A DNA stretch of 42,379 nucleotides from Nitrospirota bacterium (GTDB taxonomy: Bacteria > Nitrospirota > Thermodesulfovibrionia > Thermodesulfovibrionales > Dissulfurispiraceae): assembly GCA_004321915.1 (NCBI GenBank), contig SCQE01000004.1, forward strand, positions 1 through 42,379. The letters are read 5' to 3'. The notes beneath the pieces are model-generated. The model saw only the letters and a program-made list of their open reading frames with translations. It searched no databases and had not been told where the DNA came from. Positions 1 to 42,379 of the stretch are shown here, one piece after another (within the stretch, counting starts at the first letter, position 1; every line of letters starts with the position of its first letter). A program made the translations under genes and the position numbers.

Positions 1-2
1 TT

Positions 3-512
3 CTCTTAAGTGATGATCATGACTCAGAACTCAAGAAAATCATCCTCGATAATGCCGATCATGATAAAATACCGGGGTTACGCATGGCGGCGTAATCTAA
101 TACTTTGCACTGTCGAGTTATAAGTACTCTGATAGAAAAGTTTGATATTCCTACGCTTGCACCTCTCCGAAAAATGTCCGATGAGGAATGTGAAGATTTT
201 CTTTATTCCCTTCCAAGTGTTGGGAAGAAGGTGGCTCGTTGTGTAATGCTCTATTCGCTTAATCGACAGGTATTCCCTGTAGACTCACATTGTTGGAGAA
301 TTGCGAGTAGGCTGGGCTGGATTGACTCGGTGTCCAATTATAAATACTGCTCTGTAAAAGACATGGATATTCTACAAACGCTTATCCCGCCTCCAGTACG
401 CTTTTCTTTACACGTCAATTTAGTCTCACATGGGAGGAAAATCTGTACCGCACGTTATCCTAAGTGTAATATATGTATTATAAGTTGCTACTGTTGCAAG
501 ATTGGCGTATGA
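3..512 (+). pseudogene. HhH-GPD / endonuclease III-like DNA glycosylase, disrupted or truncated
   Basis: The frame from 105 (TTG) to 512 encodes the C-terminal two thirds of an endonuclease III-type base-excision glycosylase. It has a helix-hairpin-helix (LPSVGKKVA), the catalytic Asp in VDSHCWR, and a C-X6-C-X2-C-X5-C iron-sulfur ligand set near the end. About 90 N-terminal residues expected for the family are missing. The same frame is open upstream from 3 to 92 and could supply part of them (…KIPGLRMAA), but TAA at 93-95 interrupts it. I read this as a gene broken by a stop codon; a short TTG-started protein, or an unrelated gene end at 3-95, are alternatives. The 3' end overlaps the truncated PIN gene on the other strand. 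Confidence 0.5.
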
Positions 513-666
513 AATATTTTTGTGGGCATCTGGCATTTCTTTTTCTCTTGAAGATGGCAAGGTAGAATTCATCGATCCGGATAACCCCCATTGCAAATTC
601 CAAGAACATTTTGGGTTCTATCCGCAACAACATCAGAATACTGGACGTGTCACATAAAATAATCAC
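478..666 (-). pseudogene. PIN-domain toxin-like fragment, C-terminally truncated
   Basis: A GTG-started frame begins with MIILCDTSSILMLL, which looks like the first strand of a PIN nuclease domain with its first acidic residue (DTS). Only about 45 residues resemble such a domain. The frame then runs into unrelated sequence and ends at 62 residues, against 130-150 for a whole PIN protein, so the other catalytic acids are absent. It lies 11 bp downstream of the XRE/ImmA-IrrE gene on the same strand, an arrangement known for toxin-antitoxin-like pairs. It is probably a dead toxin whose tail was lost at the junction with the glycosylase remnant. Confidence 0.4.
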
Positions 667-677
667 CGTTTATTCCC

Positions 678-1781
678 TTATAGATCATCCCTTATGCGAC
701 GTAGTTCTTCCACTACAACCTGCGCATCCATGCTGCTATCCAGTCCGAGCCATTCGCCTATCTTTCTGATGGATGCATGCTCCACCTGTTCAGCCACGAG
801 AGTCACAAAACGCGGCGACAGTTTGTGCAGTTTGGAAATATAGCTTCGAGCATCACCGTCGCTGAAAATAATTTCAGAAACTTTTGGGGTGGTCTTTTTG
901 AGGTTGATATCTGCGGGGGCTACTTTAACGCTTAATTTGACACCTGAGCGCTCAAGTCTCTTCACGACTCCATACATTGAATGCTTGTGGGCTTTTGCAA
1001 ATTCTTTTAGTTTGTTGATAACCACGCCGCCCGAACAATCTTTAATTGCTTGGGCAACAAGGCTTACGTAATCTTCCGGGAATTGAATATATCCTGCCAC
1101 CAGATCGCAGAAAGCATCTTCAGCTTCAGTGTTTTCAAAACTAGGGCCTTCATCCCGAACGGCATGAACAGTTTCATGGAGCAGTTGGAACTTTAGGTCT
1201 ATGATATTTGTATCGGTATTGACGAAAACAACTCGCTGGCCGGTGATTTTTGAATAAAAAGCATAGACTTTTTTGCTTGCATTATCCTGAAAAGGCCGAA
1301 AAACAGTGTAAACGCCAAGCTTTGCCAGCATGTCAAATATGTGCTCAAAATCCATGGGCTTATCACTGTCTATATCTGATAGCTCCCTTAGTTGCGCGGC
1401 GACTTTCTTTGCATCCTCCTCATCCCGATTTCTGGACCGTACAACAGGCACAAGATCGGACGATGGAGCAGACCTGAAGAGGTTTATATATTGGATTGCC
1501 ATATCCATTGTTGCCGCGCTAATTTCATTTGTTACTTTTTTATTGCCCACAGTCCGATGCTGCGGGGCAGAAACAAGACTCTCTTCTTGCGTATCAAAAA
1601 AATAACCGGGCTCGATGCTAAGTTCTTTGCACAATTTTATCAGGTGCTGTCCGCGAGGCACTTGTCCGCCTACCCATGCATTGATAGCCTGTCTGGATAC
1701 CCCAACAGCTTCGGAAAGTTTTACAAGCGTGATATTTACTTCCTTCGCCCGCTCTTTTATCCGGCTGCCTGTCCAACTCAT
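678..1781 (-). CDS. XRE-family HTH regulator with ImmA/IrrE metallopeptidase domain
   Basis: A protein of 367 residues. An N-terminal Cro/C1 helix-turn-helix (about residues 5-60, with LVKLSEAVGVSRQAINAW) is followed by a zinc peptidase domain of the ImmA/IrrE (DUF955) family around residues 150-250, with LLHETVHA as the HEXXH motif and a downstream acidic helix (TEAEDAFCDLVAGY). Such proteins regulate mobile elements or toxin-antitoxin pairs, sometimes by cleaving a repressor. I chose ATG 1781 over the upstream ATG 1811 because AAAGGGGG sits just before it. The adjacent PIN fragment suggests this was the antitoxin or regulator partner. The upstream AT-rich region holds an imperfect dyad (about 1829-1850) that could be an operator. 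Confidence 0.85.
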   Translation of the reverse strand: MSWTGSRIKERAKEVNITLVKLSEAVGVSRQAINAWVGGQVPRGQHLIKLCKELSIEPGYFFDTQEESLVSAPQHRTVGNKKVTNEISAATMDMAIQYINLFRSAPSSDLVPVVRSRNRDEEDAKKVAAQLRELSDIDSDKPMDFEHIFDMLAKLGVYTVFRPFQDNASKKVYAFYSKITGQRVVFVNTDTNIIDLKFQLLHETVHAVRDEGPSFENTEAEDAFCDLVAGYIQFPEDYVSLVAQAIKDCSGGVVINKLKEFAKAHKHSMYGVVKRLERSGVKLSVKVAPADINLKKTTPKVSEIIFSDGDARSYISKLHKLSPRFVTLVAEQVEHASIRKIGEWLGLDSSMDAQVVVEELRRIRDDL

Positions 1782-1909
1782 TTTAGCCCCCTTTTGATAT
1801 GAAATTGACAAGAAAAGCTTACTATTATCTATATAAAACTACCATATACTCACAAAAATGTAAAGAATTATACTAAGGGGAGGGTGCGAAGCTTGAATTA
1901 TATATAGGG

Positions 1910-2023
1910 ATGAACTATCATCAGGGGGGGGGCGGCACTGGAATTGACCTGTACAAGAAAGGCCTCGATTTTATTGCCGGAAAGAAAGCGGGGAAAGGTA
2001 TAGAAGCTGATGGATATTTTTAG
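1910..2023 (+). CDS. possible 37-residue small protein
   Basis: A short open frame (MNYHQGGGGTGIDLYKK…) starts at ATG 1910, runs through a G-rich tract, and ends at TAG 2021-2023. It overlaps the start of the small membrane protein at 2010 by 14 bases in another frame, which could couple their translation. The ribosome site is weak. I do not recognise the product; it could be chance. Confidence 0.2.
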   Translation: MNYHQGGGGTGIDLYKKGLDFIAGKKAGKGIEADGYF

Positions 2024-2198
2024 CACATTTATTATTACCAGCATACTCTTAATCTTTTTCTGGGTACTTATGCGCAAAAACAAAAAGACATTTGCAATGC
2101 TGGATACACCGGATAAAATTGCTGTCATAACTCTGTTTGTTTTCTGGCTGGGATCGCTGGCAATGCTGCTCTTCGTTTTTTCAGCTTGGGGCGGATGA
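2010..2198 (+). CDS. small two-helix membrane protein
   Basis: A 62-residue frame with two hydrophobic segments (about residues 4-20 and 37-57) separated by a basic, Lys-rich loop (MRKNKKTF). This pattern is typical of a small inner-membrane protein, perhaps a holin-like or toxin-like element given the accessory surroundings. The ribosome site is weak and no family is recognised. Confidence 0.4.
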   Translation: MDIFSTFIITSILLIFFWVLMRKNKKTFAMLDTPDKIAVITLFVFWLGSLAMLLFVFSAWGG

Positions 2199-2344
2199 GT
2201 GATTCACTTGTACGAGAGGGCTAAACTCAAAAAGCGGATAACGATGGGTGATAGTGGCTGAGGTTTTCTGTTATGCCTTACAAAGATGAGTATCACCCCA
2301 AGGTCAATCCGGTTTAAATAAGCTTGACAGAACAGCTGTAAAAA

Positions 2345-3010
2345 TCACTTCCCGCAATTCCCTGCGCAGCAACAGGCCTTGCCCTCTGCCTTTTCGAACG
2401 CCTCGCGGCCTTCTTTGAAAGACAAAGCAGCTATGCCGAGCGCGCCGAGGGAGTCGAGCATGCCCAAGCCGGTAAGTTCGTATCCGATGCTTGCGGCAAG
2501 GAGTACCACCGAAAGATACATGCACGCCCTCGTGCAATTGGCGTCGGCGATCAAGGCTTGCGAGCTGAACTGTCTGCCGATTTTCAGCTTGTAATGGATG
2601 AGCAGCCACATCGAGAGTATCGATACGCCAGCTATAACAATGCCCCAGAACGTGGTTTCAGGTTTTGAGCCCTTGTAAAGATTGATTGCGGCTGTAGCAG
2701 TCAATCCGGCCGTCAGGATATAGAAGGCCGTGCCGGTCACCTTTAGTGCGGTCTTTTCAAAGGCGTCGTGGTCTTCGCTGCCGTTTCGCCTCATCCTGCG
2801 TACCATGTGCCAGATGCCGACCCCTGATATGACCTCAACGAATGAGTCCACACCAAAGCCGAAGAGCGCAACAGTGCCGTCTTCGTACCCGAAAAATACG
2901 GACACAGCGCCCTCGATAAGATTGTAAAAAATCGTGATAAGGGCAAGTATATTCGCCCACTTGTAAAAGGTTTCTCTTCGTCCGTCCGTGCGCAATAAGA
3001 TCGTTGTCAT
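2345..3010 (-). CDS. CDF-like cation transporter with Cys-rich C-terminus
   Basis: A 221-residue membrane protein with about six hydrophobic segments. FGFGVDSFVEVISG near residues 50-63 and LGMLDSLGALGIAALSFKEG near 181-200 resemble the Asp-bearing helices of cation diffusion facilitators (COG0053-like), which export divalent metals by proton antiport. It is shorter than standard CDF proteins (about 300) and lacks the cytoplasmic zinc-chaperone domain; instead it ends in CCCAGNC, a likely soft-metal site. It is divergent from arsR, with a 256-bp shared upstream region, so arsenic- or metal-linked control is plausible. The substrate is unknown. Confidence 0.65.
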   Translation of the reverse strand: MTTILLRTDGRRETFYKWANILALITIFYNLIEGAVSVFFGYEDGTVALFGFGVDSFVEVISGVGIWHMVRRMRRNGSEDHDAFEKTALKVTGTAFYILTAGLTATAAINLYKGSKPETTFWGIVIAGVSILSMWLLIHYKLKIGRQFSSQALIADANCTRACMYLSVVLLAASIGYELTGLGMLDSLGALGIAALSFKEGREAFEKAEGKACCCAGNCGK

Positions 3011-3161
3011 TATCTTATGTTACCATTTCACGGCATTTATGGGCATGGATTTTTTAGCTGCATCAAAATGCCTTGGGTTTTTATTGTATTGTTTTTTACT
3101 TATGCGATGATTAGCGGCAATAAAAATATTATTTACATATCAAGCTGTTAATTGCTATGCG

Positions 3162-3191
3162 TTGACATATATATCAAATTATGTTTATATT
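3162..3191 (+). promoter_or_regulatory. sigma-70-type promoter of the ars operon
   Basis: TTGACA at 3162-3167 is followed at 17-18 bases by TTATAT/TATATT (3185-3191). The spacer and flanks hold repeated ATATCAA elements (also near 3137), which may be the ArsR operator because ArsR/SmtB repressors bind AT-rich dyads over the promoter. Confidence 0.55.
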
Positions 3192-3266
3192 TTGCAGTAG
3201 AAGTCATGAAAAAACTCACAATCAAAAAAAGGACATAAATGATGCTCAAGGAGGCGCTTGCGTATT

Positions 3267-3647
3267 ATGCAAAAACTTACATCACTTTTTAAGGCGCTGT
3301 CGGAAGAAAAGCGGCTCAGGATAATCAAACTTCTCGAAGGGGGAGAGTTGTGCGTGTGCGATATAGTTGCCGCATTGAATATGAGCCAGCCAAAGGTCTC
3401 TTTTCACCTGAATATCCTTAAAGAGGCCGGGTTGATCAAAGACAGAAAGGACGGAAGGTGGATTTATTACAGGATTGACGATTCGGACATGCTCAGAAGG
3501 TTCCTGCTTTTGACGGTAATGGAAAGGATTTTTGAGGGGGCTGTATCCAAAGACAGTAAGAGGCTTGGTGCGTTCATGAAAAATAAGGCGAAAAAGGGCA
3601 GTGCAGCGGCTTGCAAAAGTTGCAGGGAGGACATCGACAATGGGTGA
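3267..3647 (+). CDS. arsR: ArsR-family arsenite-responsive repressor
   Basis: A winged-helix repressor of 126 residues. Its ELCVCDIV motif (Cys29 and Cys31) is the classical arsenite/antimonite-binding site at the start of the recognition region, followed by the DNA-reading helix ([18 protein letters not shown]) and wing ([11 protein letters not shown]). A second pair, CKSC, lies near the C-terminus. Metalloid binding would release DNA and derepress the downstream permease genes. ATG 3267 is taken as start; in-frame TTG 3258 lies closer to the AAGGAGG at 3248-3254, so the true start is unsure. A 17-codon frame from 3239 with its own GGA site overlaps the beginning and could be a leader. Confidence 0.9.
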
Positions 3648-4707
3648 AACTATGGCAAGAAAACTTTCGTTTATAGACAGGTTTCTTACACTCTGGATTT
3701 TTGCGGCAATGGCTTTGGGGGTGGGGCTCGGTTATTTCATCCCCGGGACCGAAGCTTTCATCAATCAATTCCAGATCGGAACGACCAACATTCCTATTGC
3801 CATAGGCCTTATCCTGATGATGTATCCGCCCCTTGCCAAGGTGAAGTACGAGGAGCTCGGCGAGGTCTTCAAAAACAGAAAGGTGTTGGGATTGTCTCTC
3901 GTGCAGAACTGGGTCATCGGACCGGTTTTGATGTTCTTGCTTGCCGTTTTTTTCCTCCGTGATTATCCCGAATACATGGTCGGTCTTATCATGATCGGCC
4001 TTGCCCGCTGCATCGCTATGGTCATTGTCTGGAATGAACTCGCCTGCGGCGATTCCGAATACGCGGCAGGCCTTGTAGCGTTCAACTCCATATTTCAGGT
4101 GTTATTTTTCTCGGTTTATGCCTATGTGTTCATAACCGTTCTGCCTGCATGGTTCGGCCTTAAAGGCGTTGTGGTGAATATTACTATGGGACAGATAGCA
4201 GAGAGCGTCTTCATCTATCTCGGCATACCGTTTATCGCCGGGATGGTTACGCGCTTCAGCCTGCTCAGGATCAAAAGCCGGGAGTGGTATGAGAGGGTTT
4301 TTATACCCAAGATAAGCCCGGTCACGCTCATTTTCCTGCTCTTCACGATCCTTGTAATGTTCTCGCTTAAGGGTAATTACATCGTGAGGCTTCCGCTCGA
4401 TGTTGTGCGTATTGCAATACCTCTTCTCATCTATTTTGTCGTAATGTTTCTTGTGTCTTTTTATCTCGGCAAAAAAATCGGCGCGGATTATCCCAAGACC
4501 GCAACGCTCTCTTTCACTGCCGCAAGCAACAATTTCGAGCTTGCGATAGCGGTGGCAGTGGCAGTCTTCGGCATCAATTCGGGCGCGGCCTTTGCCGCAG
4601 TCATAGGCCCGCTTGTCGAAGTGCCGGTTTTGATCGGCCTTGTGAATGTGGCGTTGTATTTTCAAAAGCGGTATTTCAAAATGGATTATTGTCGAACAAT
4701 AATTTAG
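3640..4707 (+). CDS. acr3: ACR3-family arsenite efflux permease
   Basis: A 355-residue protein with about ten membrane helices, the usual size for ACR3 permeases. Diagnostic stretches are [12 protein letters not shown], then [19 protein letters not shown], which contains the conserved essential Cys of helix 4, and [19 protein letters not shown] near the end. It exports arsenite from the cytoplasm using the proton gradient. ATG 3640 overlaps the last eight bases of arsR, so the two are translationally coupled. A later ATG at 3652 is the alternative start. Confidence 0.93.
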
Positions 4708-4734
4708 CAAATACGGGATTGTCTGGAGGTATAA

Positions 4735-4968
4735 ATGAAGATCGAGGTTTGCGGTTCAGGCTGTTCTAAGTGTGCAGAGCTTGAGAAGAGGGCGAAGGAA
4801 GCGGTTGCAATTGCAGGGATCGACGCAAGTGTTGAGCATGTCTATGAAATGAACAAAATTATAGAGAGAGGTATTTATATGACCCCGGCATTGCTTATCG
4901 ACGGCAAAACGGTTTCGAGCGGAAAAATACCAAGTGTTGAGGAAACAGTGGATCTTCTGAGAAGGTAA
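4735..4968 (+). CDS. small thioredoxin-like redox protein
   Basis: 77 residues of the compact thioredoxin type (TM0996/MTH895-like). The active site is GCSKCAEL (CXXC), preceded by another Cys in EVCGSGC, and the cis-Pro region is YMTPALLIDG. The ribosome site TGGAGGT precedes ATG 4735. The gene lies 27 bp after acr3 and one base before the ArsP-like permease. This trio recurs in ars operons, where the thioredoxin may reduce arsenic species or the permease. The electron donor is unknown. Confidence 0.85.
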   Translation: MKIEVCGSGCSKCAELEKRAKEAVAIAGIDASVEHVYEMNKIIERGIYMTPALLIDGKTVSSGKIPSVEETVDLLRR

Positions 4969-4969
4969 T

Positions 4970-6013
4970 ATGAACATCTCCCTTTTGGTTACTTCAGGAC
5001 TTGAGGCTATCTACGACTATGTGCTTGCGCATACGCTTTTCTGCCTTGTACCGGCCTTTTTCATTGCCGGTGCAATGGCCGCTCTAATACCGAAAGACTT
5101 ACTTCTACCATATCTTGGAAAAAACTCGCCCAAGCATGTCGCTTATCCGATTTCGGTTGTCACGGGACTTCTCCTTGCAGTCTGTTCCTGCACAGTACTC
5201 CCGCTTTTTGCCGGAATAAGAAAAGGCGGCGCAGGCATTGGTCCTGCAATTGCTTTTCTTTATACGGCCCCGGCGACAAACATCGTGGCTATTCTGTACA
5301 CCGGCAGCCTCATAGGTTGGGATATTGCTTTTGCAAGGATATTTTTTTCAATACTGTTTGCTGTTGTCATCGGGATAATAATCAACAGTCTTTTCCATGA
5401 GGACACGGGGTCGAATAGTGCGGATGCTTTTGCTAAAAGCGATATTGAATACGATACAAGGCGCTTATTTTATTTCTTTTCCGCACTTATCGGGATCCTG
5501 CTTGCAGGGACAAGGATAAGCGACCCCACGCTGAAGTATTCGGTGGTTGGAGCGCTTATTGTCGTCACCTCCGTCATTACAAAAAAGTTCTTCACAAAAG
5601 ACGAAGTCAACAGCTGGATGAATGAAAGCTGGGGTTTTGCAAAGACGATAGCCCCGCTGCTGCTTGCCGGAGTTTTTGTGTCGGGGATAATCAAGGTGTT
5701 GCTGCCACAGGAGTTTGTCGTCAAATATGTGGGCTCTAATTCCCTTTCCAATATGATTATCCCGGTGATCTTCGGCGTGCTCGTGTATTTCCCGACACTC
5801 GTTGAAGTGCCGATGGCAAAAGTCTTTATCGACCTCGGCATGGCAAAAGGCCCGCTGTTGGCCTATCTCCTTGCAGACCCTGTGCTTTCTCTGCCGAGCA
5901 TCCTTGTTGTTAGCAGGATAATGGGTGCGAAGAGAACGGCGGTTTATGCGACTTTGATAATGGTTCTTACCGTTTCCGGCGGGTACTTGTTCGGGCTGAT
6001 GCAGGGGAAATAA
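4970..6013 (+). CDS. arsP: ArsP-like permease (COG0701/DUF318 family)
   Basis: 347 residues with about eight to ten membrane helices. The family signature GLLLAVCSCTVLPLFAGI contains the Cys pair of this family, and a repeat-like second half carries VFGVLVYFPTLVEVPMAK and LLADPVLSLPSILVV. ArsP proteins export trivalent organoarsenicals such as methylarsenite; other family members are linked to other substrates, so specificity is inferred from context. ATG follows the thioredoxin stop by one base, which suggests coupled translation. It is probably the last gene of the ars operon. Confidence 0.85.
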   Translation: MNISLLVTSGLEAIYDYVLAHTLFCLVPAFFIAGAMAALIPKDLLLPYLGKNSPKHVAYPISVVTGLLLAVCSCTVLPLFAGIRKGGAGIGPAIAFLYTAPATNIVAILYTGSLIGWDIAFARIFFSILFAVVIGIIINSLFHEDTGSNSADAFAKSDIEYDTRRLFYFFSALIGILLAGTRISDPTLKYSVVGALIVVTSVITKKFFTKDEVNSWMNESWGFAKTIAPLLLAGVFVSGIIKVLLPQEFVVKYVGSNSLSNMIIPVIFGVLVYFPTLVEVPMAKVFIDLGMAKGPLLAYLLADPVLSLPSILVVSRIMGAKRTAVYATLIMVLTVSGGYLFGLMQGK

Positions 6014-6052
6014 GGGTTAAGAAAAGTGTGGTTCCCTCGGATACCAACGTGC

Positions 6053-6068
6053 GGGCATGGGGCTTGCA
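6053..6068 (+). promoter_or_regulatory. candidate sigma-54 promoter before the first PhnD-type gene
   Basis: The sequence GGGCAT-GGGGC-TTGCA has GG (6054-6055) and GC (6066-6067) separated by exactly ten bases and matches the sigma-54 consensus TGGCAY-N5-TTGCW except for the first base. It lies about 40 bp before ATG 6107, and the operon it would drive encodes a sigma-54 activator. Confidence 0.4.
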
Positions 6069-6106
6069 AAGAACAATACAGCGGCAATTAAAATAGGGGC
6101 AAAAAA

Positions 6107-6937
6107 ATGAAGAAGCTGTCAATATGTGTCGTCTTTGCCATGCATATGTTCCTGTCCTCCGCTTTCGCGGCGTCAGAGACTTCCCTGCTCACCTTCGGCG
6201 TTTATCCTTATGACACGCCGACGCAGATATATCAGAACTTCGAGCCCCTGATGAAATACCTCTCAAAAAAGATCGGCATCCCGGTCAGGCTTGTCATAGC
6301 GCCGAATTACATGTCGCATATTATCAATATCGGCGAAGGGAGGGTTGATCTCGGCTTCATGGGCCCGTCGCCATATATCAGGGCGAAAGACAAATACGGC
6401 AGCGTTGAGCTGCTTGCAAGGCTCATGATGAGGGACAACAAGAACGACCGGCTCGTTGTCATATCTCATAAACAAAATGGGATCAATGCGCTGAAAGACC
6501 TGAAGGGCAAGACCTTTGCCTTCGGCGATTATCAGTCTTACGGCAGCCATTTCTACCCCCGCTTTCTCCTGAATAAGAATGGCGTCAGACTGAACGACAT
6601 GAAGTCCTATGATTTCCTCGGCAGCCATTCAAAAGTGCTCCTCGCCGTATCGCATAAAGACTTTGACGCAGGCGGGGTGAGGGAAGACATCTACGAAAAA
6701 TATCGCGACAGGCCGGTGAAGGTCATCGCAGGGCCGTTCACAATACCGCCCCATGTGATTGTCTGCAGAAAAGACCTGCCTGCTCCGATAAAAGCAAAGG
6801 CAAAGGCGTTATTGATTGAGCTTCAGGATAAAGGCATTCTTCAGGCCATTGATCCCGCGCTTGAACGGTTCGGTCCTGTGCGAGACGGGGATTTTAGGCA
6901 GGCCCGTGAAGTGGTCGATTTCATTGAGGGCAGGTAA
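6107..6937 (+). CDS. PhnD-type periplasmic oxyanion-binding protein
   Basis: 276 residues. A signal peptide (MKKLSICVVFAMHMFLSSAFA) is followed by a single PhnD/phosphonate-binding fold: LTFGVYPYDTP, LGFMGPSPYIRA, LKGKTFAFGDYQSYGSHFYPR, FDAGGVREDIY. Such proteins feed a membrane kinase with ligand information in arsenite-sensing sets (AioX/ArxX), and here the gene lies six bases before a histidine kinase, with no ABC permease or ATPase nearby. A sensory role is therefore more likely than uptake. The mature protein has only one Cys, so an AioX-like Cys-dependent As(III) site is not obvious. The ligand could be arsenate, phosphite or another oxyanion. Confidence 0.85.
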   Translation: MKKLSICVVFAMHMFLSSAFAASETSLLTFGVYPYDTPTQIYQNFEPLMKYLSKKIGIPVRLVIAPNYMSHIINIGEGRVDLGFMGPSPYIRAKDKYGSVELLARLMMRDNKNDRLVVISHKQNGINALKDLKGKTFAFGDYQSYGSHFYPRFLLNKNGVRLNDMKSYDFLGSHSKVLLAVSHKDFDAGGVREDIYEKYRDRPVKVIAGPFTIPPHVIVCRKDLPAPIKAKAKALLIELQDKGILQAIDPALERFGPVRDGDFRQAREVVDFIEGR

Positions 6938-6943
6938 GCGGCC

Positions 6944-8665
6944 ATGAGCCTGAAGAGGGATTTCTATGTCCGCATGAGCCTCATACTCACGCTGTCCGCC
7001 ATAATCATCATCTCGGTGGTAATCAGGAAACAGAGGGAGCTCCTTCTTGAGGACATGAGAGACAAGGGCGAATCCATAGCAAGAGTCTTGTCAACGGTGA
7101 CTATGGACTCTATGCTCACCTACGACTACGGGACAATGGAGCGCTATGTCAGGCAGGTCGCGGAGAACAAGGACATTGTGTTCCTCAAGATTATCCGTTC
7201 CGATGGAGAGGTGCTGGCCGAAGCAAAAGGAACAAACAACAATAAAAACATCTTTCTCAGCGTCTATCCCATAGCGGTCGGCGGGTCAACGCTCGGATCG
7301 GTTGAGGTCTCTTTTTCGATGGAGCGGGTGGATGCCATATCGAGGAAGATCATAATCTCGGCCATCGCCTTTATTCTCATCGTCCATGCGATCGGGTTGG
7401 CCGTAAACAATGCTATCGTGAATTCCCTTGTCCTCCGGCCTATCAGCGCGCTTATCGAAACTACGAGGAGGATAAAGGAAGGCGGCCTGAAAGATAGTAC
7501 CGCATCGGGATCGCGCGGTGAATTCGGGGAGCTTGCGACCGCCTTTAACGATATGGCCGCTTCGCTCGACCGGAACTTTGAGGCCCTTGAGCGGAGCGGA
7601 AAAGAGGTGCAGACGGCAAAGAACAAACTTGAGGCGATAGTCCAGAGCCTTGCAGACGGCCTGTTTGTGAGCAACAGCGACGGCCTGATCGTTTCGTTCA
7701 ACCGCGCGGCAGAAGACATCTCGGGTTATACCGAACATGAGGCGCTCGGGCTGCATTGCGAAGAGGTTTTCAAGACAAGGCTCTGCGCGGATGCCTGCGC
7801 CCTGCACAATGAGGACAAGACTATACGGAACAAGGAGACCGGGATCATCACGAAGGACGGCAGGCGCAGGCTTGTGTCGGTAAGCTCCGCTATCATCAGG
7901 GACAGCGACGGCAAGTCCATAGGCGGGGTGCAGACCTTCAGGGACATCACCGATGAGAAGCAGCGGCAGGTCATGCTCTGCCAGTCCGAGAAACTTGCAG
8001 CCATAGGCCAGATGTCCGCCGGCCTTGCCCATGAAATAAACAACCCGCTCGGGAATATCTTGGGATACGCAAGGCTTCTGCTCAAAGACGATGCGCTGAC
8101 CTCCGGGCAGAGGGAAAAGATCGGGATAATAGCAGAGCAGGCAAAAAAAGGCAGCGGTGTTGTGCAGGGGCTTCTCGACTATTCGAGACAGTCAGGCGCA
8201 GTGAGGGAGGCGGTTGCGGTCAACAGGGTCATCGAGGATATCATCAGGCTTCTGCAGCCGCAGGCCGAAAAGAGCGGGACAAAAATTATCCCGGCGCTTG
8301 GTGAGCTGCCTGACATCCATGCAGATCCTAAACAGATAGAACAGGTAATATTCAATCTCGCAATGAATGCCATGCACGCGATCGGCAGGGACGGGACCAT
8401 ACGGATAGAGACAGCAAATACAGCTGCAGGTAAAGTTGAGATCAGGGTGAACGACACCGGCACCGGAATCCCGGAAGAAATCCAAGGCAGGATATTCGAT
8501 CCGTTTTTTACGACAAAGCCGGTGGGGAAAGGGACAGGCCTCGGTCTTTCGGTCTGCCTCGGCATAATCAAAGACCACGGCGGTTCGATTGATGTTGAAA
8601 GCAGCATCGGAGAAGGCGCGACCTTTATTGTGCGGCTGCCTGCAGGAGAGGAGAGACATGGCTGA
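6944..8665 (+). CDS. membrane sensor histidine kinase (HAMP-PAS-HisKA)
   Basis: 573 residues: helix 1 (about 10-27), a short periplasmic sensor, helix 2 (about 135-155), HAMP (about 160-215), PAS (about 225-340), HisKA with phospho-acceptor His363 in GLAHEINNPLG, and an ATPase domain with the N, G1 (DTGTGIP) and G2 (GKGTGLGLSV) boxes. The PAS carries a C-X8-C-X3-C cluster (272, 281, 285) that could bind metal or an iron-sulfur centre or act as a thiol switch. It lies between the binding protein and the regulator, whose start overlaps its stop by eight bases. The three probably form one oxyanion-sensing pathway. Confidence 0.9.
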   Translation: MSLKRDFYVRMSLILTLSAIIIISVVIRKQRELLLEDMRDKGESIARVLSTVTMDSMLTYDYGTMERYVRQVAENKDIVFLKIIRSDGEVLAEAKGTNNNKNIFLSVYPIAVGGSTLGSVEVSFSMERVDAISRKIIISAIAFILIVHAIGLAVNNAIVNSLVLRPISALIETTRRIKEGGLKDSTASGSRGEFGELATAFNDMAASLDRNFEALERSGKEVQTAKNKLEAIVQSLADGLFVSNSDGLIVSFNRAAEDISGYTEHEALGLHCEEVFKTRLCADACALHNEDKTIRNKETGIITKDGRRRLVSVSSAIIRDSDGKSIGGVQTFRDITDEKQRQVMLCQSEKLAAIGQMSAGLAHEINNPLGNILGYARLLLKDDALTSGQREKIGIIAEQAKKGSGVVQGLLDYSRQSGAVREAVAVNRVIEDIIRLLQPQAEKSGTKIIPALGELPDIHADPKQIEQVIFNLAMNAMHAIGRDGTIRIETANTAAGKVEIRVNDTGTGIPEEIQGRIFDPFFTTKPVGKGTGLGLSVCLGIIKDHGGSIDVESSIGEGATFIVRLPAGEERHG

Positions 8666-9995
8666 GATACTCGTTGTTGACGATGATTTGAGGATGCGGC
8701 AGTTGATCGAAGAACTGATGAGGGCCGAGGGGCACACTGTATTTTCAACAGGCGACAGCAGAGACGCGCTGCTTTTGTTGAAAGAGAGGTCGTACGATGT
8801 CGTCATTACAGACCTCAAGATGCCGCATGTCGGCGGGCTTGAGGTTTTGTCCTATGCCAAAGAAGCGGACCCGGGCGCGCTGGTGATCATGGTCACTGCC
8901 CACGGCACGGTTGAATCCGCAATAGAGGCGATCAGGAAAGGGGCTTACGACTATATCCAGAAGCCTTTTGAGCCGGACCATCTACTACTGCTTGTTGAGC
9001 GCAGCCTTGAACACAGCAAGCTGCTGAAAGAAAACAAGAGGCTGTCGGCAGAGGTTATGAGTTTCAGGGAGGACGATCTTATCGGCTCAAGCCGCGGGAT
9101 GACGGCGGTCAGGGACATGATCGAAAAGGTTGCGCCCCTCGATACGACCGTGCTGATTCAGGGGGAAACAGGCACAGGCAAAGAACTGATCGCGCGGCTG
9201 CTCCACAGGCGGAGCGCCCGGTCAGGCAATGTCTTTCTGCCGCTCAATTGCGGGGCGCTTTCAGAGACGCTGCTTGAGTCCGAGCTTTTCGGCCATGAAA
9301 AGGGGGCCTTTACCGGCGCCTTGCACGAAAAAAAAGGCGTTTTCGAGACTGCAAACGGCGGCACAATATTTCTCGATGAGATCAATGCCACATCTCCCGC
9401 AATGCAGGTGAAGCTCCTGCGCGTGCTTCAGGAGCAGACGATCATGAGGGTCGGCTCAGCCAAGCCTGTATCCGTAAATGTCAGGGTACTGGCGGCCTCC
9501 AATGCCAACCTTTCGGATGAAGTCTCGGCCGGCAGATTCAGGAAAGACCTCTTCTACCGTCTGAACGTCGTTGTTGTGAACATCCCCTCGCTCAGGGAGA
9601 GAAAAGACGACATCCCCTTGCTCGCATATCACTTCCTGAACAAATACAGCAGAAAATTCGACAAGGATATTGCCTCCTTCTCGCCTGAAGTTCTCGAGAT
9701 ATCCCTCTCCCATCAGTGGCCGGGGAATGTCCGGGAGCTCGAAAACGTCATAGAGCGGGCTGTCATCATGGAGCCGTCATCCGAAATCAATGCCGCATCT
9801 CTCCCCCCTGAAATACGAAAGTCGCCCTTCGATCCTCTTTCACATACCGGACTGATGACCCTTGAGGAGATGGAGAAGTTCCTCATACAGAGGACGCTGA
9901 GAATTCTCGACGGCCAGAAGAACAAAGCGGCAGAGGCCCTCGGCATCGATGTCACCACCCTCTGGAGAAAGCTGAAAAAGTATGGTCTCGAATAG
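8658..9995 (+). CDS. NtrC-type sigma-54 response regulator
   Basis: 445 residues. A receiver domain (phospho-acceptor Asp52 in VVITDLKMP) is followed by an AAA+ sigma-54 activator domain with Walker A GETGTGKE, the sigma-54 loop GAFTGA and Walker [10 protein letters not shown], then a C-terminal Fis-type helix-turn-helix (KNKAAEALGIDVTTLWRKLKKYG). It should activate sigma-54 promoters when phosphorylated by the kinase encoded just upstream. ATG 8658 overlaps the kinase stop, so I prefer it to the earlier in-frame start at 8589, which would add 23 residues with no domain. Confidence 0.93.
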   Translation: MAEILVVDDDLRMRQLIEELMRAEGHTVFSTGDSRDALLLLKERSYDVVITDLKMPHVGGLEVLSYAKEADPGALVIMVTAHGTVESAIEAIRKGAYDYIQKPFEPDHLLLLVERSLEHSKLLKENKRLSAEVMSFREDDLIGSSRGMTAVRDMIEKVAPLDTTVLIQGETGTGKELIARLLHRRSARSGNVFLPLNCGALSETLLESELFGHEKGAFTGALHEKKGVFETANGGTIFLDEINATSPAMQVKLLRVLQEQTIMRVGSAKPVSVNVRVLAASNANLSDEVSAGRFRKDLFYRLNVVVVNIPSLRERKDDIPLLAYHFLNKYSRKFDKDIASFSPEVLEISLSHQWPGNVRELENVIERAVIMEPSSEINAASLPPEIRKSPFDPLSHTGLMTLEEMEKFLIQRTLRILDGQKNKAAEALGIDVTTLWRKLKKYGLE

Positions 9996-10030
9996 AGTGC
10001 ATTTCTTTCCGGACAATTTTTCGCGGTAAA

Positions 10031-10171
10031 ATTGACGAAGTCGTAAAAAGTCCTAAATTGTCACCCTGAGCTTGTCGAAGGGTCACGTAACTAATTGATT
10101 TACATTCATGGTTCGACAGGCTCACCATGACATTTTTACTGTTTTTTGACTTTTTACGAGTTCATCAAAAT
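10031..10171. repeat. MITE-like inverted repeat element
   Basis: Outer arms around GTCGTAAAAAGTC (10031-10052) and GACTTTTTACGAG (10148-10171) are near-inverted copies, and inner arms (GAGCTTGTCGAAGGG against GGTTCGACAGGCTCACC) pair as well. There is no coding capacity. It resembles the short palindromic interspersed repeats common in some anaerobic genomes. Confidence 0.6.
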
Positions 10172-10206
10172 TGACTTATCAGAATACACGAGGTTTATAA
10201 TCAAGT

Positions 10207-10533
10207 ATGAACAACGCCTTCTCAAAGGTCTCAACACTGATCGTTCTTATCGCAGTTGCTCTGGCATTTGCCGGGCTGCCGGGCTTTGTTTCTGCCGGGA
10301 CTGGAGAGAAGGTCGAAAAATCCTGCTGCGACGAGTGCAACAACAATGAGGGCCGGAGCGCGGATCATTGTTCAACGCCGGATTGTCCGATGTTTCTCTG
10401 TCTTTCGGTTAATGTTGTTTCGGTATTTACGCTTTCTGAATTGTCGGGGAGTATCCATATTCCATATCTTTTCGAAGAAGTTGTCCACGAGTTTCTTTTA
10501 AAACCGATCTTTCATCCTCCTGTCATAATCTAA
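10207..10533 (+). CDS. small exported Cys-rich protein
   Basis: 108 residues. A signal peptide (about residues 1-30, ending near GFVSAGTG) is followed by a Cys cluster, KSCCDECNNN then HCSTPDCPMFLC, with seven Cys and a His within about 30 residues, then a hydrophobic stretch and the tail LKPIFHPPVII. The cluster suggests soft-metal binding in the periplasm. It lies among interspersed repeats, 285 bp upstream of an ABC exporter operon to which it may belong functionally. No family is recognised with confidence. Confidence 0.6.
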   Translation: MNNAFSKVSTLIVLIAVALAFAGLPGFVSAGTGEKVEKSCCDECNNNEGRSADHCSTPDCPMFLCLSVNVVSVFTLSELSGSIHIPYLFEEVVHEFLLKPIFHPPVII

Positions 10534-10537
10534 CTTC

Positions 10538-10682
10538 AGAGGCTCTTGCAAAAGTCCCGTTTTTGTCATTCTCCGACTTGATCGGGGAATCCAGTATTCT
10601 TTAAAAACAATACCTTCTGGATATCCGCCTTCGCGAGTATGACGGCAAAAACGACCAATTCAATACTTTTGCAAGAGCCTCT
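10538..10682. repeat. MITE with 18-bp perfect terminal inverted repeats
   Basis: AGAGGCTCTTGCAAAAGT at 10538-10555 is the exact reverse complement of 10665-10682. CTTCAG occurs just at both outer ends (10534-10539 and 10681-10686) and may be a target-site duplication. The interior holds TCATTCTCCG and GAGTATGACGG half-arms of the common interspersed repeat. There is no ORF, so movement would need a transposase in trans. Confidence 0.7.
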
Positions 10683-10694
10683 TCAGTGTAAAGT

Positions 10695-10778
10695 TGTCAT
10701 TGCGAGGCGCATAGCGCCGAGGCAATCTTGTATTTTGCCCGGAGATTGCCGTGTTCCCTTTGGTCTCCCGCAATGACA
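10695..10778. repeat. short palindromic interspersed repeat
   Basis: TGTCATTGCG at 10695-10704 pairs perfectly with CGCAATGACA at 10769-10778, and the interior has paired GAGGCAATCT / AGATTGCC segments. It lies directly beside the 10538-10682 element and ends 40 bp before the next gene. Confidence 0.6.
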
Positions 10779-10818
10779 TTTGAAAGCAGCAGTCTATTCA
10801 ATTTCAGAGGAGGATACA

Positions 10819-11214
10819 ATGAAAAAATATATTCTTATGCTTATCGCAATTATCTTTATTGCTGCGATCGTCTTTACCGGCCCCGGCAATGGAAAAACCA
10901 AGGCGGTGAAGGAAGACGGGGTATTGAGCGTCAATGACATCCAGTCCGACCCCGCTGCCTATAAAGGGACTGTCACGATCACAGGCGTGGTCTCAAGGAT
11001 ATCCGGTCCGAACCAAAGGACTTTCATGCTGGTGGATACTCATGAAGCAAAGCTTTGCAAAAGCACGCACTGCGCCAAGTTCTATCTCCCCGTTCAAGCT
11101 CAAGTCGCCTTGCCGAAAGAATGGGATGAAGTGAACGTTACAGGGAGCTTTGTGCAGGGCGGGAAAATCTTTCAGGCCGCAAAGGTCGAAGTCATCAGGC
11201 ATCTGACCTTTTAA
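10819..11214 (+). CDS. membrane-anchored OB-fold-like protein
   Basis: 131 residues. An N-terminal hydrophobic segment (about 4-20) acts as signal or anchor. The following domain looks like a small beta-barrel of the OB type (LSVNDIQSDPAAYKGTVTITG … FMLVDTH … VALPKEWDEVNVTGSF). Two Cys (KLCKSTHCAKFY) in a C-X4-HC arrangement could hold a metal. AGAGGAGG at 10806-10813 supports ATG 10819. It is 11 bp before the permease gene and is probably the extracytoplasmic accessory protein of that exporter. Confidence 0.65.
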   Translation: MKKYILMLIAIIFIAAIVFTGPGNGKTKAVKEDGVLSVNDIQSDPAAYKGTVTITGVVSRISGPNQRTFMLVDTHEAKLCKSTHCAKFYLPVQAQVALPKEWDEVNVTGSFVQGGKIFQAAKVEVIRHLTF

Positions 11215-11225
11215 GAGGGGGCGGG

Positions 11226-12386
11226 ATGACCATACCAAAGCTTGTGCTAAAAAACATAACCCGCAGAAAAGGGAGGTTTGCCTTCACGCTCCTCGGCATA
11301 ACCATCGGCATAGCCTCCTTCGTTACTCTCCTGTCTCTCGGCGGCGGACTGAAAAGCGAGATCAAAAAGCAGGCGTCCGGGCTCGGCGCAAATCTGATTG
11401 TGACCCCCAAAGGCTGGTGCGCCTATGAACAGGTATCGGTACTGACAGGCGAGCAGCTTCCCGAGGCGATCCCCTTTGATGATGTTAGAAAGATCTCGGC
11501 AATAAAAGGGCTTGCCGCTGTTCCCTATCTCACCGAAAGGACAGCGATAAAAAACAGTCCTGTGCCGGTCATCGGCATCCTCCCGCCGGAAATGAAGGAC
11601 TTCAAGGGATGGGAGGTGATCAAGGGCGATTACTTCGCTTCAGATGAAAAGGCGCTGATCATCGGTTCCGGTATTGCACGGCAATTTAAGCTGAACGTGA
11701 GGGACGGGCTGACTATAAGGGGCGAAAGGTTTCCCGTAAAGGGGATACTCAAAGAGACCGGGGGCAAGGACGATATCGCAATATTCCTGCCTCTTTCTGT
11801 CGCTCAGAGGCTTTACGGCGTTGGAGATAAGGTCTCCTTTATTGCGGTAAAAGTTGATGATATCTCAAAGACGGACGAGTATATCCTCAGGATTCAGGAG
11901 ACCTCCAATGTGGCGGTTGTTTCCGACAAACAGCTCCTTAAATCCGTACTCTCCATTGTAGGCACTGTGAGCATTACGCTTCAGCTCATCGCTGCTGTGG
12001 CGATCCTTGCCGCTGCCTTCGGGATCATCAATACCATGATGACGGCAATCTATGAGCGGCGGCGTGAAATAGGCATACTTCAGGCTATCGGAGCAAGGCG
12101 GAGCGTCATCTTCAAGGTCTTCCTTATTGAGTCCGGTTTTTACGGCGTTCTTGGAGGCATCCTTGGAGTGGGCATAGGACTTGTTTTTTCATCCCTCGCC
12201 GCTCCTTATATCTCCCAGAATGAATTTACCGCTTTTCTGAAAGGCACGGAAGGAGCTACAGCGCCGGACATGCGGCTTATCTTCGGAGCCTTGCTGTTTT
12301 CCCTCTGCGTATCGCTCATCTCAGGGCTTTATCCGGCATGGAAGGCATCGAGGCTTGCGCCGGTGGAGGCTATCAGCCATGAATGA
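11226..12386 (+). CDS. MacB/FtsX-type ABC exporter permease
   Basis: 386 residues with the four-helix MacB/LolC layout: helix 1 after the basic start (NITRRKGRFAFTLLGITIGI), a large periplasmic MacB-PCD domain (about 45-245), then three C-terminal helices of the FtsX domain (about 250-380) containing RRREIGILQAIGARR and ending in LYPAWKASRLAPVEAISHE. Such permeases move substrates from periplasm or inner membrane outward by a mechanical cycle. The ATPase start overlaps the stop by eight bases. The substrate is unknown; the Cys-rich neighbour hints at metal stress or envelope repair. Confidence 0.88.
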   Translation: MTIPKLVLKNITRRKGRFAFTLLGITIGIASFVTLLSLGGGLKSEIKKQASGLGANLIVTPKGWCAYEQVSVLTGEQLPEAIPFDDVRKISAIKGLAAVPYLTERTAIKNSPVPVIGILPPEMKDFKGWEVIKGDYFASDEKALIIGSGIARQFKLNVRDGLTIRGERFPVKGILKETGGKDDIAIFLPLSVAQRLYGVGDKVSFIAVKVDDISKTDEYILRIQETSNVAVVSDKQLLKSVLSIVGTVSITLQLIAAVAILAAAFGIINTMMTAIYERRREIGILQAIGARRSVIFKVFLIESGFYGVLGGILGVGIGLVFSSLAAPYISQNEFTAFLKGTEGATAPDMRLIFGALLFSLCVSLISGLYPAWKASRLAPVEAISHE

Positions 12387-13053
12387 CATAATTATCAAGA
12401 CCGAAAACCTGACCAAGACGTATAGCAGCGGCAAAGCGCTGACCCATGCCTTGCGCGGCATAGACCTTGAAATGCCGGCAGGGAGGTTTTTCTGCATCAC
12501 CGGGCCTTCGGGACATGGGAAGAGTACGCTGGTGCACATGATCGGCGGTCTCGACAGGCCGACAGAAGGCCGCGTATTTATTGGCGGTGATGACATCACC
12601 GCTTTAAGCAACAGCGCCCTTGCGGGGTTGAGGGCGAAGAGAATCGGCTTTGTCTTCCAGTTTTTCAACCTCCTTCAGAACCTGACGGCAGCGGAGAATC
12701 TGGAAGCAGCCATGATGTTTGCGGGTGTTAAAGAAAAACGACAGAAAGAAAAGGCAAAAGAACTGTTGGCTATGCTCGGCCTTTCGGATAAAATTAATGC
12801 TAAGCCCTCAGAGCTTTCGGGCGGCCAGCAGCAGAGAGTGGCGATTGCACGGGCACTCGCAAACGACCCTGAAATTCTCCTTATGGATGAGCCTACCGGA
12901 AACCTCGATTCAGAATCCGAGGCGGAAGTGCTGGATGCGCTTTTCAAGTTCCACGGAAAGGGGAAGACCGTTATAATTGTGACTCACAACAATGAAATCG
13001 CAAAAAAAGCGGAGAAGATATACAGAATTAAAGATGGAAGAATAGTGGAGTAA
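12379..13053 (+). CDS. ABC exporter ATPase (LolD/MacB type)
   Basis: 224 residues with every ABC motif: Walker A GPSGHGKST, Q-loop FVFQFFNLL, signature LSGGQQQR, Walker B ILLMDEPTGNLD and the switch His in VIIVTHN. It powers the permease encoded immediately upstream and overlapping. ATG 12379 inside the permease end is preferred over an in-frame start at 12355. The GNLDS D-loop is typical of the LolD/MacB subfamily. Confidence 0.92.
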   Translation: MNDIIIKTENLTKTYSSGKALTHALRGIDLEMPAGRFFCITGPSGHGKSTLVHMIGGLDRPTEGRVFIGGDDITALSNSALAGLRAKRIGFVFQFFNLLQNLTAAENLEAAMMFAGVKEKRQKEKAKELLAMLGLSDKINAKPSELSGGQQQRVAIARALANDPEILLMDEPTGNLDSESEAEVLDALFKFHGKGKTVIIVTHNNEIAKKAEKIYRIKDGRIVE

Positions 13054-13249
13054 AATATGCAAAAGGAGGGCATGTTGATGATATGCCCCTGTTTTCTGGA
13101 ACGATACGGATACGCATTTTAGGTTTTTAAGAGAACCGGCAAAGAATGGAGCCTCACTGACTGAGTGAGCCTCGTTGTCATGGAAAAACACAGCCTACGG
13201 GATGCCTTCACCAAATGAGGCGCGATCGGTAGCCTGCCTGTCAATGACA

Positions 13250-13280
13250 CTGCAAAATGCAATGGCATTGCATTTTGCAG
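13250..13280. repeat. 31-bp perfect palindrome
   Basis: CTGCAAAATGCAATG and its exact reverse complement are separated by one G, giving 15-bp arms. It lacks a T-run, so it is not a normal terminator. It could form a cruciform or mark a decayed element end. Confidence 0.7.
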
Positions 13281-13330
13281 GCCTTCAAACTTCCGATTAG
13301 AGTCTGTCCACAAACTCTGTTCTTTTGTCT

Positions 13331-13455
13331 GTCATTCCCGAAGCCTGCCCTCGAAGTTAGTAATCGGGGGTTCTTAATCCCCGATAGAGACACTCGGGGA
13401 CGAATCCAGTGTTTTCAAGGTGTTCTGGATCCACGGGTCAAGCCCGAGGATGACG
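13331..13455. repeat. interspersed palindromic repeat
   Basis: It starts TGTCATTCCCG and ends CGAGGATGACG, with an internal GGATCCACGGGTCAAGCCCG segment shared in near-identical form with the 16263 and 42261 repeats. It also contains an inner hairpin (AATCGGGGGTTCTTAATCCCCGAT). Confidence 0.6.
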
Positions 13456-13554
13456 ACTGCTTACCTTATGAACAGACACTAATTAAACCCTGCATTTAAG
13501 TTTCTCCTGTATCTATTGCTCTGAATTCAAGTCAAATTACTTGCGCCATCCCGC

Positions 13555-13569
13555 TGGCACGAGTATTGA
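13555..13569 (+). promoter_or_regulatory. sigma-54-like promoter before the rhodanese gene
   Basis: TGGCAC-GAGTA-TTGA has a perfect -24 element and correct spacing, but the -12 element reads TTGA instead of TTGC. It ends 35 bp before ATG 13605. Two sigma-54 activators are encoded in this window, so use is plausible, although the -12 mismatch weakens the call. Confidence 0.35.
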
Positions 13570-13604
13570 TATATCCTTCTACAAAAAAAGGAGGAAGCGG
13601 GATT

Positions 13605-14963
13605 ATGAGAAGATATTTTCTGAAGACATTGTTCATGACTCTGGTTGCGGTTTTTGTGATGGGCGGCCCTGCAGGAGCAGCAGGCAAAGAGCGCATCAGT
13701 CCTATCTGTGCCGGGTGCCACAAAAATGAGGTGGATACCATACGGGGGCTGGTGAAATCCGGGTCACAGGGCGAAGACTCGTTTGTTGTTCAGGCCGGCA
13801 AGGATGTCTGGAATGTGCGCTATGACAAGGGCACTAAACTCAATAAGTTTGAATCCGTGAGACAGCTCGGCAATGAAGAGGCGGTGCTGGTCAAGGTCCG
13901 CGAGAAAGACGGTACGGTCTATGCCGAAGCGATTAGCTACAAGCCCAACTATGACTTCATATCCGCTGATATGGTCATTGAACTCGATGAACTGGCAGCG
14001 CTTCTGAAGAAAGACCCGCAGCAGGCCAACTATGCTGTTTTCGACGTGCGCGGTGTTGCCGACTATCAGGAGGGGCATCTGCCCGGAGCGATCACCTTCC
14101 CCTTTTACAGGTTCAACCATTTCAAGGACAGGCTGCCGAAAGATAAAAATACTACGATTATAACTTACTGCAACAGCTATGGCTGAGGCATGAGCCCCCA
14201 CTTTGCCCGTGTGGCAAAAGAGGTATATGGCTACAAGAACGTGAAGTTTTTTTACGCAGGCTTTCCCACATGGCAGCAGACAGGCCATCCTGTATTGACC
14301 GAACCGGAATTTTTGAAATTCCTTGCGGACAAGGGAGGCTCATACATTCTTGTTGATCTCAGGGAACATGAGAAGGCAAAAAAGGAGCATATCAAAAATG
14401 CTGTCAACTTTCCGGTAACGAAACTCGAAGAGCTTTCAGCCGCCCTTCCTTCAGACAAAAAGAAGACCCGCATCATCTTCTATTCCGACAACGCTGCCGA
14501 GGCTGAACTGGCACACAGGACGCTGCGGATCAACGGCTACGACAACGGCTATATCCTTAACGGCGGCCTTGCCGAATGGAAGGCCAAGGGCTATCCGACG
14601 GAAAAGAACGCCCTTCTCGGCAAGATCGAGTATAAGCATAAGCCGCTGCCCGGCACGCTCAGGGTGGAGGAGTTCGACTCGATCGTAAAGAACAAGCCTG
14701 CAGACAAGTTGGTCCTCGATGTCCGCAGCGCGGGTGAAGTCATCAGGAGCAGAATACGGGGTACGGTCATTATCCCGATAGACACCCTTGACATGCGCTG
14801 GTCCGAGCTGCCGAAGGACAAGGAGATCATTGTTCACTGCCAAGCAGGCAACAGGGCGCGCATGGCTTATGAAATACTTGCGGACAAGGGATACAGCATC
14901 AGGTATCTCAATGCGAACTTCAAATGGAATGCTGACGGGAGTTATAAGGCCATTGAGCGGTAA
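13605..14963 (+). CDS. exported triple-rhodanese with CXXCH motif and in-frame UGA (probable selenocysteine)
   Basis: 452 residues if TGA at 14184-14186 is read as selenocysteine 194. A signal peptide (about 1-26) leads to CAGCH (35-39), a possible single c-heme site, and a linker domain to about 120. Rhodanese domain 1 (about 124-230) has DVRGVADYQEGHLPGA and the loop YCNSYG-U-GMS, with the TGA exactly where the catalytic Cys belongs. Domain 2 (about 232-335) has FYSDNAAEAE and no Cys, so it is probably structural. Domain 3 (about 350-445) has HCQAGNRA with Cys412. The frame is unbroken on both sides of the TGA and the flanks align as one rhodanese domain. AAGGAGG at 13588-13594 supports ATG 13605. 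A nonsense mutation, or two separate proteins (second start ATG 14190), are the alternatives. It is followed by a beta-propeller gene 28 bp on. Confidence 0.8.
14184..14220 (+). promoter_or_regulatory. candidate bacterial SECIS element
   Basis: UGA at 14184-14186 is followed by a hairpin: CTTTGCC (14201-14207) pairs with GGCAAAAG (14213-14220) with one bulged A, giving a 7-bp stem around the loop CGTGT (14208-14212). There are 21 bases from UGA to the loop, and G is the second loop base. Both fit the published bacterial SECIS rules (16-37 bases, G in the first two loop positions). Confidence 0.65.
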
Positions 14964-14991
14964 TAATAATGAGAGAAAGACGGAGGAACTT

Positions 14992-16206
14992 ATGAAAAAA
15001 ATATTGCGGTATCTGGTAATTGCCTTGATTGTAGCTGGACTGAGTTCTGTTGTTTATGCAGCAGTGTCTAAATGGATATTTGTCCCGAATGCGGCATCAA
15101 AGACACTGTCTTTCATCGATCCGCAGAAGGACATGGTCATCGGTCATTGCGATACCGGCGCTACCGGATGGCTTGCTTGTCTTACGCCGGACCTGAAAAA
15201 GATATATGTAGGTGAAAACGGCGGTGATTCGGTCACTGTTATTGACGCAGTCACGCACAAAACCCTGAAGCATATCAAGACAGGAAAGAACCCCAAACAC
15301 CCCCTTGTTACGCCTGACGGAAAGTATGTGCTTGTCAATCACACAGGAGAGGTGAAGGCGGTCCTCCTTGACGCTAGGACAGACAAGGAACTGAAGACCT
15401 TTGCCGTTGATCATGGCAATAAGGCACAGAAAGGCCCGCTGATGATGCACTCGGCCTTTACATGGGACAGTAAGTACGCTTTTGTCCAGAACTATGCCGA
15501 CAAAAAGGTATATGTTCTTAAAATTCCTTCACTCGAAGTAGTTGCGACGATTGACGGGGACAGCCCGGCGCATTACATTGTGCCTACCCCTGACAACAAG
15601 CAGGCATGGATAGTTCTTGAAGGCAACGACGCTGCAAAGATAAAACCTTCCGTATCGATTATTGATATGGCGACATTTAATGAGGTGAAGAAGATCGAAA
15701 TTCCGACAGCCGAAGGCGAGCCTATCGAAGGTCATCACGGGATTTTTACACTTGATGGAAAGAACTTCTTCTTCTGCAACCGGGGGCCCGGGCCCAAGTT
15801 CGGCGGAACGACTGTGGCAATGATAGACGTTGCTAAACAGAAGATTGTGAGAACACTTAAGGGCGCCAATAGCGTCGGTCACCCATATCTTACTCCTGAC
15901 GGCAAGTATGTTGTACTTACTCCCTACGGCGGGTCTAATATCATAACCTTTGTTGATGCACGGACCGGGCTCAGACTGAAAGATGTCGCAATTGGCAATG
16001 GAACTCATATCGGTCATATGGTCTTTAGTGCAGACAGCAAGAAGGCATATGCCACCAATGCAGGCGACGGCGCGGTTTATGTGATAGACATGCAGACCCG
16101 CGAGGTCGTGAAGGGCATACCCACAGGGGACAAAGCAGCCCAGATAATAAACACTTATACCAACCTCTTCGAAGTGCCGGGAGTGTATAAGTTGCACAGT
16201 CATTAA
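14992..16206 (+). CDS. exported YVTN-repeat beta-propeller protein
   Basis: 404 residues. A signal peptide or anchor (MKKILRYLVIALIVAGLSSVVYA) is followed by about seven beta-propeller blades of the YVTN type: repeated pairs such as KIYVGENGGDSVTVIDAVT, KYVLVNHTGEVKAVLLDA, KYVVLTPYGGSNIITFVDA and KAYATNAGDGAVYVIDM. Conserved GHHG (in EGHHGIFTLDG) and FFFCNRGPG motifs recur in the second propeller at 16717, so the two are paralogs. Such proteins often bind cofactors or partner redox enzymes (NirF-like), but the activity is unknown. GGAGG at 14983-14987 supports ATG 14992; an upstream start would overlap the rhodanese gene. A strong terminator follows. Confidence 0.85.
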   Translation: MKKILRYLVIALIVAGLSSVVYAAVSKWIFVPNAASKTLSFIDPQKDMVIGHCDTGATGWLACLTPDLKKIYVGENGGDSVTVIDAVTHKTLKHIKTGKNPKHPLVTPDGKYVLVNHTGEVKAVLLDARTDKELKTFAVDHGNKAQKGPLMMHSAFTWDSKYAFVQNYADKKVYVLKIPSLEVVATIDGDSPAHYIVPTPDNKQAWIVLEGNDAAKIKPSVSIIDMATFNEVKKIEIPTAEGEPIEGHHGIFTLDGKNFFFCNRGPGPKFGGTTVAMIDVAKQKIVRTLKGANSVGHPYLTPDGKYVVLTPYGGSNIITFVDARTGLRLKDVAIGNGTHIGHMVFSADSKKAYATNAGDGAVYVIDMQTREVVKGIPTGDKAAQIINTYTNLFEVPGVYKLHSH

Positions 16207-16223
16207 CTACATACTTCATTAAG

Positions 16224-16262
16224 CCGCAGAAGGGATGTTCCACCTCCCTTCTGCGGAGTTTA
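16224..16262 (+). terminator. rho-independent-type terminator
   Basis: CCGCAGAAGGGA (16224-16235) pairs perfectly with TCCCTTCTGCGG (16245-16256), a 12-bp stem with a 9-base loop, followed by AGTTTAATT. It ends the rhodanese/beta-propeller operon. Confidence 0.75.
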
Positions 16263-16370
16263 ATTACTAAGGAATACATTTACAATGCCACATGATTTGT
16301 CATTCCCGCGAAGGCGGGAATCCAGAAATATCTTGAAAATACCGGATCCCCGGGTCAAGCCCGAGGATGA
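16263..16370. repeat. 108-bp interspersed repeat, copy A
   Basis: 107 of 108 bases match 42261-42368 in the same orientation (single C/T difference). It contains the palindromic TCATTCCCGCGAAGGCGGGAA hairpin and the GGATCCCCGGGTCAAGCCCG segment. Confidence 0.85.
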
Positions 16371-16388
16371 CAGATATGAGGCTTTGTC

Positions 16389-16689
16389 ATGTTAGTTCTT
16401 AGTATCTCTGTATCAGGGATTTGCTTGCTCGTCGTGGGGATCGGCATTCTCGCTATTATGCTTATATCCAGTAATGAGCGGACGAGGGGGATCTGCTTGA
16501 GACGGGCGGTCGGCGCGCTGAAGAGAGACCTTTTGCTTCAGTTCATTGTGGAACCCCTGACCTTGAGCGTAGCGGTAGCTTGGTCGGAAGAATTCTCTGT
16601 ATTGTTTTTTTCTCTCGGAGCAGCTCGGCGTTTACCCTGCGGCCAAGGCAGCAGGGCTTGACCCGATAGAGGCCTTGAAGGCAGAATAA
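16389..16689 (+). pseudogene. remnant of a MacB-type ABC permease
   Basis: The open frame 16389-16661 starts as the C-terminal FtsX domain of a MacB permease (SGICLLVVGIGILAIMLISSNERTRGICLRRAVGALKRDLLLQ is the region, about residues 9-52). It loses similarity near 16575. The family's last residues, GVYPAAKAAGLDPIEALKAE, appear in a different frame at 16627-16686 with stop TAA 16687-16689. An internal deletion of about one helix with a frameshift best explains this. The N-terminal two thirds are absent and a repeat abuts the left side. Confidence 0.75.
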
Positions 16690-16716
16690 TTTCATTCAAA
16701 AAGGGGAGGTAGTAAA

Positions 16717-17877
16717 ATGAAAAAGTCAGCGGCTTTATTCGTTGTGTTTTTGTGGTCCTTGTTTTTCAGCAATATGGTTTGGGCTTCAGAACGAACAGCC
16801 TTTGTTTCGAGCGAAGGTGACAACAGCGTAGCTGTCATAGACCTGATCTCTGAAAAAGTGATAAAGACTCTGCCTACAGGAGCGGTCCCTCATGCAATGG
16901 CGACAACGCCGGGCGGCCGTATTTATGTGAACAACCGTGGAAGCAAAGACCTTACAGTTATACAAGCCGACAGCTGGACAGTAGCAAAGACCATCGCCCT
17001 GCCTGCGACTTCATTTCAACTCGCTATATCACCGGACGGAAAGACGCTGGCCGTTGCTTATAAGGACGCCCTGAAGTTGTCGCTTATCGACACGGCAAGC
17101 GATAAGATTATCAGCACGATCGACCTCGGCAAGGTGGCGGGTGAGTTTAAAGCTCCAATGGTGAAACACCCGTATTGGAGTCCGGACGGAAAGTTCGTCT
17201 ATGCTCCCGACTCGGTTAACGGCGCTATCGTCAAGGTCAATATCTCACAAAGCAGCATTGAGAAAGTTATCACGCTTCAGGGAGGCAGTCATTATCTGCA
17301 TCCTTCACCCGACGGCAAAATCCTCTATTCCATCAACGAAAAGACCAAAGGCGGCACCAGCCTGACCCTTATTGATGCCGGTACAGATACTATTATCAAG
17401 GATATGCCTTTCCCTCTTGCTGAAGGTGAAAAAGGGTTAGGCCATCACGGCGCATTCAGTCCTGACAACCGCTATTTCTTCTTCTGCAATGAGGGCGGCT
17501 CACATATTGCGGTTCTGGATACGGGAAAGAGGGAGTGGATCAAGACGATAAAGACCGGCAAGGGCCCCGGGCATCCGTCCCTCTCCCGCGACGGAAAGTA
17601 TTTCTTCGTCGTGCATCATAATGACGGGGTAATTTCTGTGATAGACATAGCAAAACAGGAAAACATAAAAAATATCCGCATCGGCAATGGGACCAAGCAG
17701 GCGCATGCCTCCTATTTTACGCCGGACGGCAAGTTCTTCTATGCAGTGGCTTCCGATGACAAGAAGCTGGCAAAGGTCGATGCAGGCAAGATGGAGTTTG
17801 TCTCAAAGATTGATGTGCCGGCAAAGGTGATGTTCTTCGGAATCAAAGAGGGCAGGGAATTTCCGGGCACTGAATAG
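16717..17877 (+). CDS. exported YVTN-repeat beta-propeller protein, second copy
   Basis: 386 residues. A signal peptide (MKKSAALFVVFLWSLFFSNMVWA) is followed by about seven blades, with NSVAVIDLISEKVIKTLPTG, TSLTLIDAGTDTI and GVISVIDIAKQENI as recurring strands. It shares GHHGAFSPDNRYFFFCNEGG and SRDGKYFFVVHHNDG with the propeller at 14992, so the pair probably arose by duplication. GGGGAGG lies just before ATG 16717. Its own leader follows the decayed permease, so its promoter is unclear. The ligand is unknown; His- and Cys-bearing loops could serve metal or heme. Confidence 0.85.
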   Translation: MKKSAALFVVFLWSLFFSNMVWASERTAFVSSEGDNSVAVIDLISEKVIKTLPTGAVPHAMATTPGGRIYVNNRGSKDLTVIQADSWTVAKTIALPATSFQLAISPDGKTLAVAYKDALKLSLIDTASDKIISTIDLGKVAGEFKAPMVKHPYWSPDGKFVYAPDSVNGAIVKVNISQSSIEKVITLQGGSHYLHPSPDGKILYSINEKTKGGTSLTLIDAGTDTIIKDMPFPLAEGEKGLGHHGAFSPDNRYFFFCNEGGSHIAVLDTGKREWIKTIKTGKGPGHPSLSRDGKYFFVVHHNDGVISVIDIAKQENIKNIRIGNGTKQAHASYFTPDGKFFYAVASDDKKLAKVDAGKMEFVSKIDVPAKVMFFGIKEGREFPGTE

Positions 17878-17922
17878 TCTCCAAAACATAACAGGTCTCA
17901 TCAACGTGGTGCGGGAGGTGGC

Positions 17923-18639
17923 GTGAAATTCGCGGTATTGGGTGACATTCACGGAAACATCGAGGCCTTAAAAGCAGCGTACCAAGCCGCTGTCGATGCG
18001 AAGGCCGAAAAGATATTCCATCTTGGAGACCTCGGCGGCTATGCGCCGTTTGTAAACGAGGTGGTCGATTTTCTGATCGAACATGACATCTCCGGCGTAC
18101 AGGGCAACTACGACGAGGCCGTGGCCAATGACAGGGAACACTGCGGCTGCAAGTATGAAGAACCGCTTCAAGCGGAAATGGCCGGACTCTCTTTTTCATG
18201 GACAAAGACAAACACAACCCCGGAAAGCAAAGAGTATATGCGGTCGCTGCCTCCTGAAATATCATTTTCCGCGGAAGGCAAAAGGGTTAAGATATTCCAT
18301 GCGTCGCCGCGCAAGAACAACCTCTACTGGTACGAAGACAGGCCTGAGAAGTTTTTTATTGAAATGGCGGAAAAGGCGGACGCGGACATCATGATTTACG
18401 GCCATACTCACAAACCTTATCGAAAAGAGATCAACGGCAGGGTGTTTATCAATGCAGGGAGCGTAGGAAAGCCTAAAGACGGCGACCCGCGCACCTGTAC
18501 GACTGTTGTAGAAATTACTTCGGACAGAGTGGCCGTTGATTTTATCCGGACGGTCTACGATGTGGAACAGGTCGCCGCAGCTATAGTCGCAAACGGTCTG
18601 TCTGCGTACTTTTCCGAGAAATTAAGGGCGGGAAGTTAA
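17923..18639 (+). CDS. calcineurin-like metallophosphoesterase (YfcE/MJ0936 type)
   Basis: 238 residues starting at GTG 17923 after GGGAGGTGGC. All five metal motifs are visible: GDIHGN (8-13), GDLGGY, GNYDEA, HASPRKN and GHTHKPY, and NAGSVGKPKDGDPR closes the core. These dinuclear-metal enzymes cleave phosphodiesters or phosphomonoesters in the cytoplasm. It lies 45 bp after the second beta-propeller gene. The substrate is unknown. Confidence 0.88.
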   Translation: MKFAVLGDIHGNIEALKAAYQAAVDAKAEKIFHLGDLGGYAPFVNEVVDFLIEHDISGVQGNYDEAVANDREHCGCKYEEPLQAEMAGLSFSWTKTNTTPESKEYMRSLPPEISFSAEGKRVKIFHASPRKNNLYWYEDRPEKFFIEMAEKADADIMIYGHTHKPYRKEINGRVFINAGSVGKPKDGDPRTCTTVVEITSDRVAVDFIRTVYDVEQVAAAIVANGLSAYFSEKLRAGS

Positions 18640-18731
18640 CCGGAGTGTTATGCCCTCAGCTTGCGGCCCGACCGCTGAACTCTTATTTGCAATGTCGGAC
18701 AGGACTGATTTAAACTTTGTTCGTGACGGGC

Positions 18732-20432
18732 ATGATTAAAAAGGTCAATGTAATTTTCCCTTTTGTTGCTCTAATGGCAGGTCTTCTTTTTCCTGTTTCA
18801 TCTTACTCACAACAAAACACGCCTGTTAAAATCGGCGTCGCCTCTATGATAACCCCTGTCGATGCGGTCAAATATTATCAGGAGATTATCGATTATGTGG
18901 GCGAGCAGATAAAGCAACCCGTGCAGATGGTGCATAGGCGGACTTATGAAGAGATGGACTCGCTGCTCGAAACAGGCAGCGTCAAAGTTGCGTTTATCTG
19001 CTCTGCGCCGTATGTTAAGAACCGCGAGCAGTTCGGGATAGAGCTTATCGCGGCCCCCAGTGTCAACGGCAAGGCCGAATACCATTCCTACATCATCGTC
19101 CATAAAGACAGCCCTATGGGATCTTTTCAGGAATTAAAGGGGAAGACCTTTGCCTTTACCGACCCGAAATCAAATACCGGAAAACTTTATCCGGAATACC
19201 TGCTGAAAAAAACAGGACAATCTTCCGACAAGTTTTTTAAAAAGCACATATACAGTTACAGCCACAATAAATCCGTAGAACTGGTCGCTAAAAAGGTTGT
19301 GGACGGCGCGGCGGTCGAAAGTATAGTCTACGAATACATGCATAAGAAAGGCTCCCCCTATGCGCGGCAAACAAAGATCATTAAACGGTCCGAGTCTTTC
19401 GGCATTCCGCCGGTCGTTGTTACGAAAGACATAGACCCTGTTTTGAAGAAAAAGATAAAAGAGGCTTTTCTGAATATGCATAGGTCGGCCAAAGGCAAAC
19501 AGATACTGGGTGCGATGATGGTAGACGGTTTTGTGCAGATATCGGACAAGGCGTACGATTCGATAAGGAAAATGGAGCGGGCAGTGACAGCCGGACCGAA
19601 GGCCCTGAAGAATGAAAAGGAAAAACAGACCATATATTTCGGCGTGATCCCGAGGGACAATCCGCGCATTCTTTATGAGAAGTACCAGCCGCTGATCGAT
19701 TATCTGTCCGAAAAGACGCCGTACGCCTACGAGTTGGTCATAAAGAAAAATTATGAAGATACCGTAAATGCCATAGGCAGCAGGGAGATAGATATAGCGC
19801 TCCTCGGCCCTCTGACGTATCTTGAGGCACATTCTAAATTCGGGGCCATCAGCGTTTTAAAGCCCAAAGGGGTGGACGGCGCTGCTGTCTACAAGAGCGT
19901 TATTATCAGGAAAAAAGGCCTGCCCCTGAAAGAGATTAAAGAGTTGAAAGGCAAGAGCGTGGCTTTTGCCGCATCGAAATCCACGTCCGGGAATCTTATG
20001 GCAAGGTATCTCTTTGCCAACTCAGGCATACATTTAAGCGATCTCGGCAACTATGCGAATTTCGATTACCACGATACGGTTGTCAAGGCTGTGCTGAAAG
20101 GTCAGTACGATGCCGGCGCCGTAAGGGATTCCGTGGCCAAAAAATATATGAAGCTGGGAATAGAGGTGGTGGCCGAATCAGAACCCATTCCGGTCGGACC
20201 TATCACCATAAGTCCGGGCGCCTCTTTCTCGGCAGCGGAAAATATAAAAAAAGCGCTCCTTGAACTCGACCCTAAAAATCCGGTCCATGAGAAAATACTG
20301 AAAAGGCTCGACGACGATCTTAAAAACGGCTTTACCGAGACTTCCGACAAGGACTATGAAGGCATACGGACAAAGATAAATGCCGTGCCGCAGACCTGCG
20401 GCAGGGGCTGCCATCCCAAGATAAGACTATGA
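18732..20432 (+). CDS. tandem PhnD-type binding protein (two fused domains)
   Basis: 566 residues. A signal peptide (about 1-26, VSSYSQ) is followed by two PhnD-like periplasmic binding domains: domain 1 (about 28-290; VKIGVASMITPVDAVKYY, VAFICSAPYVK, LKGKTFAFTDPKSNTGKLYP) and domain 2 (about 300-545; IYFGVIPRDNPRILYEKYQP, IALLGPLTYLEA, LKGKSVAFAASKSTSGNL). A C-terminal CGRGCH (556-561) resembles a CX3CH heme-binding or metal motif. The kinase starts within its stop codon (ATGA), so a sensory function is likely. ATG 18732 is chosen over TTG 18717; there is no strong ribosome site for either. Confidence 0.85.
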   Translation: MIKKVNVIFPFVALMAGLLFPVSSYSQQNTPVKIGVASMITPVDAVKYYQEIIDYVGEQIKQPVQMVHRRTYEEMDSLLETGSVKVAFICSAPYVKNREQFGIELIAAPSVNGKAEYHSYIIVHKDSPMGSFQELKGKTFAFTDPKSNTGKLYPEYLLKKTGQSSDKFFKKHIYSYSHNKSVELVAKKVVDGAAVESIVYEYMHKKGSPYARQTKIIKRSESFGIPPVVVTKDIDPVLKKKIKEAFLNMHRSAKGKQILGAMMVDGFVQISDKAYDSIRKMERAVTAGPKALKNEKEKQTIYFGVIPRDNPRILYEKYQPLIDYLSEKTPYAYELVIKKNYEDTVNAIGSREIDIALLGPLTYLEAHSKFGAISVLKPKGVDGAAVYKSVIIRKKGLPLKEIKELKGKSVAFAASKSTSGNLMARYLFANSGIHLSDLGNYANFDYHDTVVKAVLKGQYDAGAVRDSVAKKYMKLGIEVVAESEPIPVGPITISPGASFSAAENIKKALLELDPKNPVHEKILKRLDDDLKNGFTETSDKDYEGIRTKINAVPQTCGRGCHPKIRL

Positions 20433-21889
20433 AGGGTTTGAGTCTTCAGACGAAATTCGTTTTAATCACCACGATTGCGATAATAGTTTTTATGTCGATC
20501 CTCGGCTATGCGTCGGTACAGAGGGAAAAAGCCATTCTGCGGGCCGAAGTCGAAAGGGAGGGCCAGCTGCTTGGAGAGACGCTCGCCATCCCGATTATTA
20601 ACGACCTCATATACGAAAGGCTGGGCCTCGTCGAAGAGGGGGGGCTTCTCGACAACTATATACTCGAAATCTTCAACAGGAGAGATGTCGATCTCTTGTA
20701 TATAGCTATTCTGGACGAAGAGGGGCGGGTAATTTCGCACAACGACATTACGGAGTATGGAAAGGTCTATGCCGATCATTTAACAAAAAAATATATCGGG
20801 TCTGACAAGACCCTTATACAACAGTTTTTGCACAAGGACCATGAAGCCCTCGATTTTGGCGTGCCTCTCTCCATAGGCAAGAAACGCTGGGGCACATTGA
20901 AGTTCGGTATTTCTCTCGAAAAGGTGGAGCGCGAAATTATCGCTACCGTAAAAAAGATCATCCTACTCACGCTGTTTTTGATAAGTTCGGGGTTTGTGAT
21001 GATCCTCTTTTTGAGCAGACGCTTTATAAGTCCCATAACGCAGCTTGCAAGCACCATGGAAAAGACGGGCGCGGATTATCTGGATGCCAAGGTCGACATA
21101 AAGGGGGATGACGAACTCGCGATGCTCGGCGAGAGGTTCAATAATATGATCGAAAGGATCAAACAGGCGAATGAGGAGATCAGAAAGACCCATGAAAAGC
21201 TTGTCCAGTCCGAAAAGCTGGCATCCATAGGAATACTTGCGTCAGGCGTGGCCCATGAAATCAACAATCCTCTCGGAGGCCTGTTCAACTGCATTCAGAT
21301 GCTCAGGCAGAACGGCGACAATCCTGAGTTCAGAGAAAAATATCTCTCACTGGTAAACGAAGGCCTCGACAGGATAGAGAATACCGTTAACAAGCTTTTG
21401 TGGATGTCGAAGAAGACGGACCACGCTCCGGTCCGGGTCAATGTGAGGGGCGCTGTCGAGAGTGTTTATTCGTTTCTGGAGTACAAATTCAAAAAAGCGG
21501 CCATAGAATTCGTCCACGAAATCCCTGCCGACCTTGTTGTAGTCGTCGATATGCACGATTTTCAGCAGATGCTGCTGAACCTGTTTATCAACGCGCTCCA
21601 TTCGATGGAGGACGGCGGGGCGCTCACGGTGCGGGGCCGCAAAGAGGGCATGACGGTCAAAATAGAGGTCATAGACAGCGGCTGCGGTATAGAGGCCGAA
21701 AATATCAACAGGATATTCGATCCGTTCTATACTACCAAACCGACTGGAGAAGGCACAGGGCTCGGTCTTTGGTTGACCTATGAGATAATCAGAAATTACA
21801 ATGGAGACATTTCGGTAAGGAGCGAGCCCGGAAAGGGGTCCGTCTTTATTGTCAGCCTCCCTGTGGACGGGATGAAAGCCGGCTTATGA
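20429..21889 (+). CDS. membrane sensor histidine kinase
   Basis: 486 residues: helix 1 (about 10-30), a roughly 140-residue periplasmic sensor with alpha/beta character (DVDLLYIAILDEEGRVISHND suggests a single Cache fold), helix 2 (about 175-196), HAMP (about 198-250), HisKA with His276 in GVAHEINNPLGG, and an ATPase domain with DSGCGIE and GEGTGLGLW. Unlike the first kinase it has no PAS domain. Start and stop both overlap neighbours by four bases (ATGA), so the binding protein, kinase and regulator are one tightly coupled unit. Confidence 0.92.
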   Translation: MKGLSLQTKFVLITTIAIIVFMSILGYASVQREKAILRAEVEREGQLLGETLAIPIINDLIYERLGLVEEGGLLDNYILEIFNRRDVDLLYIAILDEEGRVISHNDITEYGKVYADHLTKKYIGSDKTLIQQFLHKDHEALDFGVPLSIGKKRWGTLKFGISLEKVEREIIATVKKIILLTLFLISSGFVMILFLSRRFISPITQLASTMEKTGADYLDAKVDIKGDDELAMLGERFNNMIERIKQANEEIRKTHEKLVQSEKLASIGILASGVAHEINNPLGGLFNCIQMLRQNGDNPEFREKYLSLVNEGLDRIENTVNKLLWMSKKTDHAPVRVNVRGAVESVYSFLEYKFKKAAIEFVHEIPADLVVVVDMHDFQQMLLNLFINALHSMEDGGALTVRGRKEGMTVKIEVIDSGCGIEAENINRIFDPFYTTKPTGEGTGLGLWLTYEIIRNYNGDISVRSEPGKGSVFIVSLPVDGMKAGL

Positions 21890-23223
21890 AAGAAACAATA
21901 CTGCTTATAGAAGACGAAAAAATAATGAGGGTCACCATCGAGGACGCGCTGACCGCCGCTGGTTATGAGGTCTCTTCTTTTGAGACCGGCGCAGAGGCGC
22001 TGAAGGCTTTCGAAGGGGCCGACTTCAGTCTGGTAGTGACCGATGTCAGGCTTCCTGACATGAGCGGGCTCGATATACTCAGGGGCATAATGCGGATGAA
22101 TACCGCTCAGGTCATAGTGATGACCGCCTTCGGCACGATCAAGGACGCTGTTGAAGCTATGCGGCTCGGAGCGTTCGATTATATAACGAAACCTTTTTCG
22201 CTCGATGAATTTCTTCTGCTCGTCGAAAGGTCGCTTGAAGTAAAAAAACTTAAGGAAGAGAACGTCAGACTTAAAAGAGACCTTGACCGCTGCTATAACT
22301 TCCCTAACATAATCGGCAAAAGCGAAGCTATGAAAGGCGTTTTTGCCATGATAGAAAGGGTCGCTGCTTCGGACGCCACGGTCTTGATCTTGGGCGAAAG
22401 CGGTACAGGCAAGGAGCTTGTGGCTACAACTATCCATTACCAGAGCAAGAGAAAGGACAAGCCCTTGATTAAGGTCAACTGCGCGGCCCTTCCCGAAAGT
22501 CTTATAGAGAGCGAGTTGTTCGGCTATGAAAAAGGCGCTTTTACCGGCGCAATGAAAAGAAAGCCGGGGAGGTTCGAGCTTGCAAACGGCGGCACAATAT
22601 TCCTCGATGAGATAGGGGACATCCCGGTTTCCACTCAGGCGAAATTGTTGCGCTCCATACAGGAAAGAACATTCGAGAGGGTCGGAGGCGTGGAGACGAT
22701 CAATGCCGATGTCAGGGTATTGGCAGCTACCAACAAGGACCTCGAGGAAGAAGTGCGGCAAGGCGCTTTCAGGGAAGACCTTTATTACCGCCTGAATGTA
22801 ATACCCGTAACAATGCCTCCTTTACGCGAGCGCAAGGAGGACATTCCTCTTTTTATCAATTTTTTCCTTGAACGCTACTGTTCGGGAACATCTAGGAATA
22901 TACGCATTTCCAAGGAGGCCTTGGACGCCTTATTGAATTATGATTATCCGGGCAATATACGGGAACTCGAAAACATCATAGAGAGATGCGTGACGCTCTG
23001 CGCTTCCGATGTAATAGGTAAAGACGACCTGCCGCCGGGTATTTCCGCCCAAACGGGCGGCGTTAAGAAACACGCTCTTTCGGCTGTTGCGGCAGAGGCC
23101 GAACGGGAATATATTGTCAGAATACTAAAGTCGACAGGCAATAATAAAACACGCGCTGCCGAGATGCTCGGCATCAGCAGAAAGACCCTCTGGGAAAAGA
23201 TGAAAGCCTACGGGATTGAATGA
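21886..23223 (+). CDS. NtrC-type sigma-54 response regulator
   Basis: 445 residues: receiver domain with Asp53 (VVTDVRLPD), AAA+ domain with [14 protein letters not shown] and [11 protein letters not shown], and a Fis-type helix-turn-helix ([24 protein letters not shown]). It has the same architecture as the 8658-9995 regulator but clearly different sequence, so the two likely recognise different sites. It is cotranscribed with the kinase (ATGA overlap) and lies 225 bp before a strong sigma-54 promoter, a likely target. Confidence 0.93.
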
Positions 23224-23297
23224 ACCGTCCATTTAGCCTCCGCAATTCCCGCTGCAAAAGCATTTAAAGCCGTCCTGTAAAATTATCCGAACGTTCT

Positions 23298-23313
23298 GTT
23301 TCGTAAATGTAAC
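23298..23313. promoter_or_regulatory. candidate activator site (16-bp dyad), copy 1
   Basis: GTTTCGTAAATGTAAC is an imperfect inverted repeat, about 135 bp upstream of the sigma-54 promoter at 23448. That is the usual distance for an enhancer site. It matches 14 of 16 bases of copy 2 at 25656. Confidence 0.45.
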
Positions 23314-23447
23314 AAGCGGTGTTTCTCCCATAAATACGGACCTTGCTTATACCAGCGCTATTGACGGATATTTTTTCTTTGTCCAAGATGTTTCATTTCA
23401 GTAACATTGCGATAATCGCAAATCCAATAAAATCATAGTGTTGCAGG

Positions 23448-23462
23448 TGGCACCGAAATTGC
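23448..23462 (+). promoter_or_regulatory. sigma-54 promoter before the receiver/heme-kinase genes
   Basis: TGGCAC-CGAAA-TTGC matches the -24/-12 consensus with exact spacing. It lies 45 bp before ATG 23508, and no other gene lies between. The rest of the 284-bp gap holds the enhancer-like dyad and AT-rich sequence. Confidence 0.8.
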
Positions 23463-23507
23463 TCTAAATTTCAGGATGAAAATTGTCCGGATTAAGGTCT
23501 AATCAGG

Positions 23508-23981
23508 ATGCTTTCAAAAAACGACGAAAGAGGTGCGGCATTGAGTTATAAGACAAAGATTTTGATCGTTGACGACGAGCCTGTTATCATCGCTTCGCTT
23601 CTGCATTATTTTACCGGCAAGGGGTTTGATGTTGCAGCCACAATTTCTTCGTCTCTCGCTGTTACTTCTATAGCGCCGCACTATTTCGATGTGGTCATTA
23701 CCGATTACAGAATGAGTCCTGTGGACGGGCTTCAGTTGGCAAGGCATTTCAGGGGCGCGGACTATAAAGGGAAGATAGTGCTTATTTCGGCTGACTGTCC
23801 CTTAATAGAGTCGGAGATGAAAGACGCAGGAATAGATTTATTTATTGAAAAACCCTTTGACGTCAGCGTTATTTGCGGGCAAATAAAGGATTGGAGCGGG
23901 AAACGGGATTTAGGCGTAGAACTGCCGGACATAAAAAATTCTGGACCGAAGAAAAATTTTGGGCCATACGCGCAAAAATGA
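23508..23981 (+). CDS. stand-alone receiver-domain protein
   Basis: 157 residues. A CheY-like receiver fold starts after about 12 residues (TKILIVDDEPVI) with phospho-acceptor Asp in VVITDYRMSPVDG and conserved Lys in FIEKPFD. After about residue 130 a short polar tail replaces any output domain, so it may act as a phosphate relay or sink. It overlaps the kinase start by four bases (ATGA). The Ser-Pro after YRM is unusual (normally MPxMDG). Confidence 0.85.
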   Translation: MLSKNDERGAALSYKTKILIVDDEPVIIASLLHYFTGKGFDVAATISSSLAVTSIAPHYFDVVITDYRMSPVDGLQLARHFRGADYKGKIVLISADCPLIESEMKDAGIDLFIEKPFDVSVICGQIKDWSGKRDLGVELPDIKNSGPKKNFGPYAQK

Positions 23982-25582
23982 GATTGAAATTCACCAAAAG
24001 CATAGGCTTTAAAATGGCGGTCGCCTCTGCGTTGGGGCTTTTCACGGTGTTGAGCCTGTTTTTGCACCTGTCACTCTCATATACCGAAAGAGGCCTTTTG
24101 GGAATGGCTGAAAATGAGTCGAAGAAGATGGTCGACGTGCTTGAGGAGAGCCTTCGCGAGGCCATGCTTTCCGGAGAAAAAGGGCGTATGAATGCCGTAG
24201 TAAGCGCTGTAGGCCAAGAGCCTATGATAGAAGATATAAAGATCATGTCGCTGGATGGGAAAATCAAATGGGCAAAAAACCAAGCTGAAATAGGGGATGT
24301 CGCAGACAGGAGCAACACAGAGAACTGCCGCAAATGTCATAACGGAAAGCTGCCCGGAAAGGAAGACCTGTCAGCCTTGTTCACAAAAAACAACGGGGAG
24401 AGGACGCTGTTGAATATCAGGCTTATCAGGAACAGCGTGGAATGCCGGAAATGCCACACTTCCGGGAACAGGTTCTTGGGGAAACTTTATGTGGCCGTTA
24501 CCATGAAAGATGCGGACGCCTTTGTCTCGGGCAACAGAAGAATCCTGTTTGCAGTTGCGGTGCTGACACTTCTTTTTTCGACTGCGATTATTATGCTCCT
24601 CTTTTCCCGCCTTGCCGGCCGGCCGCTTGGGGAGCTTCTCCATAAAATGGCAGAAGTCGAAAAAGGCAGGCTTGATGTATCGATGGAGGTGAGGGGTGAG
24701 GACGAAATAGCTTCGCTTACAGGGAAATTCAATTCCATGCTGAACGCTGTCAGGAAGTATCACGAAATAAAGGTGGAAAAAGAGACTATGGAGGCGGTTT
24801 CTGCGGAGAAGAGCCGTTTTTTGGCCAATATGAGCCATGAGATACGCACCCCGATGACTGCGATCATCGGCATGACCGAACTAACGCTCGAAACCGGGCT
24901 GACATCGAAACAGCGTAAAAACCTCGAAACTGTAAAGCGCGCTGCAGAGGCCCTACTATCACTGCTCAACGGCGTTCTGGATATGTCTAAAATAGAGTCG
25001 GGCAAAATGGAACTCGAAAACATCGAGTTTAACATCCATGATGTCGTACAGGCCACGGTACACCTCTTTTCCGCACAAGCGCTGGATAAAGGGATTGCTT
25101 TGGAGTATGAGATTGCTCCGGATGTACCGGTGAAACTGACGGGCGATCCCACAAGGAAGAGACAGGTCTTGAGCAATCTTATAGCCAATGCGCTGAAATT
25201 TACAGAGCAGGGGAAAATTGATGTATGTGTGTCGGCGCTGAGCGTGGAGGGCTGCAACGGGGGTGAAGATATCAGGGTGATAGACCTGCTCTTTACTATA
25301 CGTGACACAGGGATCGGCATCCCCCGGGACAAGCACTGCCTTATATTCGAAAATTTCAGTCAGGCGGACGCTTCGACAACTAGGAAGTATGGCGGGACAG
25401 GGCTTGGGCTCAGCATCTGCAGAGAACTCGTCAAGATGATGAAGGGAAGCATATGGGTCGAAAGCGAGGAGTGGACCGGAAGTATTTTTTATTTTACCGC
25501 AGAGGTCGGGGTTTGCGGACAAAACCAAATTGTGAAAAAGAAACCGGCAAAACTGGAACCCAGAAGCGTTACTTATTCGTAA
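23978..25582 (+). CDS. histidine kinase with a two-CXXCH periplasmic sensor (probable diheme)
   Basis: 534 residues: helix 1 (about 10-33), a periplasmic sensor of about 150 residues with two heme-attachment motifs, CRKCH at 117-121 and CRKCH at 156-160, helix 2 (about 188-210), HAMP (about 212-262), HisKA with His287 in ANMSHEIRTPM, and a GHKL ATPase (DTGIGIP, GGTGLGLSIC). Two identical CRKCH motifs imply two c-type hemes, so redox potential, oxygen, NO or another heme ligand is the likely signal. ATG 23978 is used because it overlaps the receiver stop; an earlier in-frame start at 23873 would add 35 residues with no signal character. Confidence 0.92.
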   Translation: MRLKFTKSIGFKMAVASALGLFTVLSLFLHLSLSYTERGLLGMAENESKKMVDVLEESLREAMLSGEKGRMNAVVSAVGQEPMIEDIKIMSLDGKIKWAKNQAEIGDVADRSNTENCRKCHNGKLPGKEDLSALFTKNNGERTLLNIRLIRNSVECRKCHTSGNRFLGKLYVAVTMKDADAFVSGNRRILFAVAVLTLLFSTAIIMLLFSRLAGRPLGELLHKMAEVEKGRLDVSMEVRGEDEIASLTGKFNSMLNAVRKYHEIKVEKETMEAVSAEKSRFLANMSHEIRTPMTAIIGMTELTLETGLTSKQRKNLETVKRAAEALLSLLNGVLDMSKIESGKMELENIEFNIHDVVQATVHLFSAQALDKGIALEYEIAPDVPVKLTGDPTRKRQVLSNLIANALKFTEQGKIDVCVSALSVEGCNGGEDIRVIDLLFTIRDTGIGIPRDKHCLIFENFSQADASTTRKYGGTGLGLSICRELVKMMKGSIWVESEEWTGSIFYFTAEVGVCGQNQIVKKKPAKLEPRSVTYS

Positions 25583-25655
25583 CATTGCCCGATATCGGCG
25601 CAGTTTTGTATTTCTTTTTAGATTAAGCTGTTTAAGCGGGTAACATGCATTTCCC

Positions 25656-25671
25656 GTTTCGTTAAGGTAAC
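25656..25671. promoter_or_regulatory. candidate activator site (16-bp dyad), copy 2
   Basis: GTTTCGTTAAGGTAAC reads as a dyad (12 of 16 positions symmetric). It lies 48 bp before ATG 25719 and matches copy 1 at 14 of 16 bases. Two looser GTAACA elements lie at about 25580 and 25640. Confidence 0.45.
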
Positions 25672-25718
25672 AGTGGCTTGAAAGTCAATTCTTTAAATTT
25701 CAAGGAGTTGCAAGTGGC

Positions 25719-26090
25719 ATGAAAGTTGATACCATTAATGTCAATATGATATCGCAACCTTCTGTAAAAAGCGACAAATTTAAAACCGCTTTGATATGTA
25801 AAGGCAACCGGATAGAGTTGAACAGCTTCACGCAGAAGTATATCGGAAATGTAGTAATGGCCATTGCCGGATCTTTTGGAAATATATCCAACCTTGTAAC
25901 TGTTCATATCGATGAGAATTTTACGGGCATTTACTCGGACGGCAAAAAAATTGTGATAGAGAAGGAATTTGCGAGACAGCTTCTTCAGAGTACGGTCAAA
26001 GGGCTGCTTTCTCCTCTTAACGGGGTTTTCTGGGAACAGGAGATCACAATCACGGTGAGCATGAATGATGACAGCATGGGGGCGGCATGA
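25719..26090 (+). CDS. conserved-looking small soluble protein, function unknown
   Basis: 123 residues, no signal peptide or membrane helix. The sequence alternates strands and a helix (FKTALICKGNRIELNSFTQKYIGNVVMAIAGSF, about residues 21-53) and ends with GLLSPLNGVFWEQEITITVSMND. AAGGAG at 25702-25707 fits the start. It lies alone between the heme-kinase gene and arrA and follows the second activator-like dyad. I recognise no catalytic motif, so I give no function. A small regulatory or chaperone-like role near arrA is possible. Confidence 0.65.
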   Translation: MKVDTINVNMISQPSVKSDKFKTALICKGNRIELNSFTQKYIGNVVMAIAGSFGNISNLVTVHIDENFTGIYSDGKKIVIEKEFARQLLQSTVKGLLSPLNGVFWEQEITITVSMNDDSMGAA

Positions 26091-26139
26091 GGATTAAAAA
26101 GCTGATACGAAATACTCGCCGTGCGTAGGCTTTTAAGAT

Positions 26140-26168
26140 TTGACAATGGGGCCGTATTGCGCTATTTT
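26140..26168 (+). promoter_or_regulatory. sigma-70-type promoter of arrA
   Basis: TTGACA (26140-26145) and TATTTT (26163-26168) are separated by 17 bases, leaving a leader of about 75 bases before ATG 26248. A sigma-54-like GG/GC pair nearby has the wrong spacing by one base. Confidence 0.55.
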
Positions 26169-26247
26169 TTTAATACATGTAAGGGCTGTCGGATTTATGT
26201 CGCTTATTCTTAGTCTTTTAAATTTTTAATAACAAGGAGGTTGGATT

Positions 26248-28788
26248 ATGGAATTGAAGAGAAGAGATTTCCTGAAAGCGGGGGTGGCTGCAGGGACAGC
26301 TTTGGCAGTCAGCGGTCCGTCGCTTAACGCCTTTGCAAAGGGGCATGAGCACGCAGCCAAGGGCGCTATGGCCACAGAGGCTGGCAACTGGGTGCCAAGC
26401 ACCTGTCAGGGCTGTACTGCTTGGTGTCCTGTAGAGTTCTTTGTTCAAAAAGGCCGCGTCGTCAAGGTGCGGGGCAACCAGCTCAGCAAGGCCAATAACG
26501 GCTATTGCTGTCCTAGGGGGCACATTATGCTCCAGCAGGTCTATGATCCCGACCGGATCAAAGTGCCGATGAAGCGCACCAATCCTGAAAAAGGGCGCGG
26601 CATCGATCCTAAGTTCGTTCCTATTACATGGGATGAAGCTCTGGATACGATTGCCGATAAAATGGTAGCTTTGCGTAAAGCGGGGGAGCCCGAGAAACTG
26701 ATGTATATGCGGGGCCGTTACTCTCCCATATCCACCGAACTGCTCTATGGCACTTTGCCGAAGATATACGGCACGCCCAATTACTTCTCCCACAGCGCCA
26801 TATGCGCCGAGGCCGAGAAGATGGGGCCCGGTTATACGCAGGGTTTCTTCGGCTACCGCGATTACGATATGGCCAAGACCAACTGTCTGGTGATCTGGGG
26901 CACGGACCCGCTCAGTTCAAACCGCCAAGTCCCCAACGCCATAAACAAATTCGGCGATATTTTCGACAGAGGCACTGTAATTGCCGTTGATCCCCGACTC
27001 TCCGCATCTGCGGCCAAGGCCAATGAATGGCTCCCCATAAAACCGGGAGAGGACGGCGCCCTTGCGGCTGCAATAGCCCATGTTATCATGACCGAAGGTA
27101 TGTGGAGCAAGGAGTTCGTCGGAGACTTCAAAGACGGCAAGAACCTCTTTAAAAGCGGGGCTGCAGTTGATGAGTCTTCTTTTGCCGAGAAGCAGACACA
27201 TGGTGTGGTCAAGTGGTGGAACATAGAACTTAAGGACAAGACCCCGAAATGGGCCTCCAAGATCACCTTGATCCCGGAAAAGCAGATAGTCCGCGTGGCC
27301 CGCATCATGGGTAAGGCCGGTTCAGCCTGCGCTGTTTACATGGGGCCCGGTGTGGCCATGACACCGCGCGGCACCTATGCCTCTATGGCGGTCTACGCCT
27401 TGAACGGCATCCTCGGATCTGTCGAGACCGAAGGCGGCGTTTTTCAGAGCTCCGGCGTGCCTGTCGAGAAATTCTCCAAACCAGACAAGTTTATAGATGA
27501 AGTCGCCAAAAAGCACGGACACGGCAAGAAGATCGACGGCCGGGGCGCAAAGGACATGCCGGCCATGATGGGCGCAAAGCCCGGCAGCGGCGTGGTCACT
27601 AACAATGTGGCCAACGGTATGCTGAAAGACCCGAATGCTATCAAGATATTCCTGAGCACTTGGAGTAATTTCGTATTTTCCTGCACAGGCGCACAGCGTT
27701 GGGAAAAGGCGATGGCCAAGGTGCCGTTCTTCGTGCATATGGTCACCAATGCCTCGGAGATGACCCAGTATGCGGACATTGTTCTTCCTGCCACCTTCGC
27801 CCCTGCGGAGAAGCTCTCTATAATAACCAATATGGCAAATCTGCACGGACATATGTCCATCCAGCAGCCTGTAATAAAGCCGCTCTGGCAGACCAAGGCA
27901 GAGGAGACCGAGGTTATGTGGCTGCTGGCAGAGAAGCTGAAGGCCAAAGGGTTTGCCAACCTATACGACTACTATGCCTCTTTTGAAGACCCTGAAACCA
28001 AGAAAAAGCCTACAAACGCCGCCGAATTCTGCGAGATAACGGCAAAGATCGCGAGCCAGAAGGTATGGAACGGCAAGGAGAAGATGAAGGGCGACCAAGT
28101 TGCAGGGTGGGAGGACTTTAAGAAGAAAGGCATCTACAATTCCGAGACCTATGCCTACAAGAAGAACTGGGGCAAGTTCAAGACCGAGACCAAGAAGTTC
28201 GAGTTCTACAGCGAGACCATGAAGAAGGCCCTTGCCGAGCATGCCAAGAAGCACAATACCTCTATAGACGATATTCTTAGTGCGAGCGGTTACGAGGCGA
28301 AGGGTGAACTGGCCTTTGTTCCGCACTATGAGTCGCCCAAACGCCACGGCGACGCAAAGGAATACCCGTTTACCTTTATCGACCATAAGTCGAGGCTCAA
28401 CAGGGAAGGCAGGAGCCAGAACGCGCCGTGGTATCAGGAATTCAAGAAAGTGGATATTGGCGATGTCAGTTGGGACGACGTGGTCAAGATCAACCCGGGC
28501 GATGCCAAAAAACTCGGGATCAAGAACGGCGATACCGTCCGCCTTACATCTACGACAGGCAGCATTACCACCAAGGTCCGCCTATGGGAGGGCGTGCGTC
28601 CGGGCACGGTGGCAAAGTGTTACGGACAGGGCCACTGGGCATATGGCCGTGTGGCCGCTAAAGATTATGCCAAGGCAGAACCTCGCGGCGGCAACAATAA
28701 CGAACTGCTCGTTGACGACTATGACCGGTTGAGCGGCTCCACTGCGCGTAACGGCGGTTTCACCGGCGTGAAGATCGAGAAGGCGTAA
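26248..28788 (+). CDS. arrA: respiratory arsenate reductase catalytic subunit (ArrA type)
   Basis: 846 residues. A Tat signal (KRRDFLKAG, 4-12) marks periplasmic export. The N-terminal cluster ligands are Cys53, 56, 60 and 88, a C-X2-C-X3-C-X27-C spacing that matches ArrA. RGRY at 155-158 is the motif reported for ArrA, whereas ArxA oxidases carry GRGWG. Cys186 in SAICAEAEKMG is the likely Mo ligand. The protein would reduce arsenate to arsenite with a bis-MGD cofactor and receive electrons from ArrB. AAGGAGG before ATG 26248 is strong. Other substrates of the same branch (antimonate, selenate, polysulfide) cannot be excluded from motifs alone. The downstream genes arrB and torD form its operon, and the ars operon lies 22 kb upstream. 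Confidence 0.85.
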   Translation: MELKRRDFLKAGVAAGTALAVSGPSLNAFAKGHEHAAKGAMATEAGNWVPSTCQGCTAWCPVEFFVQKGRVVKVRGNQLSKANNGYCCPRGHIMLQQVYDPDRIKVPMKRTNPEKGRGIDPKFVPITWDEALDTIADKMVALRKAGEPEKLMYMRGRYSPISTELLYGTLPKIYGTPNYFSHSAICAEAEKMGPGYTQGFFGYRDYDMAKTNCLVIWGTDPLSSNRQVPNAINKFGDIFDRGTVIAVDPRLSASAAKANEWLPIKPGEDGALAAAIAHVIMTEGMWSKEFVGDFKDGKNLFKSGAAVDESSFAEKQTHGVVKWWNIELKDKTPKWASKITLIPEKQIVRVARIMGKAGSACAVYMGPGVAMTPRGTYASMAVYALNGILGSVETEGGVFQSSGVPVEKFSKPDKFIDEVAKKHGHGKKIDGRGAKDMPAMMGAKPGSGVVTNNVANGMLKDPNAIKIFLSTWSNFVFSCTGAQRWEKAMAKVPFFVHMVTNASEMTQYADIVLPATFAPAEKLSIITNMANLHGHMSIQQPVIKPLWQTKAEETEVMWLLAEKLKAKGFANLYDYYASFEDPETKKKPTNAAEFCEITAKIASQKVWNGKEKMKGDQVAGWEDFKKKGIYNSETYAYKKNWGKFKTETKKFEFYSETMKKALAEHAKKHNTSIDDILSASGYEAKGELAFVPHYESPKRHGDAKEYPFTFIDHKSRLNREGRSQNAPWYQEFKKVDIGDVSWDDVVKINPGDAKKLGIKNGDTVRLTSTTGSITTKVRLWEGVRPGTVAKCYGQGHWAYGRVAAKDYAKAEPRGGNNNELLVDDYDRLSGSTARNGGFTGVKIEKA

Positions 28789-28807
28789 GGAAAGGAGGAA
28801 CTATAAG

Positions 28808-29605
28808 ATGCCAAAATACGGAATGGTAATAGATTTGCAGAAGTGTGTGGGCTGCGGCGCGTGCGCCATCGCCTGCAAGACCGAAAACAATACTCAGGAC
28901 AGGGCCGACGGACAGCGCTTCAACTGGGCCGATTTTGTTTATAAGGAGGAGGGAAAGTTCCCGAACGTAAAATTCGCGGCAATGCCCGTTCTTTGCAACC
29001 ACTGCACGGACGCGCCCTGCGTCAAGGCCTGCCCTGTTAAGCCCAAGGCCATGTTCAAGACGCCGGACGGTATTACAATGCACAACGATGAACGGTGCAT
29101 AGGCTGCCAGCGATGCCAAAAGGCATGTCCTTACAGTTCCACCGATGTAGATAAGGACAAAGCTGCTTACAGTGTGCTCAGCTTCAACGCCCACGGCGGG
29201 ACGACACACCCGTTCTACAAAGACGAAAAAGAACTCATCAAAGACTGCACAGCTTCAGGGGCGCAGGTTGCCAAGGTTGCCGGCGATATGCCCCCGCACC
29301 GCACCCTCTACAAACACCCTGAATATGAGAGCGTGAGAAGGAGCGGCATAACCGAGAAGTGTATATTCTGCGAGCACCGGGTAAAGAACGGCGAACAGCC
29401 TTACTGTGTGGTTTCCTGCCCTGCTAAGGCCCGTATATTCGGCGATCTTTCCGACCCCGGCAGCGATGTCAGCAAGGCTCTCAAGGCCCATAACTCCGTG
29501 CAGCTGAAGAACAACAAGGGCGAGCTGTTGAAGGCCGGAGAAAAGGGCACAAAGCCCAATGTTTATTACATCAGAAGTTACAAGGCAGAGGCCAAAAAAG
29601 TATAA
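28808..29605 (+). CDS. arrB: four-cluster ferredoxin subunit (ArrB type)
   Basis: 265 residues without a signal peptide, probably exported with ArrA through Tat. Four cysteine groups can bind four [4Fe-4S] clusters: CVGCGACAIAC, CNHCTDAPCVKAC, CIGCQRCQKAC, and CIFCEHR… with CVVSCP. It passes electrons to ArrA. The ribosome site AAGGAGGAACT precedes ATG 28808, 19 bp after arrA. It is longer than classical ArrB (about 235), with extra sequence around the last cluster and a Lys-rich tail. Confidence 0.88.
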   Translation: MPKYGMVIDLQKCVGCGACAIACKTENNTQDRADGQRFNWADFVYKEEGKFPNVKFAAMPVLCNHCTDAPCVKACPVKPKAMFKTPDGITMHNDERCIGCQRCQKACPYSSTDVDKDKAAYSVLSFNAHGGTTHPFYKDEKELIKDCTASGAQVAKVAGDMPPHRTLYKHPEYESVRRSGITEKCIFCEHRVKNGEQPYCVVSCPAKARIFGDLSDPGSDVSKALKAHNSVQLKNNKGELLKAGEKGTKPNVYYIRSYKAEAKKV

Positions 29606-29614
29606 GTTAAAAAG

Positions 29615-29640
29615 CAGGGAGCGTCCGACGGCGCTCCCTG
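29615..29640 (+). terminator. strong hairpin between arrB and torD
   Basis: CAGGGAGCG (29615-29623) pairs with CGCTCCCTG (29632-29640), with an eight-base loop. No T-run follows, so it is more likely an mRNA-stability or attenuation element lowering torD expression than a full terminator. Confidence 0.5.
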
Positions 29641-29668
29641 TAATCTGTTCCCCGGAGGTTGTTATCTG

Positions 29669-30346
29669 ATGCAAGCGCTTTGCGAAGCGGATACGGGCAG
29701 CGCCCGGCTTGTTGAATTGGAGCGGAAAAGAGGCGATTGTTATCGCCTCTTTTCCGCATGTTTCTACTTGCCGGAAAAAAACGTTTTAAGAGAAGAAAAT
29801 GTTTTGGGCAACTTACATGCAATTTTGTGGGACATCTGTCCGGATGCATCGGTCCATGCCGGGGCCATGGATAAAGCGTTGGTAAAGCTCAGTGACGAGG
29901 ATCTTGCGGTGGAGTATGCGCGACTTTTCGTCGGCCCATTTGAATTGCAGGCCCCCCCGTACGGATCATTTTACATGGAAAACGAAAAACGCCTGATGGG
30001 AGACTCGACCATCGAGGCGGTCAGGATATATGAGGAAGAGGGCCTTGTCATAGACGGGGACTTCAAGGAACTGCCGGACCATATTACCGTTGAGCTTGAG
30101 TTTATGTACTATCTCTGCTGTAAGAAGGCCGATGCCATTACTGCAAAGGACACGGAGGCCGCCCGGAAATTCTCCACAAAGCAGCGATTTTTCCATGAAA
30201 AATTCATAAGCAAATGGGTGCCCGGCTTCTGCGAAAGAATCAAGACCTGCGCCGACAATTCCTTTTACGTCTCGCTTGCCGAATGTTTGTCGGCCTTTGT
30301 ATCGGGTTGTGCAACAAGAGATGTTCCTGAAACTTATGGAGAGTAA
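29669..30346 (+). CDS. arrD: TorD/DmsD-family molybdoenzyme chaperone
   Basis: 225 residues of an all-helical chaperone. Family motifs are CYRLFSACFYLPE, the ARLFVGPFELQAPPYGSFY region (about 90-110) and LPDHITVELEFMYYL (about 130-145). Such proteins bind the Tat leader of the reductase, insert the molybdenum cofactor and prevent early export, so ArrA is the likely client. CCGGAGG (29652-29658) precedes ATG 29669. A 16-bp perfect hairpin lies within codons 18-30. The gene is 64 bp after arrB, with a hairpin between. Confidence 0.88.
   Translation: MQALCEADTGSARLVELERKRGDCYRLFSACFYLPEKNVLREENVLGNLHAILWDICPDASVHAGAMDKALVKLSDEDLAVEYARLFVGPFELQAPPYGSFYMENEKRLMGDSTIEAVRIYEEEGLVIDGDFKELPDHITVELEFMYYLCCKKADAITAKDTEAARKFSTKQRFFHEKFISKWVPGFCERIKTCADNSFYVSLAECLSAFVSGCATRDVPETYGE
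29722..29757 (+). repeat. 16-bp perfect hairpin inside the start of torD
   Basis: 29722-29737 is the exact reverse complement of 29742-29757, with a TGTT loop. It encodes the conserved KRGDCYRLFSA stretch yet forms a very stable stem 53 bases after the start codon, which could slow ribosomes or end transcription. Confidence 0.7.
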
Positions 30347-30356
30347 GAACTAACCT

Positions 30357-31352
30357 ATGATCCGTGAGCGATTACTGCATAAGGCATTGGACCGGGATGC
30401 GGCTGTCACTGTAGACAGGTCGAGATGTCTGGGTATGCGCCTCGACGGTTTTGCATGTGCAACCTGTGTCGATGTGTGCCCCGCAGGAGCGATTACTACA
30501 GGCGACGATATTGTGTTGGATGCCGATACATGCACTCAATGCATGCTTTGCGTTTCCGAATGTCCTTCCGGATGTTTTAACGGCAGCAAGCCTGATTTCT
30601 ACGCGCTTGCATCGAAACTTATGCGATTGGGCCGTTCCCTTTCTTCTCCGGTGCTTGGTTGTTCGGGTATGCCCGACCGTAAGGCCCACATAAAAGGTCC
30701 GTGTTTCGGATATCTCTCATATGAGCACCTGATCTTTCTTGCGTTTTTTGTAAAGGATGGCTTTCAGGTGGACCTTGCAGGCTGCGTGGATTGCGGGAAC
30801 GGTTTTGTAAAAGAAAGGATCAAGGAGCGGCTTGACCGTATTGCATCTTACGCCTTTCCCGGCGTGGCCAAGCGGATAATACTTGTCCTGCATGAGGATG
30901 AATTGGACTACCAAGATATCACTTACGACAGGCGTGGATTTTTTACAGTCTTGAAGAATGCTACGCTCAGCAGGACTGCCGACCTGTTAGACCGGCAGGA
31001 TAAAGATGTCTTTTCCTCAGCGTATTCCGAAAAAAAACTTCCTTTCAGGCGTGAACTGTTGAACAAGGTGCTATCTTCATTGTCGGACAAAGAACGCAAG
31101 GCCCTGACAACGAATTTCTACTATACGGTCGGCGCAGACAATAATTGCGACGACTGCTTTTCCTGTGTCGGCATCTGCCCCACAGGAGCGCTTAAGGTGG
31201 GACCGGGCGAGGCATCTCCACGATTGGCCTTCAGCAGCGCTTTATGCAGCGGTTGCGGTTTGTGTTCCGGTTTTTGTATCAACGGATCTTTACGGGTGGA
31301 AAAGGGGTTTTGGGAAGATGACCCGTTTTCTTTTAGCGCAGTACGCCGTTAG
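30357..31352 (+). CDS. soluble multi-cluster 4Fe-4S protein, possible electron donor
   Basis: 331 residues with no membrane helix or signal peptide. Two ferredoxin-like halves flank a middle domain. The N-terminal half has CATCVDVCPAGA and CTQCMLCVSECPSGC; the C-terminal half has CDDCFSCVGICPTGA and CSGCGLCSGFCING, so four [4Fe-4S] clusters are likely. The middle (VLGCSGMPD … GPCFGYLS … LAGCVDCGNG) resembles a domain seen in molybdoenzyme gene sets. No ArrC/NrfD membrane subunit is present here, so this could supply or route electrons to the reductase. It starts ten bases after torD. Confidence 0.75.
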   Translation: MIRERLLHKALDRDAAVTVDRSRCLGMRLDGFACATCVDVCPAGAITTGDDIVLDADTCTQCMLCVSECPSGCFNGSKPDFYALASKLMRLGRSLSSPVLGCSGMPDRKAHIKGPCFGYLSYEHLIFLAFFVKDGFQVDLAGCVDCGNGFVKERIKERLDRIASYAFPGVAKRIILVLHEDELDYQDITYDRRGFFTVLKNATLSRTADLLDRQDKDVFSSAYSEKKLPFRRELLNKVLSSLSDKERKALTTNFYYTVGADNNCDDCFSCVGICPTGALKVGPGEASPRLAFSSALCSGCGLCSGFCINGSLRVEKGFWEDDPFSFSAVRR

Positions 31353-31387
31353 CCCATTTTTAACACCAAATTTACATTTTATGGAGA

Positions 31388-31393
31388 TATAAT
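31388..31393 (+). promoter_or_regulatory. TATAAT just before the FmdE-like gene
   Basis: A consensus -10 hexamer ends seven bases before ATG 31401, with no Shine-Dalgarno sequence between. Transcription would begin at or next to the start codon, so the mRNA may be leaderless. No clear -35 is visible. Confidence 0.3.
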
Positions 31394-31400
31394 ACTTCTA

Positions 31401-32012
31401 ATGACCGGACCTGATTTTCAAAGCCTTCTCGACGAATCCGTAAGAATTCACGGACATCTCTGTCCGGGGCAGGTGCTCGGCGTCAGGATGTCCATGCTCG
31501 GCCTTAAAATGTCCGGAATCGAAGAGCCGAAAGGCAAAGACAGAAAAAGCATAATCGTTTTTGTCGAGATGGACAGGTGCGCTACGGATGCGGTCCAATC
31601 CGTTACAGGGTGCAGTCTCGGCCACAGGACGATGAAGTTCATGGATTACGGCAAGATGGCCGCAACGTTTGTGAACCTTAAGACAGGCAGGGCGGTGCGT
31701 GTCCTCGCAAAAGAAGAATCGAAAGAAGAGGCGAAAAAATATTTTCCGGACATCGAAAATAAATATGCGGCCCAGACCGAGGCTTATAAAATCATGTCCG
31801 ACAAAGAGCTTTTCGACTGCATGGAAGTGACGGTGAATATCAAACCCGAAGACATGCCCGGACGGCCTTTAAGCCGTGTCCGATGCGAAATATGCGGAGA
31901 GCATGTGCAGGACAAAAGAGAAACAACACTAAACGGCAAGACAGTTTGTAAACATTGCGCCGGTGAAGGTTACTACGAAGCAATAACGAGGGGAGAAAAG
32001 ATTTTTTATTGA
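31401..32012 (+). CDS. FmdE-family molybdoenzyme-associated protein
   Basis: 203 residues. The FmdE core motif IHGHLCPGQVLGVRM near residues 16-30 and DRCATDAVQSVTGCSLG near 59-75 supply His and Cys for a metal site, and a C-terminal zinc ribbon has CEICGEHV and CKHCAGEG. The family is named after a formylmethanofuran dehydrogenase subunit, and in bacteria it sits next to molybdopterin enzymes and cofactor genes, as here. The role is probably cofactor handling or molybdate/tungstate sensing. The next gene overlaps or nearly overlaps its end. Confidence 0.85.
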   Translation: MTGPDFQSLLDESVRIHGHLCPGQVLGVRMSMLGLKMSGIEEPKGKDRKSIIVFVEMDRCATDAVQSVTGCSLGHRTMKFMDYGKMAATFVNLKTGRAVRVLAKEESKEEAKKYFPDIENKYAAQTEAYKIMSDKELFDCMEVTVNIKPEDMPGRPLSRVRCEICGEHVQDKRETTLNGKTVCKHCAGEGYYEAITRGEKIFY

Positions 32013-32020
32013 AAAGCGTT

Positions 32021-32377
32021 ATGCAGAAAAGTCATAACGAAATAGAGATCAAATCCAAGCTCTGGCTTGAAGTAAACGGAGAGCCTGTATTCGGGAGGGG
32101 GCGCAGGTTTTTGCTCGAAGCCATAGACCGTTACGGCTCGGTGAATCAGGCCGCAAAGGATGTGAATATCTCTTACAGAAAGGCTTGGAGCCATATAAAG
32201 GTCATGGAGGAGCGGCTTGGAATAAAGCTGGTCGAGCGCAGGGCAGGCGGGAAAAACGGCGGCGGCGCAATTCTTACAGACGATGCAAGGCGGTTTATAA
32301 AAAAATACGAGGCCCTCGAAAACAAGATATGCGAGCTTGTGGATGAGAGGTTCGAAAAAATATTTCACAAAGACTGA
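32021..32377 (+). CDS. ModE-type N-terminal DNA-binding protein
   Basis: 118 residues matching the ModE N-terminal winged helix: FGRGRRFLLEAIDRYGSVNQAAKDVNISYRKAWSHIKVMEERLG, spanning about residues 24-67, then LVERRAGGKNGGGAILTDDARR. The molybdate-binding TOBE/MOP domain is missing, so molybdate may not be sensed directly, or another protein may sense it. It may control the molybdenum genes nearby. TTG 32009, overlapping the fmdE stop, is an alternative start. Confidence 0.85.
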   Translation: MQKSHNEIEIKSKLWLEVNGEPVFGRGRRFLLEAIDRYGSVNQAAKDVNISYRKAWSHIKVMEERLGIKLVERRAGGKNGGGAILTDDARRFIKKYEALENKICELVDERFEKIFHKD

Positions 32378-32398
32378 TCAATACATACGGAGGTATTT

Positions 32399-33496
32399 AT
32401 GTGTGATTCTGCGAATGAAAAACATTATCCGGGAATGAAAACCTTGCCTGTAAGCGATGCCGTAGGAACGGTCTTGGCCCATGACATCACAGAAATCAGG
32501 ACAGGCGAGTTCAAGGGCTGTGCCTTCAGAAAAGGACACATCATACAAGCCGAAGATGTCTGTCGTCTCCGGAGGCTCGGCAAAGAGCATCTTTATGTTC
32601 TGAGCGTCTCTGAGGACGAGCTCCATGAGGATGACGCCGCATACAGGCTTGCTAACGCGCTTATGGGCGAAGGCGTGCGTATGCAGGGCGCTCCGCGCGA
32701 GGGGAAGATAAACATAATAGCGGACAGAGACGGACTGCTCAAGGTCAATAAAGCCGCCCTGCTGGATTTCAATATGCTGGGAGACATAATGTGCGCTACC
32801 ACGCATGACAATACGGTGGTAAAAAGCGGACAGTTGGTGGCGGGCACTAGGGCGATACCGTTGATAGCAAAAAAAGAGGTTGTCGAACAGGCGGAACGGT
32901 TATGCAAAGTTCCGGGCGGGGTCATAACGGTAAAGGCCGTCAGAAAACCCAAGGCAGGTGTTGTAATAACTGGCAACGAAGTTTACTACGGCAAAATTCA
33001 GGACGCCTTTGCGCCGATTATAAGGAAAAAAATCGAAGAGCTGGGCGGAGAAATAACCGGAATATATTATGCGCCTGACGATCAGGAACACATAGAAACA
33101 AGACTCAGAGAGCTTCTGGATGCCGGGGCCGACCTGCTCATCACAACCGGCGGTATGTCCGTTGATCCGGACGACATTACAAGGTTTGCGATAAGAAAAC
33201 TCGGTGCAACGGATATCACATACGGTTCCGCAGTCCTGCCGGGCGCCATGTTCATGACCGCGTATGTTCAAAAGACAGTCGGCAGTCGGCAGTCAGCGGT
33301 CAGCGCTCAACCGGTCCCGATCGTAGGCATTCCGGCATGCGGTATGTACCACAAAACAACGGTCTTCGATCTTGTGCTTCCGAGGATACTGGCAGGAGAA
33401 CATATAGGAAGAAAAGAGCTCGCGGAACTCGGTCATGGGGGGTTATGTCTTAACTGCGAGGTCTGCAGGTATCCTGTATGCCCGTTCGGCAAATAG
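32399..33496 (+). CDS. MoeA-like molybdopterin-binding protein with Cys-rich C-terminus
   Basis: 365 residues. The central MogA/MoeA fold carries GVVITGNEVYYGKI (about 185-198) and the metal-insertion loop LITTGGMSVDPDDITRFAI (about 245-265), and the N-terminal part matches the MoeA dimerisation region only loosely. The C-terminus ends in CLNCEVCRYPVCPFGK, a four-Cys group likely to hold zinc or iron-sulfur, which classical MoeA lacks. A low-complexity stretch at 33275-33305 (GGCAGTC repeats) adds about ten residues (VGSRQSAVSA). It probably handles cofactor insertion for the reductase encoded upstream. The ribosome site is GGAGG before ATG 32399. Confidence 0.8.
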   Translation: MCDSANEKHYPGMKTLPVSDAVGTVLAHDITEIRTGEFKGCAFRKGHIIQAEDVCRLRRLGKEHLYVLSVSEDELHEDDAAYRLANALMGEGVRMQGAPREGKINIIADRDGLLKVNKAALLDFNMLGDIMCATTHDNTVVKSGQLVAGTRAIPLIAKKEVVEQAERLCKVPGGVITVKAVRKPKAGVVITGNEVYYGKIQDAFAPIIRKKIEELGGEITGIYYAPDDQEHIETRLRELLDAGADLLITTGGMSVDPDDITRFAIRKLGATDITYGSAVLPGAMFMTAYVQKTVGSRQSAVSAQPVPIVGIPACGMYHKTTVFDLVLPRILAGEHIGRKELAELGHGGLCLNCEVCRYPVCPFGK

Positions 33497-33525
33497 CACA
33501 TTTTTCTGTTTTTAGATTGCGGTTT

Positions 33526-33554
33526 AAAGCCTGACCGTAGCAGGCTTTTTTTTT
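33526..33554 (+). terminator. rho-independent terminator after the molybdenum genes
   Basis: AAAGCCTG (33526-33533) pairs with CAGGCTTT (33541-33548), with a seven-base loop and a run of nine T (33546-33554). It ends the arr/Mo operon region. Confidence 0.85.
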
Positions 33555-33604
33555 CGACGCGTTGCTGTTATAATTCCAGAGATTCATAATTTAACGGAGA
33601 ATAA

Positions 33605-34450
33605 ATGCTTATAAGATGTTGGGGGGCGAGGGGTTCGATTCCGGTTTCCGGAAGTGAATACGTCAAATACGGCGGAGACACTCCCTGCATCGAGATAAGG
33701 ACCAAAAACGACGAAATTATAATCATAGATGCGGGCTCGGGGATCAGAAAACTCGGCAACAGGCTTTTGAAGGAAGGCCGTTTTGACTTTACTATGATCT
33801 TTACGCATTCCCACTGGGACCACATAATAGGCTTCCCGTTCTTTAAGCCGATCTACCTGAAAAAAACAAACGTACAGATATTCGGATGTCCTGCGTCCCA
33901 AGGCTCGCTGGAAAAGCTGCTCGGCGATATTATGAGCCCGCCTCATTTCCCCGTAAGCTTTAATGAAATCAAGGCGAATCTTACATTCGAAAACAACGAC
34001 TCGTGCAGGACCAGCTATCAGATAGACTCGGTGAGGATTACGCCTATAGCTCTCAGCCACCCGAACAGGGGGCTTGGCTTTAAATTCGAAGAGGACGGCA
34101 AGACCTTTGTGTTTCTTACCGACAACGAACTGGCCTTCAAGCATCCGGGGGGACTCGATTACGACGATTACATGAACTTCTCAAAAGGCGCGGATCTTTT
34201 GATCCACGACTCGGAATACACTGAGAGCGAGTACAAGATCATGAAGACATGGGGGCATTCGCTTTATACGGACGCCCTTAGGCTCGCGATTGAAGCTGAA
34301 GTAAAAACATTCGGATTATACCACCACAATCAGGACCATACCGATGAGATCATGGATAGCATGGTGGCCGATTGTAATTCGACAGCTGCCTCGCAAGGTT
34401 CGGCCCTCTCATGTCTTGCGGTATCGCAAGACATGGAATTCAAGCTTTAA
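33605..34450 (+). CDS. metallo-beta-lactamase-fold hydrolase
   Basis: 281 residues. The metal motif THSHWDHIIG (about residues 66-75) and later His/Asp ligands (ALSHPNRG, FLTDNE, IHDSEY, YHHNQDHTD) match the beta-CASP-free, RNase Z/cyclic-nucleotide-phosphodiesterase-like branch that begins MLIRCWGARGSIPV. Such enzymes cleave phosphodiester bonds in the cytoplasm. GGAG lies before ATG 33605 and TATAAT at 33569-33574 may be its -10. The substrate is unknown. It converges with the PFK gene. Confidence 0.87.
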   Translation: MLIRCWGARGSIPVSGSEYVKYGGDTPCIEIRTKNDEIIIIDAGSGIRKLGNRLLKEGRFDFTMIFTHSHWDHIIGFPFFKPIYLKKTNVQIFGCPASQGSLEKLLGDIMSPPHFPVSFNEIKANLTFENNDSCRTSYQIDSVRITPIALSHPNRGLGFKFEEDGKTFVFLTDNELAFKHPGGLDYDDYMNFSKGADLLIHDSEYTESEYKIMKTWGHSLYTDALRLAIEAEVKTFGLYHHNQDHTDEIMDSMVADCNSTAASQGSALSCLAVSQDMEFKL

Positions 34451-34471
34451 CGGCTTCCGGAAAAATCCTTT

Positions 34472-35566
34472 TTAATCTCCGAAACTTATTCCTATGTCCC
34501 GCGCGGTCCTCACCGTATCGCTGTCGAGTGACACCAGCTTTATCTGGCCGATCGCCTCTTCCAGCGGCACGCCTTTTACATCCGGGGGGACTAGGGCGAC
34601 CATCTGACCGAACTGTTTTTCTTCGATCAATCTTACGGCGGCTGCGCCGAAGCGCAGGGAAAGCAACCTGTCGAAGGTCGTAGGAGAGCCCCCGCGCTGC
34701 AGATGCCCGAGCACCAGAGACCTAGTGTCCTTACCGGTCTTTTTTGCTATCTCCTTGGCTACGTATTCGCCTACGCCGCCGAGGACAACGTCCTGCCTGC
34801 CGACCTCTCCGGAACCCTTGTCTATAGCTCGGCCACCCTTTGGGGCCGCGCCTTCGGCCGCAACCACAATAGCGTAACGCTCGCCTTTGATGTCGCGTTC
34901 CATTATGTGCTCGCAGATATTGTCCATATCAAAAGGTATTTCTGGTATCAATATGACCGAGGCAGAGCCTGAAATGCCGCTGTTCAGGGCTATCCATCCG
35001 GCGTGTCTGCCCATGACCTCCACGACCATGATCCGCTCATGCGACTTGGCTGTAGAGTGGAGCCTGTCTATGGCCTCTGTTGCGATGCTGACCGCAGTAT
35101 CGAACCCGAAGGTCACTACGGTCGCTTTCAGGTCATTGTCTATGGTCTTCGGAACGCCTATGACAGGCATGCCTTTTTTACAGAAGTCATGCGCAATCTT
35201 CAGACTGCCGTCCCCTCCTACGGCAACGAGGCAATCGAATCTCAGCCTTTTGAAATTCTCGACGACCTTGTCGGAAACATCGCGTATCTCGGTCTCTCCG
35301 GCCATGTTCGTTATAGGCATCTGGAAAGGATTGCCCTTGTTGGTTGTGCCGATCATGGTCCCGCCAATGCTGGATATCCCTCTCACTCTTTCCGGCGTGA
35401 GCGGAATAATTTCATCGGTGTTCAGAAGTCCTGTGTATCCGTTCTTGATGCCGTAAACCTCCCACCCCCTGTGGTATGCGGACATTACCACCGCTTCTAT
35501 TACGGCATTAAGTCCGGGCGCATCGCCTCCGCCGGTATTTATGGCTATCTTCATTCCCCTTGGCAT
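34472..35566 (-). CDS. pfkA: 6-phosphofructokinase, mixed-substrate type
   Basis: 364 residues. VAVGGDGSLK (115-123) has the Gly of ATP-using enzymes, whereas VPKTIDND (138-145) has the Lys of pyrophosphate-using ones. This combination defines the mixed-substrate group III PFK family. MGRHAGWIAL and LQRGGSPTTFDR are conserved substrate-site segments. GGAGG precedes ATG 35566; an internal ATG at 35554 is less likely. It phosphorylates fructose 6-phosphate in glycolysis. It lies 66 bp after the TrpE/PabB gene. Confidence 0.9.
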   Translation of the reverse strand: MPRGMKIAINTGGGDAPGLNAVIEAVVMSAYHRGWEVYGIKNGYTGLLNTDEIIPLTPERVRGISSIGGTMIGTTNKGNPFQMPITNMAGETEIRDVSDKVVENFKRLRFDCLVAVGGDGSLKIAHDFCKKGMPVIGVPKTIDNDLKATVVTFGFDTAVSIATEAIDRLHSTAKSHERIMVVEVMGRHAGWIALNSGISGSASVILIPEIPFDMDNICEHIMERDIKGERYAIVVAAEGAAPKGGRAIDKGSGEVGRQDVVLGGVGEYVAKEIAKKTGKDTRSLVLGHLQRGGSPTTFDRLLSLRFGAAAVRLIEEKQFGQMVALVPPDVKGVPLEEAIGQIKLVSLDSDTVRTARDIGISFGD

Positions 35567-35632
35567 AAGAACCTCCGATCGTTAATCATATTTCAGACAG
35601 CCGTCCGGCTGCGGTGCATACCATAAAGTTTA

Positions 35633-37159
35633 TCACAACTCGGGCCCTATTGAATCGGGGAGGGTCTCGAGCGTCGTGAGCAGCGCCTCCGCCTTTTTGA
35701 GGGTTTCGTAATATTCCCTTTCAGGGTCGGAATCGGCCACGATGCCCGCGCCTGCCTGCACATAAGCTGTCCCGTCCTTTATCAAGAAGGTCCTGATAAT
35801 GATATTCATGTCCATATTTTTGGAAAAACCTATGTATCCTATCGAGCCGGTATAAGGCCCGCGAGCTACAGGTTCGAGTTCGTCGATTATCTCCATGCAC
35901 CGCACCTTGGGGACGCCCGTTATCGTGCCTCCCGGAAATACGGCCTTTATAACGTCAAAGCAGGTCTTGTCTTTCCGGATGGTCCCTTTGACATTGGAGA
36001 CTATATGGATGACATGAGAGTAGTCTTCTGTTATCATCAACTCGTCGACGTTCACGCTGCCGTATTCGCAGACCCTGCCGATGTCGTTTCTTTCGAGGTC
36101 TATCAGCATTATATGTTCCGCCCGCTCCTTTTCATTGAGCAAAAGGTCGGCCCTCATGGTCTCGTCTTCGCCCGTGTCCCTGCCGCGCGGCCTCGTTCCC
36201 GCTATCGGCCTCGTCTCTACTATGCCCTCATTGACATTCACAAGCCTTTCCGGGGACGAGCTCACTATCTGGTATTCCCCGAAATCGGCATAAACGGCGA
36301 AGGGAGAGGGGTTTATGCTGCGGAGCGTTTTGTAGATCAGCCACGGCTTAACCCCCTGCACATCTGCGGAGATGCGCTGTGAAAGGTTCGCCTGAAAAAT
36401 ATCTCCTGCGGCAATGTATTCTTTTGCGCGGACCACCATGCCCATGTATTGCTCTTTGGACATCTCATGCCTGACTGCCGGGTTTTTGCGCAAGAGACCT
36501 GCAACCGGAGGGGCGACGGACAGTTCCGCCGATCCCGCAATCTCGCAGCATTTATTGAGAACTTCGAGGGCTTCGTCGTAAGCCAGCGCCCAATCGATCT
36601 GTCCAGCATCTTTGTACCCGAGTTCGGTCTTTTCTGCGCCCGGCGAGATTATCATCCACGCCTTTTTCATCCTGTGGTCGAATGCCGCCACCTTGTCGAA
36701 GAGCATGAAATGGGCATCAGGTATCTTCAGGTCGTCAACCGCACTAGCGGGTATATTTTCTATGTATCTCACAAAGTCGTAGCACAACAAGCCTGCCGCG
36801 CCTCCCTGAAACGGGGGCAGGTCCTTGTCGGCAAGCTGGGGATACGCAAGTACGAGTTCCTTCAGCCTTTCGAGCGGGGGCCTGAAGGAGACCGAACTGC
36901 CTGTATCGGAGGTCACGCGGACTTCGCTGTTTTTGACCGAAACCGTTATGTAAGGACCAAACGCAAAGAATGAATGGCCGGCTATTTTACCCCCGCCCTT
37001 CAGGCTTTCGAAAAGAATGCTGTTGGGGCCGGGCGCAAAGGCCTCATAAAGGGCTGCAGGCTCGCAATAAGGTATTTCGCGGTACAGCGGAGGAACGCCG
37101 TTTTCAGAAACAAGTTTCAGGAAATTTTCTTTGGAAAGGTTGGGCGATGCGCTGAACAT
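35633..37159 (-). CDS. chorismate-utilising enzyme (anthranilate / aminodeoxychorismate synthase component I)
   Basis: 508 residues with the full TrpE/PabB fold. ETRPIAGTRPRG carries the Ala seen in TrpE rather than the Lys of E. coli PabB (PIKGT), and the chorismate-binding end (PGGTITGVPKVRCMEIIDELEP … YTGSIGYIG) is intact. AnTS/ADCS assignment is uncertain because the partner glutaminase and other trp genes are not here. It lies 22 bp after pyrF and is probably in the same operon. Confidence 0.85.
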   Translation of the reverse strand: MFSASPNLSKENFLKLVSENGVPPLYREIPYCEPAALYEAFAPGPNSILFESLKGGGKIAGHSFFAFGPYITVSVKNSEVRVTSDTGSSVSFRPPLERLKELVLAYPQLADKDLPPFQGGAAGLLCYDFVRYIENIPASAVDDLKIPDAHFMLFDKVAAFDHRMKKAWMIISPGAEKTELGYKDAGQIDWALAYDEALEVLNKCCEIAGSAELSVAPPVAGLLRKNPAVRHEMSKEQYMGMVVRAKEYIAAGDIFQANLSQRISADVQGVKPWLIYKTLRSINPSPFAVYADFGEYQIVSSSPERLVNVNEGIVETRPIAGTRPRGRDTGEDETMRADLLLNEKERAEHIMLIDLERNDIGRVCEYGSVNVDELMITEDYSHVIHIVSNVKGTIRKDKTCFDVIKAVFPGGTITGVPKVRCMEIIDELEPVARGPYTGSIGYIGFSKNMDMNIIIRTFLIKDGTAYVQAGAGIVADSDPEREYYETLKKAEALLTTLETLPDSIGPEL

Positions 37160-37181
37160 TAGCTCGGCGGAAGCGCCCGGT

Positions 37182-37901
37182 TCAGGCGGTGAGTATCTCT
37201 ACGGATATGAGTTCGATGGCTTTCACGGGGTCTTCCTGTTTCAGTATGCCCCTGCCCATGACGATATAATCAGCTCCGTCGTGCAGGGCTTCGCGCGGGG
37301 TGGCGGTGCGCATCTGATCATCCGGCAAGGACCATGAAGGCCTTATTCCGGGAGCTACTACGAGAAAGCTGTTGCCGCAGTTTTTCTTTATAAGCTCTAT
37401 CTCCTGAGGCGAGGCCACAACGCCGTCGAGTCCCGCTTTTTGTGCCAGCATCGCAAGGTGTTTGACCTGATTTTTGACCGTGTGTTGAATGCAGAGTTCG
37501 TTCTTGAGCATTTCGTTGCTCAGGCTCGTAAGCATGGTGACGCCTATCATCTTAGGCCTCTTTGCATTGTTCTTTTCGCAGTAATCCGCAACCGAATCGC
37601 GGCAGCGTTTCATCATGTCGAGTCCGCCCGAAGCGTGCATATTGAACATATAAACGCCGAGCTTCGCCGCAACCAGCGAGGCCTTGGAAACCGTGTTGGG
37701 GATATCGTGGAACTTCAGGTCGAGGAATACCCGTTTGCCTTTTGCATGTATCTTGTCGACTATCGACGGCCCTGCGGTCACGAAAAGCTCGAAGCCCACC
37801 TTGAAGATATCGCAGCTGTCCGAAAGCATATCAACGATCCCTAACGCCTTGTCGGCGTCGGACACGTCAAGCGCGATTATAAGCTTGTCTTTCCAAGACA
37901 T
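37182..37901 (-). CDS. pyrF: orotidine-5'-phosphate decarboxylase
   Basis: 239 residues. LIIALDVSDAD (8-18), KVGFELFVTAGP and the catalytic DLKFHDIPNTV (about 61-71) with its Asp-Lys-Asp set identify group I OMP decarboxylase, which makes UMP. VVAPGIRPSWS is the phosphate loop. The start is one base after the dcd stop, so dcd, pyrF and the chorismate gene form one unit. Ends LISVEILTA, near the normal 230-240 length. Confidence 0.93.
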   Translation of the reverse strand: MSWKDKLIIALDVSDADKALGIVDMLSDSCDIFKVGFELFVTAGPSIVDKIHAKGKRVFLDLKFHDIPNTVSKASLVAAKLGVYMFNMHASGGLDMMKRCRDSVADYCEKNNAKRPKMIGVTMLTSLSNEMLKNELCIQHTVKNQVKHLAMLAQKAGLDGVVASPQEIELIKKNCGNSFLVVAPGIRPSWSLPDDQMRTATPREALHDGADYIVMGRGILKQEDPVKAIELISVEILTA

Positions 37902-37902
37902 G

Positions 37903-38451
37903 TCACATCCTCGGCAGGGTTATGCCCTGCTGAGCCTGATATTTTCCGGCCTTGTCCTTGTACGAAGTCTCGCATAATTCTGCGGCCTGAATGAAAAGAA
38001 GCTGCGCAATGCCTTCGTCCGCATAAATCTTTGCCGGCAGAGGACCGGTATTCGAAATCTCTATGGTCACATGGCCTTCCCACTCGGGTTCAAGCGGGGT
38101 GACATTCACCACGAGACCGCAGCGTGCGTACGTTGACTTGCCCAAGCAGATCACGACCACGTCCCTCGGGATCCTGAAATATTCGAGGGACCGGGCAAGC
38201 ACGAAAGAGTTGGGCGGGATTATGCAGACGGCCCCTTTAAAATCCACAAAATTCTTGAGATCGAAGTTTTTCGGGTCTACAACGGTGGAATTGATATTAG
38301 TAAATATCTTGAACTCGTCGCCGATGCGCATATCGTATCCGTAAGAACTAGTGCCGAACGAGATGACGCCTTCGCGCTTCTGCGTATTGCCGAAAGGCTC
38401 TATCATGCCTTGGGCCGCCATTTCTCTGATCCATTTGTCGTTTTTTACCAT
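37903..38451 (-). CDS. dcd: dCTP deaminase
   Basis: 182 residues. [68 protein letters not shown] region (about 84-135) is the family core with the catalytic Glu in EPEWEG, and [22 protein letters not shown] is the C-terminal nucleotide segment. It converts dCTP to dUTP, feeding thymidylate synthesis, and the neighbouring pyrF fits pyrimidine metabolism. The start faces a glycosyltransferase gene across 141 bp. Confidence 0.93.
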
Positions 38452-38479
38452 AAATAAAGCGCCTTCCCTTGTTTTGCGT

Positions 38480-38587
38480 GCCTGTAAAATAGCACAGATA
38501 ATGTTTTGCAGGCAAGGATTATGGCCTTCAAAACATCCGTATGCTGCGTTGCGCTTCGCCCAACGCCGAACGCAGCGGTGCTATAAT
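38480..38587. promoter_or_regulatory. divergent intergenic region with two hairpins and a -10 box
   Basis: GCCTGTAAAA (38480-38489) pairs with TTTTGCAGGC (38504-38513), and GCTGCGTT (38543-38550) pairs with AACGCAGC (38569-38576). TATAAT at 38582-38587 lies five bases before ATG 38593, suggesting leaderless transcription of the glycosyltransferase gene. Confidence 0.4.
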
Positions 38588-38592
38588 ACCCG

Positions 38593-39648
38593 ATGCTTAA
38601 GCGCGTTCTCATCGCATACCATCGATTCCCGCCCATTATGCACTATCTGAAGAGGGCGTTCGAAAAGAGAGACATAGAGGTGAAAACTTTTGCTATGGAG
38701 ACGAACCACTGGTTTGACAGGTTCGTCATTCATAACGTGGATAAGCAACTGTGGAACCTTAAGCTTTTGGCCAAGGGCAAAAGTGCGTTCGAAAACCATC
38801 CGCTTTCCCATCTCCGTTACAGAAGCAGCATGCTGGAAGAACTTGCAGGTTCTTTCAGGCCCGATCTTTTACTTATCATCCGGGGGTGGAGGATAACGGA
38901 GCAGTCGCTTAAGAGCATAAGGCGCAAGACAAAGGTCATGGGCTGGTGGATAGAAAAAGAGGACAAGTTCGATACGGTGCTCGATGAAATCAAGTTATAC
39001 GACTATTTCTTTACTATAAGTTCCAATACCCTCGACAAAGCGCTTGCACAGGGGCATAAAAATGTCGGCCTTATGTATCAGGCGGTAGACGCTTCGCTGT
39101 TCCGTCCGCTTGAGAATATCGGACCTGTTTATGACTGCTGCTTTGTGGGGGGCTGGAGCGAAAAGCGGCAGAAACTTCTTGAGCAGGCGGCCTTTGTAAC
39201 CGGGAACATTGCTATATACGGCCCTCGCTGGCGCAAAAGAAATGCGTCCAATCCTAAGATGCTTGACGCAATAAAAGCCGATTTCATCGAAGGTGAAGAG
39301 CTGGTAAAACTATATAACCGGAGCAGGATAGTGCTGAACAGCACCAACTGGGGTGATGACTCGACGCGCGGGGGTATGACGCTGCGGGTATTCGAGGCGC
39401 CTGCCTGCGGGACCTTCCTTCTTTCCGACGCATCCGGCGACATGGAGAAAATCCTGCCCCGGGACACTCATATCGGCGTTTATCAGGACTTGGAAGATTT
39501 CAGAGACAAGCTCTCATATTACCTTTCTAACGAGGCCGAAAGGAAAGCCATCGCACTCACCGGGTATAAGCAGGTCGCATCACTCCACACTTACGACAAT
39601 GTTGTCGAAAATATTATCGGGGCCTACTCGAAACTAGGGCCTTTGTAA
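38593..39648 (+). CDS. CgeB-like glycosyltransferase
   Basis: 351 residues. The C-terminal half holds the glycosyl transferase family 1-2 (CgeB-like) features: LYNRSRIVLNSTNWGDDSTRGG, then RVFEAPACGTFLLSDASGDMEKIL, followed by DNVVENII. The N-terminal half is a Rossmann-like domain (RVLIAYHRFPPIMHYLKRAFEKRDIEVKTF) with DLLLIIRGWRI. No membrane helix is seen. It probably adds a sugar to an envelope or spore-like polymer; donor and acceptor are unknown. No Shine-Dalgarno lies before the ATG. Confidence 0.82.
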   Translation: MLKRVLIAYHRFPPIMHYLKRAFEKRDIEVKTFAMETNHWFDRFVIHNVDKQLWNLKLLAKGKSAFENHPLSHLRYRSSMLEELAGSFRPDLLLIIRGWRITEQSLKSIRRKTKVMGWWIEKEDKFDTVLDEIKLYDYFFTISSNTLDKALAQGHKNVGLMYQAVDASLFRPLENIGPVYDCCFVGGWSEKRQKLLEQAAFVTGNIAIYGPRWRKRNASNPKMLDAIKADFIEGEELVKLYNRSRIVLNSTNWGDDSTRGGMTLRVFEAPACGTFLLSDASGDMEKILPRDTHIGVYQDLEDFRDKLSYYLSNEAERKAIALTGYKQVASLHTYDNVVENIIGAYSKLGPL

Positions 39649-39670
39649 AAGGCCTGTTCAAGGGCCCCTG

Positions 39671-41260
39671 TCACTTAAGGCCGAAAGAGTAGTTAAGGCC
39701 TTTGTTGTTGAACATATCGCGGTTGCCGGCTGACACGCAGCAATTGAAGTAACGGTGCAGGCGCAGATTTTTTCGGGTCGTTTTAATGATGAATACCATG
39801 TCAAAGGCCTTTATGCCCTGTGTCGGAGATGGTGTTTCATTCAGCAGCGCATATTTGTTCATGTCATAAGCCTTGTCCCATTCTCCCATCCTGAATTCCG
39901 AGAAGCCGTAATGCAGGGCGAGCTTTCTCATGACCGCCTCATCTTCAAAAACGATCCTGCATTCATCGAGATACTGTTTATGCAGGGGATGTTTTTTTTC
40001 GATCAGGAAAACCGGGAAATTGATTTCTATCAGTGCAGGCTTGCCTTCAAAGACCCTGAAATTGAATCCCGAGTCGAAAGATACGTTCGATATGCGGTTT
40101 GGGAGCAGCCCCATCTGCTTAAGCTTGGAGCGTTCATAGGAATATAGGTCCGCAGCTTTACGGATGCTTTGCTTGAAACAATAATGCATATCTCCGATCG
40201 TTCCGCCGTATCTCGGAAGCGCCAAAATCTCGGACTGGTCCCCCAAAATCGCCGGAGGCAGGCCCTTTTTCAGGAGCAGATAGTTGGCGAAACACCTGCC
40301 CACCCTTCCGTTTGAATCACGGAAAGGGTGAATGCCCAGAAACATGTAATAAGCCGTAGAGAGTTTTGCGATAAAGTCTTCCAAGCCGCCGCTGTCTGAG
40401 GTTGTTTCCCTGAGGACCTCATCGAGATATCTTATCTCCCTATCGAAATTGCCGAACTCTACTGTCACCCCGTTTTTGTCTTCGAAATCGTGCTGCCTGA
40501 AATCGCCTGCGTTCGGGTCTATATCCGCAGAAAGCATATAATGTATTTTTTTTAAAAGTCCGGTCCCGGTCTCGTTAAAGCTTTCATGCCCGGAGAAGGT
40601 GTTCCTGCAAAGATCCATAAGGTTTTTGTTTCCGATGAGCTTCAATGTCTTCTCTGAAAAGATATTCCGGCGGCCGATGCTGCCTTTCATTATGGTCACG
40701 GATTCGCCGCCTGAACCTAAAAAGAGTTTTTGGAGTATCGCCCTGTCTGCTTCGTCGCCGGTCTCTTTTTTCAGTCTGAAGTAATCTCTTAAATAGCTTT
40801 TGACTTCACGGCCTGTTTTTTGTGTTTTTATACCTAAGCCGAAAACCAATTCTGCGGCGTTTGCTTTCCTTTTGGTCCCACCTGAAAGCGCGTTGGCTTC
40901 CGCGAGGTACTTTTCAAAGCGTCTCTTCAATATGCGCCTGATATTCGGTCCGTACTCGTTTTTTATGTCTTCGAGCGCCTTCAGCAGGTCCATGTTGACG
41001 CCGTAGCCGCGATAGCCGAGGTTGTGTATCGTTTCCTGTCTCTTATTTATCGCTTCTATTACGGTCGAGAAGTCCTCATTGCACGAATTCCACGCTGTGT
41101 AGTATGCGCGGATTTCTTTTGCGCATGCAGGTTTTATCCGTTCAAGGGCCACAAGTCGTGTGATGGTATTATGCAGCCTGTTTCTAATCGAGCCCAAGAG
41201 TTCGTCGCAGTGGTGGTCCCATTGATAGGCCAAAACGAAATAACCGGCGCGGTGGGGCAT
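39671..41260 (-). CDS. Fic-family protein
   Basis: 529 residues. The Fic core is around residues 310-335, with HPFRDSNGRVGR against the consensus HPFx(D/E)GNGRxxR, so the first Gly is Ser. Upstream YYMFLGI and downstream ANYLLLKKGLPP fit the fold. Fic enzymes transfer AMP or other nucleotide groups to protein Ser/Thr/Tyr. The N-terminal 250 residues form a mainly helical region that I do not recognise, and the C-terminal 150 residues are also unassigned. It starts six bases after the EEP gene stop on the same strand, so the two are probably cotranscribed. Confidence 0.75.
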   Translation of the reverse strand: MPHRAGYFVLAYQWDHHCDELLGSIRNRLHNTITRLVALERIKPACAKEIRAYYTAWNSCNEDFSTVIEAINKRQETIHNLGYRGYGVNMDLLKALEDIKNEYGPNIRRILKRRFEKYLAEANALSGGTKRKANAAELVFGLGIKTQKTGREVKSYLRDYFRLKKETGDEADRAILQKLFLGSGGESVTIMKGSIGRRNIFSEKTLKLIGNKNLMDLCRNTFSGHESFNETGTGLLKKIHYMLSADIDPNAGDFRQHDFEDKNGVTVEFGNFDREIRYLDEVLRETTSDSGGLEDFIAKLSTAYYMFLGIHPFRDSNGRVGRCFANYLLLKKGLPPAILGDQSEILALPRYGGTIGDMHYCFKQSIRKAADLYSYERSKLKQMGLLPNRISNVSFDSGFNFRVFEGKPALIEINFPVFLIEKKHPLHKQYLDECRIVFEDEAVMRKLALHYGFSEFRMGEWDKAYDMNKYALLNETPSPTQGIKAFDMVFIIKTTRKNLRLHRYFNCCVSAGNRDMFNNKGLNYSFGLK

Positions 41261-41266
41261 ATGCGT

Positions 41267-42226
41267 TTACTTGAGGACTGCGAATACGCCGGAGTGGTCG
41301 CTCAGTTTCGGGTCTTTCAAAATTAGCGATGAGGACTTTATTTCGGCGTTCCCCTGCACCATTATGTAGTCTATCCTGCTGACAGGCGACCCCGAAGGGT
41401 ATGTTTCGCCTCCTGCAGAGTTGCAATGCCTGTATGCGTCCTTAAACCCGTTTTCTGTCAGAAAACGGACAGCAGGGGAACCCTCGTCGTCATTAAAATC
41501 ACCGGCTATGATCCGGCAATGGAATTTGTCCTTGTAGAGCCTGTCCATCTCTTTAAGCAGTTTCTTTGTCTGCGCGAGTCGTATGCTCCCGTTCTTGTTG
41601 TAATCCAGATGGACCGATGCAAACAGTATGTCCTTATCGTAAACCTTTATCGAGCATGCCGAGGCAAAGCGCGCCATGCTTGGTTTCAGACCTTTTTCGA
41701 GACCTTTGTTCAGGTCTATGGTCTGAGGATTGGATATGCCTGATTTCGTAACTACAGACACGCCTTCGGGATATTTGTCCATGAAAAGATGGCAGAGCGA
41801 GAAATGTGTCCTGTAATAGTGGCCGGTCATATGAGAAAGGTACTTTGCTATCAGGCTTGACGTGTCTTCGCCGGCGGACTTGATCGATTCCTGAAAGGCG
41901 CAGATATCGGGGTCGATACCGCTCAACTCTTTGGCTATCGCCGTATGCCTTGAAGTCTCGTTTTTGTGCGTTCCGTGCAGATTGAAGGTGCAGACCTTTA
42001 TAAGTTCGGGATTTGCGGAGCGGTATGCGGTAAAATCCTCTTCCGACAGCAGGCCGAGGGTCATGTTTTTTTCATAGCCGCGAACGAGTTTCATTACGTA
42101 TTCGGGAGAGGCGTCGAATTTTTTACAAACTTCCTCCAACCGTACGCCGGACCTGACCAAGCGCACCATCTCGATCCTCCTGAGTATAGGGTCTTTTGCG
42201 TCTAGCCGGTCAAAAATATTTTGCAT
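41267..42226 (-). CDS. endonuclease/exonuclease/phosphatase-fold protein with N-terminal HTH
   Basis: 319 residues. The N-terminal part (about 15-55, RSGVRLEEVCKKFDASPEYVMKLVRGYE) looks like a helix-turn-helix. The EEP domain follows, with TFNLHG (79-84), ICAFQES, ASVHLDYN, IAGDFNDDEG, SRIDYIMV and KLSDHSGV giving the metal and catalytic Asn/Asp/His set. These enzymes cleave phosphodiester bonds in nucleic acids, lipids or second messengers. The start ATG 42226 sits near the right repeat. Confidence 0.82.
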   Translation of the reverse strand: MQNIFDRLDAKDPILRRIEMVRLVRSGVRLEEVCKKFDASPEYVMKLVRGYEKNMTLGLLSEEDFTAYRSANPELIKVCTFNLHGTHKNETSRHTAIAKELSGIDPDICAFQESIKSAGEDTSSLIAKYLSHMTGHYYRTHFSLCHLFMDKYPEGVSVVTKSGISNPQTIDLNKGLEKGLKPSMARFASACSIKVYDKDILFASVHLDYNKNGSIRLAQTKKLLKEMDRLYKDKFHCRIIAGDFNDDEGSPAVRFLTENGFKDAYRHCNSAGGETYPSGSPVSRIDYIMVQGNAEIKSSSLILKDPKLSDHSGVFAVLK

Positions 42227-42260
42227 TGCAAATTATAACAGGTGGCGGGTTTTAAATCAC

Positions 42261-42368
42261 ATTACTAAGGAATACATTTACAATGCCACATGATTTGTCA
42301 TTCCCGCGAAGGCGGGAATCCAGAAATATCTTGAAAATACTGGATCCCCGGGTCAAGCCCGAGGATGA
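42261..42368. repeat. 108-bp interspersed repeat, copy B
   Basis: The same orientation as copy A at 16263-16370, with one base difference. It continues into different sequence on both sides, and the window ends 11 bases later. Confidence 0.85.
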
Positions 42369-42379
42369 GTGCGCCTGAG

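Follow-up and report, generated by a model that had tools for sequence, protein, structure and literature searches.

The reading frame at positions 13605–14963 of the window, the stretch of 42,379 nucleotides analysed here, contains a TGA codon in its interior. Does this codon end translation, or is it read as selenocysteine (Sec), and what kind of protein would the whole frame then encode? All coordinates are on the forward strand unless stated otherwise.

The interrupted reading frame and its homologues

Inspection of the frame showed 452 codons, open save for the single TGA at 14184–14186, as the first-pass annotation had described. The ATG at 13605 is preceded by a good ribosome site (GGAGG, 13590–13594). 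Upstream of the TGA, the translation aligns with the leading two-thirds of a rhodanese domain. When the TGA is translated as U, the joined protein matches the rhodanese family PF00581 three times (E 5e-44, 149 bits), with the TGA inside the first domain, which bears out the earlier proposal that both flanks belong to one rhodanese fold. Twenty-five frames in the window can be joined across a TGA, and on reading through their list this is the sole one in which both sides form one protein domain. Because of this, and because the TGA is conserved in dozens of homologues, its presence is not ascribed to chance.

A search of the contigs of close relatives with the single protein as query gave no matches, while a query with the alignment did. 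Across 150 relatives, the full-length genes with exactly one in-frame TGA number in the dozens, and a few have none. They come from Nitrospirota MAGs, Desulfarculaceae, Desulfobacterales (Desulfobacterota), Geobacterales (the order of Geomonas) and a Geothrix MAG. The first-pass annotation had proposed looking for homologues with cysteine at this position, and these exist: among the 91 non-redundant full-length members, the column of codon 194 holds TGA in 58, a cysteine codon (TGC or TGT) in 33 and no other codon. A remote Geomonas relative (L076/L131), in which C189 and the C/U are both lost, was excluded from this count. In this gene (L076:5953–7350, Geomonas sp. Red32), the sequence YGADSFS takes the place of the catalytic cysteine and the Sec/Cys of domain 1, and a PhsA-like molybdoenzyme adjoins.

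On a quick tree, in which two long branches were flagged, there are at least eight switches between Sec and Cys. The window protein belongs to a fully supported clade of five, the remainder being one Cys form and three further Sec forms. Its closest homologue, L022, has TGC at codon 194, while L023–L025 of the same clade have TGA. The dN/dS ratio is about 0.07–0.12 on both sides of the UGA in most of the resolvable pairs, indicative of purifying selection; for the pair L058/L070 it is 0.36–0.42, meaning weaker purifying selection. The genome from which the window derives contains a second family member (G000:C114:33675–34997, which is L143:6661–8013, minus strand). It also has one in-frame TGA, is of the CAGPT-U-RLSP type and is located in another clade of the tree.

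Were the UGA a true stop, the locus would be a pseudogene, or would encode a protein of 193 residues and a separately started one of 257 residues, beginning at the ATG at 14190. UGA does stop translation where Sec is not inserted, and this ATG is present after it. However, the ATG is not conserved, homologues having a leucine there (RLSP, ALTP), and it has no ribosome site upstream. The same TGA is found in the 58 homologues, across several phyla and alternating solely with Cys codons, and the sequence is under purifying selection on either side of it. In the structural model discussed below, the split would part the strand of domain 1 from its active-site helix. A true stop is thus very improbable.

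The SECIS hairpin and the selenocysteine machinery

The bacterial SECIS model comprises a loop of 3–9 nt, which has a G within its opening two positions and a G or U directly after it and is located 16–37 nt from the UGA, and a minimum free energy of −7.5 kcal/mol or lower (PMC13188914). Family comparison and this model identify a candidate hairpin at 14201–14220, starting 14 nt after the UGA. Its stem is formed by 14201–14207 pairing with 14213–14220, which includes a bulged A, and its 5-nt loop, CGUGU (14208–14212), begins at a distance of 22 nt from the UGA; with a free energy of −8.4 kcal/mol, the hairpin agrees with the model in all these respects. Folded alone, the window hairpin is not unusual (z −0.70; P 0.51 against synonymous shuffles), and it was for this reason that the element was analysed across the family.

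In the Sec genes, 6.31 of the 7 pairs are formed. Synonymous-codon shuffles, with related sequences treated as independent, give 4.64 ± 0.14 pairs, and not one of 1000 reaches the observed value. All of the inner five pairs can form in 56 of the 58 Sec genes versus 2 of the 33 Cys genes, and the loop contains GG or GU in 57 of 58 versus 4 of 33. Compensatory changes from C-G to T-A are present in the stem across the family, and in controls with slid partners the pairing falls to 2.3–3.5. The Cys genes are slightly above their own shuffles (4.67 versus 3.92 pairs), which is expected if some of the Sec losses are recent; relatedness also inflates such tests. In the Cys form L022 the hairpin is lost, with 1 of 7 pairs remaining. 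The case for the predicted SECIS element is made by the family comparison, not by the window sequence alone.

These data also bear on the possibility that the TGA is a sequencing or assembly error for a TGC or TGT cysteine codon. The assembly is a draft in 145 contigs and the nearest homologue does have TGC, but TGA recurs in independent assemblies, including those of L023–L025 from the same clade, and the window has kept a SECIS-like hairpin with G-U in the loop where L022 has lost it. An error of this kind is therefore highly unlikely.

The draft genome is 99.6% complete, and sel genes were sought in it by family search. Matches were obtained for selA (616 bits), selB (357 bits, over the cut-off), selD (362 bits; G000:C39:117781–118704, L017) and the selC product tRNA-Sec (71 bits), the latter also called as tRNA-SeC by ARAGORN. 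The Sec reading does not, then, founder on missing sel genes, a possibility the first-pass annotation had raised. The selD gene has an in-frame TGA of its own, in a CSGU motif, so SelD of this genome is itself a predicted selenoprotein. Among the relatives, selB exceeds the cut-off in 38 of 40 with a full-length Sec form and in 4 of 8 with only the TGA-free form (Fisher p=0.005, for groups compiled by hand from relatives that are not independent). The two exceptions, G023 and G097, have the Sec form and lack a selB match over the cut-off, perhaps owing to incomplete assembly.

A genome-wide reassignment of UGA, for instance to tryptophan, would account for the open frame alone, but is extremely improbable given that the alternative residue is always Cys and never Trp, that the genome contains the Sec machinery and that only one of the 25 TGA-joined frames unites a single protein domain. 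As judged from the sequence comparisons, the in-frame TGA is real and almost certainly read as Sec (residue 194), and the gene very likely encodes one exported, Sec-containing protein of 452 residues. Standard annotation would split this gene and many of its relatives into two fragments, concealing a large enzyme family.

Domain structure, active-site loop and known selenocysteine rhodaneses

The predicted protein, for which an AlphaFold model was obtained (pLDDT 85, pTM 0.77), consists of a signal peptide, a CxxCH region, a small beta-domain and three rhodanese domains. The putative signal peptide (residues 1–26, 13605–13682), recognised by eye, reads RR..K.. followed by a hydrophobic stretch and ..AGAAG, and contains a helix in the model (residues 3–18). 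The CxxCH motif, CAGCH (residues 35–39, 13707–13721), is invariant in alignment A1, and 83 of the 91 family members have either CxxCH or CX4CH; covalent attachment of heme at this possible site is plausible. In the model, the small amino-terminal domain consists mostly of beta structure, which sets it apart from a classical cytochrome c.

In the first rhodanese domain of the model, a beta-strand (residues 184–188) leads into a loop (residues 189–195) that is opened by Cys189 and followed by an alpha-helix (residues 196–207). The loop sequence, Y188-C189-N-S-Y-G-U194-G-M-S, corresponds to C-x4-U-x2-S, with Sec194 five residues past Cys189. Cys189 (14169–14171) is invariant in the alignment, as is the C/U at position 194 in alignment A1. 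The first-pass annotation had placed the TGA at the canonical catalytic cysteine of the rhodanese fold, which is incorrect: that cysteine is Cys189, the C of YCNSYG, whereas the TGA lies at codon 194. Of the proposed Sec rhodanese, the Sec reading stands, supported by the Cys homologues, the sel genes, the SECIS element and conservation, while the replacement of the catalytic cysteine, which is invariant, does not. By position in the aligned sequences, Sec194 is a second residue of the active-site loop and not a substitute for the catalytic Cys, and the model suggests that the C189/Sec194 pair probably has a role in the active site.

The second rhodanese domain has a serine at the place equivalent to the cysteine (YSDN). 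In the third, alignment A1 and the model identify Cys412 (14838–14840, in HCQAGNR) as the active-site cysteine, between a strand (residues 407–411) and a helix (residues 416–427). This domain is nearest to the rhodanese domains of persulfide reductases, and its closest solved relative, found with Foldseek, is that of an NADH-dependent persulfide reductase (PDB entry 3nt6; 45% identity over 78 columns). However, the latter protein is a flavoprotein fusion, without Sec and without CxxCH.

A Sec sulfurtransferase linked to arsenic or selenium/sulfur respiration had been put forward as new in this setting. As a class, Sec rhodaneses are not new: a selenoprotein catalogue from 2026 contains five rhodanese selenoprotein forms (PMC13188914). 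Form 1 (PF00581, UxxS, WP_010941598.1; PMC13188914) has the rhodanese fold and a Sec followed by x-x-Ser, like the U-G-M-S described here, a comparison made by motif alone. Equally good form 1 candidates are the short one-domain Sec rhodaneses L178–L184, which share the C-x4-U motif and several of which also have the Ser of UxxS. WP_010941598.1 is presumably from Geobacter sulfurreducens, and in Geobacterales both full-length members of our family and short one-domain Sec rhodaneses are present. The window protein is placed among the known Sec rhodaneses because its motif is compatible with form 1 and because one-domain Sec rhodaneses with C-x4-U are found in the same taxa; the exported architecture of a CxxCH region and three rhodanese domains may be an unlisted variant. 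The short proteins L178–L184 are exported, occur in Nitrospirota and Geobacterales and have a hairpin-like stretch after the TGA; L180 contains two domains. Two of them, compared with the NCBIfam models, scored below all cut-offs.

The window protein does not reach the cut-off of any NCBIfam model either, and the best NCBIfam matches of 20 family members are at the domain level only. TsoB (NF045694, UxxxxU), a rhodanese/DsbD fusion, matches domain 1, and its second Sec is five positions from the first, just as Sec194 is from C189. However, TsoB has two Sec residues, the DsbD-like fusion and no triple rhodanese, whereas the window protein has one Sec and, at 85.5 bits, stays below the cut-off of 805. 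The Sec rhodanese rhodanese_LYCAU (NF041203, CxU; 88.2 bits against a cut-off of 115) has its Sec, by motif, at another place in the loop, and the same is true of the catalogued forms 2–4 (UxxG, CxU). ExtH (NF040901), from the Geobacter selenite/tellurite operon, is rhodanese-like, of similar length and linked to extracellular chalcogen reduction, but the window protein matches it weakly (E 0.1; 11.5 bits against a cut-off of 200) and its gene neighbours are different.

Gene neighbourhood and possible function

Upstream of the rhodanese gene, domain matches and synteny identify a set of three sensor genes: a PhnD-type periplasmic binding protein (6107–6937; PF12974, and TIGR01098 over its cut-off), a sensor histidine kinase (6944–8665; PF02518, PF00512, HAMP and PAS) and a sigma-54-dependent response regulator (8667–9995; PF00158, PF00072 and HTH_8). 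In the window, a MacB-type transporter sits between the regulator and the rhodanese gene. The closest relatives, L140, L141 and L142, combine the rhodanese gene with the binding protein, the kinase and the regulator (where called), and kinase and regulator neighbours recur across the wider family. A sigma-54-type promoter sequence, TGGCACGAGTATTGAT, is located at 13555–13570, 50 nt before the ATG, and agrees with the consensus at 11 of 12 positions; comparable sites are present in the relatives L025 (49 nt upstream of the ATG) and L023 (51 nt). High sigma-54 scores are found mainly upstream of members that lie beside sigma-54 regulators, and on this sequence evidence the gene is likely to be under sigma-54 control. 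Together, the linked sensor genes and the sigma-54 sites suggest expression regulated by a periplasmic ligand. Good sigma-54 matches are also present upstream of the rhodanese genes L058, L062, L066, L068–L071, L073 and L077.

Downstream of the rhodanese gene in L141, an MST-like rhodanese, a TsuA/YedE-like transporter and a TusA-like protein are encoded, and the Geobacterales members L076 and L196 adjoin a PhsA-like molybdoenzyme. These neighbours are suggestive of sulfur compounds. The first-pass annotation had linked the sulfurtransferase to arsenic or selenium/sulfur respiration. The window does contain ArrA-like genes, some 12 kb downstream of the rhodanese gene and, at 1056 bits, short of the ArrA cut-off of 1600, but this is proximity only: no conserved linkage of such genes with the rhodanese was found in the relatives, the conserved partners being the PhnD-type sensor, the kinase and the sigma-54 regulator and, in some lineages, sulfur genes. 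The arsenic link was not adopted.

A mechanism may be proposed as follows. The three products of the linked sensor set (binding protein, kinase and regulator) would probably switch on the gene via the promoter at 13555–13570, and SelB and tRNA-Sec, directed by the SECIS hairpin, would decode the UGA as Sec. In the periplasm, C189 would form a persulfide with sulfane sulfur drawn from thiosulfate, polysulfide or elemental sulfur, and possibly from selenium or arsenic-sulfur compounds. The selenolate of Sec194 would then attack the persulfide on C189, with the sulfur leaving as sulfide or passing to domain 3. The resulting C189-S-Se-Sec194 bond would be reopened by a reductant, possibly with electrons passing through a heme at the CxxCH motif.

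A different possibility is that the Sec reading is right and the protein serves in thiol-selenol redox chemistry or metalloid binding instead of sulfur transfer, with C189 and Sec194 acting as a reductase couple or trapping a metal(loid), controlled by an oxyanion sensor. Both the window and L142 have an ArsP_1-type permease, the PhnD-type sensor and the kinase in the neighbourhood of the gene, ArrA-like genes are near, and some selenoproteins have been proposed as metal(loid) ligands (PMC13188914). This explanation is possible but doubtful, since C189 and C412 keep rhodanese active-site positions and since sulfur genes lie beside the relatives L141, L076 and L196. The protein is most likely a regulated periplasmic Sec enzyme acting on sulfane sulfur or related chalcogens. 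That its task is sulfane-sulfur transfer or reduction has about an even chance of being correct, and an electron flow linked to heme is a tentative suggestion.

The most far-reaching interpretation is of a widespread unnamed selenoprotein family of sulfur- and metal-respiring bacteria (exported, with CxxCH, triple rhodanese and C-x4-U, and often under sigma-54 three-component control) that would act as a Sec-dependent periplasmic reductase of sulfane sulfur, or of selenium or arsenic-sulfur compounds. Sec would resolve the persulfide, and electrons would arrive via a covalent heme; it is unlikely that all of these elements hold together. The hosts of the family are anaerobes that drive the cycling of sulfur, arsenic and metals. 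One exported protein joins rhodanese and selenium chemistry, perhaps with that of heme, and the natural Sec and Cys versions in close relatives make it a good system for finding out what selenium adds to sulfur-transfer chemistry.

Several other genes of the window may be described briefly. At 18717–23223 and 26248–30346, a fused double PhnD-type binding protein, a histidine kinase and a sigma-54 regulator are located upstream of ArrA/ArrB-like and TorD-like genes; their substrate is uncertain, the ArrA-like scores being below the cut-off. Directly downstream of the rhodanese gene, two exported YVTN/cytochrome-D1-like beta-propeller proteins are encoded (14992–16206 and 16717–17877), but in the synteny comparison they do not recur at this place in three or more loci. 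Between them, 16389–16661 encodes a 90-residue fragment of an FtsX/MacB permease and is probably the remnant of a gene.
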